DNA of 64,000 nucleotides from Streptomyces sp. CMB-StM0423 (GTDB taxonomy: Bacteria; Actinomycetota; Actinomycetes; Streptomycetales; Streptomycetaceae). The notes below the pieces were generated by a model. It had not been told where the DNA came from. It searched no databases and saw only the letters and a list, made by a program, of their open reading frames with translations. The stretch is from positions 1,302,001 to 1,366,000 of the forward strand of contig NZ_CP025407.1 in assembly GCF_002847285.1 (NCBI RefSeq). Direction: 5' to 3'. Both the position numbers and the translations under genes were made by a program. Positions 1-64,000 of this stretch are shown piece after piece. Each line of letters opens with the position of its first letter. Positions within the stretch are counted from its first letter, which is position 1.

Positions 1-861
1 CACCGGCAGGCCCAGGGCCACCGGGCGCGGGTGCTCGGCATGCTGCTCGTCCCGCTCGAACCCGGCCCGCGGGGCCCGGCCGTGCCGCTGCGCCGGGCGC
101 CCGACGTGGCCGAGGCGGCGACCGCGGCGTACGGGCCCGTGACCGAGCCCGGCGCGGTGGCGCTGCGCGAGCTGCTCGGCGCGGTGGGGGCTCACGAGTG
201 GCGCCGCAAGGGCGTGGACATACCGGCGCTGGGTGCCCGGGTGCACCCGCACTACGGGGTGTTCTCGCCGGTGCGCGGCGAGTACGTCGACCTCGTGGCC
301 GAGGCCCCTTTGCCGGCGAAGTCGCTGGCCTTCGACGTGGGCACCGGGACCGGGGTGCTCGCGGCGGTGCTGGCGCGCCGGGGGGTGGAACGGGTCGTCG
401 CGACCGACACCGACCCGCGCGCGCTGGCCTGCGCCCGCGACAACGTCGACCGGCTCGGCCTGGCCGACCAGGTCGAGGTGGTGGAGGGGAACCTGTTCCC
501 GCCGGGGCGCGCGCCGCTGGTCGTCTGCAACCCGCCGTGGCTGCCCGCCAAGCCGACCTCCGCGCTGGAGCACGCCGTCTACGACCCGGGCGGCGGCATG
601 CTGCACGGCTTCCTCGCCGGGCTCGCGGCGCATCTGGAGCCGGGCGGCGAGGGCTGGCTGGTGCTGTCCGACCTGGCCGAGCACCTGGGGCTGCGCGGCC
701 GGGGGGAGCTGCTCGCGGCGATCGAGGCGGCGGGGCTGCGGGTGGCGGCCCGCCACGAGACCCGTCCCCGGCACCGCAAGGCGACGGACCCGTCGGACCC
801 GCTGCACGCGGCGCGGGCGGCGGAGGTGACGTCACTGTGGCGGCTGACGGTGGCGGAATGA
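1..861 (+). CDS. class I SAM-dependent methyltransferase, N-terminus outside window
   Basis: The frame is open from the first base, so the gene probably begins left of the window; an internal ATG at 31 is the first one visible. The visible part has a Rossmann-fold SAM-binding motif, FDVGTGTGVL (331-360), an acidic residue ending strand 2 (ATDTD) and an NPPW motif (529-540). NPPW is the (N/D)PPY-type catalytic loop of HemK/PrmC-like and RNA N-methyltransferases. An upstream region (LLGAVGAHEWRRKGVDIPAL) precedes the fold. The family is clear from these motifs, but the substrate (protein glutamine, rRNA base or small molecule) cannot be read from the sequence. The gene stands alone; the next gene starts about 230 bp downstream. 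Confidence 0.85.
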   Translation, partial: HRQAQGHRARVLGMLLVPLEPGPRGPAVPLRRAPDVAEAATAAYGPVTEPGAVALRELLGAVGAHEWRRKGVDIPALGARVHPHYGVFSPVRGEYVDLVAEAPLPAKSLAFDVGTGTGVLAAVLARRGVERVVATDTDPRALACARDNVDRLGLADQVEVVEGNLFPPGRAPLVVCNPPWLPAKPTSALEHAVYDPGGGMLHGFLAGLAAHLEPGGEGWLVLSDLAEHLGLRGRGELLAAIEAAGLRVAARHETRPRHRKATDPSDPLHAARAAEVTSLWRLTVAE

Positions 862-1076
862 CCGGGACCGAACGAGAGGGGCCGGCCGAGGGGGCGGAGT
901 GAGGGGGTGCGGCGGGGCGCGAACGGGGGGCCGCGCGCGGCAGGCGTCCGGCATGTGGGCACGGCGCCTCCCGCCGCCCCGCCGTCTCGACGCCTCTGAC
1001 CGGCGGTTGTTCCGGGAGGTTCCCGTGGGGTGGTCTCGCATCGCGGAACACAGGTGCCAGCGGGAGCAGGGCCCCG

Positions 1077-1082
1077 TACCGT
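1077..1082 (+). promoter_or_regulatory. candidate -10 element of a leaderless transcript
   Basis: TACCGT lies 6 nt before the GTG at 1089, and there is no Shine-Dalgarno sequence. The same geometry recurs at many genes in this window, so transcription probably starts at or next to the start codon. Confidence 0.45.
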
Positions 1083-1088
1083 CGTGGT

Positions 1089-1463
1089 GTGGACACCTCC
1101 GGACACGCCCTCGCTCCCCGACGCCGACCTCAGTTGTACGTTCCCGTGGAGGACGGAAGGAGCGGGATGCGGCTGCGGATGTTCCGCACGCCGCTGGGCA
1201 CGCGCACGGCGGTGGCGTTCACGAGCCAGGCCGCGCTGGTGCGCGCGCTGGGTCCCGAGCAGAAGTGGGTACGCCTCGGGGAGCCTGCGCTGCGCGCGCT
1301 GACCGCGCCGCTGGGCGCCGAGCGGATCACCGTGGACCCGCTGCTCACCGCCCGCCGGCCGTACGCCCACTTCACCCCGCCGCGGTCGCAGGGCGAGCCG
1401 CGCGCCCAGCAGCGCCCCGCGCCCCCGGGCGCGCCGACGCCGCCGCAGCCGGCGACCCACTGA
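1089..1463 (+). CDS. SAV_915-like small protein
   Basis: A 124-residue protein. The start is the GTG placed 6 nt after a TACCGT -10 box. The core (about residues 28-85) has the segment VAFTSQAALVRALGPEQKWV, which resembles the small SAV_915/SseB-like proteins widespread in Streptomyces, where a thresholded numeric-style fold is predicted and no biochemical function is established. The last 30 residues are Pro/Ala/Gln-rich and probably disordered. No signal peptide or membrane segment is visible. It lies convergent to the AlkZ-like gene with a 13-bp gap. The family assignment is from memory of the motif and is moderate. Confidence 0.6.
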   Translation: MDTSGHALAPRRRPQLYVPVEDGRSGMRLRMFRTPLGTRTAVAFTSQAALVRALGPEQKWVRLGEPALRALTAPLGAERITVDPLLTARRPYAHFTPPRSQGEPRAQQRPAPPGAPTPPQPATH

Positions 1464-1476
1464 CGGGCCCCGGCCG

Positions 1477-2589
1477 CTACCCGCGCGCTTCGCCGGTCCG
1501 CAACTCCTGCCGGCTGCCGGGTGCCAGCATCTCCAGCACCCCCGCCGCCTCCGCCTCGGCCTCCGGCCGCTCGGCGCGCGTCAGCGGGGCGAACGTCTCC
1601 AGGTGCATCGTCGCCGTGCCGTCGTCCTGCGTCACCCGCCACAGCCCGCGGACGAAGCCGTCGACGAGGAAGCTGCCGAAGATGCGGTCCCGCCGGTAGC
1701 TGCGGCGGCGGAACTCGTCCGACACGACGCGGGTGCGGTCCGCGTGCCCGAGCGTGAGGTTGTCGAACTCCCCGAGGAACCGCGCGGGCGCCGGGGTGTC
1801 CGCGGCCGGCCGCGGTGCCTCGGGCAGGTCGAACAGCTCGGTCCCGCGCTCGTCCCGGAACGTGCGCAGCCGGGGCCGCAGCTCCTCGAAGTGCGGCCGC
1901 AGCCGCGTCACCCCGCACCACGCCTGCATGTCCCGTACGGACGCGGGCCCGAAGGCGGCGAGATAGCGCAGCACGAGCCGGCCCGCGTCCGGGTCCGCGA
2001 CCGGCTCGGCGCCCAGCCAGGACCGGACGGTGGCGTGCGTGACCTGCCCGCCCCTCCCCCACAGCCCGCGCGGCGGCGCCTGCACGAGCGGCACCCGGAT
2101 GCGCGCGGCGACCTTCAGCGCGAGCGGGTCGTGCGCCGGCCACTCGCGCCGCAGTTCCTCGCCGATCTCGCGCAGCGGGACGGGCCCGGGCTCGGCCAGC
2201 TCCCGGGTCCGCACCACGAGCCGGTCGAGGTCGACGCCTTCGAGCCGCCCCCGGAAGGTCTTGAGTTCGCGCTCCAGGGCGGGGGTGCTGAAGGTGCGGA
2301 GGGTCAGGGCGTCGGCGGGGGTGTGCAGGTGGACGGTGGAGCGCAGGGTGACGAGCCGCACGACCTCGCGGCTCTCCAGCAGGCCGGACAGCGCGGCGGG
2401 GTCGAAACCGCGCAGCCGGGCGGCGAGCGCGTGGTACGGCGGCCGGGGCGCCTGCGCCTGGAGCCCGAGCAGATGCTCCACGGCGTCGGTCAGGGGCATG
2501 CCGACGCGGTCGAGGAGCAGTTGCCGGGCGAGGAGGGCGCGGTTGAGCCCGCGGGTGGAGAGGGTGGCGGTCCCGCTGGTCGTCGGCAT
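1477..2589 (-). CDS. AlkZ-like winged-helix DNA glycosylase (HTH_42 family)
   Basis: A 370-residue member of the HTH_42/YcaQ-AlkZ family, which uses tandem winged helices to excise bulky or crosslinked alkylpurines. Residues 40-46 read LLGLQAQ. The Q-x-Q matches the catalytic QxQ motif of AlkZ-type enzymes (Streptomyces azinomycin self-resistance) rather than the QxD of E. coli YcaQ. The chosen ATG at 2589 lies 7 nt after a TAGCGT -10-like hexamer, consistent with a leaderless message; an in-frame GTG at 2598 is the alternative. A 23-bp dyad sits just upstream. Glycosylase activity is inferred from the motif. No self-resistance role is implied, since no biosynthetic cluster is in view. Confidence 0.75.
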   Translation of the reverse strand: MPTTSGTATLSTRGLNRALLARQLLLDRVGMPLTDAVEHLLGLQAQAPRPPYHALAARLRGFDPAALSGLLESREVVRLVTLRSTVHLHTPADALTLRTFSTPALERELKTFRGRLEGVDLDRLVVRTRELAEPGPVPLREIGEELRREWPAHDPLALKVAARIRVPLVQAPPRGLWGRGGQVTHATVRSWLGAEPVADPDAGRLVLRYLAAFGPASVRDMQAWCGVTRLRPHFEELRPRLRTFRDERGTELFDLPEAPRPAADTPAPARFLGEFDNLTLGHADRTRVVSDEFRRRSYRRDRIFGSFLVDGFVRGLWRVTQDDGTATMHLETFAPLTRAERPEAEAEAAGVLEMLAPGSRQELRTGEARG

Positions 2590-2609
2590 GGCGCCCACGC
2601 TACGGGCCG

Positions 2610-2632
2610 TTGCGGACAGATCCTGTCCGCAA
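2610..2632. promoter_or_regulatory. perfect 23-bp interrupted palindrome, candidate operator
   Basis: Arms TTGCGGACAG (2610-2619) and CTGTCCGCAA (2623-2632) are perfect reverse complements around the spacer ATC. The dyad is centred about 32 bp upstream of the AlkZ-like start, where a -35 element of a leaderless promoter would fall. It also precedes the divergent phosphatase-family gene, so it could control one or both. Confidence 0.55.
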
Positions 2633-2693
2633 GCCCGGGACGCCGGGCGGGCTGAGAGGATCGGCGGGTACGGCGGCGACGACAGGGGAGACG

Positions 2694-3911
2694 GTGGGGA
2701 CGCTCGACGGACAGCGGGGCAGCGCCGGGGGCGGGGACGGTGACGGGCAGGGGCCGGCGGAGCGCGACGGCCACGCAGGGGGCGCGGGGGCCAGTCGCGC
2801 GGACCCGGCCGCCGACGCCGGGGCCGGCCTTCCGCTGGGCGGCGGCGGGGGCGTGGCCGCCGGGGGCGGAGGTGCGGGCGTTGCGGTGGCGGACACCGGT
2901 CCCGCTCGCCCGGAGGACACCGCCGCCCGCGCGGAGCGCGGTCGCGTTCTCGCCCGGCGGCCTGGGCGTCGCCTCCGCGTCGTTCTCGGTGTCGCCGGCG
3001 GGCTGCCCCTGCTCGTCGTCTCCTGCGTGCTCGCGTTCCGCGTCGCCGGCGGCGACGGCGTGACTCCCCTGCCGCAGCTCGCCGCCTTCCTCCCCTGGCT
3101 GCTCGTGCCCGGAGGTTTCGGGCTGCTGCTGATGGGGCTCGCCCGCAGCCGGGCCGGTGTCGTGTGGGCGCTCGTCGCGGTCGCCGGGACCGCCTGGTCC
3201 GTACGGCCCTACGAGTCCGCCGCCGAGCCGCCGTCCACTCCGCCCAGGGAGGAGTTCCGGCTGCTCTCCGCCAACCTCAAGTTCGGCGACGCCACCCCCG
3301 CCCTGCGCACCGCGCTGCGGGCGTACGAGCCGGACGTCGCCCTGGTCCAGGAGTGCGACAGCCGCTGCGTCGAGGCCCTGCACGCCCCGGCGCTGCGGGC
3401 CGCGTACCCGTACCGCGTCATCGACGGCGGCGATCCCGCCGAGGGCTCCGCCATCCTCAGCAGGTACCCGCTGACCGAGGAGCCCGGCGTGCCCGGCACG
3501 CTGTCGATGCCCGCGGCCACCGCGCGCGTCGCGGGCGAGCGGGTGCGGCTCCAGGTCGTGCACCCGATGCCGCCGACGCCCGGGGCGATGGACGCCTGGC
3601 GCACCGAGCTGGGGCGCCTGCGGGACGCCGCGGCGGCGCGCGGGGAGGTGCCCACGGTCTTCGGCGGCGACTTCAACTCCTCCCAGGACCACGAGGCGTT
3701 CCGCGACATCCTGGACACCGGCCTGCGGGACAGCGCCATGCTGCTCGGCCGCTCGCGCACCCCCACCTGGCCGGCGTCGACGACGCCCCTCTTCGGCGCC
3801 CAGATCGACCACGTGCTGGTGAGCGACCGGCTGAGCCCCGCGGACATCGAGTTCCCCGAGCTGGCCGGGACCGACCACCGCGCGGTGCTCGTGGAGCTGC
3901 AGTTGCGCTGA
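2694..3911 (+). CDS. membrane-anchored endonuclease/exonuclease/phosphatase family protein
   Basis: A GTG at 2694 gives about 405 residues; the frame is open back to a TTG at 2610, so the start is uncertain. A Gly/Ala-rich N-terminus of about 80 residues is followed by three hydrophobic segments (LRVVLGVAGGLPLLVVSCVL, then LAAFLPWLLVPGGFGLLLMG, then VVWALVAVAGTAW). The rest is an EEP-fold domain with LSANLKFG, QECD (metal-ligand Glu), GGDFNSS and the terminal GTDHRAVL, which are the usual metal and phosphate-binding motifs of DNase I/sphingomyelinase-type enzymes. With three helices the catalytic domain probably faces outward. Secreted nuclease or phosphodiesterase is the likely role; the substrate is unknown. 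Confidence 0.8.
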   Translation: MGTLDGQRGSAGGGDGDGQGPAERDGHAGGAGASRADPAADAGAGLPLGGGGGVAAGGGGAGVAVADTGPARPEDTAARAERGRVLARRPGRRLRVVLGVAGGLPLLVVSCVLAFRVAGGDGVTPLPQLAAFLPWLLVPGGFGLLLMGLARSRAGVVWALVAVAGTAWSVRPYESAAEPPSTPPREEFRLLSANLKFGDATPALRTALRAYEPDVALVQECDSRCVEALHAPALRAAYPYRVIDGGDPAEGSAILSRYPLTEEPGVPGTLSMPAATARVAGERVRLQVVHPMPPTPGAMDAWRTELGRLRDAAAARGEVPTVFGGDFNSSQDHEAFRDILDTGLRDSAMLLGRSRTPTWPASTTPLFGAQIDHVLVSDRLSPADIEFPELAGTDHRAVLVELQLR

Positions 3912-3932
3912 GCCGTGGCCGATACTGCCCGC

Positions 3933-4460
3933 ATGGACCGTCACGAGTGGGCCGCGCGGACGCTGTCCGTACGGCCGGGCGACAGGGTGCTGGAGATCGG
4001 CGCCGGGCACGGGGTGACCGCGTCGCACGTGTGCGCGGAGCTGGCCGCGGGGCCGCGGGACGGGGCGCCGCGGTTCGTCGGCCTGGACCGGTCCGCGAAG
4101 ATGACCGCCGCGGCCGGGCGCCGGAACGCCGCCCACGTCGCCGCCGGGCTCGCGGAGTTCAGGACCGGCGGCTTCCCCGCGGACCTCGCCGCCGGGCAGC
4201 CCTTCGACCTGGCGTACGCGTTCAACGTACGGCTGCTGTGGACGGAGCCCGCCGCCGCCCGCGCGGCCAGCGTGCTGCTGCGGCCCGGCGGGCGGCTCTC
4301 CGTGTTCTTCCAGTTGCCCTCCTGGAGCGCCGCGACCCACCGCGAGGTCGCCGCGCGCGCGGCGCGGACGCTGACCGCGGGCGGGCTCGACGTGACCGCC
4401 GACGGCCACGACGAGGCCGTCGAGAGCGGCTACGTCACGGCCAGGACCCCGTCCGGCTGA
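3933..4460 (+). CDS. class I SAM-dependent methyltransferase
   Basis: A 175-residue protein starting at an ATG that lies 6 nt after GATACT, a leaderless-type arrangement; an in-frame GTG at 3915 is possible. VLEIGAGHG (residues 19-27) is the glycine-rich SAM loop, VGLDRS is the acidic strand-2 end, and LRPGGRLSVFF is the typical post-motif. Its short length and lack of further domains fit small-molecule methyltransferases of the UbiE-like superfamily. It follows the EEP gene by only 21 bp and may be read with it, but no shared pathway is evident. Confidence 0.75.
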   Translation: MDRHEWAARTLSVRPGDRVLEIGAGHGVTASHVCAELAAGPRDGAPRFVGLDRSAKMTAAAGRRNAAHVAAGLAEFRTGGFPADLAAGQPFDLAYAFNVRLLWTEPAAARAASVLLRPGGRLSVFFQLPSWSAATHREVAARAARTLTAGGLDVTADGHDEAVESGYVTARTPSG

Positions 4461-4466
4461 GGGATC

Positions 4467-5639
4467 TCAGGCCACGTCGCCGATCCGGCCCGCCGCCCCC
4501 CGCTCCCGGTGGATCGGCGTGTGCGCGCCCGTCAGCGGCACGCCCGTGCCGCCCCGGCGGGCCGCGACGATCTCCCCGGCGATGGAGACCGCGACCTCCT
4601 CCGGCGAGCGGGCGCCGAGGTCGAGGCCGATCGGCGAGCGCAGCCGGGCGAGTTCGAGGTCGGTGACGCCCGCCTCGCGCAGCCGCCGGTTGCGGTCCAG
4701 GTGCGTGCGGCGCGAGCCCATCGCGCCGACGTACGCCACGGGCAGCCGCAGCGCGGCGGTCAGCAGCGGCACGTCGAACTTGGGGTCGTGGGTGAGCACG
4801 CACAGCACCGTGCGCCCGTCCAGCTCCCCCGCGGCCAGCGCGTCCGCCAGGTACTCGTGCGGCCAGCGCACCGCCACCTCGTCGGCCTCCGGGAACCGGC
4901 GGGCCGTGGCGAAGACGGGGCGGGCGTCGCAGAGGGTGACGCGGTAGCCGAGGAACTTGCCGATGCGGACCAGCGCGTGCGCGAAGTCGATCGCGCCGAA
5001 GACCACCATCCGCGGCGCCGGCACGCTCACTTCCACCAGCAGTGTCACCGGCTCCCCGCAGCGCGCGCCCGCCGCGCCGACCGGCACCGTGTCCGTACGC
5101 CCCGCGTCGAGCAGCGCGGCGGCCTCGGCGGCGGCGGTGCGCTCCAGCGCGGCGCCGTCCCAGTCCGGCAGGCCGGGCAGCGGACCCGCGAAGCGGCCGT
5201 CGTACGTGCCATCGGGGCGTACCAGCAGCGCCTGCCCGACCAGCGCGGCCGGCCCGCCGACGACCCGCGCGACCGCCGCGGCCTCGCCCTGCGCGGCGGC
5301 GGCGAGCGCCGTACGGAGCACGCCGCCGGCCGTGACCGGCGTGACGAGGATGTCGATCTCCCCGCCGCAGGTGAGCCCCACCGCGAACGCGTCCTCGTCG
5401 GAGTAGCCGAAGGACTCCAGCACCACCTCGCCGGTTTCGAGGACCTCCCGGCACAGCTCGTACACCGCGCCCTCGACGCAGCCGCCGGACACGCTGCCGA
5501 CCGCCGTGCCCGCGGCGTCCACCGCCAGCGCGGCGCCCGGGCCGCGCGGCGCGGAGCCGCTGGTGCCCACGACGGTGGCGACGGCGAAGGGGCGGCCCTC
5601 CGCGCACCACCGGGCGAGGTCGGCAGCGATGTCCAGCAT
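4467..5639 (-). CDS. xdhC: XdhC/CoxI-family molybdoenzyme maturation factor
   Basis: A 390-residue protein with the two XdhC domains. The N-terminal part has ATVVGTSGSAPRGPG (21-35), SGGCVEG (51-57) and CGGEIDILVTP. The C-terminal half has the Rossmann-like MVVFGAIDFAHAL and VGAMGSRRT. In the family this chaperone binds sulfurated molybdenum cofactor and inserts it into xanthine dehydrogenase. It is the last gene of the minus-strand purine unit, 30 bp after the NCS2 permease stop, which fits maturation of the xanthine dehydrogenase encoded upstream. Key Cys residues (SGGC and the CGGE cysteine) are present, so it is probably functional. Confidence 0.9.
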   Translation of the reverse strand: MLDIAADLARWCAEGRPFAVATVVGTSGSAPRGPGAALAVDAAGTAVGSVSGGCVEGAVYELCREVLETGEVVLESFGYSDEDAFAVGLTCGGEIDILVTPVTAGGVLRTALAAAAQGEAAAVARVVGGPAALVGQALLVRPDGTYDGRFAGPLPGLPDWDGAALERTAAAEAAALLDAGRTDTVPVGAAGARCGEPVTLLVEVSVPAPRMVVFGAIDFAHALVRIGKFLGYRVTLCDARPVFATARRFPEADEVAVRWPHEYLADALAAGELDGRTVLCVLTHDPKFDVPLLTAALRLPVAYVGAMGSRRTHLDRNRRLREAGVTDLELARLRSPIGLDLGARSPEEVAVSIAGEIVAARRGGTGVPLTGAHTPIHRERGAAGRIGDVA

Positions 5640-5669
5640 GCTGATCAGCTCCTCACAAGGCCGCTGGTC

Positions 5670-7133
5670 CTATTTGACACCCATCCACTGCTCGATCGGA
5701 TGGAGCGCGAAGAAGACGACGAACACGGCGGTCAGCACCCACATGAAGGGGCCGGGCTCGCGCCACTTGCCCTGGGCGGCCCTGATCGCCGTGTACGAGA
5801 TGACGCCGGCGGCGACGCCCGCCGTGATGGAGTACGTGAACGGCATCAGCACGACCGTCAGGAACACCGGCACGGCCACGCCCCGGTCGGCCCAGTCCAC
5901 GTGCCGCGCGTTCGCCATCATCATGGCGCCGATGACGACCAGCGCCGCGGCGGCCACGTTGCCGGGCACGATCTGCGCCAGCGGGGTGAACAGCAGCCCC
6001 AGCGCGAACAGCAGCCCGACGACGACGCTCGAAAGACCGGTGCGGGCACCCTCGCCGACGCCGGTCGCGGACTCCACGAACACCGTCTGCCCGGAGGCCC
6101 CCGCGGCGCCGCCGACGGCGCCGCCGGCGCCGTCGATGAACAGCGCCCGCGACAGCCCCGGCATCCGGCCCCGCTCGTCGGTGAGCTTCGCCTCCGTACC
6201 GACGCCGATGATGGTGGCCATCGCGTCGAAGAACCCGGCCAGCACCAGCGTGAAGACGATCATGCTCACGGTCATCACGCCGACGTCGCCCCAGCCGCGG
6301 AACGACACCTCGCCGAGGAGGCCGAAGTCCGGCGTGGACGTGACCCCGCCGGCCGGCAGCTCCGGCGCCCGGCCGTTCGCCCACGCCTCCGGCTTGAGGT
6401 CGGCGACCGCGTTGACGACGACCGCCGCGACCGTGCCGGCGACGATGCCGATGAGGATGGCGCCGGGTACGTTGCGCGCCTGGAGCATGAAGATCAGCAG
6501 CAGGGTGAGGCAGAAGACGAGCACGGGCCAGCCGCGGAGCTGGTCGTTCACGCCGAGCGTGACGATCTTCGCCTCGCCGGCCTGCACGAAGCCGGCGTTC
6601 ACCAGGCCGATCAGCGCGATGAACATGCCGATGCCCATGGTGATGGCGTGCTTGAGGGCCAGCGGGATCGCATTCATGATCATCTCGCGCAGCCCGGTGA
6701 CGGCCAGCAGCATGATCACGACGCCGTACGCGACGCACATGCCCATCGCCTGCGGCCACGTCATCTGCGGCGCGACCTGGCTGGCGAGCACGCCCGAGAC
6801 GCTGAGCCCGGCGGCCGCGGCCAGCGGCACCTTGCCGAAGAAGCCCAGCAGCAGGGTGGTGACCGCGGCGGCCAGCGCGGTGGCGGTGATCAGTCCGGAC
6901 TGGGCGAGGACGTTGCCCGCCGCGTCCTCGCCGCCCAGGATCAGCGGGTTGAGCAGCAGGATGTAGGCCATCGCCATGAAGGTGGTGAGCCCGCCGCGCA
7001 CCTCGCGCGCGACCGTGGAGCCGCGCCGGGATATCCCGAAGTGGCGGTCGAGCCACGAGGTGCGGCCGGAGGCGGCGGTGCCGGAATGCCCGGCCGGCGC
7101 TTCCGCGCGCCGGTCGACGGAGGACTGGGTCAT
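5670..7133 (-). CDS. NCS2-family purine/xanthine/uric acid permease (AzgA-like)
   Basis: A 487-residue polytopic membrane protein. The ATG at 7133 is preceded by GGGAGA at good spacing; a TTG at 7145 is less likely. Many hydrophobic helices follow a charged N-terminus (SWLDRHFGI). Family landmarks are FMAMAYILLLNPLIL, FFDAMATIIGVGTEA and GASGQTVFVESATGVGEGAR, close to the AzgA/PbuG group of guanine-hypoxanthine-adenine transporters. Its position between the xanthine dehydrogenase subunits and XdhC points to import of a purine base feeding the dehydrogenase. Which base is carried cannot be decided. It is separated from the upstream dehydrogenase gene by a 10-bp tandem repeat. Confidence 0.88.
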   Translation of the reverse strand: MTQSSVDRRAEAPAGHSGTAASGRTSWLDRHFGISRRGSTVAREVRGGLTTFMAMAYILLLNPLILGGEDAAGNVLAQSGLITATALAAAVTTLLLGFFGKVPLAAAAGLSVSGVLASQVAPQMTWPQAMGMCVAYGVVIMLLAVTGLREMIMNAIPLALKHAITMGIGMFIALIGLVNAGFVQAGEAKIVTLGVNDQLRGWPVLVFCLTLLLIFMLQARNVPGAILIGIVAGTVAAVVVNAVADLKPEAWANGRAPELPAGGVTSTPDFGLLGEVSFRGWGDVGVMTVSMIVFTLVLAGFFDAMATIIGVGTEAKLTDERGRMPGLSRALFIDGAGGAVGGAAGASGQTVFVESATGVGEGARTGLSSVVVGLLFALGLLFTPLAQIVPGNVAAAALVVIGAMMMANARHVDWADRGVAVPVFLTVVLMPFTYSITAGVAAGVISYTAIRAAQGKWREPGPFMWVLTAVFVVFFALHPIEQWMGVK

Positions 7134-7250
7134 GCGTTCTCCCAAGGTTCACAGGGGCACCCGCGGTTGCGGGATTTGGGATGGGTGGTGCTGCACGACC
7201 CGGGGGACGGCCCGAGGCGAAGGGAACTGCTGGTGCGGTGGTGCCGTTTC

Positions 7251-7310
7251 AGGTGGGGTTCAGTGGGGTTCAGTGGGGTTCAGTGGGGTTCAGTGGGGTT
7301 CAGTGGGGTT
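7251..7310. repeat. 10-bp tandem repeat, GGGG-rich
   Basis: Five exact copies of CAGTGGGGTT occupy 7261-7310, preceded by one imperfect copy (AGGTGGGGTT). The array sits between the end of the molybdenum subunit gene and the permease start, inside the presumed minus-strand operon. The plus strand carries six GGGG runs each separated by 6 nt, so it could form a G-quadruplex in the template strand; the RNA would be C-rich. Confidence 0.9.
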
Positions 7311-7320
7311 CGGGTGCGGA

Positions 7321-9711
7321 TCAGGTGCCGGTGAGGTGCTCCGGCCGTACAGGGGCCTTGGTCAGGGCCAGTCCTGTGGCCTGGCGGATGGCGGCGAGCA
7401 CCGCCGGGGTCGCCGAGAGCGTGGACGCCTCGCCGACGCCGCGCAGCCCGTACGGCGCGTGCGGGTCGGCCAGTTCGAGCACGTCGACGGGGATGGCCGG
7501 GGTGTCGAGGATGGTCGGGATCAGGTAGTCGGTGAACGAGGGGTTGCGCACCCGCCCGGTCGCCGGGTCGACCACGATCTCCTCCATCACCGCCACGCCC
7601 AGGCCCTGCGTCGTGCCGCCCTGGATCTGCCCGACGACGGACAGCGGGTTGAGCGCCTTGCCGACGTCCTGGGCGCAGGCCAGCTCGACGACCTTGACCA
7701 GGCCGAGTTCGGTGTCGACCTCGACGACCGCGCGGTGCGCGGCGAAGGAGTACTGGACGTGGCCGAAGCCCTGCCCCGTCTCGATGTCGAAGGGCTCGGT
7801 GGGCCGGTGCCTGAAGGGCAGTTCGACGTCCACGGCCGGCTCGCCGTCGAGCACGTCCGCCAGGGCGGCGAGGACCTCGCCGCCGTCCGTGACGACCTTG
7901 CCGCCCTCCAGCAGCAGTTCTGCCGTCGCCCACGCGGGGTGGTACGTGCCGAGCTTGCGCCGGCCGAGGGCGAGGACCTGCTCGCGCACCGCCGCGCAGG
8001 CGTTCCGTACCGCGCCGCCCGTCATGTACGTCTGGCGGGAGGCGGAGGTGGAGCCGGCGGAGCCGACCCGGGTGTCGGCCGGGGCAATGACGACCCGGGC
8101 GACGCCGAGTTCGGTGCGGGCGATCTGTGCCTGCACGGTGATGCCGCCCTGGCCGACCTCGGCCGCCGCGGTGTGCACGGTGACCACCGGCTCGCCGCCG
8201 ACGGCCTCCAGCCGCACCCGGGCGGTGGAGAAGTCGTCGAAGCCCTCGGAGAAGCCGACGTTCTTGATGCCGACCGCGTAGCCGACGCCGCGTACGACGC
8301 CCTCGCCGTGGGTGGTGTTGGACAGCCCGCCGGGCAGCGCCCGTACGTCCGCGGCGCCGCCGGCGCTCTCCCACTGCCGCTCCGGCGGCAGCGGCCTGGC
8401 CTGCACGCGGCGCAGGATCTCCGCCACGGGCGCCGGGGAGTCGACCTGCTGCCCGGTCGGCAGCCGCGAGCCCTGCGACATGGCGTTCAACTGCCGGAAC
8501 GCCACCGGGTCCATGCCGACCGCCGCGGCCAGCCGGTCCATCTGCGCCTCGTACGCGAAGCACGCCTGGACGGCGCCGAAGCCGCGCATCGCGCCGCAGG
8601 GCGGGTTGTTGGTGTAGAGCCCGACGGCCTCGATCTCGACGTCCTCCACGACGTACGGGCCCATGGACAGGGACGCCGCGTTGCCGACGACGGCCGGGGT
8701 GGAGGAGGCGTACGCGCCGCCGTCGAGGACGATGCGGCAGCGGGCGTGAGTGATCCGTCCTTCGGCGGTGACGCCGTGCTCGTAGCGGATCCTGGCCGGG
8801 TGGCGGTGCACGTGGCCGAAGAAGGACTCGAAGCGGTCGTAGACCATCTTGACCGGCTTGCCGGTGCGCAGCGCCAGCAGGCAGGCGTGGATCTGCATCG
8901 ACAGGTCCTCGCGCCCGCCGAACGCGCCGCCGACGCCGGAGAGCGTCATGCGCACCTTCTCCTCCGGCAGCCCGAGCACCGGCGCGATCTGCCGCCGGTC
9001 GGCGTGCAGCCACTGGGTGGCGACGTACAGATCGACGCCGCCGTCCTCCGCCGGCACCGCGAGCCCTGACTCCGGGCCGAGGAACGCCTGGTCCTGCATG
9101 CCGAACTCGTACTCGCCGGTGACGATGTGGTCCGCCCTGCGGGCCGCCGCGGCGGCGTCGCCGCGGACGACCGGCTGGCGGTGGACGATGTTCGGGTGCG
9201 GTACGTGCCGCGCGTGGCCGTCGGCGCGGTCGGGGTGCAGCACGGGCGCGCCGGGGGCGAGCGCGGACTCCTCGTCCGTGACCAGCGGCAACTCCCGCCA
9301 CTCGATGCGGATCTTCGCCGCGGCCCGGCGGGCGGTCTCGGGGTGGTCGGCGGCGACCAGCGCGACCGGCTCGCCGTGGTGGCGCACCCGGCCGGCGGCG
9401 AGCGCGGGGGTGTCGGCGATCTCCAGGCCGTAGTTCTTCTGCGCGGCGGGCAGGTCGTCGTACGTGAGCACGGCGTAGACCCCGGCCTGGGCGAGGGCGG
9501 CGGAGGTGTCGACGGCGACGATCTCGGCGTGCGCGTACGGCGAGCGCAGCGTGTGGCCCCAGACCATGTCCTCGTGCCACAGGTCGGAGGAGTACGCGAA
9601 CTCCCCGGTGACCTTCAGCGTGCCGTCGGGGCGCAGCTTGGACTCGCCGATGCCGCCGGCGGTCTGCGAACCCTGGGTGAGGCTGGTCGGGATGCGGGTG
9701 ACGTCGGACAT
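7321..9711 (-). CDS. xanthine dehydrogenase molybdopterin-binding subunit
   Basis: About 796 residues, starting with MSDVTRIPTSLTQ at an ATG that overlaps the stop of the preceding iron-sulfur subunit (TGATG). The protein carries the two molybdenum-binding domains of the xanthine oxidase family, including GGAFGGRED, GAMRGFG and, near the C-terminus, GLRGVGEAS with the GVGE glutamate that acts as the catalytic base in this family. It oxidises hypoxanthine or xanthine at the molybdenum centre and passes electrons to the FeS and FAD subunits encoded just upstream. The three-gene split with FAD subunit first matches bacterial PucCDE/XdhABC-type enzymes. Regulation is presumably by the divergent PucR. 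Confidence 0.92.
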   Translation of the reverse strand: MSDVTRIPTSLTQGSQTAGGIGESKLRPDGTLKVTGEFAYSSDLWHEDMVWGHTLRSPYAHAEIVAVDTSAALAQAGVYAVLTYDDLPAAQKNYGLEIADTPALAAGRVRHHGEPVALVAADHPETARRAAAKIRIEWRELPLVTDEESALAPGAPVLHPDRADGHARHVPHPNIVHRQPVVRGDAAAAARRADHIVTGEYEFGMQDQAFLGPESGLAVPAEDGGVDLYVATQWLHADRRQIAPVLGLPEEKVRMTLSGVGGAFGGREDLSMQIHACLLALRTGKPVKMVYDRFESFFGHVHRHPARIRYEHGVTAEGRITHARCRIVLDGGAYASSTPAVVGNAASLSMGPYVVEDVEIEAVGLYTNNPPCGAMRGFGAVQACFAYEAQMDRLAAAVGMDPVAFRQLNAMSQGSRLPTGQQVDSPAPVAEILRRVQARPLPPERQWESAGGAADVRALPGGLSNTTHGEGVVRGVGYAVGIKNVGFSEGFDDFSTARVRLEAVGGEPVVTVHTAAAEVGQGGITVQAQIARTELGVARVVIAPADTRVGSAGSTSASRQTYMTGGAVRNACAAVREQVLALGRRKLGTYHPAWATAELLLEGGKVVTDGGEVLAALADVLDGEPAVDVELPFRHRPTEPFDIETGQGFGHVQYSFAAHRAVVEVDTELGLVKVVELACAQDVGKALNPLSVVGQIQGGTTQGLGVAVMEEIVVDPATGRVRNPSFTDYLIPTILDTPAIPVDVLELADPHAPYGLRGVGEASTLSATPAVLAAIRQATGLALTKAPVRPEHLTGT

Positions 9712-10190
9712 CAGGCCCCCTCGCCCCTGCGGGCGGCGGCGAGCCGGACCGCGTCGAGGATCTTCTCGTAGCCGGTGCAGCGGCACAGGTTGCCCGACAG
9801 GCCCTCGCGGATGTCGGCGTCCGACGGCGACATCGGCCAGGGGCAGCGCTCCAGGAGGTCGTCCGCGGCGACCAGCAGACCGGGGGTGCAGAAGCCGCAC
9901 TGCACGGCGCCGGCGTCGACGAACGCCTGCTGGACCGCGGAGAGGCCGTCCCCCGCCAGCCCCTCGACCGTGACGACCTCGCGGCCCTCGGCCTGCCCGG
10001 CGGCGACCAGGCAGGCGCACACCGGCACGCCGTCGAGCCGTACCGTGCAGGAGCCGCACTCCCCCTGTTCGCAGGCGTTCTTCGAGCCCGGCAGGCCCAT
10101 CCGCTCGCGCAGCACGTACAGCAGGCTCTCGCCCTCCCAGACGTCGTCGGCCTGCTGCTCGCGGCCGTTGACGGTGAACGTCACCCGCAT
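9711..10190 (-). CDS. xanthine dehydrogenase [2Fe-2S] subunit
   Basis: A 159-residue ferredoxin-like subunit. The plant-type cluster ligands appear as ACEQGECGSC followed by VPVC. The second, CO-dehydrogenase-type cluster is CGFCTPG plus NLCRCTGY. These eight cysteines are all present. The start ATG overlaps the stop of the FAD subunit by one base, and its own stop overlaps the start of the molybdenum subunit, which indicates tight translational coupling and fixed stoichiometry. It relays electrons between the molybdopterin centre and FAD. Confidence 0.93.
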   Translation of the reverse strand: MRVTFTVNGREQQADDVWEGESLLYVLRERMGLPGSKNACEQGECGSCTVRLDGVPVCACLVAAGQAEGREVVTVEGLAGDGLSAVQQAFVDAGAVQCGFCTPGLLVAADDLLERCPWPMSPSDADIREGLSGNLCRCTGYEKILDAVRLAAARRGEGA

Positions 10191-11089
10191 CACGCGGCTC
10201 CTTCGGCTCGTGTGGCTCCCGCCGCGCCCCGGCGGTACGACTCCCAGGTCCAGCCGAGCGTGCGGCGCGCCATGACGCCGACCGCGTGCCGGCGGTAGCG
10301 CGCGCTGCCGCGCACGTCGTCGATGGGGTTGCAGGCGCCCGCCGCCAGCTCGGCGAACTGCCGGGCGAGCGCCGGGGGCAGCGTCCTGCCGCTGTCCCAG
10401 TAGCCGCCCTCGGCCAGCGCGGCGTTCAGGAACTCCTCGGCGGCGGTGGCGCGCACGGGCGTCGGCGCGGCCGAGCCGATGCCGGTACGGACCGTGCGGG
10501 TGCCGGGATGCAGCGCGATGCCGAACGCGCACACGGCGATCACCATGGCGTTGCGGGTGCCGACCTTGGAGAACTCCTGCGGCCCCGTGGCCTTCTTGAC
10601 GTGCACCCACTTGATCAGCTCGTCGGGCGCGAGCGCATTGCGCTTGACGCCGGTGAAGAACTCGTCGATCGGGATCCGCCTGCTGCCCCGTACGGACTCC
10701 GCCTCCACCTCGGCGCCCGCGGCCAGCAGCGCCGGGTGCGCGTCGCCGGCCGGGGAGGCGGTGCCGAGGTTGCCGCCGACGCCGCCGCGGTTGCGGATCT
10801 GCGGGGACGCCACGGTGTGCGCCGCCCGCGCCAGACCCGGCAGCGCCCCGCCCAGCTCCGCCATGATGCGCGCGTACGGCACGGAGGCCCCGAGCCGCAC
10901 GGTGTCGGCGCCCGTCTCCCACTCCTCCAACTCGCCGATGCGGTTGAGGTCGAGCAGGTACTCCGGGCGGCGGTGGTCGAAGTTGATCTCGACCATGAGG
11001 TCCGTGCCGCCCGCGATCGGTACGGCCTCCGGGTGCTCGGCCTTGGCGGCGAGCGCTTCCGCCCAGCTTGGGGGGCGCAGGAAGTCCAT
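10190..11089 (-). CDS. xanthine dehydrogenase FAD-binding subunit
   Basis: A 299-residue protein starting at MDFLRPPSWAEAL, with GAGAGGA just upstream of the ATG. The FAD-binding motif PIAGGTDLMVEI is followed by RNRGGVGGNLGTASPAGD, the flavin-contact signature of CoxM/XDH-FAD subunits, and a C-terminal CO_deh_flav_C-like domain. It is the first gene of the minus-strand purine operon and lies opposite the PucR regulator with about 258 bp between start codons. It takes electrons from the [2Fe-2S] subunit and reduces NAD+ or another acceptor. Confidence 0.92.
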   Translation of the reverse strand: MDFLRPPSWAEALAAKAEHPEAVPIAGGTDLMVEINFDHRRPEYLLDLNRIGELEEWETGADTVRLGASVPYARIMAELGGALPGLARAAHTVASPQIRNRGGVGGNLGTASPAGDAHPALLAAGAEVEAESVRGSRRIPIDEFFTGVKRNALAPDELIKWVHVKKATGPQEFSKVGTRNAMVIAVCAFGIALHPGTRTVRTGIGSAAPTPVRATAAEEFLNAALAEGGYWDSGRTLPPALARQFAELAAGACNPIDDVRGSARYRRHAVGVMARRTLGWTWESYRRGAAGATRAEGAA

Positions 11090-11215
11090 GGGTCCTCTCG
11101 GCTTTCCCTCGAAAGTGCGGGTGCGTGCTTGAGCTGTTGACGGAACGTGGCCCAAGTACACAGAAACGCCGCCGTCCGGGTGCAGTCACGGAAAACATGA
11201 AGCAAGGGGCAGGCC

Positions 11216-11228
11216 AGAACCCGGTTCT
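11216..11228. promoter_or_regulatory. palindrome in the pucR/xdh divergent promoter region
   Basis: AGAACC-C-GGTTCT is a perfect 6-1-6 inverted repeat, about midway between the FAD subunit start (11089) and the pucR start (11348). It is the clearest dyad in this interval and a candidate PucR operator. A TTGACG hexamer at about 11138 could be a -35 box but I cannot pair it confidently with a -10. Confidence 0.4.
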
Positions 11229-11347
11229 TGTAGATTCGAACGAAGTCCGGGGCATCCTTCCCCTGCGGGACATCCCACGACGACCGCCCGGCGCCCCGCG
11301 CGCACGGGCGGGCGGGCCGACGCACGACCGACAGCAAGGGGACGCGC

Positions 11348-13156
11348 ATGAGGCTGCGGGCACTCCTGGACTCCGAGGCGCTGGGCCTGCGGCTCCTCGG
11401 CGGCGCGGACGAGCTGGACCGCACGGTGCGGGGCGTGATGACCACCGACCTGACGGACCCGAGCCGCTATCTGTCCGGCGGCGAACTGGTCCTCACCGGG
11501 CTCGCCTGGCGGCACGGGCCGCAGGACTCCGAGCCCTTCGTACGGATCCTGGCCGCGGCCGGTGTCGCGGGGCTCGCGGCGGGCGAGGCGGAGCTGTCGG
11601 GCGCGGGGGTGCCGGAGGACCTGGTGCGCGCGTGCGCGCGGCACCGGCTGCCGCTCTTCGCGGTGGACGAGGACGTCGCGTTCGCCGCCATCACCGAGCA
11701 CGTCGTCCGCCAGGTCTCCGGCGAGCGGGCCGGCGATCTGGCGGCCGTGGTCGAGCGGCACCGCCGGCTGATGTCGTCCGGACCCGCGGGCGGCGGCCCC
11801 GACGTGGTGCTCGACCTCCTCGGCTCCGATCTGGACCTGCGCGCCTGGGTGCTGTCCCCCACCGGCCGGCAGATCGCCGGCACCGCGGCCGGTGCGGCCG
11901 GGGGGCGGCTGCCGGCGCAGTTGCGGGCGCAGTTGGCCGGCGAGCACCTCGGGGCGCTGCGCGGCGGCCGGCCGGGGCCGCACCGGGTGACGCTGCCGGC
12001 GGCGGGCGGGGGCGTGACGTACTCGCTCTTCCCCGTCGGCGGCGGGCGGGACCTGCGCGAGACGGTGCTCTCCGACTGGCTGCTGGCGGTGGAGGCGGAT
12101 GCCGGGGAGTGGCCGCCGGAGCGGCTGGACCTGGTGCACGGCGTCACGCAGTTGATCGCCGTGGAGCGGGAGCGGCGCGACGCCGCGCGGTCGGTGCGGC
12201 GGCGGCTGGCGCAGGAGGTGCTGGAGCTGGTGCAGGCCGGGGCGCAGCCCGCGGAGATCGCGGCCCGGCTGCGGGTGGCGGTGCCGGTGCTGCTGCCGGG
12301 GATCGGGGCGGCACCGCAGTGGCAGGTGGTGGTGGCGCGGGTCGAGTGGGAGGTTCCGTACGGGCAGCCGGGGATCGCGGGTGGTCCGGTGGCGCAGGCG
12401 ATGCTGGAGGAGATGCTCGCGGGCGCGGACCGGGACCCGGCCGAGCGGATCGCGGTGGCGCACACCGGCGACGAGGCGGTGGCGCTGGTGCCGCTGCCCG
12501 CGGTCCCGGCGCGGGCGGCGGCGGACGGACGGCCGGAGGAGGGCGGCGCGGACCCCGGCGCGGCGGGCGGCCGGTCCCGGAAGGGCGCCGCCGGGGGTGC
12601 CGGGCCGGGCCGCGGGCGCACCGGCGGCCCCGGGGCGGCGAGCGGCGCGGTGGCCGGCGCCGGGCTGCGCGCCGCGGTGCTGCTCGCCGCCGTACGGGAG
12701 CCGCTGGCCCGCGCGCTGGCCGACGACGGCCGGCTCACGCTCGGCATCAGCGCCGCGGTGCACTCCTCGGAGGGGCTGCGCGGCGCCCTGGAGGAGGCCC
12801 GGCACGCGCGCCGGGTCGCCGCCGCCCGGCCGGGCAGCGTGTGCGCCGCGGGCCACGAGGAGCTGGCCTCGCACGTGCTGCTGCTGCCCTTCGTCCCCGA
12901 CGACGTACGCCGCGCGTTCACCGCCCGGCTGCTGGACCCGCTGCGCGCGTACGACCACCGCCACCGGGCGGAGCTGGTGGCGACCCTGGAGGCGTTCCTG
13001 GACTGCGACGGCTCCTGGACCCGCTGCGCGGCCCGCCTCCACCTGCACGTCAACACGCTGCGCTACCGGGTGGGCCGCATCGAGCAGCTCACCGGCCGGG
13101 ACCTGGCCCGGCTGGAGGACAAACTCGACTTCTTCCTCGCCCTGCGCATGCGCTGA
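11348..13156 (+). CDS. pucR: PucR-family transcriptional regulator
   Basis: A 602-residue regulator. The N-terminal PucR domain spans about residues 1-120 (MTTDLTDPSRYLSGGELVLT, then AGVAGLAAGEAEL). The C-terminus carries the PucR helix-turn-helix (FLDCDGSWTRCAARLHLHVN, then TLRYRVGRIEQLTG). An Ala/Gly-rich segment at about 390-450 looks like a disordered linker and is longer than I would expect for the family. In Bacillus PucR senses purine breakdown intermediates. Here it is divergent from the xanthine dehydrogenase operon and presumably controls it. A degenerate copy of part of its coding region follows the stop codon. Confidence 0.9.
   Translation: MRLRALLDSEALGLRLLGGADELDRTVRGVMTTDLTDPSRYLSGGELVLTGLAWRHGPQDSEPFVRILAAAGVAGLAAGEAELSGAGVPEDLVRACARHRLPLFAVDEDVAFAAITEHVVRQVSGERAGDLAAVVERHRRLMSSGPAGGGPDVVLDLLGSDLDLRAWVLSPTGRQIAGTAAGAAGGRLPAQLRAQLAGEHLGALRGGRPGPHRVTLPAAGGGVTYSLFPVGGGRDLRETVLSDWLLAVEADAGEWPPERLDLVHGVTQLIAVERERRDAARSVRRRLAQEVLELVQAGAQPAEIAARLRVAVPVLLPGIGAAPQWQVVVARVEWEVPYGQPGIAGGPVAQAMLEEMLAGADRDPAERIAVAHTGDEAVALVPLPAVPARAAADGRPEEGGADPGAAGGRSRKGAAGGAGPGRGRTGGPGAASGAVAGAGLRAAVLLAAVREPLARALADDGRLTLGISAAVHSSEGLRGALEEARHARRVAAARPGSVCAAGHEELASHVLLLPFVPDDVRRAFTARLLDPLRAYDHRHRAELVATLEAFLDCDGSWTRCAARLHLHVNTLRYRVGRIEQLTGRDLARLEDKLDFFLALRMR
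12821..12889 (+). repeat. copy A of a 69-bp repeat, inside pucR
   Basis: This stretch encodes part of the PucR C-terminal region (AARPGSVCAAGHEELASHVL). It matches 60 of 69 positions with 13162-13230 located after the pucR stop codon, without gaps. Both copies are in the same orientation, 341 bp apart. Confidence 0.8.
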
Positions 13157-13161
13157 CCGCC

Positions 13162-13230
13162 GCCGCCCGGCCGGGCGGCGTGTCCGCCGGAGGCCACGAG
13201 GAGCCGGCCCCGCACGTGCTGCGGCTCCGC
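13162..13230 (+). repeat. copy B of the 69-bp repeat, noncoding remnant after pucR
   Basis: This begins 5 bp after the pucR stop. The translated relic reads AARPGGVSAGGHEEPAPHVL, close to the PucR residues encoded at 12821-12889. It looks like a degenerate piece of a tandem duplication or of a second, lost pucR-like gene. Confidence 0.75.
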
Positions 13231-13296
13231 GCGCTGAACGTCGCCGTCCGCGCCGAACGTTCGGGCGCGTCGTTCCCGTGTCGCGGGCAATCCGTT

Positions 13297-13336
13297 GGCC
13301 AAGATCTTGTGAAGTCGTTCACGCAAGCTCTTGGCC
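13297..13336. promoter_or_regulatory. composite palindrome upstream of the TPR gene
   Basis: The outer arms GGCCAAGA (13297-13304) and TCTTGGCC (13329-13336) are perfect complements. Inside are CAAGATCTTG (13300-13309), GTGAA-GTCG-TTCAC (13309-13322) and CAAGCTCTTG (13324-13333). There are thus two near-identical CAAGNTCTTG units 24 bp apart flanking a different dyad. It lies about 90-130 bp upstream of the TPR start and is a strong candidate multi-site operator or a structured leader. Confidence 0.55.
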
Positions 13337-13426
13337 CAGGGCAGACTTCGTGCTGAGATTCGACTCACACTGGGCTGCGTTGATTCTTGTTGTTCCTTGG
13401 CTCGACGGCGCGTTGGGGAGGCAAAA

Positions 13427-14221
13427 GTGGCGGATACCGCCATGGCACGGTCGGAATCGGTGATGTCGGAGGATCCGCTGGAGCGGGCGATCTGGCGGCT
13501 GCGCTCGCGCGGCTGCTGGGACGACGCCGCGGCGCTCCTCGACGACACCGCCGGGACCGACGCCGAGGCGGCGCGGCAGCGCGCGGCGCTGCTGGTGGAG
13601 CAGTGCATGTTCACGGCCGCCGGCTGGGAGCGCGCGGAGGACGCGGTGCGCAACGCGGAGGCGCTGTCGATCGACGGGGAGAACCGCGGCGTCACGGCGT
13701 GCGAGCGGGGCTATCTCGCGTACGCCTCGACGCTGTTCCAGGAGCGCGACCGCTCCGACGAGGCCCGCGCGGCGCTCGGCCGCGCCGCGGCGCTGCTGGC
13801 TCCGACGTCGCCGTACCGGCCGATGCTGGACTTCCGGCGCGGTCTCGTCGCCCAGCACCTGACGAAGAACGCGACGGCGGCGCTGGCGGCGTTCCGCCGC
13901 GCCCACGCGGGTGCGGAGGAGCAGGGCGACCTGCTGCTGTGCTCGTTCACCTGGCGCCACCTCGCCTCGCTCGCGGCCGACGCCGGCGACCTCGCGGAGG
14001 CGCGGCACGGCTTCCGCGAGTCGCTGCGGCTGCGCGAGGAGGTGGGCTACCTGATCGGTACGGCGCCGGCGCTGATGGCGCTGGCCGACGTGGAGTCGGA
14101 GCCGGAGGCGGGCCGGCTGCGGGCGGAGGCGACGCGGCTCGTGCGGCTGCTGGACGGGGTGCCGTCGTGGCTGGCGGAGCAGTTGGGTGAGGAGCCCCGG
14201 CGGGTGGCGGCGGCGGACTGA
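13427..14221 (+). CDS. tetratricopeptide-repeat protein
   Basis: A 264-residue soluble protein. The GTG at 13427 is preceded by GGGGAGG at 6-nt spacing, which fixes the start. The sequence is built of alpha-helical pairs rich in Ala, Arg and Glu, with TPR-like repeats such as AYASTLFQERDRSDEARAAL, FRRGLVAQHLTKNATAALAA and HLASLAADAGDLAEARHGFR. No catalytic motif, signal peptide or membrane segment is present. TPR proteins are usually protein-protein scaffolds; the partner is unknown. The elaborate palindromic region upstream suggests tight regulation. It is convergent with the EamA exporter. Confidence 0.75.
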   Translation: MADTAMARSESVMSEDPLERAIWRLRSRGCWDDAAALLDDTAGTDAEAARQRAALLVEQCMFTAAGWERAEDAVRNAEALSIDGENRGVTACERGYLAYASTLFQERDRSDEARAALGRAAALLAPTSPYRPMLDFRRGLVAQHLTKNATAALAAFRRAHAGAEEQGDLLLCSFTWRHLASLAADAGDLAEARHGFRESLRLREEVGYLIGTAPALMALADVESEPEAGRLRAEATRLVRLLDGVPSWLAEQLGEEPRRVAAAD

Positions 14222-14327
14222 CGCGGCCCGCGGGGTCCCGGCGAGCGGCCGGGCCGACGCAGTGCGGAGAGGAGTTCGGCCGTAAGGACAGTCCATTTCC
14301 GGCCGTCTTCACCGCCCGTATCCGCGG

Positions 14328-15239
14328 CTACGCGCCCGCCGCCGCGTCCCGCTCCCGGTGCACCGCGACGCCCGCGACGACCAGCGCGATGCCCGCCGCC
14401 TCCGCCGCGCCCGGCACCTGGCCGAGGACGGCCACGCCCATGAGCGCCGCCGTCGCCGGCAGCAGCGACAGCATCAGCGCGAACGTCGCCCGCGGCACCC
14501 GCGCCATGGCGAGCTGGTCGCACACGTACGGGATCACCGACGAGCACACCCCCACCCCGAACGCCGCCGCCAGCAGCACCGGCGACGTCACGGCCGCCGC
14601 ACCCTGCGCGAGCCCCGCCGGCGCCGCGACCACCGCCGCCACCAGCATCGCCGCGCCGAGCCGCCCCACCCCGGACGCGCCGCCGTCCGCCGCGAGCCGG
14701 TGGCCGAGGACGACGTAGAGCACGAACAGCGCGCAGTTGCCGAACGCCAGCGCGAGCCCGAGCGGTTCCGCGACCAGGTGCACGTCGGTCAGCAGCGCGA
14801 CGCCCGCGAGGACCAGCGCCAGCGCGGCGACGTTCCGCCGGGTCCGCACCCCCGCCGCGGCCAGCACCACGGGCCCCAGGAACTCCACCGCCCCGACCGT
14901 CCCCAGCGGCAGCCGCTCAAGGGCCAGATAGAACGTGCAGTTCATGGTGGCGAGCACGGCGCCCATCGCCACCAGAAGCCGCCGCTGGTACGGCGTCGCC
15001 GCGCGCCAGTCGCGCCACGGCCGCCGCCAGACGGCGAAGACCAGCGCCGCCGAGGCGATCCGCAGCCAGGCGACGCCGAGGACGTCGAGGCGGGCGAAGA
15101 GCAGGACGGCGCACGCCGGGCCGAGGTAGTGGAAGACCGCGGAGGAGACGAGGAACGCCGGCGGCGGCACCCGCTCGGCGGCCAGGGCGAGCCGGCCGCC
15201 GGAGGCGGCGGCGGGGCTGCGGGGCAGGGAGTCGGCCAC
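14328..15239 (-). CDS. EamA/RhtA-family metabolite exporter
   Basis: The GTG at 15239 gives 303 residues, the usual size for ten-helix EamA (DMT) exporters; it lies 6 nt after GACGAT, fitting a leaderless message. An ATG at 15275 is the alternative. Hydrophobic segments run through most of the chain (FLVSSAVFHYLGPACAVLLF, FYLALERLPLGTVGAVEFLG, VAALALVLAGVALLTDV, SSVIPYVCDQLAMARVPRAT). The AVEFLGP and SSVIPYxxDQxALxR motifs are those of RhtA-type amino-acid exporters. It is divergent from an Lrp/AsnC regulator, which supports amino-acid or related metabolite efflux under Lrp control. Confidence 0.85.
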   Translation of the reverse strand: MADSLPRSPAAASGGRLALAAERVPPPAFLVSSAVFHYLGPACAVLLFARLDVLGVAWLRIASAALVFAVWRRPWRDWRAATPYQRRLLVAMGAVLATMNCTFYLALERLPLGTVGAVEFLGPVVLAAAGVRTRRNVAALALVLAGVALLTDVHLVAEPLGLALAFGNCALFVLYVVLGHRLAADGGASGVGRLGAAMLVAAVVAAPAGLAQGAAAVTSPVLLAAAFGVGVCSSVIPYVCDQLAMARVPRATFALMLSLLPATAALMGVAVLGQVPGAAEAAGIALVVAGVAVHRERDAAAGA

Positions 15240-15354
15240 GCAGGAATCGTCGCAACGCACGCCTCCGCGGGCCATGGCGAACCGGAAAGCCCGGCGGCGG
15301 ATCGCTTTGCACTCAGGGGTACGAAACGGGCGTCCCCCGTGCCAAGGTGAAACG

Positions 15355-15855
15355 GTGGACGCACTCGACCGCTCGATCCTGACCGAACTCGACGCCGACC
15401 CCCGGCTGTCCATGGCCGAGCTGGCCCGGCGCACCGGCGTCTCCGTGCCCACCGCCCGCGAGCGGGTGCGGCGGCTGGAGGAGTCCCGGGTGATCCGCGG
15501 CTACCGCCTGGACGTCGACCCGGCCGCCCTGGGCTACCCGGTGGCGGCGTTCGTCCGGGTGCGTCCCGGGCCGGGGCAGTTGCCGCGGATCGCGGCGCTG
15601 GCGCGGAGCCTGCCGCAGGTCAGCGAGTGCCACCGGATCACCGGCGAGGACTGCTTCCTGCTCAAGGTGCACGCGACGGACCTCGACACCTTCGAGGAGG
15701 TGCTCGACCGCTTCCTGCTGCACGGGCAGACGACGACGTCGATCGTCCAGTCGACGGCGGTGCCGCCGCGGACGCCGGGGCTCGGCGCCTACGCGGAGGA
15801 GGACGGCGGGACGGGAGCCGGGGGCGGCGGCGGTGCGCGGGGGCGGGTTCCGTAG
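15355..15855 (+). CDS. Lrp/AsnC-family transcriptional regulator
   Basis: A 166-residue protein starting at GTG (VDALDRSILTELDADPRLSM). The start is preceded by AAGGTGA, which can serve as a ribosome site, and CAAGGT 6 nt upstream could be a leaderless -10 box. The N-terminal HTH is MAELARRTGVSVPTARERVR. The C-terminal RAM ligand-binding domain has CHRITGEDCFLLKVHATDL. Family members sense amino acids and form octamers. Its divergent partner, the RhtA-like exporter, is the obvious target. The C-terminal 25 residues are Gly-rich and variable. Confidence 0.9.
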   Translation: MDALDRSILTELDADPRLSMAELARRTGVSVPTARERVRRLEESRVIRGYRLDVDPAALGYPVAAFVRVRPGPGQLPRIAALARSLPQVSECHRITGEDCFLLKVHATDLDTFEEVLDRFLLHGQTTTSIVQSTAVPPRTPGLGAYAEEDGGTGAGGGGGARGRVP

Positions 15856-15879
15856 CGGCTGCGGCTAGGGTTGCCGGGC

Positions 15880-16818
15880 GTGGACCTCGATGCCGTACGC
15901 ACCTTCGTCGCCGCCGCCGACACCGGCCAGTTCCAGGAGGCGGCGGCCGAGCTGATGCTCACCCAGCAGGCCGTCTCCAAACGGATCGCCGGGCTGGAGA
16001 AGGGCCTCGGGGTGCGGCTGTTCACCCGTACCGCGCGCGGCGCGAAGCTCACCATCGACGGCCAGGCGTTCCTGCCGCACGCCCGCGCGCTGCTGCAGGC
16101 CGCGGAGCGGGCCGCGGCCTCCGTACGGCCCGGGAGCCGGGCGCTGCGCGTGGACGTGGTCGGGCGCCGGGTCGCAACCGCCGGGCTGCTGCGCGACTTC
16201 CACCGCGCGCACCCCGAGGTGGAGCTGGACGTCGTCACGGTCTACGGCGGCGGCCCGGCCGTCGACGCGGTGCGCGACGGCACGATCGACGCGACGTTCC
16301 GCACGCTACCGCCGCCCGGCCGGAAGCTGCCCGACGACATCGCCGTCGGGTACGTGATGTACGAGCCGCTGCAGCTCGTCACCGGCCCGGCGCACGAGTT
16401 CGCCGGCGCCCGTTCCGTCAGCCCCGCGCAGCTCGCCGGGCACCGGATCTGGATGCCGGGCAACGATCCGGGCACCGAGTGGGCCGCGTACTACGAGGAC
16501 ATGGCCGCGGAGTTCGGCTTCGTCATCGACGCGGTGGGCCCGAACTTCGGCGTCGAGAGCCTGCTCGACACGATCGCCGAATCCGCCGCGGTGGGCACCT
16601 TCCTCAGCGAGCGGACCCCGCTCGTCTGGCCCGTCGACTACGACCTGTGCCGCATCCCCCTGCTCGACCCGACCCCCGTCTACCCGCACCTGCTGCACTG
16701 GCACACCCACAACGCGCACCCCGGCCTCGCCCTGCTGCGCGACTACGCCGCCGCCCGCAGCCCGCGCCACGCAGCCGCGGACACTACCGGGACCTGGGCC
16801 CCGGCATGGTCCCGCTGA
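15880..16818 (+). CDS. LysR-family transcriptional regulator
   Basis: A 312-residue protein starting at GTG, 8 nt after TAGGGT, with no Shine-Dalgarno sequence. The N-terminal winged HTH is VRTFVAAADTGQFQEAAAEL, then MLTQQAVSKRIAGLEKGLG. The C-terminal effector domain is a type 2 periplasmic-binding fold (WMPGNDPGTEWAAYYEDMA, ESAAVGTFLSER). It stands alone between the Lrp gene and the reductase gene, with no divergently transcribed structural gene, so the target is unclear; the downstream DHFR-like gene is a possibility. Three 12-bp repeats overlap the stop codon. Confidence 0.88.
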   Translation: MDLDAVRTFVAAADTGQFQEAAAELMLTQQAVSKRIAGLEKGLGVRLFTRTARGAKLTIDGQAFLPHARALLQAAERAAASVRPGSRALRVDVVGRRVATAGLLRDFHRAHPEVELDVVTVYGGGPAVDAVRDGTIDATFRTLPPPGRKLPDDIAVGYVMYEPLQLVTGPAHEFAGARSVSPAQLAGHRIWMPGNDPGTEWAAYYEDMAAEFGFVIDAVGPNFGVESLLDTIAESAAVGTFLSERTPLVWPVDYDLCRIPLLDPTPVYPHLLHWHTHNAHPGLALLRDYAAARSPRHAAADTTGTWAPAWSR

Positions 16819-16846
16819 CCGGCCCGCTGACCGGCCCGCGGACCGG
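16811..16846 (+). repeat. three 12-bp tandem units across the LysR stop codon
   Basis: CCCGCTGACCGG occurs twice exactly (16811-16822, 16823-16834) and then once with one change (CCCGCGGACCGG, 16835-16846). The first unit contains the stop codon, and the second repeats an in-frame TGA. Confidence 0.8.
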
Positions 16847-17148
16847 TCGGCCTGCCGCGGTGGCAGCGGTAGCCGGACGTCGGCCCGCGAGGGGTGCACG
16901 AGCCTCCGGCCGCCCGGCCGCGAGCCATCGTTTCCGCCCGGGAGAACCCGGGGAGTAGGCGCCGGGTCGCCGGTCCGGCGGTCCGCACTGCCCGGCCGCC
17001 CCCTCCCAGGAGTCGCCGGGCGTCTCGCCCGCCCATCCTCGGAGGTCGGCACCGTCGCGGCGGGAGGCGGCGATGAGTTTCCGGCCGCCGGCTGGTCTGA
17101 CGTGCAGCGGGTGCGTTCGCACCGGCGTGACGAGCCAAGGAGCAGCAC
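16819..17148. other. 330-bp intergenic stretch without a gene
   Basis: No supported ORF. It holds the tail of the 12-bp repeats, a small hairpin CCCGGG-AGAA-CCCGGG (16937-16952), and the ribosome site AAGGAG ahead of the ATG at 17149. I see no convincing sigma-70-type promoter. Confidence 0.5.
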
Positions 17149-17709
17149 ATGTTCGACCTCGAACCGCAACGGGCCGCCGGCAAGGTCCTCCTCCACTTCA
17201 GCATGTCGCTCGACGGCTTCGTCGCGGGCCCCGGCCACTCCATGGGCTGGCTGGCCGGCGTCACCGGCCGCGACGGCGTGGTGGAGGAGTACGTCGAGAC
17301 CACCGGCGCGGTCCTGGGCGGGCGGAACGGCTGGGACCGCGACCCGACCGCCCGGCCCTACACCGAGGACTGGAAGGGCCGGATCTTCGTCCTCACCCAT
17401 CATCCGGAAAGCGCCACACCCGCCGACGGCGTCACGTTCCTCAACTGCGACGTGGCCGAGGCGGTGCGGATCGGGCTGGCGGCCGCCGACGGCAAGAACC
17501 TCGAAGTCCTCTCCCCGACCATCGGCCGCCAACTGCTCGAACGCGGCCTGGTCGACGAGATCGGCCTGCACATCGCGCCCGTCCTGCTCGGTGACGGCAT
17601 CCGGCTCTTCGACAACCCCGGCGGCACGCCGGTAAGGCTGCGGCACGCCCAGGGTGCACAGCCCTTCGCCGAGGTCGACGTGCGCTACCACCTCGTCGCG
17701 GAAGGGTAG
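17149..17709 (+). CDS. dihydrofolate reductase-family / RibD C-terminal-like reductase
   Basis: A 186-residue protein with AAGGAG 6 nt before the ATG. The fold signature is the N-terminal LHFSMSLDGFVAGPG, then GAVLGGRNGWD, IFVLTHHP, and the C-terminal LVDEIGLHIAPVLLGDGIRLF. These are the marks of the RibD_C/YwjB/YyaP group, which use NADPH on pteridine- or pyrimidine-like substrates and include many uncharacterised members. No riboflavin or folate gene is nearby, so a metabolic role is not inferred. It converges on the FAD oxidoreductase gene with a 32-bp gap. Confidence 0.85.
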   Translation: MFDLEPQRAAGKVLLHFSMSLDGFVAGPGHSMGWLAGVTGRDGVVEEYVETTGAVLGGRNGWDRDPTARPYTEDWKGRIFVLTHHPESATPADGVTFLNCDVAEAVRIGLAAADGKNLEVLSPTIGRQLLERGLVDEIGLHIAPVLLGDGIRLFDNPGGTPVRLRHAQGAQPFAEVDVRYHLVAEG

Positions 17710-17741
17710 GGAGCCGCCGCGGGGCGACGGCGGGGCCTCCG

Positions 17742-19766
17742 TCAGGACGCGCCCGCCGCCGGTGTGAAGCGCACCGCGTCCGCGACCACGTAGCCGTCGG
17801 TGGCGTCGTTGCGTACCCGTACGGCCGCCGCCGTCCCCGCCGCGAAGGTGTGCCGGCCCAGCACCACCCACTGCCCGCCGCGCGAGCGCTGGTCGACGGT
17901 GTACGTCTGCGTGCCCCCGGCGTGTTCCACGTCCACCGGCACGTTCGTCGCGCGGTTGGCGTCGGCGGTCCACCACAGCGCGACGTCCCACGCGCCGGCG
18001 GCCGGCAGCTCCGGCCGGAAGCGCATCCAGACCGTGCCCTTGCCGGTGTTGTCGTCGTGCACGTAGTCGGAGCCGTAGTAGTTCGAGATCGCGGTGCTGC
18101 TCTTCCAGGTGCCGGCGGAGGTGACGCCGGTGGCGGAGACGTTGTCGACGACGATCTCGCCGGGCTCGCTCGGCGGCCACTCCAGGAACTGCCCGTCCGC
18201 GCGCAGCCGCGCCTGCAGCGCCGCGACCGGCACCTGCTGCACCGCGCCGCCGCGGTCGAGCGCCATCCGCGCGGCGGTCGCCGCGGACTGCGCGAGGATC
18301 ATGAAGACCGGCTCCATCCGGATCGAGCCGTACGCGATGTGCGAGGCGGACAGCGCGACGGGCACCAGCAGGTTGGTGCACTGCGCGCGCTTCGGCGTCA
18401 GCGAGCGGTAGCTGATCCCGTACGGCGCCCGCACCCCGACCTGCACATCGCCCTCGTTGCGCGCGACGCCGTCCACGACCAGGCGGCGGCAGTTGTGCGA
18501 GTCCATCGTGTACGAGGCGAGCCCGACGGAGTCCGCGGCGCGCACCGCGCCGCGGCAGTCGTGCTCGGTCATGACGTACGCGGAGACCATGCGGCGCGCC
18601 TCGCGGATGTAGAGCAGCGGCGGCCAGCCGCCTGAGCCGGTGAACTCGTCTCGCGGCAGGCCCCAGGCGGCGGTCTGGGCGCGCACGGACTCCGGCAGCC
18701 GCGCGTCGTTGGCGAGGAACCACATCAGGCCCTGCTGGTAGTCGACGTGTTCGGCGTGGATGCGGGCGCGCTCGGCGTACGTGCCCGTCGGATAGCCGAA
18801 GTTGAAGCCGATGTTGTCGGTGGAGAACGCGCCGTTGTTGTTGGAGTCGGTCTTGCCGCCGCCCATCTGGTGGGTGGTGTAGAACGGGCCGCGCCAGCCC
18901 GCCTGGACGTAGCGCAGGAGGAGTTCGTAGCGCATGGGGTCGTAGCCGGCGGGCTTGGGGAAGGGGATGCGGTCGGCGGCCTGGGTGAGGCACATCCGGA
19001 AGCAGTACGCCTGGATCGCCTCGTCCGCGGTGCCGTCGGGCGCGAGCGCGTCGGCGGCGACGCCGGGCAGCAGGCCGCTGGCGGGGCTGCCGGGGGTGAC
19101 GTAGGGGTCGACGGGGTGGACGAACTGGTGCTTGTCGCGGTGCTGGACGCCGTTGAGCGTCTCGTCGTACGCGGCGTTGCCCTCGCGTCCGGTGGTGAAG
19201 TCGACGCCGGCGCGGGCCATCAGGTCGCCCTCGTACGTCGCGTCCACGAACACCCCGCCCTCGTACGCGCGGCCGTCGTCGGTGACGAGCAGGCGGATGC
19301 GGTCGCCGCGGCGGTCGGCGGAGCGCAGCCGGGCACCGAGCACCACGGGCACGTCGTGCTCGGCGAGGAGGTCGGCGAAGACCTCGGAGGCGACGTGCGG
19401 TTCGAAGGTGTAGCGGGCCGGGGAGTCGTCGGTGACGGGCGTGCCGTGGTACTTGGCGTACACCCGGCGGTAGAACTCCAGGGCCAGACCGCCGATGGCC
19501 GAGGTGTTGCCGGTGTCGGTGGCGCCGAGGCCGCTGGTGGTGAGGCCGCCGATGTGCCGGGTGGGCTCCAGCACCACGGCGGTGCCGCCCATCCGGCGCA
19601 TCTGCACGGCGGCGATCACCCCGGCCGAGGTGCCGCCGTAGACCACCAGGTCGGCCCGGAAGGGGCCGCGGCCCCCGGCGTACGCCCTCGGGCCCAGGGC
19701 GGGCAGCGCGAGACCCGCGCCGCCCGCGGCGAGCAAACCACGTCGAGAAAGCGCTTTCTCTGCCAT
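17742..19766 (-). CDS. Tat-exported FAD-dependent oxidoreductase with C-terminal golvesin-like domain
   Basis: A 674-residue protein. The N-terminus has a twin-arginine signal (LSRRGLLAAGGAGLALPAL) with a likely AYA cleavage near residue 30. The FAD_oxidored domain follows: DLVVYGGTSAGVIAAVQ (dinucleotide-binding), IGGLTTSGLGATD, VFVDATYEGDL and, near residues 470-500, LLVPVALSASHIAYGSIRME. The last 135 residues (VDNVSATGVTSAGTWKSS to YVVADAVRFTP) form a beta-rich golvesin/xanthan-lyase-like domain that may bind glycans or surfaces. It is third in a minus-strand unit after the isomerase and Gfo/Idh/MocA genes. An extracellular sugar or glycan oxidation is inferred. A 16-bp palindrome covers codons 3-8. 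Confidence 0.83.
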   Translation of the reverse strand: MAEKALSRRGLLAAGGAGLALPALGPRAYAGGRGPFRADLVVYGGTSAGVIAAVQMRRMGGTAVVLEPTRHIGGLTTSGLGATDTGNTSAIGGLALEFYRRVYAKYHGTPVTDDSPARYTFEPHVASEVFADLLAEHDVPVVLGARLRSADRRGDRIRLLVTDDGRAYEGGVFVDATYEGDLMARAGVDFTTGREGNAAYDETLNGVQHRDKHQFVHPVDPYVTPGSPASGLLPGVAADALAPDGTADEAIQAYCFRMCLTQAADRIPFPKPAGYDPMRYELLLRYVQAGWRGPFYTTHQMGGGKTDSNNNGAFSTDNIGFNFGYPTGTYAERARIHAEHVDYQQGLMWFLANDARLPESVRAQTAAWGLPRDEFTGSGGWPPLLYIREARRMVSAYVMTEHDCRGAVRAADSVGLASYTMDSHNCRRLVVDGVARNEGDVQVGVRAPYGISYRSLTPKRAQCTNLLVPVALSASHIAYGSIRMEPVFMILAQSAATAARMALDRGGAVQQVPVAALQARLRADGQFLEWPPSEPGEIVVDNVSATGVTSAGTWKSSTAISNYYGSDYVHDDNTGKGTVWMRFRPELPAAGAWDVALWWTADANRATNVPVDVEHAGGTQTYTVDQRSRGGQWVVLGRHTFAAGTAAAVRVRNDATDGYVVADAVRFTPAAGAS
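19745..19760. promoter_or_regulatory. 16-bp perfect palindrome at the start of the oxidoreductase gene
   Basis: GAGAAAGC-GCTTTCTC is self-complementary and covers codons 3 to 8 of the minus-strand gene. AAAGCGCTTT is a common LacI/GalR-type operator core. It could be a roadblock operator or an RNA hairpin near the start codon. Confidence 0.45.
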
Positions 19767-19799
19767 GGTTCCGGAGTGTGCCCGCGCCCCGGAGGGACG

Positions 19800-20909
19800 T
19801 CAACGCATCCGTACGCCCGGATCCCAGTCGGCCGGCAGCGCCGCCGGCACGGCGAAGCCGGCGCCCGGGACGGGCACGAACTCCCCGTCCCGCGCCGACT
19901 TCTCGACCGCCGCCATGGTCTCCAGCACGTGCTGCGCCAGCTCGCCCGACGCGCGGTGCGGCTCGCCCGCGGCCAGCGCCCTGGCCATGTCGAGCGCGCC
20001 CATGCCGCGCCCCGCGGTCGCGCCCGCCGCCTCGATCTCCGTCCACTCCGCCGAGCCCGCGGGCCGCAGCCGCAGCGAGCCGTCGAAGCGGTTCGGGTCG
20101 GGCAGCGCGAGCGTGGCCTCGGTGCCGGTGATCTCCACGAACCCCTGCCGGTTCAGCGGGGAGTCGAAGCTGACCACCAGCGAGGCGGTCTGACCCGCCG
20201 CGTAGTCGAGGAGCGCCGCGACATGCGTGGGCACCTCGACCGCGAACTCCGTGCCCGCCTTGGGCCCTGACCCGATCATCCGTGTCTCGCGCGCCCTGCG
20301 GGCCACCGCCGCGACCCGCTCGGCCGGGCCGAAGAGCGTGGCCAGACATGTCAGGTAGTACGGGCCCACGTCGAACAGCGGCCCCGCGCCGCGCCGGAAG
20401 AGGAACTCGGGGCTGGGATGCCACGACTCCGGGCCCGGGGTCTGCATCAGCGCGAGGCCGCTCAGCGGCACCCCTATCGCCCCGTCGTCGACGAGCCGGC
20501 GCGCCGTCTGCAGCCCGGCCCCGAGGAACGTGTCCGGGGCGCAGCCGAGCCGCACGCCCGCCCCGGCGGCCCGGGTGACCAGCTCGGCACCGGAGACGGG
20601 GTCCAGGGTCAGCGGCTTCTCGTTCCACACGTGCTTGCCGGCGTCGATCGCCGCCGCGGCCACCTCGTGGTGGGCGGCGGGGACGGTGAGGTTGACGACC
20701 AGTTCGACGCCGGGGTGGGCGAGGGCGTCCCGAGCGCTGCCGTGCGCCGGTACGTCGTACGCGGCGGCCTGCGCGGCGGCGCGTTCGGCGTCGAGGTCGG
20801 CGCAGAACAGCACGCGCAGGTCGGGGAAGGCGGTGAGGTTCGTCAGGTACTGGTCGCTGATCGTGCCGCAGCCGACGACGGCGACGCCCAGGGGTTCTCC
20901 GGCGGTCAT
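19800..20909 (-). CDS. Gfo/Idh/MocA-family oxidoreductase
   Basis: A 369-residue NAD(P)-dependent dehydrogenase. The N-terminal Rossmann domain has GVAVVGCGTISDQYL and the conserved WNEKPLTLD (normally EKP), with the lysine of the catalytic triad. The C-terminal domain follows from VRLGCAPDTFLGAGLQTARR. The family oxidises sugars, inositols or their derivatives. Its start overlaps the stop of the isomerase gene by 4 bases (ATGA), so the two proteins are translationally coupled and probably act in consecutive steps. The substrate is unknown. Confidence 0.9.
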   Translation of the reverse strand: MTAGEPLGVAVVGCGTISDQYLTNLTAFPDLRVLFCADLDAERAAAQAAAYDVPAHGSARDALAHPGVELVVNLTVPAAHHEVAAAAIDAGKHVWNEKPLTLDPVSGAELVTRAAGAGVRLGCAPDTFLGAGLQTARRLVDDGAIGVPLSGLALMQTPGPESWHPSPEFLFRRGAGPLFDVGPYYLTCLATLFGPAERVAAVARRARETRMIGSGPKAGTEFAVEVPTHVAALLDYAAGQTASLVVSFDSPLNRQGFVEITGTEATLALPDPNRFDGSLRLRPAGSAEWTEIEAAGATAGRGMGALDMARALAAGEPHRASGELAQHVLETMAAVEKSARDGEFVPVPGAGFAVPAALPADWDPGVRMR

Positions 20910-21658
20910 CGGCGCTTCCCTTCCAGCCAGTCGAAGCTCTCGCGGACGGCGGTGAGCATGTCGGTGGCGCAGGCGTCGAGTTCGACGATGTGGCGGCGGG
21001 CGCCCGCGCCGGCGGCGAGCACGGCCTCCACGGGCATCCGGCCGGCGCCGACGGCGGTCATCGGGTCGTCCTTGGTGACGGGCCCGTCCTTGATGTGCAG
21101 GTGGGTGACGCGCTCGCCGAGGCGGCCGAGCAGCGCGGGTACGTCCTGGCCGCCGACCGCCGCCCAGTACGTGTCCACCTCGAACTGCACCGGGGCGTCG
21201 AGCCCGGCGAGCAGGTCGGCCAGCACCTCCAGCGCGGGGACGCCGCCGACGTGCTGGGACAGCTCGAACTCGTGGTTGTGGTAGCCGAGCGCGAGGCCCT
21301 GCCCGGCGGCGCGCTTCGCGGCCTCGGCCAGTTCACCGGCCACCGCGCGCACCCCCTCGGCGTCGGCGAACCGCTCCGGCGGCAGATACGGCACGAAGAC
21401 GGTGTCGGCGCCGACCGTGCGCGCGCCCCGGAAGGCGGCGTCGGCCTGCTCCGGCCCGGCGAGCAGGTGCGCGTGCACGGAGCCGGCCGCGAGGCCGGCG
21501 GTGTCCAGGTCGGCGCGGAGCGCCTCGGGGTCGGTCAGCACGTCGTAGCACTCGACCTGGCGGTAGCCGAAGCCGGCCAGCGCGGCGAACGTGCCGGGCC
21601 GGTCGGCGGCGATCTCGTCGCGAACGGTGTAGAGCTGCACGCCCAGGGACGGGCTCAT
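20906..21658 (-). CDS. TIM-barrel sugar phosphate isomerase/epimerase (AP endonuclease 2 fold)
   Basis: A 250-residue protein with GGAGGAGA 2 nt upstream of the ATG at 21658. The AP_endonuc_2/xylose isomerase-like barrel is shown by GVQLYTVRDEI, the metal-site pieces HNHEFEL, QFEVDTYWAAVGG, HLHIKDG and the terminal HIVELDACATDM. In this family a divalent metal is held by Glu, Asp, His and Glu. It is the first gene of the three-gene minus-strand unit divergent from LacI. Isomerisation or epimerisation of a keto-sugar made by the partner oxidoreductase is the likely role. Confidence 0.88.
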   Translation of the reverse strand: MSPSLGVQLYTVRDEIAADRPGTFAALAGFGYRQVECYDVLTDPEALRADLDTAGLAAGSVHAHLLAGPEQADAAFRGARTVGADTVFVPYLPPERFADAEGVRAVAGELAEAAKRAAGQGLALGYHNHEFELSQHVGGVPALEVLADLLAGLDAPVQFEVDTYWAAVGGQDVPALLGRLGERVTHLHIKDGPVTKDDPMTAVGAGRMPVEAVLAAGAGARRHIVELDACATDMLTAVRESFDWLEGKRR

Positions 21659-21676
21659 GGTCTCCTCCGGCGATCG

Positions 21677-21686
21677 TTTTCGACAA
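21677..21686. promoter_or_regulatory. candidate LacI-regulator half-operator near the isomerase gene
   Basis: TTTTCGACAA lies 19 bp upstream of the isomerase start (minus strand) and differs in one base from TTTTCGAAAA, located exactly 100 bp away by the LacI gene. A second ATTTTTCG follows it. Confidence 0.45.
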
Positions 21687-21776
21687 TTTTTCGCTCGCCA
21701 GTTGACGCTAGGAGCCGGGCGGACCTCCGTCAACACCCTTGACAGGGTCGGAAGTCGAAGGTCAGGCTGGCCAAAG

Positions 21777-21786
21777 TTTTCGAAAA
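21777..21786. promoter_or_regulatory. candidate LacI-regulator operator near its own gene
   Basis: TTTTCGAAAA is a perfect 10-bp palindrome with the central CG typical of LacI/GalR operators, 11 bp upstream of the lacI-type ATG. It overlaps the ribosome site, so bound repressor would block its own expression. Confidence 0.5.
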
Positions 21787-21796
21787 GGACTCCGCC

Positions 21797-22795
21797 ATGC
21801 CGCCCGAACAGGCCACCCTCAGCGACATCGCCGCCCGCGCCGGCGTCTCGGTGTCGACCGTCTCCAAGGTCCTGCACGCCCGCTCCGACGTCGCCCCCGC
21901 CACCCGCGAGCGCATCGCGAGACTGCTCGCCGACCACGGCTACCGGCCCTCCCGCGGCGCCGGCGTCGTCGACCTCGTCATCGGCAGCCTCAACAGCCCG
22001 TGGGCGGACGCCCTGGTCACCGGCGCCGTCGAGGCCGGCGCCGAGGCCGACTGCCGGATCGTCATCGACAGCGTGCCCGACAGCGCCGACATCCTGCGCC
22101 ACACCCTGGAGCGCATCATGGCGCGCGGCAGCGACGGCGTCCTGCTCGTTCACCAGGTACCCGCGCCGGAGACCCGCGCGCGGCTGGCGGCCAAGCGCAT
22201 CCCGCTGGTCGCCATCGACCCGCCGGCAGAACCGGGCGCGGGCGTACGCTCCGTGGGCTGTACGAACTGGCAAGGCGGCCTCGCCGCGACCCGCCACCTC
22301 ATCGAGCTGGGCCACCGCCGCATCGCCACCCTCACCGGGCCGCTGACGATCTGGTCCGCCCGCGCCCGCTTCGACGGCTACCGCGCCGCGCTGCTGGAGG
22401 CCGGGCTGCCGGTCGAGGAGGAGCTGATCCGCAACGCCGACTTCTTCGCGCCCGACGGCCGCGCCGGGGCGCTGGCGCTGCTCGACCTGCCCGAGCCGCC
22501 CACGGCGGTGGTCGCGGCGAACGACGGGCAGGCGTTCGGCGTGCTCCAGGCCCTGGCGGAACGGGGGCTGCGGGCGCCGGCGGACATGAGCGTCACCGGC
22601 TTCGACGACACCCCGGTCGCCGCGTGGGCGGCACCGCCGCTGACCACCGTCGTCCAGCCGCTGGAGGCGATGGCGGCCACCGCGTTCCGGATGCTGCGGC
22701 TGCACGGCGAGGGCGGGGCGGCGCAGCCCGAGCAGGTGGAGCTGGCGACCACGCTGACGGTACGGGCGTCCACGGGCCCGCCGCCGGCCCGCTGA
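21797..22795 (+). CDS. LacI-family transcriptional regulator
   Basis: A 332-residue repressor. AAAAGGA precedes the ATG by 7 nt. The N-terminal HTH and hinge are ATLSDIAARAGVSVSTVSKV, residues 6-25. The periplasmic-binding-protein-like domain has VDLVIGSLNSPWADAL, GVLLVHQVP, TNWQGGLAATRHLIELGHRR and VVAANDGQAFGVLQAL. It is divergent from the isomerase/Gfo/FAD oxidoreductase unit and upstream of the CE7 esterase, so these are its probable targets, with a sugar as the inducer. Confidence 0.92.
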   Translation: MPPEQATLSDIAARAGVSVSTVSKVLHARSDVAPATRERIARLLADHGYRPSRGAGVVDLVIGSLNSPWADALVTGAVEAGAEADCRIVIDSVPDSADILRHTLERIMARGSDGVLLVHQVPAPETRARLAAKRIPLVAIDPPAEPGAGVRSVGCTNWQGGLAATRHLIELGHRRIATLTGPLTIWSARARFDGYRAALLEAGLPVEEELIRNADFFAPDGRAGALALLDLPEPPTAVVAANDGQAFGVLQALAERGLRAPADMSVTGFDDTPVAAWAAPPLTTVVQPLEAMAATAFRMLRLHGEGGAAQPEQVELATTLTVRASTGPPPAR

Positions 22796-22919
22796 GCCCG
22801 GAGCGCACGCGCCCCGGCGTCCGCCGCCGGATTCGTTCCGTACGCGCCGCACGGCTCCCCCGCTCCCCCGCCCGCACCCGCAAACCCGCACCGCCGTCAC
22901 GACCGACTGGAGCATCCGC

Positions 22920-23891
22920 ATGGCCCTGTTCGATCTGCCCCTCGCCGAGCTGCGCGACTACCGCCCCGAGCGCGAGGAGCCCGCCGACTTCGACGACTTC
23001 TGGAGCCGCACCCTCGCCGAGGCAGAGGTGGCGGCGGGCGGCCTGGCACCGGAGTTCCGCCCGTACCCGACGGGGCTGACGGCGGTCGACGTGCACGACG
23101 TGTCCTTCGCCGGCTGGGGCGGCCACCGGATCTCCGCCTGGCTCGTCCTGCCGCGCGGCGCCGACGGGCCCGTGCCGTGCGTCATGCACTACATCGGCTA
23201 CGGCGGCGGCCGCGGACTCCCGCACGACCACCTGTTCTGGCCCGCCGCCGGCCGCGCCGTCTTCGTCGTCGACACCCGCGGCCAGGGCGCCGCCCACCGC
23301 AACAACGCCGGCTCCACCCCCGACCCGTACGGCACGGGCAACGCCCAGACCCCCGGTTTCATGACCCGCGGCGTGCTCGACCCGGAGGAGTACTACTACC
23401 GCCGCGTCTTCACCGACGCCGTACGCGCCGTGGACGCCGCCGCCGCGCACCCGGCGGTGGACGGCGACCGGATCGCGGTCGGCGGCGGCAGCCAGGGCGG
23501 GGCGATCGCCACCGCGGTCGCGGGGCTGCACCCGGGGGTACGGGCGGCGATGATCGACGTGCCGTTCCTCAACCACTTCCGCCGGGCGGTCGCGATCACC
23601 GACAAGAACCCGTACCAGGAACTGGTCCTCTTCCTGGCGACGCAACGGGACGCGGACGAGCGGGTGTTCCGGACCCTCTCGTACTTCGACGGGCTCAACT
23701 TCGCGGCCCGCGCCACCGTGCCGGCGCTGTACTCGGTGGCGCTGATGGACGAGGTGTGCCCGCCGTCGACGGTCTTCGCGTCGTACAACCACTGGGGCGG
23801 GCCCAAGGGCATCGAGGTCTACCGGTGGAACGGCCACGAGGGCGGCGGGAACGACCACCGGGTGACCTCGCTGGCCTGGCTTCAGACGTAG
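22920..23891 (+). CDS. CE7-family acetyl xylan esterase / cephalosporin C deacetylase
   Basis: A 323-residue alpha/beta hydrolase matching the AXE1/CE7 family in full length. The nucleophile elbow is GGGSQGG (usual GxSQGG), the catalytic Asp is in VALMDEVCPPST and the His in YRWNGHEGG. The conserved VDTRGQG is also present. CE7 enzymes are cytoplasmic hexamers that remove acetyl groups from short xylo-oligosaccharides and other small esters. There is no signal peptide, in keeping with this. Its place after LacI suggests that the module handles an acetylated plant oligosaccharide. Its last 10 bases overlap the 3' end of the convergent GntR gene. Confidence 0.9.
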   Translation: MALFDLPLAELRDYRPEREEPADFDDFWSRTLAEAEVAAGGLAPEFRPYPTGLTAVDVHDVSFAGWGGHRISAWLVLPRGADGPVPCVMHYIGYGGGRGLPHDHLFWPAAGRAVFVVDTRGQGAAHRNNAGSTPDPYGTGNAQTPGFMTRGVLDPEEYYYRRVFTDAVRAVDAAAAHPAVDGDRIAVGGGSQGGAIATAVAGLHPGVRAAMIDVPFLNHFRRAVAITDKNPYQELVLFLATQRDADERVFRTLSYFDGLNFAARATVPALYSVALMDEVCPPSTVFASYNHWGGPKGIEVYRWNGHEGGGNDHRVTSLAWLQT

Positions 23892-24481
23892 CGGTCCGGG
23901 GCGCCCAGCAGCTCGCGCAGCACCGCCTCGGCCGCCGCCGCGTCGCCCGCCGCGAGCGCGTCGACCAGCGCCTGCCGGCGGGCGGGCGCGGCCGCCGGGG
24001 GCCGCGCCCTGGCCCGCAGTTGGCCCGCGACGCGGGCCAACTGGCGGTTGCCGGAGAGCGCCACCAGTGCCTCGTGGAACTCCGCGTCGTCGCCGGTCAG
24101 CCGGCTCAGCGTCAGCCGGCGCTCGGCCGGCAGCCCGGCCGCCAGCCGGTGCAGCAGCGGCACGAGGAGCAGCGCGCGCACCTCCGCCAGCTCGGCCAGG
24201 TCGCGGGCGCTGGGCGCGAGGATCCGGAAGCCGCGGTTCGGCAGTATCTCCACCGCACCCTCCGCGGCGAGTTGCTGCATGGCCTCGCGCACCGGGGTCG
24301 CCGAGACGCCGAACCGCTCGCCCAGCGCGGGCGCGGAGTACACCTCGCCGGGCCGCAGTTCGCCGTCCGCCACCGCGGCGCGCAGCGCGTCGAGCACCTG
24401 GCCGCGTACGGAGTGCCGGCGCACCCCGGCCGGGGTGCGGCGCCGGCCGGGTACCGCCGGCGGATGCGGCACGTCCTCCAC
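23882..24481 (-). CDS. GntR-family (FadR/FCD subfamily) regulator
   Basis: A 199-residue protein from a GTG at 24481 preceded by GGGGGAA. The N-terminal winged HTH reads SVRGQVLDALRAAVADGELR, then PALGERFGVSATPVREAMQQ. An all-helical FCD domain follows (LAELAEVRALLLVPLLHRLA, FHEALVALSGN). The FCD domain appears shortened: only one clear metal-ligand His (FHEAL) is visible. FCD regulators often sense organic acids or sugar acids. It converges on the CE7 esterase and is about 175 bp from the divergent FhuF-like gene, whose iron box makes joint control unlikely. Confidence 0.85.
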   Translation of the reverse strand: MEDVPHPPAVPGRRRTPAGVRRHSVRGQVLDALRAAVADGELRPGEVYSAPALGERFGVSATPVREAMQQLAAEGAVEILPNRGFRILAPSARDLAELAEVRALLLVPLLHRLAAGLPAERRLTLSRLTGDDAEFHEALVALSGNRQLARVAGQLRARARPPAAAPARRQALVDALAAGDAAAAEAVLRELLGAPDRYV

Positions 24482-24576
24482 TGGTTCCCCCGATTCGCGA
24501 CAGAAGTACGCCCACTGGGCGGCGCTCGCGCCCCACGGTAACCCGGCGCCCCTTGCCCCTTCCCCGATCAAGCGGG

Positions 24577-24597
24577 TTAAGGTTAGCCTTACCTCAA
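24577..24597 (+). promoter_or_regulatory. iron box (IdeR/DmdR-type operator)
   Basis: The 21-bp stretch includes AAGGTTAGCCTTACCTC. It fits the actinobacterial iron-box consensus (TTAGGTTAGGCTAACCTAA-type dyad) with arms AAGGT and ACCT around TAGCCT. It lies about 60 bp upstream of the FhuF-like gene, so iron repression of that gene is expected. Confidence 0.8.
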
Positions 24598-24655
24598 CCC
24601 GCCGACGGGTCGAGAACACGTCACGCCCCGCCGAGCCCAGGGTGGTCACCGCACG

Positions 24656-25555
24656 ATGTCCGCACCCGCAGTGCCCCAGCCGGTCGCCGACACCGGAGCC
24701 CCGCCCGTGCGGCCCGCCGGCACCCCGGTCACCGCGGCGTACGCACGGCTCACCGAGGTCCTGCCGTTCCTGGCCGTCACCGAACTCGGCCCCGCGGACC
24801 CGCTGCCCGCGGGACCCGGCTGGGTGGCCGCCGCCGACCTCGCCGCCGGCGGTCCCGCCCTCGACGACTTCCTCGCCTGGGACGCCGAGCAGGTCCGCCG
24901 CACGTACGGCGAGGACGCCCGCCCCGACGTGGTCGCCAGCTTCGGCCTGCACCGCTACGCCTGGTCCGCCTGCCTGCTGGTCACCCTCCCCTGGTTCCTG
25001 CTCCGCCGCGTGCCCCGCGTCCCGCTGGACGCCGTGGCCCTGCACCGCAACGCCGACGGCAGCCGCATGCGCCTGGCCGTCCACGGCGGCGCCTTCGCCT
25101 GCCTGCCGGACGACCCGGCCGCCGGCCTGCCCGGCGCCCGCGTCGTCGGCGGCGAGGAGGCGCTGCGCGCCGAGGTGCGGGCGGCCGTGGCCGAGCATCT
25201 GGAGCCGGTGCTCGCCGCGTTCGGGCCGCGGATGCGCCGCGGGCCGCGGGCGCTGTGGGGGATGGCGACGGACGAGATCGTCGAGGGCCTGTGGTACCTG
25301 GGGGACCTGCTGGGCGAGGAGGAGCGGGCGATGGCCGAGACCGGGCAGCTCCTGCCCGGCAGCGGACCGGCCACGGCCCCGTACGCCGGCGGCGCCGCCT
25401 TCCGCACCCTCACCGGGCCCGCCGGGCAGTCCCTCGCCACCCGGGACCGCGCGAGCTGCTGCATGTACTACACGCTGCGGCCCGAGGACACCTGCGTGAC
25501 CTGCCCGCGCACCTGCGACACGGAGCGCGTCGCCCGTCTCGTCGCAAGCTCTTAG
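24656..25555 (+). CDS. FhuF-like ferric-siderophore reductase
   Basis: A 299-residue protein. The C-terminus contains CCMYYTLRPEDTCVTC, exactly the C-C-x10-C-x2-C signature that binds the unusual [2Fe-2S] cluster of FhuF-type ferric iron reductases. The body matches the actinobacterial IucA/IucC-independent FhuF-like family by its SFGLHRYAWSACLL and ALWGMATDEI segments. It reduces ferric siderophores in the cytoplasm to release iron. An upstream iron box supports this assignment. It is a solitary gene, with no siderophore transporter nearby. Confidence 0.88.
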   Translation: MSAPAVPQPVADTGAPPVRPAGTPVTAAYARLTEVLPFLAVTELGPADPLPAGPGWVAAADLAAGGPALDDFLAWDAEQVRRTYGEDARPDVVASFGLHRYAWSACLLVTLPWFLLRRVPRVPLDAVALHRNADGSRMRLAVHGGAFACLPDDPAAGLPGARVVGGEEALRAEVRAAVAEHLEPVLAAFGPRMRRGPRALWGMATDEIVEGLWYLGDLLGEEERAMAETGQLLPGSGPATAPYAGGAAFRTLTGPAGQSLATRDRASCCMYYTLRPEDTCVTCPRTCDTERVARLVASS

Positions 25556-25667
25556 CACAGAAGCCATCCCATTGAGTGGCTGATTTCGTTTCCTCCGGAA
25601 TCGCGCTGGAATTCCGCAAGTATCGGTCCCCGAGTCACCCGTCATCTGGCGAGGCAAGGGACATCCG

Positions 25668-26708
25668 ATGGGATTCAACGGGATACCGCTGAGCTGGGCC
25701 CTCCCGGCCGCCGTGCTGCTGCTCGGCGTGCTCGCGGCCATTGCCGTGGTGGTCCGCGGCCGGCAGAAGGCCGACGAGCCCGCGGACTCCTGGGAAGCCG
25801 GCGAGCAGCGCCGGCGGCGCAAGGAGGCGATGTACGGCACGCTCGCGTACGTCCTGCTCTTCTGCTGCGCCGCGGTCGCCGCCGCGCTCTCCTTCCACGG
25901 CCTGGTCGGCTTCGGCCGGCAGAACCTGGGCCTGTCCGGCGGCTGGGAGTACCTGGTGCCGTTCGGGCTCGACGGCGCCGCGATGTTCTGCTCCGTCATC
26001 GCCGTACGCGAGGCGAGCAACGGCGACGCGGCGCTCGGCTCCCGGCTGCTGGTGTGGACGTTCGCGGGCGCGGCGGCCTGGTTCAACTGGGTGCACGCGC
26101 CGCGCGGTACGGGCCACGCGGGCGCGCCGCAGTTCTTCGCCGGCATGTCGCTCTCGGCCGCGGTGCTCTTCGACCGGGCGCTGAAGCAGACCCGCAGGGC
26201 GGCGCTGCGCGAGCAGGGGCTGGTGCCGCGGCCGCTGCCGCAGATCCGGTTCGTACGGTGGCTGCGGGCGCCGCGGGAGACGTTCCACGCGTGGTCGCTG
26301 ATGCTGCTCGAAGGCGTACGCACGCTGGACGAGGCCGTCGACGAGGTGCGCCAGGACAGCAGGGACGAGGCGCGCAGGCGGGCCGAGGAGCGCGAGCAGG
26401 CCCGGCTGGAGCGGGCCCGGCTGAAGGCCCTCGGCAAGCACCAGCGCGCGCTGGCCCCCGGCGAGCTGACCGCGGCGCGCGCCGAGCCGCAGGTGGCGCT
26501 GACGCCGGAGCCGGTTACGGAGGCGGCGCGGTTCCCGCTGCGGTCGCGCGCGGCGCCGGAGAGCCGGCCGGCGGTGGCCGGCGGGCAGCCGGGCGCCCCG
26601 GCTCCGGCGAAGTCCGTCGCCGCGGCGGGGGGCCAGGACGACGCGCTGGCGGCCCCGCTGGACACCCTGGAGCAGAAGCTCACGGCAATGGAGAACCAGT
26701 ACCGCTGA
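25668..26708 (+). CDS. DUF2637 membrane protein
   Basis: A 346-residue protein. An N-terminal hydrophobic segment (SWALPAAVLLLGVLAAIAVV) is followed by a basic stretch and then the DUF2637 core of about four helices (LAYVLLFCCAAVAAALSFHG, YLVPFGLDGAAMFCSVIAV, LVWTFAGAAAWFNWVHAP, FFAGMSLSAAVLFDRAL). The C-terminal third is highly charged, probably coiled-coil (RDEARRRAEEREQARLERAR), then a disordered Ala/Pro tail. DUF2637 occurs in Streptomyces both on plasmids (Spd-type spread proteins) and in chromosomes; no other mobile-element gene is here, so I regard it as chromosomal. Function unknown. Confidence 0.8.
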   Translation: MGFNGIPLSWALPAAVLLLGVLAAIAVVVRGRQKADEPADSWEAGEQRRRRKEAMYGTLAYVLLFCCAAVAAALSFHGLVGFGRQNLGLSGGWEYLVPFGLDGAAMFCSVIAVREASNGDAALGSRLLVWTFAGAAAWFNWVHAPRGTGHAGAPQFFAGMSLSAAVLFDRALKQTRRAALREQGLVPRPLPQIRFVRWLRAPRETFHAWSLMLLEGVRTLDEAVDEVRQDSRDEARRRAEEREQARLERARLKALGKHQRALAPGELTAARAEPQVALTPEPVTEAARFPLRSRAAPESRPAVAGGQPGAPAPAKSVAAAGGQDDALAAPLDTLEQKLTAMENQYR

Positions 26709-26802
26709 CGGTGCTCCGGTGACGATCGAGGTGGTGGGTCCTCTTGCCCAGTCGGCCGCGCGCAGGCTAGGCAGATCACAGCGACGACTGTGAGGAGCCG
26801 CG

Positions 26803-29800
26803 ATGCACGACGACCGACTGCTGGCAGAGGGCCGGCTGGACCGCGCGCTGCGCCAGTTCATCCGACCCGCCCAGTACACCGAACGCGTCCCCCTGGAGCT
26901 GTCGGTGTGGCACCGGCCGGGTGAGCCGGTGCCGGCGGACGAGGCACTGAAGATCCCCCCGGAGGAGTACGAGCCCTTCACCGTCGGCACCGCCTGGGGG
27001 CCGCCGTGGTCGACCAGTTGGTTCCGGCTGACCGGCACCGTGCCCGCGGGCTGGGCGGGGCGGCGCGTCGAGGCGGTGATCGACCCGGGGTTCGGCACCG
27101 AGATGCCAGGGTTCCAGGCCGAGGGGCTGGTGTACGACGCGGCCGGGGCACCCGTCAAGGGCGTGCACCCGCGCAACCGCCATGTGCCGATCGCCTCCCC
27201 CGCGGCCGGCGGCGAGCCCGTACGGCTGCTGCTGGAGGCCGCCGCGAACCCCGCGGTGCTCCAGGACTTCACCCCCACCCTGCTCGGCGAGCTGCGCACC
27301 GCGGGCGACGCGCCGCTGTACACCTTCCGCTCCGCCGACCTCGCCGTGCTGAACGAGGACGTCTGGCATCTGATCCTCGACATCGAGGTGCTGTCGGAGC
27401 TGATGCATGAGCTGCCGGTGGACCGCGGCCGCCGGCACGACATCCTGCACACCCTGGACCGCATGCTGGACGTGCTCGACCTGCACGACGTGCCCGGCAC
27501 GGCCGCCGCCGCCCGCGAGGTGCTGGCCCCGGCGCTGGCGCAGCCCGCGGCGGCCAGCGCCCACCGCGCGTACGCCACGGGCCACGCGCACATCGACTCC
27601 GCCTGGCTGTGGCCGCTGCGCGAGACGGTGCGCAAGGCGTCGCGGACCTTCGCGAACGTCACCGAGCTGGCGCTGTCCGGGGACTACCCGGAGCTGGTCT
27701 TCGCCTGCTCGCAGGCGCAGCAGTACGCCTGGGTCAAGCAGCACCAGCCGCAGATCTACGAGCGCATCCGCGCCGCCGTGCAGACGGGCCAGTTCGTGCC
27801 GGTCGGCTCGATGTGGGTGGAGTCGGACGCCAACATGCCGGGCGGCGAGGCGCTGGCGCGGCAACTGATCCACGGCAAGCGGTTCTTCGCCGAGGAGTTC
27901 GGCGTGGACACCCAGGAGGTGTGGCTGCCGGACTCCTTCGGCTACACCGCGGCGTTCCCGCAGCTCGCGCACCTGGCGGGGATCCGGTGGTTCCTCACCC
28001 AGAAGCTGTCGTGGAACCAGACCAACAAGATGCCGCACCACACCTTCTGGTGGGAGGGCATCGACGGCACCCGGGTCTTCACCCACTTCCCGCCGGTGGA
28101 CACGTACAACGCCACCATGCACGCCGCCGAACTGTCGCTCGCCGAGCGCAACTTCGCCGACAAGGGGCGCGCGAGCATGTCGCTGGTGCCCTTCGGCTAC
28201 GGCGACGGGGGCGGCGGGCCGACGCGCGAGATGCTGGAGAAGGCGCGCCGGCTGCGGTCGCTGGAGGGCTCGCCGCGGGTGGAGGTGGCCAACCCGGCGG
28301 CGTTCTTCGCGGCGGCCGAGGAGGAGTACGGGGCGGCGGCGCCGGTGTGGTCCGGCGAGCTGTACCTGGAGTTCCACCGCGGCACGTACACCAGCCAGGC
28401 CGACACCAAGAGCGGCAACCGGCGCAGCGAGCACCTGCTGCGCGAGGCGGAGCTGTGGGCGACGGCGGCGGCGCTGGCGGACCCGGCGTACGCGTACCCG
28501 TACGAGGAGCTGGACCGGATCTGGAAGACGGTGCTGCTGCACCAGTTCCACGACATCCTGCCGGGCTCGTCGATCGCGTGGGTGCACCGCGAGGCGGCGC
28601 AGACGTACGCGGCGGTGGCGGAGGAACTGGCGGGGATCACGGCCGCGGCGGTGGCCGCACTGGGCGCCGCGGACGGGGACGGGTTCGCGGTGCTGAACGC
28701 GTCGCCGTACGACCGCGGGGAGGTCGTGGAGCTGGCCGCGGGGGAGGCCACGGCGCTGCCGCCCGAGGCGGTGACGCAGCCGCTGGGCGACGGCCGGTCG
28801 CTGGCGCACGTGAACGCGCCCGCGCTGGGCGCGGGTACGGCGGGCGCGGCGGCCGGGGCCGAGGTGTCCGCGGTGCAGGACGGCGCGCAGGTCGTGCTCG
28901 GCAACGGGCTGCTGCGGGTCGTCGTGGACGGCGACGGCCTGCTGACCTCCGTACGCGACCTGACCGCGGGCCGCGAGGTGCTGGCGCCGGGCGCCCGCGC
29001 CAACCTGCTCCAGCTCCACCCGGACCACCCCAACCAGTGGGATGCCTGGGACATCGACAAGTTCTACCGGCGCACCCGCACGGACCTGGTGGACGCCGAG
29101 TCGGTGGAGGTCACCGAGTCGGGGCCGCTGCGCGCGGCCGTGCGCGTGGTGCGTACCACCGGCAGGTCGCGGATCGTGCAGGACATCAGCCTGGCGGCGG
29201 ACAGCGGGCGGGTGGACTTCACCACCGAGGTCGACTGGCGGGAGGAGGAGAAGGTCCTCAAGGCCGCGTTCCCGCTGGACGTGCACGCGGACCGGTCCAC
29301 GTCCGAGATCCAGTTCGGGCACGTACACCGGCCGACGCACGCCAACACGAGCTGGGACGCGGCGAAGTTCGAGATCTGCGCGCACCGCTGGCTGCACGTG
29401 GGCGAGCCGGGGTACGGCGTAGCGGTGCTCAACGACGCCACGTACGGCCACGACGTGACGCGCGAGGCGCACGAGGCGGGCCTCGGCACGACGGTGCGGC
29501 TGACGATCCTCCGGGCGCCGAAGTTCCCGGACCCGGAGACGGACCTCGGCGTCCACCGCTACCGGTACGCGCTGCTGCCGGGCGCGGACGTCGGCGCCGC
29601 GGTGGAACAGGGCCTGGCGCTGAATCTGCCGCTGCGCACGGCGCGTACGGCGGCGCGGGCGCCCCTGGTGTCGGTGACCGACCCGGCGATCACGGTGGAG
29701 TCGGTGAAGCCGGCGGAGGACCGGAGCGGGGACGTGGTGGTCCGGGTGTACGAGTCGCGCGGGGGGCGGGCGTCGGGGACGCTGACGACGTCGTTCGCGG

Positions 29801-29937
29801 TCGGCGACGTACAGGTGACGGACCTGCTGGAGCGCCCGCTCGACTCGTCCGACGCGGAGCGGGCGGAGGGCAGCGGAGTCTCGCTGCGGCTGCGCCCCTT
29901 CCAGATCCTGACGCTGAGGATGCGGCCCGTACGGTGA
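26803..29937 (+). CDS. GH38-family alpha-mannosidase
   Basis: A 1044-residue enzyme with the full bacterial GH38 layout. An N-terminal beta domain is followed by the catalytic domain with GHAHIDSAWLWPLRET (zinc ligands His and Asp), SMWVESDANMPGGEAL and WLPDSFGY (Asp next to the Phe-Gly is the expected nucleophile). HQFHDILPGSS supplies a further zinc-ligand His. The middle alpha-helical and C-terminal beta-sandwich domains complete the chain. No signal peptide is present, so it acts on imported mannosides in the cytoplasm. GAGGAG precedes the ATG, and a CACAG-CGACGA-CTGTG dyad (26777-26792) lies just upstream. No transporter adjoins it. Confidence 0.92.
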   Translation: MHDDRLLAEGRLDRALRQFIRPAQYTERVPLELSVWHRPGEPVPADEALKIPPEEYEPFTVGTAWGPPWSTSWFRLTGTVPAGWAGRRVEAVIDPGFGTEMPGFQAEGLVYDAAGAPVKGVHPRNRHVPIASPAAGGEPVRLLLEAAANPAVLQDFTPTLLGELRTAGDAPLYTFRSADLAVLNEDVWHLILDIEVLSELMHELPVDRGRRHDILHTLDRMLDVLDLHDVPGTAAAAREVLAPALAQPAAASAHRAYATGHAHIDSAWLWPLRETVRKASRTFANVTELALSGDYPELVFACSQAQQYAWVKQHQPQIYERIRAAVQTGQFVPVGSMWVESDANMPGGEALARQLIHGKRFFAEEFGVDTQEVWLPDSFGYTAAFPQLAHLAGIRWFLTQKLSWNQTNKMPHHTFWWEGIDGTRVFTHFPPVDTYNATMHAAELSLAERNFADKGRASMSLVPFGYGDGGGGPTREMLEKARRLRSLEGSPRVEVANPAAFFAAAEEEYGAAAPVWSGELYLEFHRGTYTSQADTKSGNRRSEHLLREAELWATAAALADPAYAYPYEELDRIWKTVLLHQFHDILPGSSIAWVHREAAQTYAAVAEELAGITAAAVAALGAADGDGFAVLNASPYDRGEVVELAAGEATALPPEAVTQPLGDGRSLAHVNAPALGAGTAGAAAGAEVSAVQDGAQVVLGNGLLRVVVDGDGLLTSVRDLTAGREVLAPGARANLLQLHPDHPNQWDAWDIDKFYRRTRTDLVDAESVEVTESGPLRAAVRVVRTTGRSRIVQDISLAADSGRVDFTTEVDWREEEKVLKAAFPLDVHADRSTSEIQFGHVHRPTHANTSWDAAKFEICAHRWLHVGEPGYGVAVLNDATYGHDVTREAHEAGLGTTVRLTILRAPKFPDPETDLGVHRYRYALLPGADVGAAVEQGLALNLPLRTARTAARAPLVSVTDPAITVESVKPAEDRSGDVVVRVYESRGGRASGTLTTSFAVGDVQVTDLLERPLDSSDAERAEGSGVSLRLRPFQILTLRMRPVR

Positions 29938-29942
29938 GCTGA

Positions 29943-29968
29943 GGGGGCCCGGCCCGCGCCGGGCCCCC
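29943..29968. terminator. bidirectional hairpin terminator
   Basis: Arms GGGGGCCCGGC and GCCGGGCCCCC form a perfect 11-bp stem with loop CCGC. It sits between the convergent stops of the GH38 gene (29937) and the PP2C-like gene (29973). It has no U-tract, as is common in high-GC actinomycetes. Confidence 0.8.
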
Positions 29969-29972
29969 GTGC

Positions 29973-32702
29973 TCAGCTCTCCCAGAGGGCGGCGGCGGTG
30001 CGGTCGTCGGCGAAGCCCTTGGCGCGCAGTTGGACGTCCCCGAGGAACGCCGCGAGCCCGGGCGGCGCCTCCTCGCCGCGCCACCGCTCCCCCAACTCGG
30101 CCGCCAGCCCGGGCGCGCCGCGCAGCGGCTCGGCGAACCCGGGACTGCACAGCAGCAGTACGTCGCCGGGCCTGCCCTCCGAGGCGCGGAAGGCGAACGG
30201 GGCGGGCTCGCCAGGGTCGGGGGTGTCCACGAGCGCGCCGAACCCGGGCGGCGGCGGGCCCGCGGGGGCGGGGCGCTGCGGCTGGACGCCGAGGTCGACG
30301 GTGAGCCGGGGGTCGGCGGGGGGCTGCGGGGCCGGAGGCTGGGCCTGCGGGGTCTCCTCCTCCGGCGGGGCGGGCTCCAGGTCCTGCCACTCGTCGCCGC
30401 GCAGCCGGAAGAGACCGCCGGGTCCGGTGCCGAAGAACACCCGGGTGCGGCAGCCGGGGTCGGCGGAGAGCAGCAGGCAGCGCAGCCCGGCGGTGTACCC
30501 GGCGGGGTCCACCCCGAACTCCTCGGCCTGCGCGCGCATCAGCCCGTACGTCCGCCCGGTCAGCCGGTGCAGCCCGCCCTTCAGGGCGGCGCGGCGCCCG
30601 GTCCTTATGTCCTCGGACAGCCGCGCCCGGCTTCTGCCGACGGCCTCGCCCATCCACCGCACGAGCGAGTCGGCGGCCCGGTCGGTACGGGGCACGCCGC
30701 GCGCCCCGGTCGCGGCGGCGACGAACACGAGCGCGTCCTCGCCGCCGCCGAACCGGGCGGTGAGGAGCGCGTCACGGCGCTGCTCGCCGCGGTAGCGGGG
30801 GCTGTCGCCCCGGGTGGAGACGGCCCGTAGCGTGAACGACCCGTACCGCGCCCCGTCGAGCACGGTGTCGGGCACCAGATCCCCCAGCGCCCCTGGCGCC
30901 ACCTCGGGCAACGCGGTCGGCTCGGCCTCGTAGGAGGGCGGCCCCCCACCGACGAACTCCCCGCCGCGGCGGGCCCAGTCGGCGTCGGTGAGCGTGTCGG
31001 TGACGGACACCTGCCGCAGCCGCATGGTGGAGGCCGGGGGTTCGTCGGCGTCAGGCTCCGGCGCGGGGGCGGCGCGTCGTGCCGGGGCGGGCGCCGAGAC
31101 GGAGGGCAGGGGCGCGGGCGCGGCCGGTGGCACGGGAGCGGGTGGCCCGGAGGCGGGCGGCGCGGTGTACGCGGGGCGCGGCGCCGGTCGCTCGTCGGCG
31201 ACGGGCTCCTGCGGGGCAGGGAGCGGAGCCGGCGCGGGCGACTCCGGTGCCCCGGAGGCCCGTTGCCCCGGCACGGGCGCAGGAGCCTCACCGAATCCGG
31301 CCCCCGCCGCAGGCACGGCGGGCGGTGCCGGTTGCTCCGAGCCGGCGCGCTCCGGTCGGGCAGGCGGCGGGGCCGGCGCGGACGACTCCGGCGCCCCGGA
31401 GGCCCGTTGCCCCGGAGCGGGAGCTGAGGCCTCACCGAAGCCGGCCTCCGCCACCGGAACGGCGGGCGGTGCCGGTTGCCCGTCGGCGACGGGCTCCTGC
31501 GGGGCAGGGAACGGAGCCGGCGCGGACGACTCCGGCGCCCCGGAGGCCCGTTGCCCCGGAACGGGAGCTGCGGCCTCAGCGAAGCCGGCCTCCGCCACCT
31601 CCGGCCGGGCGGACGCGCGGGGCGCCGTCGCGGGCGGCACCGGCGCCGCCGAGGCCGGCTCCGCGGGTTCCCGATGCCCGGCGGGCGCTGCTTCGGCGCG
31701 GGCAGGCTCTACGGCGTTCGCCGAGTCCGGCGACGCAGCATCCGACCCGGCAGCCTCGCGGGGACCGGGCGACGCAGCATCCGCCGGGGCGTCCCACCGG
31801 GCGGCCGACACGGCGTCCGCCGGGGCGGATTCGCCTGCCTCCCCGCGGCCGGGTAGCCCCAGCTCCGCGGAGGCGGGCTGCACCGGCCGGCTTCGGCCCG
31901 GCGGCGCGGGATCCACCGGCGCGGGCTCTGCGGCATCCACCGGGCCCGGCAACGCCGCGTCGGCCGGGGCAGGTTCGGCGGCCTCGTCCGTGCCGGACTG
32001 CGCCGCGTCCGCCGGGGCGGGTGTGTCGCGCAGGTCTGCCGTCGGCTCCTCCTGGTTCGGCAATGCCTCATCCGCCGCGGCGCGTTCGACCGTTTCCCAC
32101 GGGGCCGGTGGCGCAGACGCGCTCGCCGCGCGGTCCCGGTCCACCGAGTCCCACCACGGGGCGGCCTCTCCCGCCGCCGGCCCGGGAGGCTCCACCGGTT
32201 CCGGTTCCGGTTCCGGCTCCGGGTCCGGGTCCGGGTCCGGGTCCGGCTCCGGGTCCGGGACGCGCTCGGGCGGTTGCGGGGCCGGCCCGTCGTCCTCCCG
32301 CAGGCCCGCGAACACGTCGTCCGTCCAGCCGCGGCCCGCCGGCTCCTCGCGCTCCGTGAAGCCCGGGACCCCCGCCACCGACGGCGCCGGGGTCGAAGAG
32401 GCAGGCGGCGGCGGGTAGTCGGGGTCCTGCATCTGGTCGTACGGCTCCGCAGCCGACGGCCGCGACGGGCGTGCCGGACGCGGCGACCCCGCCGCCCCCG
32501 GCGGAGCCGCCCCGCGCGGAGCCGCTCCCCGCGGAGCCGGGTCCACCTCCTCGTCCACCGCCCGCGTCACCGACGCGAAGCGGTCGTCGAGGGTGTCCCC
32601 CGCGCGCTGCGCGCCCGTGTCCGGTACCCCCTCCTCGTACAGGTCGTGCCACCACTCGTCCTCGGTGCGGCGATCCCCCGCCGTCTCCCCCTGGCGATCC
32701 AT
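29973..32702 (-). CDS. PP2C-like protein with long Ala/Pro repeat region
   Basis: About 909 residues from the ATG at 32702, which lies 6 nt after AACAAT. The N-terminal 50 residues are acidic (DEWWHDLYEEGVPDTG). A very long Pro/Ala/Glu linker (about 60-560) contains (PD/PE)n runs and a 48-residue repeat with QRASGAPESSAPAP. The C-terminal 340 residues resemble Streptomyces PP2C phosphatase domains (YGSFTLRAVSTRGDSPRYRG, GEAVGRSRARLSEDI, LLCSPGF, FADDRTAAAL). The usual N-terminal metal motif DGHG is replaced by VAAATGARG, so phosphatase activity is doubtful, although the terminal DD is kept. It may be a regulatory pseudophosphatase. Confidence 0.72.
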   Translation of the reverse strand: MDRQGETAGDRRTEDEWWHDLYEEGVPDTGAQRAGDTLDDRFASVTRAVDEEVDPAPRGAAPRGAAPPGAAGSPRPARPSRPSAAEPYDQMQDPDYPPPPASSTPAPSVAGVPGFTEREEPAGRGWTDDVFAGLREDDGPAPQPPERVPDPEPDPDPDPDPEPEPEPEPVEPPGPAAGEAAPWWDSVDRDRAASASAPPAPWETVERAAADEALPNQEEPTADLRDTPAPADAAQSGTDEAAEPAPADAALPGPVDAAEPAPVDPAPPGRSRPVQPASAELGLPGRGEAGESAPADAVSAARWDAPADAASPGPREAAGSDAASPDSANAVEPARAEAAPAGHREPAEPASAAPVPPATAPRASARPEVAEAGFAEAAAPVPGQRASGAPESSAPAPFPAPQEPVADGQPAPPAVPVAEAGFGEASAPAPGQRASGAPESSAPAPPPARPERAGSEQPAPPAVPAAGAGFGEAPAPVPGQRASGAPESPAPAPLPAPQEPVADERPAPRPAYTAPPASGPPAPVPPAAPAPLPSVSAPAPARRAAPAPEPDADEPPASTMRLRQVSVTDTLTDADWARRGGEFVGGGPPSYEAEPTALPEVAPGALGDLVPDTVLDGARYGSFTLRAVSTRGDSPRYRGEQRRDALLTARFGGGEDALVFVAAATGARGVPRTDRAADSLVRWMGEAVGRSRARLSEDIRTGRRAALKGGLHRLTGRTYGLMRAQAEEFGVDPAGYTAGLRCLLLSADPGCRTRVFFGTGPGGLFRLRGDEWQDLEPAPPEEETPQAQPPAPQPPADPRLTVDLGVQPQRPAPAGPPPPGFGALVDTPDPGEPAPFAFRASEGRPGDVLLLCSPGFAEPLRGAPGLAAELGERWRGEEAPPGLAAFLGDVQLRAKGFADDRTAAALWES
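31175..31606 (-). repeat. 144-bp coding tandem repeat in the PP2C-like gene
   Basis: About three copies of a 144-bp unit (48 codons; marker CGTTGCCCCGG at about 31261, 31405 and 31549) encode the QRASGAPES-containing segments. Conservation of DNA as well as protein indicates recent expansion. The boundaries are approximate. Confidence 0.7.
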
Positions 32703-32796
32703 GCTCCTATTGTTCCCCGCCGCTCCTCGCCGCATGGCCCGGACCGGCAAGATCACGGCAAGGGCCTTCCACCCGACCCACCGGTACGGTCAGGAT

Positions 32797-33798
32797 GTGC
32801 AGGTGCTCGGTGCCATCGGACTCGACGACGTACAGGAGTCGGCCTACCGCGCGCTTGTCGCACTCGGCGCCGCCGACGTCCCCGAGCTGGCGCGGCGGTT
32901 GACGCTGCCCGAACCGGAAGCGGTGCGGACGCTGCGGCGGCTGGAGCAGCACGGGCTGGCGGCGCAGTCGTCGGCGCGGCCGGGGCGCTGGGTGGCGGCG
33001 CCGCCGTCGGTCGCGCTGGGGGCGCTGCTGATCCAGCAGCGGCACGAGCTGGAGCGCGCCGAGCTGGCCGCCGCCCTGCTCGCCGAGGAGTACCGCGCGG
33101 AGGCCGGCGAGCCCGCCGACGTACACGACCTGGTCGAGGTGGTGACCGGCGCCGGCGCGGTGGCGCACCGGTTCCTCCAACTGCAGCTAGGCGCCGAGCA
33201 GGAGGTGTGCGCGCTCGTCACGCGGGAGCCGCTGGCCGTACGCAGCCAGGACAACACCGCGGAGGAGAAGGCCGCGGGCCGCGGCGTGCGGTTCCGGGTG
33301 GTGCTGGAGCGATCCCGGCTGCTCGCCCCCGGCACGGTGGCCGAGGCGGCGGAGGCGCTGCGCCGGAACGAGGAGCTGCGGGTCGCGGACGTGGTGCCGA
33401 CGAAGCTGGTGATCGCCGACGGCGCGACGGCGATGGTGCCGATGTTCGCCGGGGCCGGCGAGCCCGCCGCGCTGGTGGTGCACGCGAGCGGGCTGCTGGA
33501 GTCGCTGACGGGCCTCTTCGAGAGCCTGTGGCGGCAGGCGCTGCCGCTTCGGCTGACCACCGGCGGCGCGGCGGTGGTGGAGCAGGCGGCGGACGGGCCC
33601 GACGCGGTGGACCTGCAGATCCTCGGCCTGCTGCTGGCGGGGCTCACCGACGCGAGCGCCGCCAAGCAACTTGACCTGGGGCTGCGGACCGTACAGCGGC
33701 GCGTGAAGCGGCTGATGGAGATCGCCGGGGTGCACACGCGGCTGCAGTTGGGCTGGTACGCGCACGAACGCGGCTGGTGCGCCGAGCAGCCGTCCTGA
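32797..33798 (+). CDS. TrmB/LuxR-like transcriptional regulator
   Basis: A 333-residue protein from a GTG lying 6 nt after TACGGT (leaderless pattern); GTG at 32803 is possible. An N-terminal TrmB-like winged HTH (LGAADVPELARRLTLPEPEA, then VRTLRRLEQHGLA) precedes a phospholipase-D-like effector region. The C-terminal LuxR-type HTH is LAGLTDASAAKQLDLGLRTV, then QRRVKRLMEIAGVHTR. This double-HTH architecture is common in Streptomyces and poorly characterised. It is divergent from the PP2C-like gene with about 94 bp between starts. No downstream operon partner is evident. Confidence 0.8.
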   Translation: MQVLGAIGLDDVQESAYRALVALGAADVPELARRLTLPEPEAVRTLRRLEQHGLAAQSSARPGRWVAAPPSVALGALLIQQRHELERAELAAALLAEEYRAEAGEPADVHDLVEVVTGAGAVAHRFLQLQLGAEQEVCALVTREPLAVRSQDNTAEEKAAGRGVRFRVVLERSRLLAPGTVAEAAEALRRNEELRVADVVPTKLVIADGATAMVPMFAGAGEPAALVVHASGLLESLTGLFESLWRQALPLRLTTGGAAVVEQAADGPDAVDLQILGLLLAGLTDASAAKQLDLGLRTVQRRVKRLMEIAGVHTRLQLGWYAHERGWCAEQPS

Positions 33799-33894
33799 GC
33801 CGCCGCCGCCCGATTCGGTGCAGCCGTCGACTGATGACACCCGGCGTCAACGCGCTACCGGGTGCCATGCGCGGCATCGCGGTAAGGTTGCCGG

Positions 33895-34506
33895 GTGAGC
33901 TCCCGCCCCGACGTCTCCATGGCCCAGCGCAAGCGCCGGCTCGTCGCAGACGAGCTGAGCGAGGCGGCGCTGCAGTTGCTGGCGTCGAAGGGATTCGACG
34001 CGGTCACCGTCGACGAGATCGCGGCCACCGCCGGCGTCTCCAAGCGCACGTTCTTCCGGTACTTCGCCTCCAAGGAGGACGTGGTCGTCGAGTTCCTGGC
34101 CGGGCCGGGCACCGGCATGCGCGCGGCGCTGGCGGCCCGTCCGGGCGACGAGCGGCCGTCGGCGGCGCTGCGGCAGACCGTCCGGGCCGCGCTGACCACC
34201 TGTGCCGACCGGTCCGACAGGACGCTGCGGGTGGTCCGGCTGATCCTCGGCACGCCGGCCCTGCGGGCGCGTTTCCTGGAGCACCAGGACCGGTGGCGCG
34301 ACGACCTGGCGGCGGAGCTGGCGCGGCGCCCGGGGCTCGGCTCCGGCACCGGCCTGTACCCCCAACTGGCCGCCGGGATGGCGCTCGGCGCCTTCGACAC
34401 CGTGCTGCGGCGGTGGAGCGGCAGCGGCGGCGCCGAGGACCCCGCCGAGCTGACGGACCGGGCCTTCGCCACGCTGGCCCCGGCGCTGGACGCCGCCGCC
34501 GGGTGA
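33895..34506 (+). CDS. TetR/AcrR-family transcriptional regulator
   Basis: A 203-residue protein starting at a GTG 6 nt after TAAGGT. The N-terminal HTH is FDAVTVDEIAATAGVSKRTF followed by FRYFASKEDVV. The C-terminal domain resembles MftR-like/TetR_C helices (LRVVRLILGTPALRARFLEH). There is no divergent gene next to it, and rsgA converges on it, so the regulon cannot be guessed. A 22-bp palindrome follows its stop codon. Confidence 0.88.
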   Translation: MSSRPDVSMAQRKRRLVADELSEAALQLLASKGFDAVTVDEIAATAGVSKRTFFRYFASKEDVVVEFLAGPGTGMRAALAARPGDERPSAALRQTVRAALTTCADRSDRTLRVVRLILGTPALRARFLEHQDRWRDDLAAELARRPGLGSGTGLYPQLAAGMALGAFDTVLRRWSGSGGAEDPAELTDRAFATLAPALDAAAG

Positions 34507-34524
34507 GCCGCCGCGGCGGCTCAC
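34503..34524. terminator. palindrome between convergent tetR-type gene and rsgA
   Basis: GTGAGCCGCC and GGCGGCTCAC surround GC; the first arm contains the TetR-gene TGA stop. A second hairpin, CCGGGGC-GAG-GCCCCGG, follows at about 34560. Together they probably end transcription from both sides. Confidence 0.6.
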
Positions 34525-34603
34525 GCCGCTGACGTACGGCGGCAGGCACCCGCCCGCGGGCCGGGGCGAGGCCCCGGTTGCCGTGCCCGCCCGCGCCCCT
34601 GCC

Positions 34604-35722
34604 TCAGCCTCTCCCCTTGCGTGCCCGCGCCTCGCGCTCCGCCGCGTCGCGGCGCTTCCAGTCCCGCCGCCGGTCCGCCTGCACCCGCAGGTCCGTGCGG
34701 GCGGCGATGCGGGCGTTCTCGCGCTGGAGCTTGCGGTAGCTGTCCAGGCGGCGCGGGTGCAGCTCGCCGTCCTCGAGCGCCGCGAGCACCGCGCAGCCGG
34801 GTTCCGCGGTGTGCGTGCAGTCGTGGAAGCGGCAGCGGGCGGCCAGTTCCCCGATCTCGGCGAAGACCTGGCCGAGCCCGGCGTCGGCCTCCCACAGGCC
34901 GACGCCGCGCAGGCCCGGGGTGTCGATGAGGACGCCGCCGCCGGGCAGCGGCAGCAGGTCGCGGGAGACCGTGGTGTGCCGGCCCTTGCCGTCGGCGTCG
35001 CGCACCTCGTGGACCCGCTGCGTGTCCGCCCCCAGCAGGGCGTTGGCCAGCGTGGACTTCCCGGCGCCTGAGGCGCCGAGCAGCACGGAGGTGCCGGTGG
35101 ACAGCGCGGCGGCCAACTGCGGAACGCCCGCCCCGGTGGCGGCGCTGACCGCGAGGACGGCGGTGCCGGGCGCGAGTTCCTCGGTGTCGGCGACCAGGTG
35201 CCCGAGGACCACGGGGTCCTCGACCAGGTCGGCCTTGGTGAGCGCGACCAGCGGTTGCGCGCCGCTGGACCAGGCGAGGGACAGCAGCCGTTCCAGGCGG
35301 GCCGGTTCGATGTCGGCGGCGCTCGCCTCCGCGAGCGAGACGGCGATGACGGCGTGGTCGACGTTGGCGGCGATGACCTGGCCCTCGGAGCGTTTGGACG
35401 ACGCCGAGCGCAGGAAGGCCGTGCGGCGCGGCAGCAGGGCCTGTACGGCGAACCGCTCGCCCGGTTCGAGCGCCGCCCAGTCGCCGGTGCAGGGCAGCCG
35501 GGTGAGGTCGGCTGTCCGGCCGGCGGCACGGTCGGCGGCGGCGAGACGGGCGGTGGTGGCGCGGACGGGGCCCGCCTCGGTGAGGGCGATGCACGAGCCG
35601 CGGTCCACCCGCGCGATACGGGCCGGGATCAGCCCTTCGGACTCGTACGGCGCGAAGGCGTCGGCGGCGGCCTCATCCCAGCCGTAGGCGATCAGCCGGT
35701 GAGGTGCGGGGAGGTGTGTCAA
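34604..35722 (-). CDS. rsgA: ribosome small subunit-dependent GTPase A
   Basis: A 372-residue circularly permuted GTPase. The motif order is G4 (TKAD), then G1 (GASGAGKST), G2/G3 (TTVSRD, DTPGLR), as in RsgA/YjeQ. An N-terminal OB-fold precedes it, and a C-terminal zinc finger has CRFHDCTHTAEPGC. The Streptomyces-type N-terminus is LIAYGWDEAAADAFAPY. The start appears to be a TTG at 35722 with AAGGG 8 nt upstream. It assists late 30S subunit maturation and is stimulated by the ribosome. It is transcribed away from polX, with about 300 bp between the start codons. Confidence 0.92.
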   Translation of the reverse strand: MTHLPAPHRLIAYGWDEAAADAFAPYESEGLIPARIARVDRGSCIALTEAGPVRATTARLAAADRAAGRTADLTRLPCTGDWAALEPGERFAVQALLPRRTAFLRSASSKRSEGQVIAANVDHAVIAVSLAEASAADIEPARLERLLSLAWSSGAQPLVALTKADLVEDPVVLGHLVADTEELAPGTAVLAVSAATGAGVPQLAAALSTGTSVLLGASGAGKSTLANALLGADTQRVHEVRDADGKGRHTTVSRDLLPLPGGGVLIDTPGLRGVGLWEADAGLGQVFAEIGELAARCRFHDCTHTAEPGCAVLAALEDGELHPRRLDSYRKLQRENARIAARTDLRVQADRRRDWKRRDAAEREARARKGRG

Positions 35723-36019
35723 CAGAGCGACCCTTCAGAAAGGAGCGGGCGTGCGGCTGTCGTGCGGGGACTGCGCCCCTGACGGCTTCGGTCATGGCCC
35801 TCACCTCCCTGGTCGATACCGGTCACGTGGTGCGCTGAAAGCGTATGCAGCCGCGCACGTATCACGCCACGGGTTTTCCCCGCCGCCGCGGTGCCCCCGC
35901 CGCGCTCGTCCGGCGGCGCGCGGCGATCGGCGGCATGCTTGTGCGCAGGGGAGCGTCGCCGCGCGCGGCTCCGCTCCCGTACCCCCGCAGCCTCCGCGAC
36001 GTGGACCGAGGTGACCGAC

Positions 36020-37753
36020 GTGGCGTCCAACGAGGAGGTCGCCGCGCTCCTTCAGGAGTACGCCGACCTGCTGTCCATCACCGGCGGCGACGCCTTCAAG
36101 GCGCGCGCCTACGAGCGCGCCGCCCGCGCGGTGGCCAACCACTCCGCGGACGTGGCCGGGCTGAACGCCAAGGAGCTCAAGGAGATCCCCGGAGTGGGCG
36201 CCTCCATCGCGGGCAAGGTCGGCGAGTACCTGCGTACGGGCCACATCGCGGCGATCGACGAAGCCCGCGAGCGGATCCCGGCCGGGGTCCGCGAGCTGAT
36301 CGCGATCCCCGCGCTCGGCCCGAAGCGCGCGCTGGTCCTGTACGAGGAGCTGGGCGTGTCCTCCGTCGACGAACTGGCGACGGTCATCGGCGAGCACCGG
36401 CTGCGCGGCCTCAAGGGCTTCGGGCCCAAGAGCGAGGAGAAGCTGCTCCACGGCATCGACCTGCTGCGCTCGGCCACCGGCCGGATCCCCGTCGACACGG
36501 CGCTCGCGCTCGCCGACGACATCGTCGCGCGGCTGTCCGCGGTGACCGGTTGCGAGCGCTGCGCGTACGCGGGCTCGCTGCGCCGCCGCCGCGGGACCGT
36601 GGGCGACCTCGACGTGCTCGCCGCCGCGGCCGACTCCGCGCCGCTGATGGCGGCGTTCACCGGGCTGGCGCTCGTCGGGGAGGTCATCGGCACCGGCGAG
36701 ACGAAGACGAGCATCCGCACCACCGGCGGCGTCCAGGTCGACCTGCGGGTGGTGCCACCCGGCGCGTGGGGCGCGGCGCTCCAGTACTTCACCGGCTCCA
36801 AGCAGCACAACATCCGCCTCCGCGAGATCGCCGTGCGCAAGAAGCTGAAGCTGTCGGAGTACGGGCTCTTCCACGCCCGCAGCGAACGCCGCATCCGGGT
36901 CACCACCGAAGAGGACGTCTACGCCCGCCTCGGCCTGCCCTGGATCCCGCCGCCGCTGCGCGAGGACCGCGGCGAGATCGAGGCCGCGGCCGCCGGCGAG
37001 CTGCCGGAGCTGGTGGCGGAGGACGACCTGCGCGGCGATCTGCACACCCACACCGACCTCACCGACGGCATCGACACGCTGGAGGCGATGGTCGAGGCGG
37101 CCAGGGAGCGCGGCTACGCGTACTACGCGATCACCGACCACGCCCCCGAGCTGCGTATGCAGCGCATGACGAAGGAGAAGATGCTCGCCCAGCGCGAGAC
37201 GGTGGCGGAGCTGGACGCGCGCCACCGGCGGCGCTCGGGCGGGCTGCGGCTGCTGCACGGCACGGAGCTGAACATCGCGCCGGACGGCTCGGTCGACTGG
37301 CCGGGTGAGTTCCTGGAGACGTTCGACATCTGCGTGGCCTCGGTGCACTCGCACTTCACCCAGCCGAAGGACGAGATGACCCGCCGCTTCCTCGCCGCGG
37401 TCGAGAACCCGCACGTACACGTCATCGGCCACCCCACCACCCGCAAGGCGGGCAAGCGGCCGGCGGTCGAGGCGGACTGGGACGCGGTCTTCGCGGCCTG
37501 CGCCCGTACGGGCACGGCGCTGGAGGTCAACGCCCACCCCAACCGGCTCGACCTGCCGGACGAGCTGATCCTGCGGGCGCGCGGCCACGGCGTGAAGTTC
37601 GCCGTGGACAGCGACGCGCACTCGGTGCCGGACCTGGGGAACATGCGCTACGGGGTGGGTATGGCGCAGCGCGGCTGGCTGACGACCGCGGACGTGATCA
37701 ACACCTGGCCGCTGGCGAAGCTGCGCCGCTTCCTACGGGCGAAGGGGACGTGA
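36020..37753 (+). CDS. polX: family X DNA polymerase with C-terminal PHP domain
   Basis: A 577-residue protein from a GTG at 36020 with GAGGTG 6 nt upstream. Helix-hairpin-helix elements (IPGVGASIAGKVGEYL, GLKGFGPKSEEKLL) lead to the palm with AYAGSLRRRRGTVGDLDVL (two catalytic Asp in GDLD) and VQVDLRVV (third Asp). The PHP domain holds the metal motifs DLHTHTDLTDG, ITDHA, HGTELN, SVHSHF, GHPTTR and DSDAHS. Bacterial PolX fills short gaps in base-excision repair, and its PHP domain gives 3'-5' exonuclease activity. All metal residues look intact. Confidence 0.93.
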   Translation: MASNEEVAALLQEYADLLSITGGDAFKARAYERAARAVANHSADVAGLNAKELKEIPGVGASIAGKVGEYLRTGHIAAIDEARERIPAGVRELIAIPALGPKRALVLYEELGVSSVDELATVIGEHRLRGLKGFGPKSEEKLLHGIDLLRSATGRIPVDTALALADDIVARLSAVTGCERCAYAGSLRRRRGTVGDLDVLAAAADSAPLMAAFTGLALVGEVIGTGETKTSIRTTGGVQVDLRVVPPGAWGAALQYFTGSKQHNIRLREIAVRKKLKLSEYGLFHARSERRIRVTTEEDVYARLGLPWIPPPLREDRGEIEAAAAGELPELVAEDDLRGDLHTHTDLTDGIDTLEAMVEAARERGYAYYAITDHAPELRMQRMTKEKMLAQRETVAELDARHRRRSGGLRLLHGTELNIAPDGSVDWPGEFLETFDICVASVHSHFTQPKDEMTRRFLAAVENPHVHVIGHPTTRKAGKRPAVEADWDAVFAACARTGTALEVNAHPNRLDLPDELILRARGHGVKFAVDSDAHSVPDLGNMRYGVGMAQRGWLTTADVINTWPLAKLRRFLRAKGT

Positions 37754-37772
37754 CGGGCGGCGCTCCGCGCGC

Positions 37773-39014
37773 TCACTTCACCTCGTGCCGCTCGCTCCCG
37801 TCATGCGCCGCGGACGCACCCGGCCCGCCCCAACGCCGCCGCTCCGGCGGCTCGGGCGGCTCAGGTGGTTCCAGCGGCTGGTCCTTCGCCCGGGACCTGC
37901 GGTCCTCCTCCGCCGCCTCCTCCTCGTCCTCCGCCCACTCCGGCTCGGGCTCGCGCGCCCGCTCCTCCGCCGAGGCGTCCCCGTCGAGCCCCCGCAGGCG
38001 CGCCTGCCGCTCCGCCGAGGCCGCCGCGACCAGCCGGGCCGCCGCCTCCTCCCGGGCGCGGGCGGTCTCGGCGCGGCCGGTGGCGGTGGCGACGGACGGC
38101 CAGACGCGGTCGAACGCGGCGTTGACCGCCGCGCCGACCAGCACGGCGAACGCCGACACACCGAACCAGAGCAGCACCGCGACCGGCGCGGCCAGCGACC
38201 CGTAGATCGTCGGGCCCTCCACCGCGTTCAGCAGGTAGAGCCGGAGCAGCACGCTGCCCAGCAGCCACATGCCGAGCGCCACCAGCGCCCCCGGCAGATC
38301 CTCCCGCCAGGGCGAGCGCACCGGGACGGCCGCGTGGTAGAGCGTGGTGAGGAAGGCGACGGACAGCACCACGACGACGGGCCAGTACAGCACCCGTACG
38401 GCCGTCTCGCTCCACGGCAGCAGCTTCACCACCGCGTCCGGCCCCGCCACCATCAGCGGCAGCGCGACCACGCCGATGACCAGCGCCACGAGGTACAGCA
38501 CGAACGCCAGCAGCCGCGTCCTGACGATGCCGCGGTGGCCTTCGAGCCCGTACATGATCGTGATGGTGTCGATGAAGACGTTCACGGCGCGCGAGCCCGA
38601 CCAGAGCGCCAGCGCGAAGCCGAAGGAGATCAGGTCGGGGCGCCCGCCGCGGGTGACGTCGTCGAGCAGCGGGCGGACGATCTGGTCGACGCCCTTGGCC
38701 GTGAGGACCGTGTCGGAGGCGTCGATGATGTTGTGCCGGATGGTCTCGACGTCGATGAGCCACTGGTCGAAGTAGCCCAGCAGGCCGAGGAGCCCGAGGA
38801 GCAGCGGCGGCAGCGACAGCAGGCTGAAGAACGCGGCCTCGGCGGCGAGCCCTATGACGCGGTGCTGCATGCAGGAATTGACGGTGTCCTTCAGCAGCAG
38901 CCAGGCCACCCGGCGCTTGGGCAGGTTCTGGTACAGGGCGCGGGCCCGGCCCAGCCGGCCGCGGGGTTCGCCGCGTCCGCCCTGTTCCGCACCCGTTTCC
39001 CGTTCTGCGCCCAC
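37773..39014 (-). CDS. YihY/BrkB-family inner membrane protein
   Basis: A 413-residue protein from a GTG at 39014, 6 nt downstream of TACGGT on the minus strand. Six or so hydrophobic helices of the YihY/BrkB core include AEAAFFSLLSLPPLLLGLLG, FGFALALWSGSRAVNVF and FGVSAFAVLVGAAVNAAFDR. The C-terminal 90 residues are charged and Pro-rich (EEDRRSRAKDQPLE) and probably cytoplasmic and disordered. The family is linked to envelope functions, but no transport substrate is proven. It shares a bidirectional -10 region with the AidB-like gene; the start codons are only 18 bp apart. Confidence 0.85.
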   Translation of the reverse strand: MGAERETGAEQGGRGEPRGRLGRARALYQNLPKRRVAWLLLKDTVNSCMQHRVIGLAAEAAFFSLLSLPPLLLGLLGLLGYFDQWLIDVETIRHNIIDASDTVLTAKGVDQIVRPLLDDVTRGGRPDLISFGFALALWSGSRAVNVFIDTITIMYGLEGHRGIVRTRLLAFVLYLVALVIGVVALPLMVAGPDAVVKLLPWSETAVRVLYWPVVVVLSVAFLTTLYHAAVPVRSPWREDLPGALVALGMWLLGSVLLRLYLLNAVEGPTIYGSLAAPVAVLLWFGVSAFAVLVGAAVNAAFDRVWPSVATATGRAETARAREEAAARLVAAASAERQARLRGLDGDASAEERAREPEPEWAEDEEEAAEEDRRSRAKDQPLEPPEPPEPPERRRWGGPGASAAHDGSERHEVK

Positions 39015-39019
39015 CTGCC

Positions 39020-39026
39020 TACCGTA
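39020..39026. promoter_or_regulatory. symmetric bidirectional -10 element
   Basis: TACCGTA reads TACCGT on the plus strand (7 nt before ATG 39033) and TACGGT on the minus strand (6 nt before GTG 39014). Two divergent leaderless genes thus appear to share one overlapping -10 box, offset by one base. The -35 regions are weak. Confidence 0.55.
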
Positions 39027-39032
39027 GCTGTC

Positions 39033-40688
39033 ATGGCAGCAGGTACTCATACGGTGACGAATCAGGCACCACCCCTGGTCGGCTACGACGTCTACGCCGC
39101 CGACGCGGCCCTCACCGAGGCGGTCGAGCGGTACGTCGCGCCCGAGCGGCACGCCGAGGCGGACGCGGAGCTGACCGCTCTCGGCCGGGCGGCGGGCGCC
39201 GCCGAGGCGCAGCGGTGGGGCGTGGAGGCGAACGCCTCGCCGCCCGTGCTGCACACCCACGACCGCTACGGCCACCGCATCGACGAGGTCGCCTTCCACC
39301 CCTCCTGGCACCGGCTGCTGGCGCACGGCGTGGCCGCCGGGCTGACGGACGCCTGGGGACGGCCGGACGGGCACGTGCGGCGGGCGGCCGGCTTCCTGGT
39401 GTGGACGCAGGCCGAGGCGGGGCACGGCTGCCCGCTGTCGATGACGCACGCCGCGGTCCCGGCGCTGCGGGCGCAGCCGGAGCTGGCGGCGGTGTGGGAG
39501 CCGCTGCTGACCTCACGGGTGTACGAGCCGGGCCTGGTGCCCGCCGCCGGGAAGGCGGGTGCGCTCGCGGGCATGGGGATGACGGAGAAGCAGGGCGGCT
39601 CGGACGTACGGGCCAACACCACCCGGGCGGAGCCGGCCGGGGACGGCGCGTACGCTCTGACGGGCCACAAGTGGTTCTGCTCGGCGCCGATGTCGGACGC
39701 CTTCCTGGTGCTCGCGCAGGTGCCGGACGGCGCCGGGTCCGGCGGGCCGACCTGCTTCCTGCTGCCGCGCGTGCTGCCGGACGGCAGCCGCAACACCTTC
39801 CTGCTCCAGCGGCTCAAGGACAAGCTCGGCAACCGCTCGAACGCCTCCGCGGAGGTCGAGTTCGACGGCACGACGCTCGCCTGGCGGGTCGGCGAGGAGG
39901 GCCGCGGGATCCCGGCGATCATCGAGATGGTCGCCGCCACCCGGGTCGACTGCGCGACCGCCGCGGCGGCCGTGATGCGGCAGGCGGTGGCGCAGGCGGT
40001 GCACCACTGCACGTACCGCGCGGCGTTCGGCGGGGTCCTCGCCGACAAGCCGCTGATGCGCAACGTGCTGGCGGATCTGGCGCTGGAGTCGGAGGCCGCG
40101 ACGGCGCTGGCACTGCGGCTGGCGGCGGCGTACGACGCGGGCACGGACGAGGAGCTGGCGTTCCTGCGGCTGGCGGTGCCGGCGGCGAAGTACTGGGTGA
40201 CGAAGCGGTGCACGCCGGTGGCGGTGGAGGCGCTGGAGTGCCTGGGCGGCAACGGGTACGTGGAGGAGTCGGGGATGCCCCGGCTGCTGCGCGAGGCGCC
40301 GCTGAACTCGATCTGGGAGGGCTCGGGCAACGTCCAGGCGCTCGACCTGCTGCGCGCGCTGCAACGGGAGCCGCGGGCGGTGGACGCCGTGCTCACCGAG
40401 ATCGGCCGGGCGCGCGGCGCGGACCACCGGCTGGACCGGGCGGTGAAGGACCTGCTGACCGAGCTGGCGGACCTGGCGGGCGTCGAGACCCGGGCGCGCC
40501 GGCTGGCGGAGCGGCTGGCGCTGGTGCTGCAGGGGGCGCTGCTCGTACGGCACGCGCCCGCGGCGGTCGCGGACGCCTTCTGCGCCTCGCGGCTGGGCGG
40601 CGAGTGGGGCGCGGAGCTGGGGACACTGCCGCACGGGCTGGACCTGCGGGCGGTGGTGGACCGGGCCCGGCCGGTGCCCGCGGTCTAG
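39033..40688 (+). CDS. AidB-like acyl-CoA dehydrogenase
   Basis: A 551-residue flavoprotein, the size of AidB-type members rather than the usual 380-residue acyl-CoA dehydrogenases. GMGMTEKQGGSDVRANTT and KWFCSAPMSDAFLVLAQ form the FAD and adaptive-response-type motifs, and ECLGGNGYVEESGMPRLLRE lies near the active site. A C-terminal helical extension follows. E. coli AidB is induced by alkylating agents and binds DNA, but its substrate is unresolved. The AlkZ-like glycosylase in this window is far away, so no link is claimed. A strong terminator follows the stop. Confidence 0.87.
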   Translation: MAAGTHTVTNQAPPLVGYDVYAADAALTEAVERYVAPERHAEADAELTALGRAAGAAEAQRWGVEANASPPVLHTHDRYGHRIDEVAFHPSWHRLLAHGVAAGLTDAWGRPDGHVRRAAGFLVWTQAEAGHGCPLSMTHAAVPALRAQPELAAVWEPLLTSRVYEPGLVPAAGKAGALAGMGMTEKQGGSDVRANTTRAEPAGDGAYALTGHKWFCSAPMSDAFLVLAQVPDGAGSGGPTCFLLPRVLPDGSRNTFLLQRLKDKLGNRSNASAEVEFDGTTLAWRVGEEGRGIPAIIEMVAATRVDCATAAAAVMRQAVAQAVHHCTYRAAFGGVLADKPLMRNVLADLALESEAATALALRLAAAYDAGTDEELAFLRLAVPAAKYWVTKRCTPVAVEALECLGGNGYVEESGMPRLLREAPLNSIWEGSGNVQALDLLRALQREPRAVDAVLTEIGRARGADHRLDRAVKDLLTELADLAGVETRARRLAERLALVLQGALLVRHAPAAVADAFCASRLGGEWGAELGTLPHGLDLRAVVDRARPVPAV

Positions 40689-40699
40689 GGCACGCGACA

Positions 40700-40740
40700 G
40701 CGGAAGGTCCCTCCCGCAGGGTGGGGAGGAGACCTTCCGC
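40700..40740 (+). terminator. hairpin terminator after the AidB-like gene
   Basis: Arms GCGGAAGGTC (40700-40709) and GACCTTCCGC (40731-40740) are perfect complements. Inner CTCCC/GGGAG pairs can extend the stem. It lies 12 bp after the stop codon at 40688. Confidence 0.85.
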
Positions 40741-40966
40741 TGTGTCAGGGCGTCGGGAAGCGGTGCCGCGCCGACTCGGCACCCCCTACCACTCGTCAAC
40801 CCGGCTCCCACTCAACTCCGCGCGCACGCGCGTACGCAAAGGTTGCACACCGTTGCAGCTTGCTGTGGCGACATGATCGGTTTGGTCCAAGAGGTGGGCG
40901 GAGGGGCGGTGGCGCGTGCACCATTGACCCCGGACCGGCTGAACGGACGGGCCAGCGGGGGGTGTT

Positions 40967-42313
40967 GTGCCGGAAAGTGCGGATGCGGGCGGCAGCGGGC
41001 GGGGGCACCGGCAGCGGAGCCGGGCGCGTGGCCCGCGGGCCGCCTGGGGGCGGGCGCTGACGGGCGGCGGCGCGGGCGGCGGGCGGACCGGCGGCCGGGC
41101 CGCCGAGGCGTACGCGGTCCCCCTGCCCGGACTGGCGCCGGCCGCCCACGTGCCGCGCGAGCTGATCGGCGACTCCTGGCGCCGCGCGGAGGAGCGCGGC
41201 CTGGACCGCGAGGACGGCAGGCCCCGGCGGGTGGGTGTCGCGGAGCTGGAGTGGCGGCGGCGTACGGCGGGCGTCGGCGTCCTGCGCGAGGTGCTGCGCG
41301 ACGGGCTGATCCCGGCCGAGGAGAGCGTGCCCGAGCACGTCGTCGTGGTCACCGACGCCGACGGCGTGGTGCTGTGGCGGGAGGGCGAGCGCGCGATGCT
41401 CAAGGCGGTGAGCCGCATCGGCCTCGCGGAGGGCGCGGCGTGGAGCGAGGACTCCGCGGGCACCAACGGCATCGGCACCGCGCTGGCGACCGGCCGCCCC
41501 GTCGGCGTCTACGGCGACGAGCACTTCCTGCGCAACTGCCGCAGGTGGAGCTGCGCCGCCGCGCCGCTGACGGACCCGCGCGACGGGCGGCTGCTGGGCG
41601 TGGTCAACGTCACCGGCCCGGCGCGCACGATGCCGACGATCTCGCTGGCGTTCGTCACCGCCGTCGGCCGGGTCGCGGAGGGCGAGTTGCGCGACCGGCA
41701 CTGGACGTCGATGGGGCGGCTGCGGGCCGTCGCGGCGCCCGTACTCGCCGGCATAGGCGGCCGGGCGCTGGCCGTCGACGAGCACGGCTGGGCGGCGGCG
41801 GCCACCGGGATGGTGCCGCCGGAGCGGGTGGCGCTGCCGAAGTCGCCGGCGGCGGGCGAGTGCGTGCTGCCGGGGCTCGGGCGGTGTGCGCTGGAGCCGC
41901 TGCCGGGTGGCGGGTGGCTGGTACGGGTCGAGCCGGAGGGATCCGCGACCGCGCCGACGCGGGTGGTGCTGGACCTGACCCGGCCGGCGTCGCCGAGCCT
42001 GGCGGTGCTGGGCGGCGCGGGACGGTGGTCGCAGCAGGTGAGCCCGCGGCACGCGGAGTTGCTGTACCTGCTGGCGGTGCACCGCGACGGGTTCAGCTCC
42101 ACAGCGCTGGCAGACGCGCTCTTCGGCGATCCGGAGCGCACCGTGACCGTACGGGCGGAACTGTCCCGGCTGCGCCGGAAATTGGGCGGGCTGCTGGCGC
42201 ACCGGCCGTATCGTTTCTCCGACGAACTCGACGTCCAGCTCCTGCTCCCCAGCCGCCCCGCCGACCTGCTCCCCCGGTCCACGGCCCCCGCGGTGCTGGC
42301 CGCCCGCCGCTGA
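40967..42313 (+). CDS. GAF-domain regulator with C-terminal winged-helix
   Basis: A 448-residue protein from a GTG preceded by GGGGGG. The first 45 residues are Gly/Arg-rich and disordered. A GAF-like sensory region follows (VVVVTDADGVVLWREGE, GTNGIGTALATGRPVGVYGD, GVVNVTGPA), as in the N-terminal half of DhaR/AcoR activators. The sigma-54 AAA+ domain of those proteins is absent. Instead the C-terminus has a winged-helix with SPRHAELLYLLAVHRDGFSS and VRAELSRLRRKLGGLLAHRP, like SARP/OmpR-type DNA-binding domains. This architecture is typical of actinobacteria. The target is unknown. Confidence 0.78.
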   Translation: MPESADAGGSGRGHRQRSRARGPRAAWGRALTGGGAGGGRTGGRAAEAYAVPLPGLAPAAHVPRELIGDSWRRAEERGLDREDGRPRRVGVAELEWRRRTAGVGVLREVLRDGLIPAEESVPEHVVVVTDADGVVLWREGERAMLKAVSRIGLAEGAAWSEDSAGTNGIGTALATGRPVGVYGDEHFLRNCRRWSCAAAPLTDPRDGRLLGVVNVTGPARTMPTISLAFVTAVGRVAEGELRDRHWTSMGRLRAVAAPVLAGIGGRALAVDEHGWAAAATGMVPPERVALPKSPAAGECVLPGLGRCALEPLPGGGWLVRVEPEGSATAPTRVVLDLTRPASPSLAVLGGAGRWSQQVSPRHAELLYLLAVHRDGFSSTALADALFGDPERTVTVRAELSRLRRKLGGLLAHRPYRFSDELDVQLLLPSRPADLLPRSTAPAVLAARR

Positions 42314-42367
42314 GTTCGCCCGCGCGGGCTATGATCACCGGCCCACGCGTCTGCAGGGGAGGAAGCG

Positions 42368-43387
42368 ATGCCCGTCGGGCCCGCGACCGGTGACACCGTC
42401 TACGAACCCGTCCCCCTCTGGGCGAAGATCCCGCACGGGATCTGGCTCAGGGAAGCAACCTCGGTGGCCGTCGACTCGGCCGACCGCGTCTACGTCTTCA
42501 ACCGCGGCAACATGCCGGTGCTCGTCTTCGACCCCGATGGCAACGTTGTCGACATGTGGGGCAACGACACCCCGTACCTCGGCACCGAGCTGTACGAGGA
42601 CCCGTACGGCAACATCCAGCCGCGCTGGCGCGGCTGCCGCTTCACCCGGCCGCACGCGGTCACCGTCGACCACGAGGACCATCTCTGGCTCGTCGACGAC
42701 GTCGGCAACACGATCACCAAGACCGACCGCGCCGGCACCGCCCTGCTGACCCTCGGCACCGGCGAGCCCAGCGGCTTCCAGAGCGGCGAGCCCTTCAACC
42801 GCCCCACGGACGTGGCGATATGCCCGCGCACCGGCGACGTCTTCGTCACCGACGGCTACGGCAACTCCCGCGTCCACCACTACGACGCCGCCGGCCGCCA
42901 CCTCGCCTCCTGGGGCACACCCGGCACCGACCCGGGCAGCTTCAGCCTCCCGCACGCGCTGACGCTCGCGGACGACGACGCGGTGGTCGTCTGCGACCGC
43001 GAGAACCACCGCGTCCAGGTCTTCTCCCGCACCGGCGACTTCCGCACCACCTGGCACGCCCACAAGGCGGTCGCCGTCTGCACCACGGGCACGGGGCCCG
43101 ACACCCGCCTCTACGTGGCGGAACAGGGCCCGCCCCCGATCCAGCACGGCGTCCCCGGCATCGGCCACAAGATCCGCGTCTTCGACACCGCGGGCCACGA
43201 GATCACCCGCTTCGGCGCGGACCTCCCCGGCGAGTCCCCGACAAGCTTCAACTGGCTGCACAGCATCGCCGTCGACTCGGCGGGCGACGTCTACGCGGCT
43301 GAGGTCTCGTACGTCGAGGTCGGCAGCAAACTGACCCCGCCCCGCGAGCTGATCAGCCTCCGCAAGTGGCGCCGGGTGCCGGGCTGA
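42368..43387 (+). CDS. NHL-repeat beta-propeller protein
   Basis: A 339-residue protein with AGGGGAGGAAG before the ATG. NHL-type repeats recur along the chain: ATSVAVDSADRVYVFNRGNM, PHAVTVDHEDHLWLVDDVGN, PTDVAICPRTGDVFVTDGYG, PHALTLADDDAVVVCDRENH and LHSIAVDSAGDVYAAEVSYV. These make a six-bladed propeller like the peptidyl-alpha-hydroxyglycine alpha-amidating lyase catalytic core. No signal peptide is seen, unlike secreted lyases. Zinc and calcium ligands cannot be assigned by eye, so enzymatic activity is not claimed. Confidence 0.8.
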   Translation: MPVGPATGDTVYEPVPLWAKIPHGIWLREATSVAVDSADRVYVFNRGNMPVLVFDPDGNVVDMWGNDTPYLGTELYEDPYGNIQPRWRGCRFTRPHAVTVDHEDHLWLVDDVGNTITKTDRAGTALLTLGTGEPSGFQSGEPFNRPTDVAICPRTGDVFVTDGYGNSRVHHYDAAGRHLASWGTPGTDPGSFSLPHALTLADDDAVVVCDRENHRVQVFSRTGDFRTTWHAHKAVAVCTTGTGPDTRLYVAEQGPPPIQHGVPGIGHKIRVFDTAGHEITRFGADLPGESPTSFNWLHSIAVDSAGDVYAAEVSYVEVGSKLTPPRELISLRKWRRVPG

Positions 43388-43402
43388 CCCGGGGGGCAGT
43401 GC

Positions 43403-43789
43403 CTAGGGCGCGGCCGTGAGCTTCTCCGCGACCCGGTCGCGGAGAAGCTCGTACTCCTCGCGCAGGCGGACTATCTGCGGCGGGCGGGCGACGACCGTGC
43501 CCTCCGTGACCGTCTCCTCCGGGCCGAACTGCTCGCGGGTGAGGTCTATCTCCACGCCCGGGCCCAGGCGGTTCCACCAGTGGTAGTCCGTGCGCCGCCC
43601 GTCCACCAGCACCTCGCCGCGCAGCAGCTCGCCGCCCAGCAGGTCGTTGACGACCATCGCGGTCACGCCGCACTGGTCCCGGGCGGGATTCCCGGGCGTC
43701 CAGTACTCCCGGAACTCGGGGGTGCACGTGTCCGGGCCCCAACTGCTGCGCACGGCCCGCTCGATGTCGGTGAGAAGCAACGGCGTCAT
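43403..43789 (-). CDS. YunG-like protein
   Basis: A 128-residue protein from the ATG at 43789, with GAGG 9 nt upstream; ATG at 43798 is also possible. Motifs CGVTAMVVNDLLGGELLRGE, HWWNRL and VEIDLTREQFGPEE match the small YunG family. The family has a conserved Cys and His (DQCGVTA, DYHWWN) and an Asp (EIDLT), an arrangement that recalls a papain-like (NlpC-type) triad. Function is not established. It is convergent with the NHL-repeat gene, and the CbiX-type gene lies downstream on the same strand. Confidence 0.65.
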   Translation of the reverse strand: MTPLLLTDIERAVRSSWGPDTCTPEFREYWTPGNPARDQCGVTAMVVNDLLGGELLRGEVLVDGRRTDYHWWNRLGPGVEIDLTREQFGPEETVTEGTVVARPPQIVRLREEYELLRDRVAEKLTAAP

Positions 43790-43859
43790 GCCAGGCATCC
43801 TCACACCCGCCACTGACAACGCCGCCCGGCCCCGTACCGGCGGCCGGCGCTCCGGCGCG

Positions 43860-44615
43860 TTACGCGGACAGCGGCAGCGGCTCCGCCGCGCACGCCTCGT
43901 CGTACCGCCGGGCCAGCAGCAGCGCCAGCTCCGGCGCCGCCCCCAGCACCGGTGCGAGCACGTCCGCCCGCGCCTCGGTGGCGCCCCGCACGATGCGGTC
44001 GGGCAGGAAGCCCGGGGCGATGACGTACGGCGCCACCGCCACCCGCTCGGCGCCGTCCGCGCGCAGCGCGCGGACGGCGTCGGCCGTACGGGGTGGGGCC
44101 GCGGAGGCGAACGCGGGCCGCACGGCGCACCATCCAGCGGTACGCCGCCACTCCCGCGCGGTCTCGGCGACGCTCGCGATCGCCTCCGGGTCGGAGGAGC
44201 CCGCCGCGGCCAGCACGACGCCCGTGCGGGCCCGCTCCGCGGGCAGGTGCAGCCCGGCCGCCGCCATCCGGCGGTCCAGCGCCGCCGTCAGCAGCGCGTC
44301 AGGGCCCAGCACGCCGCCCTGCACGACGCGCAGCCGCGGCAGCGCGGCCCGTACCTCGTCCAGGACGGCGGGGATGTCGGACTTGGCGTGGAAGGCGCGG
44401 GCCAGCAGCAGCGGCAGCGCCACGACGTCCCGTACGCCCCCGTCGTACAGCCGCCGCAGCGCCCGCGGCACCCGCGGGGCGCAGTGGTCCAGGTAACAGG
44501 TCTCCACCCGCGCATGCGGCCGCGCCGCCGCCACCCGCGCCGCGAGCGCGGTGACGGTGGCGGCGTGCCGCGGGTCGCGGCTGCCGTGGGCGACGATCAG
44601 CAGTACGGGATGCAT
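43860..44615 (-). CDS. CbiX/SirB-type sirohydrochlorin chelatase
   Basis: A 251-residue protein starting at MHPVLLIVAHGSRDPR; the ATG follows TAGCGT by 8 nt. The fold has two CbiX-like halves: the first with AHGSRDPR (catalytic His), YLDHCAPRVP and LPLLLARAFHAKSDIP (second His), and the second with VVLAAAGSSDPE and VAVAPYVIAPGFLPDRI. It inserts ferrous iron into sirohydrochlorin to make siroheme, the cofactor of the sulfite reductase encoded 1 kb upstream in the same direction. It may be transcribed with cysH, although 52 bp and a possible own promoter separate them. Confidence 0.85.
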   Translation of the reverse strand: MHPVLLIVAHGSRDPRHAATVTALAARVAAARPHARVETCYLDHCAPRVPRALRRLYDGGVRDVVALPLLLARAFHAKSDIPAVLDEVRAALPRLRVVQGGVLGPDALLTAALDRRMAAAGLHLPAERARTGVVLAAAGSSDPEAIASVAETAREWRRTAGWCAVRPAFASAAPPRTADAVRALRADGAERVAVAPYVIAPGFLPDRIVRGATEARADVLAPVLGAAPELALLLARRYDEACAAEPLPLSA

Positions 44616-44667
44616 GGCTCGCAACGCTAGGACGGTCCGGTTGGGGCTCGGTTGGGTCGCGGCGGGA

Positions 44668-45372
44668 TCAGCCGTTGATGCCGCACTCGGTCTTGGCGAA
44701 GCCGGCCCAGCGGCCCGCACGGGCGTCCTCGCCGGGGGCGACGCGGCGGGTGCAGGGCGCGCAGCCGATGGAGGGGTAGCCGTCGGCCAGCAGCGGGTTG
44801 GTCAGCACGCCGTGCTCGGCGACGTACGCCTGCACGTCCGCCTCGGACCAGCGGGCGATCGGCGAGACCTTCACCTTGCGCCGCTTGGCGTCCCAGCCGA
44901 CGACCGGGGTGTTCGCGCGCGTCGGCGACTCGTCGCGGCGCAGGCCCGTGGCCCAGGCGCCGTACGCGGCGAGGCCGTCCTCCAGCGGCTGCATCTTGCG
45001 CAGCGCGCAGCACAGGTCGGGGTTGCGCTCGTACAGCCGCGGGCCGTACTCGGCGTCCTGCTCGGCGACCGTCAGCCGGGGCGTGAGCGAGACGACGTTC
45101 ACGTCCATCACGGCGGCGACCGCGTCACGGGTGCCGATGGTCTCGGGGAAGTGGTAGCCGGTGTCGAGGAACAGGACGTCCACGCCCGGCATGGCACGGG
45201 ACGCCAGATGGGCGACGACCATGTCCTGCATGGACGAGGTGACACAGAAGCGCTTGCCGAACGTGTCCGCCGTCCAGCGCAGGATCTCCAGCGCCGGGGC
45301 GTCCTCCAGCTCGCGGCCGGCCCGCTCGGCAAGCGCCGCGGTATCGGTGTCCGCGTCTTCGATGACCGTCAT
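44668..45372 (-). CDS. cysH: adenylylsulfate (APS) reductase
   Basis: A 234-residue reductase. The fold marks are LFLDTGYHFPET and SPIARWSEADVQAY. The two cysteine pairs CC (DLCCALRK) and CxxC (GCAPCTR) bind the [4Fe-4S] cluster that marks APS-specific enzymes. The catalytic C-terminal Cys is in TECGING, the last residues. It uses thioredoxin to reduce APS to sulfite, the substrate of the sulfite reductase in the same operon. Its ATG overlaps the stop of the small four-Cys gene by 4 bases. No ATP sulfurylase (cysD/cysN) or APS kinase follows it here. Confidence 0.93.
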   Translation of the reverse strand: MTVIEDADTDTAALAERAGRELEDAPALEILRWTADTFGKRFCVTSSMQDMVVAHLASRAMPGVDVLFLDTGYHFPETIGTRDAVAAVMDVNVVSLTPRLTVAEQDAEYGPRLYERNPDLCCALRKMQPLEDGLAAYGAWATGLRRDESPTRANTPVVGWDAKRRKVKVSPIARWSEADVQAYVAEHGVLTNPLLADGYPSIGCAPCTRRVAPGEDARAGRWAGFAKTECGING

Positions 45373-45566
45373 CGGTTGTGGTTCCCTCCATCGCTGTCGG
45401 GACGCAGGCCGTCGGCCAGCAGCCCGAGGAACGAGAGCTTGAAAGCGCGATTGCAGGCCCTGCACTCCCACGCTGTGCCTTCTCCGCGGGAGGTCCCCTC
45501 TTCGGACGGGCGCAGGTCCTCGTCGCCGCAGTACGGGCAGTAGAACGGCGCCGCCCGCCCGCTCAC
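45369..45566 (-). CDS. small four-cysteine zinc-ribbon-like protein
   Basis: A 65-residue protein between sulfite reductase and cysH, overlapping both by 4 bases (GTGA and ATGA). The sequence has YCPYCGDED and WECRACNRAFKLSF. These two CxxC knuckles 20-odd residues apart fit a zinc ribbon or iron-sulfur site. Comparable small genes sit at this spot in Streptomyces sulfite reductase operons. It may support assembly or electron supply of SirA or CysH, but no function is established. Strict coupling to both neighbours argues that it is a real gene. Confidence 0.8.
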   Translation of the reverse strand: MSGRAAPFYCPYCGDEDLRPSEEGTSRGEGTAWECRACNRAFKLSFLGLLADGLRPDSDGGNHNR

Positions 45567-47257
45567 TTGAGGTCCTCCTCGCCGGCCCGCGCGGCCCACT
45601 GGGCGAACCGCTCGCCCTCCTCGCGCCCGGCGGTGTAGCGGGTGAGCACCCGCTCGACGTACTCCGGGAGCTGTGCGGCGGTGACCTTCAGGCCGCGTAC
45701 CTTGCGGCCGAAGCCCGGGTCCATGCCGAGGCTGCCGCCGAGGTGGACCTGGTAGCCCTCGACCTGCCGGCCGTCGTCGTCGGTGACGAGCTGCCCCTTG
45801 AGACCGATGTCCGCCACCTGGATACGGGCACAGGAGTTGGGGCAGCCGTTGAGGTTGATGGTGATCGGCTCGTCGAAGCCGGGCAGCCGCCGCTCCAGCT
45901 CGTCGACGAGCGAGGCGCCGCGGGCCTTGGTCTCGACGATCGCCAGCTTGCAGAACTCGATGCCGGTGCAGGCCATCGTGCCCCGCCGGAACGCCGACGG
46001 CTCGACCTGGAGGTCCAGCGCCGCCAGCGCCTCGCGCAGCGGCTCGACCTGGTCCTCCTCGACGTCGAGGATGAGCATCTTCTGCTCGACGGTGGTACGC
46101 AGCCGGTCGGAGCCGTGCTGCGCCGCCAGCTCGGCGATCTTCGTCAGCGTGCCGCCGTCGACGCGGCCGACGCGGGCCGCGAAGCCCAGGTAGTAGCGGC
46201 CGTCGTGCTGCCGGTGCACCCCGATGTGGTCGCGCCAGCGCTCGGCGGGCACCGCGGGCGGCGGGCCGTCGGGGAGCGTGCGCAGCAGGTACTCGTCCTG
46301 GAGCACCTGGCGGAACCTCGAAGGGCCCCAGTCCGCGAGCAGGTACTTCAGCCGGGCCCGGTTGCGCAGCCGGCGGTAGCCGTAGTCGCGGAAGACGGCG
46401 ACGACGCCCTCGAAGACGTCCGGTACGTCCTCCAGCGACGCCCAGGCGCCGATCCGCACCCCCAGCTTGGGGTTGGTCGACAGGCCGCCGCCCACCCAGA
46501 CGTCGAAGCCCGGGCCCAGCTCCGGGTGTTCGACGCCGACGAAGGCGACGTCGTTGATCTCGTGCACGATGTCGAGCTGCCGCGAGCCGGAGATCGCGCC
46601 CTTGAACTTCCGGGGCAGGTTCGAGTACGCGGGATTGCCCACCACGCGCCGCTGGATCTCCTCCAGCGCCGGGGTGCCGTCGATGATCTCGTCCGCCGCG
46701 ATGCCGGCGACCGGGGAGCCGAGGACGACGCGCGGGACGTCGCCGCACGCCTCGGTGGTGGAAAGACCCACGGACTCCAGCCGGCGCCAGATCTCCGGGA
46801 CGTCCTCGATCCGGATCCAGTGCAACTGGATGTTCTGCCGGTCGGTGAGGTCCGCGGTGCCGCGGGCGAACTCCTGCGAGATCTCGCCGATCGTCCGCAA
46901 CTGGGTGACCGTGAGCCGGCCGCCGTCGACGCGGACCCGGAGCATGAAGTGCTCGTCGTCCAGCTCGTGGGGCTCAAGGATCGCCGTCTTGCCGCCGTCG
47001 ATACCGGGCTTGCGCTGGGTGTACAGCCCCCACCACCGCATCCGGCCGCGCAGGTCGGCGGGGTCGATGGAGTCGAAGCCGCGCTTGGAGTAGATCGTCT
47101 CAATGCGTGTCCGCACATTGAGACCGTCGTCGTCCTTCTTGATCTGCTCGTTGCCGTTGAGCGGCGTGAAGTGGCCGGCGGCCCACTGGCCTTCGCCGCG
47201 GTGGCGGCCCGCCTTGCGGCGACCGGCCGCCGTGGGGCGCGAGGAGGAGTTAGCCAT
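45563..47257 (-). CDS. sir: ferredoxin-dependent assimilatory sulfite (or nitrite) reductase
   Basis: A 564-residue protein, the normal length for actinobacterial SirA. Two sirohaem reductase repeats are present: VRVDGGRLTVTQLRTIGEIS, DRQNIQLHW, then GRYYLGFAARVGRV. The [4Fe-4S]-sirohaem ligands are in ACTGIEFCK and NGCPNSC. The cysteine and context with cysH favour sulfite over nitrite. It reduces sulfite to sulfide with six ferredoxin electrons. It heads the sir-orf-cysH operon, with the ATG at 47257 preceded by AAGGA at 10 nt. A cysteine-ending leader peptide and hairpin lie about 170-250 bp upstream. Confidence 0.92.
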   Translation of the reverse strand: MANSSSRPTAAGRRKAGRHRGEGQWAAGHFTPLNGNEQIKKDDDGLNVRTRIETIYSKRGFDSIDPADLRGRMRWWGLYTQRKPGIDGGKTAILEPHELDDEHFMLRVRVDGGRLTVTQLRTIGEISQEFARGTADLTDRQNIQLHWIRIEDVPEIWRRLESVGLSTTEACGDVPRVVLGSPVAGIAADEIIDGTPALEEIQRRVVGNPAYSNLPRKFKGAISGSRQLDIVHEINDVAFVGVEHPELGPGFDVWVGGGLSTNPKLGVRIGAWASLEDVPDVFEGVVAVFRDYGYRRLRNRARLKYLLADWGPSRFRQVLQDEYLLRTLPDGPPPAVPAERWRDHIGVHRQHDGRYYLGFAARVGRVDGGTLTKIAELAAQHGSDRLRTTVEQKMLILDVEEDQVEPLREALAALDLQVEPSAFRRGTMACTGIEFCKLAIVETKARGASLVDELERRLPGFDEPITINLNGCPNSCARIQVADIGLKGQLVTDDDGRQVEGYQVHLGGSLGMDPGFGRKVRGLKVTAAQLPEYVERVLTRYTAGREEGERFAQWAARAGEEDLK

Positions 47258-47407
47258 GACAGGGGTGTCCTTAAGGCAAGCGGAGGAGCCGGCCATGGGC
47301 GCGTACGACCCTGATGACCTGCGCAAACGGTTCTTCGACAGGGCGGCTGTACAGGGGCGCGCGCGTGCGTCCGCGACGGTGGGGACGGCTGGGCGGCGGC
47401 GGGAGGT

Positions 47408-47435
47408 CGGCGGTGCTGTGACTTTCAGCCCGCCG
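47408..47435 (-). promoter_or_regulatory. hairpin at the end of the sir leader peptide
   Basis: On the minus strand CGGCGGGCTG pairs with CAGC-a-CCGCCG around the loop AAAGTCA, a 10-bp stem with one bulged A. It begins 2 nt after the Cys codon (47439-47437) and includes the leader stop codon. It is a candidate attenuator for the sir operon. Confidence 0.6.
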
Positions 47436-47508
47436 GACAGATGGCGCTGGACATACGGCCGAGATCGACGTGACGCCGACTCACCAGGGCGACTCCAGCT
47501 CGATCCAT
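47425..47508 (-). CDS. putative cysteine-responsive leader peptide of the sir operon
   Basis: A 27-residue ORF with the core LVSRRHVDLGRMSSAIC, followed by PAG and stop. This resembles the short leader peptides annotated before sulfur-metabolism operons in Streptomyces. It precedes the sulfite reductase start by about 170 bp, in the same direction. Only one Cys codon is present, at the end, next to the hairpin. No clear Shine-Dalgarno sequence precedes the ATG, so the start could be leaderless. A role in cysteine-dependent attenuation is inferred from this layout and from the similar peptide at 51467. Confidence 0.75.
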   Translation of the reverse strand: MDRAGVALVSRRHVDLGRMSSAICPAG

Positions 47509-47605
47509 GGAGAGAGCGTGGCATGGGGTGCCGCGGATCGTCCACAGTATTCCGCCATGCGGACAGTCAGGTCTTGCTATTTGGACACCGGGGTTTAGGA
47601 GGACC

Positions 47606-48166
47606 CTATTTCTGCGGTCCGCCGGCCGCCGTGTCCTCGGTGCGGACGTCGAAGATCCGGAAGCCGCGGCGCCGGTAGTTGTCCAGGGCGTGCGGGCCGT
47701 CATCGCTGCAGGTGTGCACCCACACCCGGCGCGTGGGCGGCCGCCCGGGCCACCGCTCCGCCAGGTCCCAGGCGCGCGCCGTGCCGACGGAGAGCAGGTG
47801 CCCGCCGACGCGCCGGCCGCGGAACGCGGGCAGCAGTCCGAAGTACGTGATCTCCACCACCCCGTCCGGCTGCCCCTCCAACTCCAGGTAGCCGGCGGGC
47901 GTCCCGCGCTCGTACGCCACCCACGTCTCGGTCCCCGGCTGCTCGACGAAGGCGCGCCAGCGCTCCTCGTCCCAGACCAGCCGGTCCGTCCACGACACGT
48001 CGGCGCCGACGGCCCCGTAGAGATAACGGTTGAAACCCGGGGAAGGGATAGCGGCGCGCACGACGGTCAGTTCCCCGGCCGCGACGGTCGCCGGCGCGGC
48101 CGCCGGGGTGAGATCGTCCGCGGCGGTCTGCTCCAGTGACCAGGTGGTGAGGGCGGTGCTCTCCAT
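47606..48166 (-). CDS. GNAT-family N-acetyltransferase
   Basis: A 186-residue acetyltransferase. Acetyl-CoA binding is shown by VVEITYFGLLPAFRGRRVGG (the R/Q-x-x-G-x-G/A loop is RGRRVGG) and a C-terminal YRRRGFRIFDV, with an aromatic residue where the general acid usually sits. WVAYERGTPAGYLEL forms the preceding beta strands. It lies upstream of the sir leader in the same direction, about 100 bp away. It is probably a separate gene, and its substrate is unknown. Confidence 0.88.
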   Translation of the reverse strand: MESTALTTWSLEQTAADDLTPAAAPATVAAGELTVVRAAIPSPGFNRYLYGAVGADVSWTDRLVWDEERWRAFVEQPGTETWVAYERGTPAGYLELEGQPDGVVEITYFGLLPAFRGRRVGGHLLSVGTARAWDLAERWPGRPPTRRVWVHTCSDDGPHALDNYRRRGFRIFDVRTEDTAAGGPQK

Positions 48167-48493
48167 AGGGGAATCAGACCACGGCGCACGGTGCCTTGCG
48201 GAGCCGGGTGCGGTGCAGGAATCTGCCTCACGACCCCTTGCCCGCGGGTGGGCGCCGCCCGTAGCTTATGGCAAGCGCTTTCTGTGGCCTTGGCCACTGT
48301 CGTAGCACCGCACCAGGCACCACTCGGCACCACCTGGCACCACCCTCACTGCACGACCGCAGGACGACCTTCGGAACAGGCCGCCACGGTCACCGCCCGG
48401 ACGCCACCCGGGCCGGTGCCGGGAGCCGCTCCACCGTCCGCAAGACCGCACCGGCGACGGCCACGTGTTCAACCTCGATTGGATGCATCTCGA
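48167..48493. other. 327-bp intergenic region before the first ABC importer
   Basis: No supported gene. It contains a possible promoter (TTGCCC at 48238, then TAGCTT at 48262 after 18 bp), an AAGCGCTT element inside GCAAGCGCTTTC at about 48272, a GTGGCC-TT-GGCCAC dyad at 48284-48297, and a 10-bp tandem repeat at 48311-48350. If that promoter is real, the mRNA has a leader of about 220 nt. I could not recognise a TPP, FMN or SAM riboswitch. Confidence 0.45.
48311..48350. repeat. 10-bp degenerate tandem repeat
   Basis: Units CACCAGGCAC, CACTCGGCAC, CACCTGGCAC and CACCCTCACT follow each other. The first three differ only in two middle bases. It lies in the long leader of the transporter operon. 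Confidence 0.75.
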
Positions 48494-49375
48494 GTGACAA
48501 CGGCACAGGACGACATCAAGGCGCCCGCCGCCGTCCCGACCGCTCCCGAGCGGACGGGGCGGCGCGGCGCGCGCCTCGGCAACCAGCTCGCCGCCTTCGG
48601 CTCCGCCGTGTGGCGGCCCCTCATCGTGCTCGCCGTGATCGGCCTCGTCTGGTGGTTCGTCACCGCGCGGGAGATGGTCGAGCGCTACCTCGTCCCCACC
48701 CCCGGCTCGGTCTTCGAGGTCATGTGGGAAGACCGCTCGATGCTGGCGGAGCACACCTACGTGACGCTGTACGAGACGGTCATCGGCTTCCTGCTGGCGG
48801 CCCTCATCGGCATCGGCTCGGCCGTGCTCATCGTCTACTCCAAGACCGCCGAGCGCTCCCTCTACCCGATCATCCTCTTCGCCCAGGTCATCCCGAAGAT
48901 CGCCATCGCGCCGATCCTCATCGTGTGGTTCGGCACCGGGCTCTCCCCGAAGATCATCCTGGCGGTGCTGATCGCCTTCTTCCCCGTCGTCGTCTCCGGC
49001 GTCGCCGGGCTGCGCGACACCGACCCCGAACTGCTGGACCTCTCCGCGACGATGGGCGCGAGCCGGTGGAGCGTCTTCGTCAAGGTGCGCTTCCCCGGCG
49101 CGTTGCCGCAGCTCATGGCCGGGCTGAAGGTCGCGGTGACCCTCGCCGTGGTCGGCGCGGTCGTCGGCGAGTTCGTCGGCGCCAGCGAAGGGCTCGGCTA
49201 CATCCTGCTGCTCGCCAGCGGCAATCTGAACTCCGCGCTGCTCTTCGCGGACCTGATCCTCATGTCGGCGATCGGCGTGGTGCTGTTCGTCGTCATCGAG
49301 GTCGCCGAGTCCCTCCTCATCCCGTGGCACGCCAGCCGCCGCGAGGGCTCCAGCGTGACCATGGCGACGACCTGA
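48494..49375 (+). CDS. ABC transporter permease (TauC/SsuC-like)
   Basis: A 293-residue inner-membrane permease starting at GTG (VTTAQDDIKAP). Six hydrophobic segments are present, including VWRPLIVLAVIGLVWWF and IILAVLIAFFPVVVSGVAGL. The EAA-type loop for contact with the ATPase is ATMGASRWSVFVKVRFPGA, then LPQLMAGLKVA. It forms an operon with the binding protein at 49458 and ATPase at 50478, in the order permease-SBP-ATPase. It moves a nutrient of the nitrate/sulfonate/thiamine-precursor class across the membrane. No ribosome site is clear before the start. Confidence 0.85.
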   Translation: MTTAQDDIKAPAAVPTAPERTGRRGARLGNQLAAFGSAVWRPLIVLAVIGLVWWFVTAREMVERYLVPTPGSVFEVMWEDRSMLAEHTYVTLYETVIGFLLAALIGIGSAVLIVYSKTAERSLYPIILFAQVIPKIAIAPILIVWFGTGLSPKIILAVLIAFFPVVVSGVAGLRDTDPELLDLSATMGASRWSVFVKVRFPGALPQLMAGLKVAVTLAVVGAVVGEFVGASEGLGYILLLASGNLNSALLFADLILMSAIGVVLFVVIEVAESLLIPWHASRREGSSVTMATT

Positions 49376-49457
49376 GCGGGGCCCCTTCCCGCCCGTTCGC
49401 GTCCATGGCGCCGCAGCCCGTATCCCGCAGTACCGGACCACCCAGGAAGGCAACGAC

Positions 49458-50474
49458 ATGAAACGCACCGCGGCGACACTCACCCTGCTGAGCGCGCTGC
49501 TCGCCGCCGCCGGCTGCGCCCCCGACACGTCGGACGACGACGGCGGGGACTCAGGCGGCGACGGCAACGGCAAGAAGGTCACGCTGACGCTCAACTGGGT
49601 TCCGTACGGGGAGCACGCCGCCTTCTACTACGGCGTGGAGAAGGGCTTCTACGCCGACGAGGGCATCGACCTGGAGATCAAGCCCGGCAACGGCTCCGCG
49701 GCCACCATCCAGCAGGTCGCGCAGAACAAGACCGACTTCGGCTGGGCCGACACCCCGCCGCTGATGGCCGGCATAGGCGAGGGCATGGGGGTCAAGAGCC
49801 TCGGGGTCTACCTCCAGAAGGGCCCGTCCTCCGTGCAGTTCGTCTCCGACGAGAACATCAAGGAGCCGGCCGACCTGGAGGGCAAGACCGTCGCGGGCAC
49901 GCCCGGCGACGCGATGTACGCCACCTTCCCCGGCTGGCTGGAGGCCAACGACGTCGACCCGTCCAAGGTCAAGGTCGTCAACGTCCAGCCCGCGGACAAG
50001 ATCTCGCAGCTCGCCGCCGGCAAGGTCGACGCCATCATGGGCTTCTTCCACGACCAGGGCCCGACGATCGAGAACACCACGGGCAAGACCGTCGACTACA
50101 TCCTCTTCTCCGACTTCGGCATGAACGTCCTCGGCACCGGCATCGTCGCCTCCGACAAGATGCTGGCCGACGACCCGGAGCTGGCCAAGGCGTTCGTCCG
50201 GGCCACCACGAAGTCCTGGCAGGAGGTCGAAGCCAACCAGGAAGAGGCCGTGAAGATCATGTCCGAGGCCGCGACCGAGCCGCCGCCGGACAACGTGCTC
50301 GCCAACCAGCTCAAGGACACGCTGCCGCTGCTGCAGGGCGACGGCGGCGGCATCGGCGTCAACTCCGAGGAGTCGTGGCAGGAGACTATCGACCTGCTGT
50401 CGGACGGCGGGATGCTGAAGGAGGCAAAGAAGCCCGCCGACTACTGGGACGCGTCGTACGCCGCTAAGGGGTGA
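49458..50474 (+). CDS. ABC transporter substrate-binding lipoprotein (SsuA/THI5-like)
   Basis: A 338-residue lipoprotein. The signal peptide ends in a lipobox (LLAAAGC, Cys near residue 22), followed by an Asp/Gly-rich linker. The NMT1/THI5-like core starts at VTLTLNWVPYGEHAAFYYG with VEKGFYADEGIDLEI and continues with NKTDFGWAD and KIAQL-type helices. This fold binds sulfonates, taurine, nitrate or the pyrimidine precursor of thiamine. LNWVPYGEHAAFY is more like the HMP/THI5 branch than classic SsuA, while the gene neighbourhood is sulfur metabolism, so the ligand is undecided. AGGAAGG precedes the ATG. Confidence 0.87.
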   Translation: MKRTAATLTLLSALLAAAGCAPDTSDDDGGDSGGDGNGKKVTLTLNWVPYGEHAAFYYGVEKGFYADEGIDLEIKPGNGSAATIQQVAQNKTDFGWADTPPLMAGIGEGMGVKSLGVYLQKGPSSVQFVSDENIKEPADLEGKTVAGTPGDAMYATFPGWLEANDVDPSKVKVVNVQPADKISQLAAGKVDAIMGFFHDQGPTIENTTGKTVDYILFSDFGMNVLGTGIVASDKMLADDPELAKAFVRATTKSWQEVEANQEEAVKIMSEAATEPPPDNVLANQLKDTLPLLQGDGGGIGVNSEESWQETIDLLSDGGMLKEAKKPADYWDASYAAKG

Positions 50475-50477
50475 GCA

Positions 50478-51287
50478 GTGCCGCAGCTCGAACAGAAGAA
50501 GACCGCCGCGACCGACGCGGCGGCGTCCGCAAGCATCGACATCCGCGATGTGACGTGCACCTTCACGACGAAGCGCAGTCGCACCACGGCGGTCGACGGG
50601 GTCTCGATGCGGATCGAGCCCGGTGAGTTCGTCTCCATCCTCGGCCCTTCCGGCTGCGGCAAGTCGACCCTGCTGAAGATGATCGCCGGCCTGGTGCTGC
50701 CGACGACGGGCCAGGTCAGCCTGCTGGGCCGGCAGGTGACCGGGCCGCAGCGCAACATCGGCTTCGCCTTCCAGCGGGCCGCGCTGCTGCAGTGGCGCGG
50801 GGCGCGGAAGAACATCCTGCTCCAGGCCGAGATGCGCGGCATGGACAAGCAGACCGCGGCCCGCCGGGCCGACGAGCTGATCGAGCTGACGGGCCTGAAG
50901 GGCTTCGAGGACGCCCTGCCGCACGAGCTGTCCGGCGGCATGCAGCAGCGGGTGGCGCTGTGTCGCGCGCTGCTGCACGAGCCGCCGGTGCTGCTGCTCG
51001 ACGAGCCGTTCGGCGCGCTGGACGCGCTGACGCGGGAGCACCTGAACGTCGAGCTGAACCGCATCTGGCGGGAGACGGGCACGACCATCGTGCTGGTCAC
51101 CCACTCCATCTCGGAGGCCGTCTACCTCGGCACCCGGGTCGAGGTCATGAGCGCCCGCCCGGGCCGGATCATCGAGACCATGCCGGTGGACCTGCCGGCG
51201 GCCCGGGACTACGGGAAGGTCATGTCGGCGCCGGAGTTCGAGACCCTGGCGGCCCACATCCGCGGCCTCCTGGGCGGCGCCCACTAG
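50478..51287 (+). CDS. ABC transporter ATP-binding protein (SsuB/TauB-like)
   Basis: A 269-residue ATPase. Walker A is GPSGCGKST, the Q-loop GFAFQRAALLQWR, the ABC signature LSGGMQQR, Walker B LLLDEPFGALD and the H-loop LVTHSISEA. The gene starts at GTG 4 nt after the binding protein stop, with AAGGGG upstream. It powers the permease at 48494. An R-rich C-terminus (SARPGRI) is usual for nitrate/sulfonate importers. Confidence 0.93.
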   Translation: MPQLEQKKTAATDAAASASIDIRDVTCTFTTKRSRTTAVDGVSMRIEPGEFVSILGPSGCGKSTLLKMIAGLVLPTTGQVSLLGRQVTGPQRNIGFAFQRAALLQWRGARKNILLQAEMRGMDKQTAARRADELIELTGLKGFEDALPHELSGGMQQRVALCRALLHEPPVLLLDEPFGALDALTREHLNVELNRIWRETGTTIVLVTHSISEAVYLGTRVEVMSARPGRIIETMPVDLPAARDYGKVMSAPEFETLAAHIRGLLGGAH

Positions 51288-51393
51288 CCCGCCGCCGGTA
51301 GTACGCCGCCGCCCGGGGCCCGCCCGTCACGGGGCACCGGGCGGCGGCGTATCCGCGCTCGCGGCAGATTTAACAAACGCTTCATATTGTTTC

Positions 51394-51433
51394 GGAATTA
51401 CGTCGGCAATTCCGTTTCCGGGCAAGGGAATTG
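51394..51433. promoter_or_regulatory. three mutually exclusive inverted-repeat elements before the second leader peptide
   Basis: GGAATT (51394-51399), CAATTCC (51407-51413) and GGAATTG (51427-51433) occur in an AT-rich stretch. The middle element can pair with either flank. It is either overlapping operators in the promoter or, if transcribed, a switch-like RNA. The segment ends 34 bp before the leader ATG. Confidence 0.5.
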
Positions 51434-51466
51434 CATGCGCGACCGTATCTCTGCGATGGTGCGTGC

Positions 51467-51553
51467 ATGCCCACCGACCAGCGCTTCTTCGCCCGCCACC
51501 ACGTGGACTTGGTGCGCGTGGCGAGCGCGCTGTGTCCGTGCGGCCGTCCGTAG
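51467..51553 (+). CDS. putative cysteine-responsive leader peptide of the cysteine dioxygenase operon
   Basis: A 28-residue ORF beginning MPTDQRFF with the core ARHHVDLVRVASALCPC, then GRP and stop. It is too short for routine gene finders, but the motif matches the sir leader in this window (RHVDLGRMSSAIC). Two Cys codons (51533-51535 and 51539-51541) fall at the base of an 11-bp hairpin. The dioxygenase start follows 101 bp downstream. A cysteine-sensing role is inferred from sequence layout; translation is not proven. Confidence 0.75.
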   Translation: MPTDQRFFARHHVDLVRVASALCPCGRP

Positions 51554-51563
51554 ACGGCCGCAC
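51538..51563 (+). promoter_or_regulatory. perfect 11-bp hairpin overlapping the leader Cys codons and stop
   Basis: GTGCGGCCGTC (51538-51548), loop CGTA and GACGGCCGCAC (51553-51563). The left arm contains the second Cys codon, and the loop and right arm contain the stop codon. Translating ribosomes would control whether it folds. Confidence 0.75.
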
Positions 51564-51654
51564 CCGGGTGTACGCCGCGGGTGCTCGATTCCGAACGGGC
51601 CCTTTACGCCCGCTCATGCAGCCCGCCCCGTACACACCCCGGAACGAGGTCTCC

Positions 51655-52167
51655 ATGTCCACCCCGCCGACGCTCTCCCCCGCTGCGCCCGCCGCCGCGC
51701 CCGGCGCACCCGCCGGCCCGACGCCCGCCGCGCTCGCCGAGCTGGTCCGCGCCTTCGCCGGCCGGCCCGGCCGCTGGCGGCCCGCGGTCCGGTTCGACGC
51801 CGCGGCCCGCTTCCACACCCGGCTGGAGGTGACCGGCGGCCACGAGGTCTGGCTGCTGACCTGGCTGCCGGGGCAGGGCACCGAGATCCACGACCACGGC
51901 GGCGCCGCGGGCGCGTTCACGGTCGTGTCGGGGGTGCTCACCGAGCGCAGCTTCCCCGCGCCGCCCGCCGCGCCGCGGGCGCGGGAGCTGGCCGTGGGCG
52001 GGCTGCGCTCGTTCGGCCCGCGGTACGTCCACGAGGTGGTCAACGCCGGGACGGCACCGGCCGTCAGCATCCACGCCTACGCGCCCGCGCTGTCGGCCAT
52101 GTCGTACTACGCCGAGGTGCCCGGCGGCGGCCTGCGCCCGGTCCGTACCGACCCGGTGACCGGCTGA
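51655..52167 (+). CDS. cysteine dioxygenase type I (cupin)
   Basis: A 170-residue cupin from an ATG with GAGG 5 nt upstream. The iron ligands are His-x-His in EIHDHGGAAGAF and a third His in RYVHEVVN, as in CDO. The chain LLTWLPGQGTEIHDH and VVSGVLTERSF are the cupin motifs. It oxidises cysteine to cysteine sulfinate. The rhodanese gene overlaps its stop (TGATG). Its short, Ala/Pro-rich N-terminus is atypical. A leader peptide rich in late Cys codons precedes it, which would let the gene respond to its own substrate. Confidence 0.87.
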   Translation: MSTPPTLSPAAPAAAPGAPAGPTPAALAELVRAFAGRPGRWRPAVRFDAAARFHTRLEVTGGHEVWLLTWLPGQGTEIHDHGGAAGAFTVVSGVLTERSFPAPPAAPRARELAVGGLRSFGPRYVHEVVNAGTAPAVSIHAYAPALSAMSYYAEVPGGGLRPVRTDPVTG

Positions 52168-52562
52168 TGGCCGCCGCGGAGGCCCCCGGGATCGACGCGG
52201 CGCTCGCCGCCGTACGCGCCACGCTGGACCGCCTCACCCCCCGGCAGGCGTACGCCGCCCTCGCCGATGGTGCCGTCCTCGTGGACACCCGGCCCGAGTT
52301 CCAGCGGCGCGCCTCCGGCACCGTGCCCGGGGCCCTGCTGGTGGAGCGCAACCATCTGGAATGGCGCTGCGACCCGGCCAGCGGCGCATCGGTGGCCGAG
52401 GCCACCGGCACGGGGGTGCACTGGATCGTCATGTGTGACGAGGGATACGCCTCGTCGCTGGCCGCCGCCTCGCTCAGGTCCCTCGGGCTGACCCGGGCGA
52501 CCGATCTGACCGGCGGCTTCCAGGCGTGGCGGGCGGCCGGGCTGCCGGTCACGCTCCCGTAA
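52167..52562 (+). CDS. single-domain rhodanese-like sulfurtransferase
   Basis: A 131-residue rhodanese whose ATG overlaps the dioxygenase stop by one base. The domain has AVLVDTRPEFQRRASGTVPG, then GALLVERNHLEW and the active-site loop HWIVMCDEGYASS, where the Cys carries persulfide sulfur, ending LTGGFQAWRAAGLPV. Coupling with cysteine dioxygenase suggests handling of sulfane sulfur or thiosulfate during cysteine breakdown. The family also includes sensors, so the exact acceptor is open. Confidence 0.9.
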   Translation: MAAAEAPGIDAALAAVRATLDRLTPRQAYAALADGAVLVDTRPEFQRRASGTVPGALLVERNHLEWRCDPASGASVAEATGTGVHWIVMCDEGYASSLAAASLRSLGLTRATDLTGGFQAWRAAGLPVTLP

Positions 52563-52670
52563 CGCCTCACCTGCACAAAGACGTGCAAAGGCGTACGAAA
52601 ACCCGGCCCGTATGCCGGACGATTCGTCCACGCCTCAAGAACCCCCTTGACCGAGCCGCCCCGATGGGCT

Positions 52671-52695
52671 TATCCCTACTAAGTCAATAGGGATA
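52671..52695. promoter_or_regulatory. 25-bp dyad before the second ABC importer
   Basis: TATCCCTA (52671-52678) and TAGGGATA (52688-52695) are perfect complements around CTAAGTCAA. TTGACC at 52647 could be a -35 box with the left arm as -10. It lies 52 bp upstream of the GTG at 52748 and is a candidate sulfur-regulator operator. Confidence 0.55.
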
Positions 52696-52747
52696 CTCGG
52701 AAAGACGATGTTGATTCCCGGAACACCCCCGAGAGGATGACCCTCCC

Positions 52748-53866
52748 GTGTCTGCACCACGCCGCCGCCGCGCGGCCATACGCCTGCTCGCCGGCACCGC
52801 CGCCCTCCCCCTGCTCGCCCTGACCGCCTGCGGTTACGGCTCCGACAGCGACGACAAGGGCGACGACGCGGCCCCCGCCGCCCAGGGCGAGAAGATCGGC
52901 GGTCTCGACGAGATCAACATCGGCTTCTTCGGCAACGTGACCCACGCGACCCCCCTGGTCGGCCTCGGCGACGACGGCCTGATCACCAAGGAGCTGGGCG
53001 GCACCGCCGTCAAGCCGCAGATCTTCAACGCAGGACCGTCCGCCATCGAGGCGCTCAACGCCGGCTCCGTCGACATGACCTGGATCGGCCCCTCCCCCGC
53101 CATCAACGGCTACACCCAGGCGGACGGCCGCAACCTGCGCATCGTCGCGGGCGCCACCTCCGGCGGCGCCTCGCTGGTCGTCAACCCCGACAAGATCAAG
53201 TCGCTGGACGATCTGGAGGGCAAGCGGATCGCCACGCCCCAGATCGGCAACACCCAGGACGTGGCCCTGCTCAACTACCTCGCCGGCGAGGGCCTGGAGG
53301 TCGACCCGCAGTCCGGCAAGGGCGACGTGCTCGTCATCCGCCAGGACAACAAGGAGATCCCGACCACCTTCCAGCAGGGCGGCCTCGACGGCGCCTGGGT
53401 GCCGGAGCCCACCGCCTCCAACCTGGTCGCCAAGGGCGGCGAGGTGCTGCTGAACGAGAAGGAGTTGTGGGACGACGGCAAGTTCGTCACCACCCACCTG
53501 ATCGTCTCGCAGGCGTTCCTCAAGGACCACCCCGACGTGGTCGAGGCCGTCGTGCGCGGCTCGGTGAAGACCAACGCCTGGATCAAGGACAACCCCGACG
53601 AGGCCAAGACCCTGGTCAACGAGGGGATCGAGGAGTACTCGGGCAAGCCGCTGCCCGGCGACGTGCTCGACCGCGCCTTCGACGACATCGAGGTCACCGA
53701 CGACCCGCTCGCCTCCACCCTCGGCGACCAGGCCGACCACAGCGTCAAGTCGGGCCTCCTCGACGAGGCGAAGACCGACGGCATCTACGACCTGTCCATC
53801 CTCAACAAGGTGCTCAAGAGCGAGGGCCGGCCCGCCGTCGAGGACGCCGGCCTCGGCGTCGAGTAG
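52748..53866 (+). CDS. aliphatic sulfonate-type ABC substrate-binding lipoprotein
   Basis: A 372-residue lipoprotein from a GTG with GAGAGG upstream. Signal peptide LLAGTAALPLLALTAC ends in a lipobox. The core EINIGFFGNVTHATPLVGLG, NAGSVDMTWIGPSPAINGYT, VAGATSGGASLVVNPDKI and QGGLDGAWVPEPTASNLV fits SsuA-like sulfonate/taurine binding proteins, including the conserved GxTSGGASL region. With the ATPase and permease that follow it makes a complete SsuABC-type importer. The monooxygenase SsuD is not adjacent. Confidence 0.88.
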   Translation: MSAPRRRRAAIRLLAGTAALPLLALTACGYGSDSDDKGDDAAPAAQGEKIGGLDEINIGFFGNVTHATPLVGLGDDGLITKELGGTAVKPQIFNAGPSAIEALNAGSVDMTWIGPSPAINGYTQADGRNLRIVAGATSGGASLVVNPDKIKSLDDLEGKRIATPQIGNTQDVALLNYLAGEGLEVDPQSGKGDVLVIRQDNKEIPTTFQQGGLDGAWVPEPTASNLVAKGGEVLLNEKELWDDGKFVTTHLIVSQAFLKDHPDVVEAVVRGSVKTNAWIKDNPDEAKTLVNEGIEEYSGKPLPGDVLDRAFDDIEVTDDPLASTLGDQADHSVKSGLLDEAKTDGIYDLSILNKVLKSEGRPAVEDAGLGVE

Positions 53867-53899
53867 CTCTGCCCGCCTCACCTCCGGGAGGTGCAAGAG

Positions 53900-54703
53900 A
53901 TGTCCACCGCCATCACCGACGACGCCCCGGCCGGCTCCGCGCAGGCCGGGGACGGGCCCGCGGCCCGCATCACGCACGTGTCCAAGACGTTCGGGCGCCC
54001 GGGGGCACAGCTCCTGGTGCTCGACGACGTCACCGTCGACGTCGCGCCGGGCGAGTTCGTCACGCTGCTCGGCGCGTCAGGATGCGGCAAGTCCACCCTG
54101 CTCAACCTGGTCGCCGGCCTGGACGCGCCGACCGCCGGGACCATCGAGATACCCGGCGGCCAGCGCCCCGCGCTGATGTTCCAGGAGCACGCCCTCTTCC
54201 CGTGGCTGACCGCGGGCAGGAACGTCGAGCTGGCGTTGAAGATGCGCGGCCTGGCCAAGGCCGAGCGCCGCACCGAGGCGGAGCGCCTGCTCGAACTCGT
54301 CCGGCTGGGCGGCGCGTACGGCAAGCGGGTGCACGAGCTGTCCGGCGGCATGCGCCAGCGCGTCGCGCTGGCCCGCTCGCTCGCGCAGGACAGCAGGCTG
54401 CTGCTGATGGACGAGCCGTTCGCCGCGCTCGACGCCATCACCCGCGACGTCCTGCACGACGAGCTGACCCGCATCTGGGCGGAGACGAAGGTCTCCGTGC
54501 TCTTCGTCACCCACAACGTGCGCGAGGCGGTCAAGCTCGCCGAGCGCGTGATCCTCATGTCCTCCCGCCCCGGGCGCATCGCCCGGGAGTGGACCATCGA
54601 CATCCCGCAGCCGCGCCGGATCGAGGACACCGAGGTGGCCAACCTCTCGCTGGAGATCACCGAAGAGCTGCGAGGGGAGATCCGCCGCCATGGCAAGCAC
54701 TGA
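53900..54703 (+). CDS. ABC transporter ATP-binding protein (SsuB-like)
   Basis: A 267-residue ATPase starting at the ATG that follows GGGAGGTG by 6 nt; an upstream in-frame GTG at 53891 overlaps that ribosome site. Walker A GASGCGKST, LFPWLT Q-loop region, signature LSGGMRQR, Walker B LLLMDEPFAALD and H-loop VTHNVREA are intact. Its 3' end overlaps the permease start by 14 bp. It energises the importer with the binding protein at 52748. Confidence 0.93.
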   Translation: MSTAITDDAPAGSAQAGDGPAARITHVSKTFGRPGAQLLVLDDVTVDVAPGEFVTLLGASGCGKSTLLNLVAGLDAPTAGTIEIPGGQRPALMFQEHALFPWLTAGRNVELALKMRGLAKAERRTEAERLLELVRLGGAYGKRVHELSGGMRQRVALARSLAQDSRLLLMDEPFAALDAITRDVLHDELTRIWAETKVSVLFVTHNVREAVKLAERVILMSSRPGRIAREWTIDIPQPRRIEDTEVANLSLEITEELRGEIRRHGKH

Positions 54704-55622
54704 CACCACCGGCACGTCCGGTGCGTCCGGTAGTAAGACTGGCGCGAAGTCCGGTGAGGACTCCGCCGCCGGCCTCGCCGGGCTCGAAGCCGGCCTCGAC
54801 GCCCTCGATACGCGGACCGCGGCGCGCACCCCGCTGCGCCAGGTGCTGCTGCAGAAGGTGTTGCCGCCGATCATCGCGGTCGCCCTCGTCGTGGCCGTCT
54901 GGCAGTTGCTGTACGTGCTGGAGGTCAAGCCCGACTACCAACTGCCGGGCCCCGGCCAGGTCTGGGACGCGCTCGCCGACCAGTGGTACGAGGGCACGCT
55001 CTTCGACGTCATCTGGACGAGCCTGTCCCGCGGCGTGCTCGGCTTCCTCATCGCCATCGCCATCGGCACCCCGCTCGGACTGATCGTCGCCAAGGTGCCG
55101 TTCGTGCGCGCCGCGATCGGCCCGATCCTCACCGGGCTGCAGTCGCTGCCGTCGGTGGCCTGGGTGCCGGCGGCGATCATCTGGTTCGGCCTCACCCCGT
55201 CGATGATCTACGCGGTGGTGCTGCTCGGCGCCGTCCCGTCGATCGCCAACGGACTGGTCTCCGGCATCGGCCAGATCCCGCCGCTGTATCTGCGCGCCGG
55301 CCAGGTCATCGGCGCCACCGGCCTGCACGGCGTACGGCACGTGCTGCTGCCGGCGGCGCTGCCCGGCTATCTGGCCGGGCTCAAGCAGGGCTGGGCGTTC
55401 TCCTGGCGGTCGCTGATGGCCGCCGAGATCATCGCCACCTCCCCCGATCTCGGGGTGGGCCTGGGCCAGTTGCTGGAGACCGGCCGCGGCTACCAGGACA
55501 TGGCGATCGTGCTCAACGCGATCCTGCTGATCCTGATCGTCGGCGTCGCCATCGAGCTGCTGGTGTTCGGCCCACTGGAGCGCCGGGTGCTGCGCAACCG
55601 GGGGCTGCTCGTGACGCGCTGA
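54690..55622 (+). CDS. ABC transporter permease (SsuC-like)
   Basis: A 310-residue permease. A Ser/Thr/Gly-rich N-terminus of about 45 residues is unusual, followed by six hydrophobic segments (IIAVALVVAVWQLLYVL, GVLGFLIAIAIGTPLGLIVA, IYAVVLLGAVPSIANGLVSG, MAIVLNAILLILIVGVAIEL). The EAA loop is GATGLHGVRHVLLPAALPG, then YLAGLKQG. It completes the second importer operon, which ends in a hairpin terminator. Confidence 0.9.
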   Translation: MASTDTTGTSGASGSKTGAKSGEDSAAGLAGLEAGLDALDTRTAARTPLRQVLLQKVLPPIIAVALVVAVWQLLYVLEVKPDYQLPGPGQVWDALADQWYEGTLFDVIWTSLSRGVLGFLIAIAIGTPLGLIVAKVPFVRAAIGPILTGLQSLPSVAWVPAAIIWFGLTPSMIYAVVLLGAVPSIANGLVSGIGQIPPLYLRAGQVIGATGLHGVRHVLLPAALPGYLAGLKQGWAFSWRSLMAAEIIATSPDLGVGLGQLLETGRGYQDMAIVLNAILLILIVGVAIELLVFGPLERRVLRNRGLLVTR

Positions 55623-55660
55623 CCGCGAGCCTGCTCCCCTGAGAACCCGCCGGGGACCGC

Positions 55661-55685
55661 TCCGGGCCGTAGCTCAAGGCCCGGA
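55661..55685 (+). terminator. hairpin after the second ABC importer
   Basis: TCCGGGCC (55661-55668) and GGCCCGGA (55678-55685) form an 8-bp stem with a 9-nt loop, 38 bp after the permease stop. Confidence 0.7.
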
Positions 55686-55873
55686 CCGGTCGCCGGCGTG
55701 ATGCGTGTAAGGGACATGACTCCTCCGGGGTGGGGTTATCCCCCCTTCTTTCGGTGGAGCTGAGCACCTTCGGGTTCACCAGCCAGCACGATGGGGACCG
55801 CACCCGCCCTTCTCTAACGTCGTATCGGCAGGTGGGGGCAGTGTGCCGCCGCCGCGCACGAGGGAGAAGGACG

Positions 55874-58168
55874 ATGGGGGCACCGAGGGCGCCGAGGCAT
55901 ACGAAGCGGCGTCAGGGCGTCGCCGCGGCCGTCGGCGGCTGGAGCGTCACCCACCGCTGGGCAGCGGTGGGTATCTGGGTGTTGTTCGTGGTGCTGGCGA
56001 CGGTCGCCGGCTCCGCGGCGGGGCGGGCCCAGGTCAGCGACAGCGAGGAGGTCCCGGGCGAGACCGGGCGGTCCGCGAAGATCCTGGAAGACGCGGGCGT
56101 GGACGAGCCGGTCGGGGAGAGCGTGCTCGTCCAGTCGCAGAAGGGCGGGCCGAAGGCGACGGCGAGCGAGTTCCGTACGGCCGTCGGGGATGTCGTACGG
56201 GCCGTCGAGGGCACCGGCGAGGTGACGGACGTCGTCTCGCCGTACGAGAGCGACACGATCTCCGCGGACGGGCGCTCGGCGCTGGTCCAGTTCCGGATGA
56301 AGGGCGACCCGGAGACCGCGGCGGACCGGGTGGAGCCGGTGACCGACGCGGTCGCGGAGGTCCAGGACGCGCACGAGTCGCGGGGGCTGCTGATCGAGGA
56401 GATCGGCGGCGCCAGCATGGAGAAGACCTTCGACGACGCCTTCGGCGAGGACTTCAAGAAGGCGGAGTACTCGGCGGTGCCGATCGCGTTCGGCATCCTG
56501 CTGATCGTCTTCGGCGCGTTCGTGGCCGCGCTGCTGCCGATGGTGCTGGCGATCACCGCGATCGTGGCGACGATGGGCCTGATGGGCGTGGTCAGCCACG
56601 TGCAGCCGATGAGCGACGTCGCCGACTCGGTGATGCTGCTGGTGGGGCTGGCCGTCGGCGTCGACTACTGCCTGTTCTACCTGCGCCGCGAGCGCGAGGA
56701 GCGGGCCAAGGGCCGCGACGCGCGGACGGCGCTGGAGATCGCCGCCGCCACCTCCGGGCGCGCGGTGCTGGTCTCCGGCATCACGGTCATCGTCGCGATG
56801 TGCGGCATGCTCTTCACCGGCCTCGCCGACTTCGCCGCGATGGGCGTCGCTTCGCTGATGGTGGTCGCGGTGGCCATGGTCGGCTCGGTGACCGTGCTGC
56901 CGGCGATGCTGTCGCTGCTCGGCGAGCGGGTCGAGAAGGGCAGGGTGCCGTTCCTGGCGCGGCTCAAGCGCGGCAAGACCAACGCCGGCGGCGAAAGCCG
57001 GGTGTGGCGGGCCGTGCTGACGCGCGTCCTGCGCCGGCCGAAGGCCGCGGTGATCGTGGCCACCGGCGCGCTGGCGGCCATCGCGCTGCCGGCCGTGGGC
57101 ATGAACACCGCGAACCTCACGCTGGACCAGGAGTTCGGCGACTCGCTGCCGATCGTGCAGACCTACGACCGGATCAACGAGGCGTTCCCCGGCGGCTCCG
57201 ACCCCGCCGAGGTGGTCGTCAAGGCCGACGACATCAACGCGCCCGAAGTCCGCAAGGCCATCGTCGACTTCGAGGAGCAGGCGCTGGACACGGGCGCGTC
57301 CAAGGGCCCGATCGACATCCAGGTCTACGACGAGAAGAACGTCGCCATCATCGAGGTGCCCCTCGTCGGCGGCTCCGACCAGGACAAGGCGGAGAAGAGC
57401 CTCGCGCTGCTGCGCGACGAGATCCGGCCGGTGACGCTGGAGGCGGTCGACGGCGTGGAGGCGCCGGTCGGCGGCCAGGTCGCGGGGAGCAAGGACTTCA
57501 ACGACCAGCTCGTCGGCGCGGTGGTGCCGGTCTTCCTCTTCGTGGTGGCCTTCGCCTTCCTCCTGATGCTGATGGCCTTCAGGTCGCTCACGATCGCCGT
57601 CACCTCGATCCTGCTCAACCTGCTGTCGGTGGGCGCCGCGTACGGCGTGCTGACGATGGTCTTCCAGCACGGCTGGGGCGCGGGCCTGGTCGGCGCCGAG
57701 GGCGTCGGGGCGATCGTCGCCTGGCTGCCGCTGTTCCTCTTCGTCATCCTCTTCGGGCTGAGCATGGACTACCACGTGTTCGTGGTCTCGCGGATCAAGG
57801 AGGCGCGGGCGCAGGGGCGGAGCACCGCCGACGCCATCTCGCACGGGGTGATCACCACCGCGGGCGTGGTGACCAGCGCGGCCGTCATCATGGTCGCGGT
57901 GTTCTCGATCTTCGGCACGCTGTCGATGCAGTCCATGAAGCAGATGGGCGTGGGCCTGGCGACGGCCGTGCTGATCGACGCGACGATCATCCGCGGCGTG
58001 CTGCTGCCTGCGGTGATGGCGCTGCTCGGCGAGCGCAACTGGTACTTCCCGAAGGCGCTGCGCCGGCTGCCCGACCTGGAGCACGCCGAGCCGCAGCCGG
58101 TACCGATGGGTAGCGTTCCGCCGCCGGTTCCCGCAGACTCTCCGTTGGTCGAAGGGAGCCGCCGATGA
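55874..58168 (+). CDS. MMPL/RND-family transporter
   Basis: A 764-residue protein with GGAGAAGG 3 nt before the ATG. Two halves each have a helix, a large extracellular loop and a helix bundle. The first bundle includes VMLLVGLAVGVDYCLFYLRR, the MMPL GxDYxLF motif. The second has FVILFGLSMDYHVFVVSRIK with the matching GLSMDYxVFxxSR. The protonated Asp-Tyr pairs that drive transport are present in both. In mycobacteria and Streptomyces such proteins export lipids or small molecules. Its stop overlaps the FMN oxidase start (ATGA), which suggests that the two act together. Confidence 0.9.
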   Translation: MGAPRAPRHTKRRQGVAAAVGGWSVTHRWAAVGIWVLFVVLATVAGSAAGRAQVSDSEEVPGETGRSAKILEDAGVDEPVGESVLVQSQKGGPKATASEFRTAVGDVVRAVEGTGEVTDVVSPYESDTISADGRSALVQFRMKGDPETAADRVEPVTDAVAEVQDAHESRGLLIEEIGGASMEKTFDDAFGEDFKKAEYSAVPIAFGILLIVFGAFVAALLPMVLAITAIVATMGLMGVVSHVQPMSDVADSVMLLVGLAVGVDYCLFYLRREREERAKGRDARTALEIAAATSGRAVLVSGITVIVAMCGMLFTGLADFAAMGVASLMVVAVAMVGSVTVLPAMLSLLGERVEKGRVPFLARLKRGKTNAGGESRVWRAVLTRVLRRPKAAVIVATGALAAIALPAVGMNTANLTLDQEFGDSLPIVQTYDRINEAFPGGSDPAEVVVKADDINAPEVRKAIVDFEEQALDTGASKGPIDIQVYDEKNVAIIEVPLVGGSDQDKAEKSLALLRDEIRPVTLEAVDGVEAPVGGQVAGSKDFNDQLVGAVVPVFLFVVAFAFLLMLMAFRSLTIAVTSILLNLLSVGAAYGVLTMVFQHGWGAGLVGAEGVGAIVAWLPLFLFVILFGLSMDYHVFVVSRIKEARAQGRSTADAISHGVITTAGVVTSAAVIMVAVFSIFGTLSMQSMKQMGVGLATAVLIDATIIRGVLLPAVMALLGERNWYFPKALRRLPDLEHAEPQPVPMGSVPPPVPADSPLVEGSRR

Positions 58169-59334
58169 ACCTGCCGTTCGGCAACTACCAGAACGAGATC
58201 TATCTGAACGGGCTGGCGGACGAGCTGCCGCCGTTCACCACCGACCTCACCGCGCTGGAGCAGTCCGCGCGCGAGCGGCTGGCGGACGGTCCGTTCTGGT
58301 ACGTCGCGGGCGCGGCCGGCTCGGGCGCCACCGCCCGGGCCAACCGGTCGGCGTTCGACCGGGTCCGCCTCGTCCCGCGCATGCTGACCGGCGCCACCGG
58401 GCGGAGCCCGGCCACCACCGTGCTGGGCACCGAACTCCCCGCGCCCGTACTGCTTGCGCCCGTCGGGGTGCAGTCGATCGTGCACCCCGACGGCGAACCG
58501 GCCACGGCCCGCGCCGCCGCCGCCCTCGGCATCCCGATGGTGATGTCCACGGCCTCCTCGTACACCATCGAGGAGGTCGCGGAGGCGAGCGGCGCGGGCC
58601 CGCGCTGGTACCAGCTCTACTGGCCGAACGACGACGAGGTGTGCGCCAGCATCCTGGCGCGCGCCCGCGCGGCGGGCTTCACCGCCCTCGTCGTCACCCT
58701 CGACACCTGGACGCTGGCCTGGCGGCCGCGCGATCTCGACGCCGCCTACCTGCCGTTCATCCGCGGCGTCGGCACCGCCGTCGCCTTCTCCGACCCGGCG
58801 TTCCGCGCGGGTCTGGAGAAGCCGCCGGAGGAGGACCTGGGCGCGGCGGTGCTGCGCTGGGTGCCGATGTTCACCGGTACGGACCGGACCTGGGACCGGC
58901 TGCCGTTCCTGCGGGAGCACTGGGACGGGCCGATCCTGCTGAAGGGCGTCCAGCACCCGGACGACGCCCGCCGGGCCGCGGACGCGGGGATGGACGGCGT
59001 CGTCGTCTCCAACCACGGCGGCCGGCAGGTCGACGGCGCGGTCGCGTCGCTCGACGTGCTGCCGGAGGTCGCCGCGGCGGTCGGCGACCGGGTCGAGGTG
59101 CTCTTCGACTCGGGCGTACGGACCGGGGCCGACGTGCTCAAGGCCCTGGCGCTGGGCGCGCGTGCGGTGCTGTACGGCAGGCCGTACGCCTACGGCCTCG
59201 CGCACGGCGGCGAGGCGGGCGTCACGCACGTGCTGCGCAGCCTGCTCGCCGACCTCGACCTCACCCTGGGGCTGTCCGGTCACCGCTCGGTGCGCGAGCT
59301 GGGCCCCGGCGACGTGCGGCGGCTTCCGGGCTGA
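58165..59334 (+). CDS. FMN-dependent alpha-hydroxyacid oxidase / lactate 2-monooxygenase-like
   Basis: A 389-residue TIM-barrel flavoprotein. FWYVAGAAGSGATARANRSA at the N-terminus resembles lactate 2-monooxygenase. PVGVQSIVHPDGEPATARAA, LVVTLDTWTLAWRPRDL, the catalytic VSNHGGRQVDGAVAS (His with Arg) and FDSGVRTGADVLKAL cover the FMN phosphate site. The family oxidises L-lactate, glycolate, mandelate or longer hydroxyacids. Coupling to the MMPL transporter by 4-nt overlap is unusual. Its last 74 bp overlap the convergent symporter gene. Confidence 0.9.
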   Translation: MNLPFGNYQNEIYLNGLADELPPFTTDLTALEQSARERLADGPFWYVAGAAGSGATARANRSAFDRVRLVPRMLTGATGRSPATTVLGTELPAPVLLAPVGVQSIVHPDGEPATARAAAALGIPMVMSTASSYTIEEVAEASGAGPRWYQLYWPNDDEVCASILARARAAGFTALVVTLDTWTLAWRPRDLDAAYLPFIRGVGTAVAFSDPAFRAGLEKPPEEDLGAAVLRWVPMFTGTDRTWDRLPFLREHWDGPILLKGVQHPDDARRAADAGMDGVVVSNHGGRQVDGAVASLDVLPEVAAAVGDRVEVLFDSGVRTGADVLKALALGARAVLYGRPYAYGLAHGGEAGVTHVLRSLLADLDLTLGLSGHRSVRELGPGDVRRLPG

Positions 59335-60190
59335 TCGCCCGCAGCACGTAGCCCGCGGCGGTGGCGGCGACGTAGCTGAGGACGGCGTACACGGCACCCG
59401 GCATGGCCATCGCGGTGCTGTCGAGCAGGGTGGGGCTGACCGCGATGGTCATGGCCAGGCCGACGTTGTGCATGCCGATCTCGAAGCAGCACGCCACGGC
59501 CTGCGGGTGCGCGGCGCGCACCAGCCGGGTGGCGCCGTAGCCGACGGCCAGCGAGACCAGCGTGAAGAGGAACGTGATCGGCCCGAGGTCCACGAACGAG
59601 TCGGCGATCCGGTCCCGTTCCACCCAGGCCACGCCCACGATCACCAGGAAGAGCCCGAAGAGGGACGCGACCCGCACCGGCCGGTCGATGCGCTCCCTGA
59701 CCCGCGGCGCGCGGGCCCTGGTCAGCATGCCGAGCCCGACGGGGATCAGCACGATCGCGAACACCTGGAGGATCTTGTCGTAGTTCAGCCCGAGGTCGTC
59801 GCGGCCGACGTCGAAGTACTCCAGCGAGAAGTTGACGATCAGCGGCAGGGAGAAGAGGGAGAGCGCCGAATTGACGGCGGTGAGCGTGATGTTGAGGGCC
59901 ACGTCGCCGCCGAAGAGCCGGCTGTAGTAGTTCGCGACGGCCCCGCCGGGCGACGCGGCGAGCAGCATCATCCCCACCGCGTACGCGGGCGCCAGGTCGA
60001 AGGCCAGCACCAGCCCGAAGCAGGCGGCGGGCAGCAGCAGCACCTGGCACACCAGCGCGGCGGCGACGGCCCGGGGGTGGTGCTTCACCCGCCGGAAGTC
60101 GGCGAGCGTGAGGCCCAGCCCGAGGCCGTACATGATGACGGCGAGGACGACGGGCATCATGACAGTGACCACCGGGGAGTTCACGCGCAC
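59261..60190 (-). CDS. bile acid:sodium symporter (ASBT/SBF)-family transporter
   Basis: About 309 residues from a GTG at 60190; GTG at 60184 and ATG at 60160 are also possible. Nine to ten helices typical of the SBF fold include MPVVLAVIMYGLGLGLTLAD, YAVGMMLLAASPGGAVANYY (the crossover helix with SPGG), ALNITLTAVNSALSLFSLPL and CFEIGMHNVGLAMTIAVSPT (second crossover, E-x-G-x-x-N). Sodium ligands in this motif pair are conserved. Bacterial members carry bile acids, pantoate or other organic acids. The gene is divergent from the LysE exporter and convergent with the oxidase. Confidence 0.88.
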   Translation of the reverse strand: MRVNSPVVTVMMPVVLAVIMYGLGLGLTLADFRRVKHHPRAVAAALVCQVLLLPAACFGLVLAFDLAPAYAVGMMLLAASPGGAVANYYSRLFGGDVALNITLTAVNSALSLFSLPLIVNFSLEYFDVGRDDLGLNYDKILQVFAIVLIPVGLGMLTRARAPRVRERIDRPVRVASLFGLFLVIVGVAWVERDRIADSFVDLGPITFLFTLVSLAVGYGATRLVRAAHPQAVACCFEIGMHNVGLAMTIAVSPTLLDSTAMAMPGAVYAVLSYVAATAAGYVLRAISPEAAARRRGPARAPSGDRTAPG

Positions 60191-60281
60191 CAGCCTGCCG
60201 GGGCGCGCGGCGCGCTGTCCATGCCGGAGAGGTCTCGTTAATTCGATGGCGCCTCCGCTTGGGCCCGGCCCAGGATGGCGC

Positions 60282-60902
60282 ATGCTCACGACACTCCTCG
60301 CCTTCCTCGGGGCCTGCACGCTGATCGCCGCGACGCCGGGACCCAGCACGGTCCTGATCATCCGCAACTCGATGCACAGCCGCCGCGCCGGGATGATGAC
60401 CGTCCTGGGCAACGAGACGGGGGTCTTCCTGTGGGGCGCGGTCGCCGCGTTCGGCCTCACGGCGCTGCTGGCGGCCTCGCAGATGGCGTACGACGTGATG
60501 CGCTGGGTCGGCGCGGCGGTGCTGATCTGGTTCGGGGTGCAGGCGCTGCGGGCGGCACGGCGGGGGGCGGTGGCGGAGTTCGCGGACCGGGCGGGGCCCG
60601 AGGTCACGTCGTGGCGGGCGTACCGCTCGGGGCTGCTGCTGAACCTGGCGAATCCGAAGGTGGGCATCTTCGCGATGTCGTTCCTGCCGCAGTTCGTGCC
60701 CGTGTCGGCACCGCAGTTGGCCACGACGGTCGCGTTCGCGGCGCTGTGGGCGGTGTACGAGGTCGGCTGGTACGCGGTGTACGTGTGGTTCGTGGGGCGG
60801 CTGAAGGGGCTGCTGTCGCGCGCGGGCGTGCGCAAGCGGCTGGAGCAGGTGTCCGGGACGGTGCTGGTGGCGCTGGGGATCCGGCTGGCGGTGGAGCACT
60901 GA
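60282..60902 (+). CDS. LysE/RhtB-family amino-acid exporter
   Basis: A 206-residue protein with AGGA 6 nt before the ATG. Six hydrophobic segments are present, and the family motif TPGPSTVLIIRNSMHSRRAG is near the N-terminus. GLLLNLANPKVGIFAMSFLP is the second hallmark (NPKxxxF). These proteins export lysine, homoserine, threonine or related compounds. No Lrp/ArgP-type regulator is adjacent; the Lrp gene of the window is 45 kb away. Confidence 0.92.
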   Translation: MLTTLLAFLGACTLIAATPGPSTVLIIRNSMHSRRAGMMTVLGNETGVFLWGAVAAFGLTALLAASQMAYDVMRWVGAAVLIWFGVQALRAARRGAVAEFADRAGPEVTSWRAYRSGLLLNLANPKVGIFAMSFLPQFVPVSAPQLATTVAFAALWAVYEVGWYAVYVWFVGRLKGLLSRAGVRKRLEQVSGTVLVALGIRLAVEH

Positions 60903-61023
60903 GCGGGGCGCGGGGGCGCGTTGCTGCGAGGGCGTGTTGGTGCGTGGGAGGCGTACGGGACGGAATGCGACCCTGACCGGAACGTTACGCGCCCGTGCGC
61001 CGCACGCCGCAGACTCATGCGCC

Positions 61024-61330
61024 ATGTACGTGCGCTCAGGCGGCGCCGTCGCCGCATCGGGACGGCTACTCGGGGCCGTCGTGCTCCCGGCCGCCCTGCC
61101 GGCGGCGGGCTGCGGAGGCGGGGACGGTCGTCGGCACGTTCCGCGCGGGCGACCCGCCGGAGGAGTCCGGCTACTGGATCTTCCGGGGCACGCCGGAAGG
61201 CATGTCGGTGGCGGACCGCGACTTCGTCACGACCGAGGACGCCGGATGGCCCGTAGCCGGTGCTACGCGCGGTGCGAAGGAGCGACGGGGAGGTAGCCCA
61301 GGTCCACAGGACCGCCGCGCGGCGCGGTGA
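61024..61330 (+). pseudogene. frameshifted small lipoprotein remnant
   Basis: The ATG at 61024 opens a lipoprotein-like signal (GRLLGAVVLPAALPAAGC) that soon runs into low-complexity Arg/Gly sequence. A second frame takes over from about 61117 with protein-like GTVVGTFRAGDPPEESGYWI and TPEGMSVADRDFVTTEDAGW, which has no start of its own. The two join into one plausible small lipoprotein after a single frameshift. It runs into the 3' end of the convergent Nudix gene. A sequencing error is an alternative. Confidence 0.4.
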
Positions 61331-61745
61331 GCAGGCGGGACAACGGCGGCGGCCACAGCGGCTCGTACGGCTCCGCCACCTCCGCAGGAGACCACCACCG
61401 CCAGCCGAGGATGCGGTCCTCCGGGTGCCGCGCGACCGCCTCGGCGGTGGGCTCGCGGCGCCGCCCGGCGGCCAGGTAGATGTGCTCGTGCTGGCGCACC
61501 GGCACGCCCTGCCGGGTGAAGTCGTGCTCCCAGGTGCACAGCAGCTCGCCGGCCGCGACGTCCGTCCAGCCGGTCTCCTCGTGCAGTTCGCGCACCGCGC
61601 CCGCGCGCGGGCTCTCGCCGGGGTCGAGGCCGCCGCCGGGGGTGGCCCAGTGGATGCCGGCCTCCACGTCGTCGTAGCGGAACATGAAGATCGCGCCGTC
61701 CGGGTCGAGGAGCGCGAGGCGGGCGGCGCGGCGGGGTGTGCGCAT
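61263..61745 (-). CDS. Nudix hydrolase
   Basis: A 160-residue protein from the ATG at 61745, 7 nt after TAGGCT. The Nudix box is complete: GGGLDPGESPRAGAVRELH followed by EETGW, with the catalytic Glu residues in RELHEE. LLDPDGAIFMFRY precedes it, and the domain ends in WRWWSPAEVAE. It hydrolyses a nucleoside diphosphate-linked compound, but the substrate cannot be deduced. It is divergent from the DUF1707-FHA gene. Confidence 0.92.
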   Translation of the reverse strand: MRTPRRAARLALLDPDGAIFMFRYDDVEAGIHWATPGGGLDPGESPRAGAVRELHEETGWTDVAAGELLCTWEHDFTRQGVPVRQHEHIYLAAGRRREPTAEAVARHPEDRILGWRWWSPAEVAEPYEPLWPPPLSRLLTAPRGGPVDLGYLPVAPSHRA

Positions 61746-61853
61746 GCGGCCGAGCCTAACCGCTGTGGCCTGTGCGCCGATCATTTGTCACGGGTACGTA
61801 CGGGAACGGAAGCGTACTGGACACCCGCCGCCGCCCAGCCCGACAATTCGAAG

Positions 61854-62429
61854 GTGTCAGGCTCCGACCACCCCACGTCTTCCTCGTTCCCCATGTACCC
61901 GGCGGGGATCCCGCGCGTCTCCGACGAAGAGCGGGACAGCGCGATCGAGTTGCTGCGCGACGGCGCGGCCGACGGCCGGCTGTCCCAGGACACGTTCCTG
62001 GCCCGCGTGGACCTGGCCTTCGCCGCCCACTCCCACGAGCAGTTGGCGGCGCTGACCGCCGATCTGCCGCCGCGCGAGGGGCGGTTGACGCGGGCGATCC
62101 TCGGCACGGTCGCCAAGGCGTCGTCGCTCGGGGTGCGGGTGAAGCAGGCGTGGCAGGCGGAGCGGCTACCGCCGCTGATGCTCCCGGCGCCGGGCACGAT
62201 CCCGCTGCGGATAGGCCGGGATCCGCGCAACGGGCTGCGGCTGATGGAGGAGACGGTCTCGCGGATGCACGCGGAGCTGCGGTGCGCGAGCGGGGTGTGG
62301 CTGCTGCGGGACCTCGGTTCGACGAACGGGACGTTCATCAACGGCCGCCGGCTGACGGGCGAGGCGCCGGTCCGGCCGGGCGACCAGTTGGGCTTCGGGC
62401 ACACCCGGTACCTGCTGACGGCCCGCTGA
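61854..62429 (+). CDS. DUF1707 and FHA domain protein
   Basis: A 191-residue protein from a GTG 6 nt after GACAAT. The DUF1707 domain is RVSDEERDSAIELLRDGAAD followed by GRLSQDTFLARVDLAFAAHS. The FHA domain is RIGRDPRNGLRLMEETVSRM, then HAELR and DLGSTNGTFINGRRL, with the Arg, Ser and Asn that bind phosphothreonine. Such proteins bind Ser/Thr kinase targets in actinobacteria and are often tied to cell division or secretion. No kinase gene is within the window. There is no membrane segment. Confidence 0.85.
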   Translation: MSGSDHPTSSSFPMYPAGIPRVSDEERDSAIELLRDGAADGRLSQDTFLARVDLAFAAHSHEQLAALTADLPPREGRLTRAILGTVAKASSLGVRVKQAWQAERLPPLMLPAPGTIPLRIGRDPRNGLRLMEETVSRMHAELRCASGVWLLRDLGSTNGTFINGRRLTGEAPVRPGDQLGFGHTRYLLTAR

Positions 62430-62509
62430 CCGCTCCGACCGCGGGGGTGAACCGGGGGGCGCGGGCGCGTAGCACCGGAGCCGATGCCGTACGGGCCGTG
62501 CCCCCGTCC

Positions 62510-63152
62510 TCACCCCGCCGCCAGCACCGCGCTCACCACCGGGCCCGCCGCCTCGCTGCCGTGGCCGCCCTCCGGCACCACCGCCGCCGCGGCCACGTCG
62601 CCGCGGTACGCCGTGAACCAACTGTCCGGCTGCTCCTGCCCGCCGACCTCCGCGGAGCCGGTCTTCGCGCCCGCCCCGGCGCCCAGGCCCAGGCCCGCGG
62701 CCGTGCCCTCGGCCGCGGTCAGCTCCATCATCCGCCGCAGGTCCGCCGCCACCGGCGCCGGCAGCGGCTCGGCGGTGGCGACCTCGCGGTCGTTGAACGA
62801 GCGCGGGAGCAGCACCGGCTGCCGGAAACGGCACGGTGGCGCCCCGGGCCGTGCCCGGCTCCAGGGTGACCTTCCGCACCAGGGCGTCCGTGAAGTACGC
62901 CCCGAGCACCGGCCGGGCCTCGGCGGCGTAGTCCGTCAGCCGGGCGGCCTCGCCGGGGCGCCGGTCGGCCCAGGCGGCGAGGAAGTCACGGGCGGTGGTA
63001 CGCACTTCCGCCGCGGTGGGCGGTCCCGTCGGCACGTCGGGACCGTCGCCGCCGCCGGCGACGGCCTGGTAGATGTGGGTGACGCCGAACACGGCCAGTG
63101 CGGCCATCCCGGCGAGCACCAGGCATAAAACTGCTTTGGCTCCGGTTCGCAT
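62510..63152 (-). pseudogene. penicillin-binding protein remnant with internal deletion and frameshift
   Basis: The ATG at 63152 (GGGGA upstream) opens a membrane anchor and an NTF2-like MecA N-domain segment (TAAEVRTTARDFLAAWADRR, ARPVLGAYFTDALVRKVTLE). At about 62820 the frame is lost, and in another frame the C-terminal end of a transpeptidase follows: SFNDREVATAEPLPAPV, AKTGSAEVGGQ (KTG motif), DSWFTAYRGDV and HGSEAAGPVV. The SxxK and SxN parts, several hundred residues in the family, are missing. The gene is therefore broken and not a working transpeptidase. Confidence 0.75.
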
Positions 63153-63308
63153 GCGCGTCCCCCTGCCGTCGAGGCCCCTCCCCCGGGCCGCCCACGACTC
63201 TACCCGCGGCCTCCGACACTCCGCGGTTGCACTGAACCAAGGTTGAAGTTCTAGCTTTACGGAGCAGGCCGCCGCACCCGGCCGCGCACCACGAGACGGG
63301 AGAACCCG

Positions 63309-64000
63309 ATGGACATGCAGGCCACCGCCTGGCAGTCGCTCCACAGCACGGTCACCGCGCAGCGGGACAAGCGCCCGCTGTCGCGGGCCGGGCTCGGGCG
63401 GATCTGGCGGTTCGCCCAGCCGCACCGGCGCCTGCTGAAGTGGTTCCTGCTGCTCAGCGTGGTGACCGCGGCACTGGCTGTGGCCACGCCGCTGCTCGCC
63501 GGCCAGGTCGTGGACGCCATCATCAGCGACGCCGACCGGGGCCGGGTCGTCTCCCTGGCGCTGCTGATCGCCGCCATCGCCGTCGCCGAGGCGGGGTTCG
63601 GGCTGGTGGCGCGGTGGCTGTCGGCCCGTATCGGCGAAGGGCTCATCCTCCAACTGCGCACCGAGGTCTACGACCACGTGCAGCGCATGCCCGTCGCGTT
63701 CTTCACCCGCACCCGCACCGGTGCCCTCGTCAGCCGGCTCAACAACGACGTCCTCGGCGCCCAGCGCGCGTTCAGCAACACCCTCTCCGGCGTCGTCGGC
63801 AACCTGGTGACCCTGCTGCTCACGCTCGCCGTCATGCTGCGGCTCTCCTGGCAGATCACCCTCCTCGCACTCGTGCTGCTGCCCGTCTTCGTGCTGCCCG
63901 CCCGCCGCATGGGCGCCCGGCTCGCCCGGCTGCAGCGCGAGGCCGCGGGCCACAACGCCGCGATGGGCACCCAGATGACCGAGCGGTTCTCGGCGGCCGG
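63309..64000 (+). CDS. ABC exporter, N-terminal transmembrane part (truncated by window end)
   Basis: The ATG at 63309 follows GGGAGA. The 230 residues seen have a type 1 exporter transmembrane domain: LLKWFLLLSVVTAALAVATP, VSLALLIAAIAVAEAGFGLV, SLSARIGEGLILQLR-type coupling region, FFTRTRTGALVSRLNNDVLG and LVTLLLTLAVMLRLSWQITL. The ATPase domain lies beyond the window. Multidrug, lipid or siderophore export is possible. It is divergent from the broken PBP gene. Confidence 0.85.
   Translation, partial: MDMQATAWQSLHSTVTAQRDKRPLSRAGLGRIWRFAQPHRRLLKWFLLLSVVTAALAVATPLLAGQVVDAIISDADRGRVVSLALLIAAIAVAEAGFGLVARWLSARIGEGLILQLRTEVYDHVQRMPVAFFTRTRTGALVSRLNNDVLGAQRAFSNTLSGVVGNLVTLLLTLAVMLRLSWQITLLALVLLPVFVLPARRMGARLARLQREAAGHNAAMGTQMTERFSAA

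Follow-up and report, generated by a model that had tools for sequence, protein, structure and literature searches.

A short leader ORF with a conserved rare cysteine codon precedes a cysteine dioxygenase–rhodanese operon in Streptomyces

The window analysed here is a 64-kb stretch (bases 1,302,001–1,366,000) of the 8.03 Mb, single-contig genome of Streptomyces sp. CMB-StM0423. It carries a cysteine dioxygenase (CDO)-family gene and an adjoining gene with a rhodanese domain, preceded by a short leader ORF, a promoter-like element, a hairpin (H1) and a second, predicted hairpin (H2) (Table 1). In agreement with a preliminary description of this DNA, translation of the leader ORF gave 28 codons with the tail ALCPCGRP, of which five residues lie beyond the conserved cysteine; apart from the TGT codon of Table 1, the ORF contains a second Cys codon, TGC, at 51539–51541. 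Another leader is located on the opposite strand, followed by a gene of the sulfite/nitrite reductase type (sirA) and then cysH, so that, as had been described, one leader stands before a cysteine-degrading gene (CDO_I) and the other before a cysteine-making operon.

Table 1 Features of the leader region and neighbouring genes, with positions in the 64-kb window
Feature	Position	Strand	Basis
CGGAATT-N8-AATTCCG inverted repeat 5′ of the promoter, perhaps a regulator site	51393–51414		sequence
TTGCAT, −35-like element, 36 nt before the ATG, in register with TTGACC of orthologues	51431–51436	+	sequence match only
Leader ORF, peptide MPTDQRFFARHHVDLVRVASALCPCGRP (then stop)	51467–51553	+	translation, NF042934 score, conservation
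Conserved, presumed sensing Cys codon TGT	51533–51535	+	TGT in 16/16 window-type loci
H1, an 11-bp hairpin with the stop codon in or beside its loop	51538–51563	+	sequence, alignment, folding
Hairpin H2 (51560–51566 with 51578–51584), 4 nt common with the H1 3′ arm	51560–51584	+	predicted only
GAGG, likely ribosome-binding site of CDO	51646–51649	+	sequence
Cysteine dioxygenase-family gene (CDO_I)	51655–52167	+	Pfam CDO_I, E 1.6e-19
Rhodanese-domain gene, start overlaps the CDO stop; adjoins CDO in relatives	52167–52562	+	domain search
Second leader of the family, MDRAGVALVSRRHVDLGRMSSAICPAG (then stop), before sirA-cysH-sirB	47508–47425	−	HMM match

In an HMM search, the CDO leader scored 29.6 bits against NF042934 ('putative leader peptide', cis_reg_atten), above the curated cut-off of 27 bits, with its residues 8–23 aligned to positions 4–19 of the 19-position profile. 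The sirA leader scored 33.3 bits, which bears out the earlier view that the two leaders are of the same type. The setting of the CDO leader also agrees with this family, as it is a tiny ORF that stops soon after a conserved Cys, with a sulfur-metabolism gene (CDO–rhodanese) on its 3′ side. The same leader fell below the 45-bit cut-offs of NF042936 and NF042933, the mycobacterial Ms4527A and Ms5788A models (15.2 and 14.2 bits, respectively), and its one conserved Cys does not form the contiguous run of Cys codons that marks the mycobacterial poly-Cys leaders. Four sites in the host genome exceeded the NF042934 cut-off and two more had E values below 0.01. Matches to this model (E ≤ 0.001) were present in all 41 Streptomyces genomes sampled, with 3 to 13 per genome, and the leader family is therefore known and common in Streptomyces. 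The CDO leader is a new target and lineage variant of this family: it has the RxHVDLxRVAS..C core and the position of a short ORF before sulfur genes in common with NF042934, but the model description names no target, whereas here a CDO operon is the target and the hairpin is CDO-specific.

A close CDO orthologue (E ≤ 1e-42) was held by 13 of 392 Streptomyces genomes, and the leader was found 5′ of CDO in all 12 that have upstream sequence; the thirteenth orthologue (G049) ends at a contig edge and was left out of this count, and a DNA search of that genome with the leader region gave no match. Sampling of 200 genomes of the family yielded seven holders of the CDO orthologue, five of them new and three of these five from two other genera, and the leader was present in all five new holders. 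Looked for upstream of CDO in other genomes, as had been proposed, the leader is thus not absent from relatives. Two holders from one genus (g14) carry a different leader subtype, MDTGTTLVCRLHVDLRRQASDMCAC (then stop), which scored 20.8 bits and thus fell under the cut-off of 27. Among 12 named loci, the leader was present in the five of the window CDO clade (L008–L012, where L008 is S. hoynatensis), and CDO adjoins rhodanese in all five; the locus sets overlap in these counts, as L023 (G185) is the same contig as L008 and L010 looks like G485. For other CDO homologues, a search of 25 loci with an NF-type leader pattern, which also misses the HMDL subtype, gave no match within 700 nt upstream at any of them. 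One Actinoplanes locus also has CDO and rhodanese side by side, with no leader by the NF-type pattern. In G104, one of the 12 Streptomyces orthologues, the leader stop codon is replaced and the frame stays open into CDO; this closest relative found (L021, G104:C1:1677324-1677490) has a stopless leader in frame with CDO, and both hairpin arms are kept.

Among the window-type relatives, the first Cys codon alone is conserved, and the 'CPC' of the window is replaced by CRP, CRR, CRS, CRA, CCR or CPR. The earlier statement that the stem starts between two Cys codons is correct in its coordinates, but the second Cys is not conserved, so this position is merely a local detail.

The codon used at the conserved position was surveyed in 94 leader sites from 13 genomes (E ≤ 0.02). 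Cys occupies the final match position in 87 of these leaders, encoded by TGT in 83; three more have Cys one or two places earlier, in each case as TGC (giving 83/90 TGT if they are included), and four are without a terminal Cys. These four (L078, L143, L144 and L163, class CL5) are RRHIDLLR.SSA-type leaders before GST-like genes. Internal Cys codons of the surveyed leaders were TGC in 43 of 45 cases and TGT in two, and those of the downstream genes TGC in 176 of 199 and TGT in 23. The TGT bias (83/90 count) gave Fisher p values of 4e-42 versus the internal codons and 2e-25 versus the downstream genes, both of which overstate independence because the leaders are related to each other. With TGT at the terminal position and TGC elsewhere, a rare synonymous codon is kept at one place. 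The window leader is likely to sense cysteinyl-tRNA, an idea that a single rare codon renders very directly testable.

We clustered the genes following the 94 leaders into classes, whose names rest on one representative each; the downstream genes were chosen by a composition rule and some are wrong (L158 and L159 were moved to the CDO class by hand, and L150 and L155 look miscalled). The main classes were rhodanese-type cysA2 (n = 13), sirA (n = 12), CDO (n = 12), SDF symporter (n = 8), cysO/cysM (n = 7) and GST-like (n = 7), and the smaller ones include TauD, FMN reductase, luciferase-like monooxygenase, sulfatase, SBP56 and an NMT1-type binding protein.

A consensus promoter scan gave no hit at the window leader. 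TTGACC is found 35–37 nt before the leader start in 14 of 16 loci, with TTGCAT in the window and in G104, and this spacing suggests that the transcript would begin at the leader ATG (leaderless) and not downstream of 51563. G104 also has a GGAATT..AATTCC repeat similar to that of the window. Of the 94 surveyed leaders, 37 had TTGAC 30–38 nt upstream of an in-frame start codon (ATG or GTG), compared with 1% of random 25-nt windows, several candidate starts per leader being permitted. The element was present in the classes TauD (4/4), FMN reductase (3/3), luciferase-like CL9 (4/4), sulfatase (2/2) and CDO (10/12), as well as in 11 of 11 leaders of CL6, CL8 and CL11, to which Pfam gives no identity. 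It was absent or nearly so from sirA (0/12), cysA2 (0/13), SDF symporter (0/8), GST-like (0/7) and cysO/cysM (1/7), and also absent from SBP56 (0/2), CL13 (0/2) and the NMT1-type protein (0/1); owing to the last three, the element does not cleanly separate scavenging classes from biosynthetic ones. In six genomes (G185:C9, G120:C142, G270:C357, G037:C31, G155:C47 and G344:C16), the CDO leader stands back to back with an RLHVDLRRQASA-type (TauD-type) leader on the other strand, 140–257 bp apart, and the gene after this second leader belongs to the TauD class in four and to the FMN-reductase class in one of the six.

The perfect 11-bp stem reported earlier was confirmed, as the H1 arms GTGCGGCCGTC (51538–51548) and GACGGCCGCAC (51553–51563) are exact reverse complements, separated by a loop of 4 nt that contains two bases of the stop codon. 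The window contains seven perfect stems with 11 bp or more and a loop of 3–8 nt, compared with 0.8 on average, and never more than 3, in 20 dinucleotide shuffles; an H1-like stem is therefore not unique there, and its position is what counts. Other perfect inverted repeats of 11–15 bp are located at 43418–43450, 44051–44079, 24017–24043, 29943–29968, 34879–34907 and 58460–58493.

Between the leader start and the CDO start, the RNA folds at z −5.2 relative to shuffles. When 16 loci were aligned (L008 being shifted by 3 nt), the nine central pairs of H1 were paired in 85.4% of 144 pair cells, as opposed to 24–61% after sliding by 1–3 columns; nine loci form all nine pairs and the other seven form five to seven. 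By eye, H1 was not seen in L174 and L175, two orthologues of the other leader subtype. Against letter shuffles of the H1 3′ side, the summed energy of −301.9 kcal/mol was better than 300 of 300 (best shuffle −267.5), and synonymous recoding of the leader tails gave equally good folds (mean −298.3 kcal/mol). Both sides of a pair had changed in only two cells, a level matched by 145 of 500 shuffles, and covariation was rejected as proof of H1. Given the few double changes and the recoded tails that fold as well, H1 is conserved mainly at the level of sequence. The tail of the window-type leader keeps CCGUC in 9 of 16 loci, where it is paired locally just after the stop codon.

Several familiar designs were rejected for this region. 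An intrinsic terminator with a U-tract does not fit, with 0 terminator-like sites in 51280–51680 and no U-tract after H1, nor does a classical transcription attenuator, in which a U-tract terminator would alternate with an antiterminator, as H1 and H2 have only 4 nt in common. Across the whole 64-kb window, no match to an Rfam family attained the gathering score. A general hairpin after the Cys codon was not found across the leader classes by mean downstream-fold z (cysA2 0.0, sirA −0.6, CDO −1.65, SDF symporter −2.0, GST-like −2.8). The GST-like class CL5, which has the lowest mean, includes single values down to −6.8.

A related operon, found in 13 chosen Streptomyces genomes, provides a second example of a leader before CDO and rhodanese. 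Its CDO is 39–46% identical to that of the window, and the rhodanese that stands beside it in 13 of 13 genomes is 56–63% identical to the window rhodanese. A leader ending in WRRVHMDLVRYAGCVCRPSC (then stop), or a near variant, precedes the operon in 12 of 13; in G012 it was looked for and not found. Eleven of these 12 leaders coincide with NF042934 matches from the Streptomyces genome sampling. The starts of the 12 CDO genes were picked by a GGACGG motif, and all 12 proved in frame with CDO and open. The leader tail CCGUCCUG could pair with the CDO ribosome-binding site CAGGACGG over 8 bp or more in 10 of 12 loci, and over 6 and 5 bp in the other two. The score of this pairing between tail and Shine–Dalgarno sequence (SD) averaged 10.6, compared with 6.3 when the tail was set against SDs from other classes, and none of 200 draws reached the observed mean. 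No excess was seen in the window type, sirA, TauD or cysA2, the last with 12 of its 13 loci because the start motif was not found in one. In an unrestricted 330-nt search for complements of the tail, shuffles often equalled single-locus matches (null at least as high in 4–96%); the weight of the evidence is in the repeated position, 5–7 nt before the start codon. In the related operon, a ribosome waiting at TGT would cover CCGUCCUG and free the binding site, and after its departure CCGUCCUG could pair with that site. This anatomy predicts expression at low cysteine. A leader that can pair in this way with the ribosome-binding site of the gene it precedes offers a simple system for cysteine-dependent attenuation of translation.

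In the window-type leader, sequestration of the SD was rejected, since the tail has no match to the CDO SD (198 of 200 null draws scored at least as high), and in a simple model of ribosome stalling, run on 15 window-type loci and leaving out L050, for which no start was given, no consistent change in SD access was seen. For these two reasons, we do not extend the related operon's translational read-out to the window.

The leader and its conservation, its preference for TGT, the promoter element and, in the related operon, the complementarity of tail and SD were observed directly; the leaderless start, ribosome stalling, the direction of the switch in the window and an action of H1 on either transcription or translation are what we infer. 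On balance, we favour the view that the leader is a Cys-codon attenuator, probably leaderless, which couples CDO–rhodanese to charged cysteinyl-tRNA and, via H1, turns the operon on at low cysteine. With sufficient cysteine, the ribosome would pass the rare TGT, terminate at the stop codon in the hairpin and depart, after which H1 would form and keep the operon down. At cysteine shortage, a ribosome waiting at TGT would cover the 5′ arm of H1, so that no hairpin forms and the operon is expressed. For H1 in the window, a hairpin block and an involvement of Rho are both possible modes of action.

The Rho version of the same switch is compatible with the favoured explanation and differs in the read-out: Rho would load on the C-rich, G-poor spacer after leader translation, and a stalled ribosome or a refolding of the RNA would lower termination. 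C exceeds G in the spacers of 16 of 16 loci (C 0.39–0.55, G 0.14–0.32), compared with 8 of 16 for the flank upstream of the leader, and Rho was proposed in 2005 for mycobacterial cys leaders, where it was termed weak in the available text (PMC1262725). C-rich spacers may nevertheless be common in Streptomyces anyway, and there is no evident way for a ribosome stalled 5′ of the spacer to exclude Rho; we hold this version to be possible, though less likely than not.

Cysteine dioxygenase is usually taken as a remover of surplus cysteine. The preliminary description held, from the opposite metabolic outputs of the two operons, that the read-out logic of the two window leaders must differ, a claim that three findings do not support. 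In the related operon, the complementarity of tail and SD predicts, as set out above, expression on Cys stalling. The TTGAC element is shared by CDO, TauD, FMN reductase and one monooxygenase class and is missing from sirA and cysA2, an unclean split. The third finding comes from S. coelicolor, in which we take SCO3035 to be a CDO gene adjoining whiB (SCO3034). SCO5772 is named a putative cysteine dioxygenase in the accessible part of PMC3087709. Both rise together with cys genes on H2O2 in published RNA-seq data: in Table 1 of PMC4991794, within the accessible text of that paper, SCO5772 and SCO3035 are entered as hypothetical proteins that are up 8.00-fold and 6.54-fold in the wild type after 2 h at 0.15 mM H2O2, together with SCO6094-6102, SCO4164, SCO2910 and metN; in the hsr mutant, zero genes were scored as up-regulated on H2O2. 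This co-induction is not a cysteine test, and it supports a common direction with the cys genes without proving it. Several H2O2-induced genes of the portion of PMC4991794 at hand (the cysH cluster, cysA, cysM and the two CDO candidates) belong to classes that have Cys leaders in the genomes studied here.

A reversed logic, in which finished translation of the leader would turn CDO on at abundant cysteine, H1 acting as antiterminator and H2 as a brake freed by stalling at TGT, would suit a cysteine-degrading enzyme, and it draws on the 4 nt common to H1 and H2 and on a TTTT after H2 in G104. Yet the predicted fold lets H1 and H2 largely coexist, a T-run of at least four is found in only 1 of 16 spacers, and both the co-induction of CDO candidates with cys genes in S. 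coelicolor (from the accessible text of PMC4991794) and the complementarity of tail and SD in the related operon point the other way; we therefore regard the reversal as improbable, and expression at low cysteine as the more likely direction for the window CDO. It is very unlikely that a promoter regulator alone controls the operon and the peptide has no regulatory role: the TTGAC element common to other leaders, the inverted repeat upstream of the promoter and the dependence of H2O2 induction on HbpS-SenS-SenR in S. coelicolor (available text of PMC4991794) are in keeping with it, but it leaves both the terminal TGT, kept against the codon preference of downstream genes, and the tail–SD pairing in the related operon unexplained.

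Under the favoured attenuation by cysteine shortage, the operon would respond in the same sense as the cysteine-making genes, a surprising behaviour for a presumed cysteine-degrading enzyme; the window CDO would then most likely serve sulfur salvage or thiol stress, not the disposal of surplus cysteine.

The other CDO paralogue is ~48% identical and, in 38 of 40 loci, stands close to a cofD-type gene; in the host genome, WhiB adjoins it. An unannotated poly-Cys leader ORF (e.g. MLANLALTSTRSAGSHGAARARCSCCCSGC, then stop), defined by at least three Cys among the last 14 residues and a position within 560 nt, was present upstream in 59 of 66 loci: all 40 of a newly fetched set (39 having an ATG), drawn from the better-scoring part of a longer list and not at random, 17 of 18 earlier loci, the host genome and L014. 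The loci of this paralogue include L032–L049 and L177–L216. The host-genome locus is G000:C1:5316030-5316455 (L176), with the leader MSDPWPYRPSEECPSCCSR (then stop), and the leader was missing at L016, L019, L045 and four Actinoplanes loci. Cys codons of these leaders were TGT in 229 of 290 cases, compared with none of the 23 counted over part of CDO itself. The four peptides searched had no match in NCBIfam up to E 10. SD complementarity of the poly-Cys leaders was below that of shuffles. A hairpin with changing partners (GACCCG/CGGGTC, GACCCAC/GTGGGTT, GACCCGT/ACGGGTC) was seen in 39 of 57 leaders, an uncontrolled count, and RNAalifold returned only two short helices for a set of 53, from which L014, L034, L042, L043, the host-genome paralogue, leaders without ATG and duplicates had been left out. 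In an active-site comparison with the mammalian-type CDO, the alignment register was ambiguous, and we make no claim as to substrate.

We tentatively propose, with less than even confidence, that both Streptomyces CDO kinds are under Cys-codon leaders, of the NF042934 type for CDO–rhodanese and of a separate poly-Cys family for the cofD-linked CDO, and on at cysteine shortage, that CDO may belong to a sulfur-salvage/thiol-stress response, and that such leaders may mediate part of the H2O2 induction of cys genes in S. coelicolor. With CDO placed behind apparent starvation-type cysteine sensors of two unrelated kinds, a function in salvage or redox balance is suggested for actinomycetes.

Leaders of comparable anatomy are known elsewhere. 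According to papers that cite Canestrari et al. 2020 (doi 10.1111/mmi.14498), mycobacterial leaderless poly-cysteine ORFs are also short ORFs with Cys codons before sulfur genes, and cysteine-responsive attenuation is reported for them; the window leader differs from these ORFs (models Ms4527A and Ms5788A) in its single conserved Cys and in having CDO downstream. The leaders in the available part of PMC1262725 ('acnes' species; cbs in B. longum) are likewise short ORFs with Cys codons near the stop, reported without conserved hairpins, and that part names no Streptomyces cys leader and no CDO. Among the matches listed in our literature search (titles and abstract starts; most subscription papers were outside its scope), there was none on a leader before CDO. 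The S. lividans amino-acid leaders (trpL, leuL, ilvL and others; accessible portion of PMC8079986) resemble the window leader in being mostly leaderless ORFs with assumed codon-specific stalling; several of them have U-rich terminators and none, in that portion, stands before CDO, whereas the window leader is without a U-tract. In Table 4 of the same portion of PMC8079986, the S. lividans metL peptide before metNIQ contains three Cys codons (CMCRRMC).
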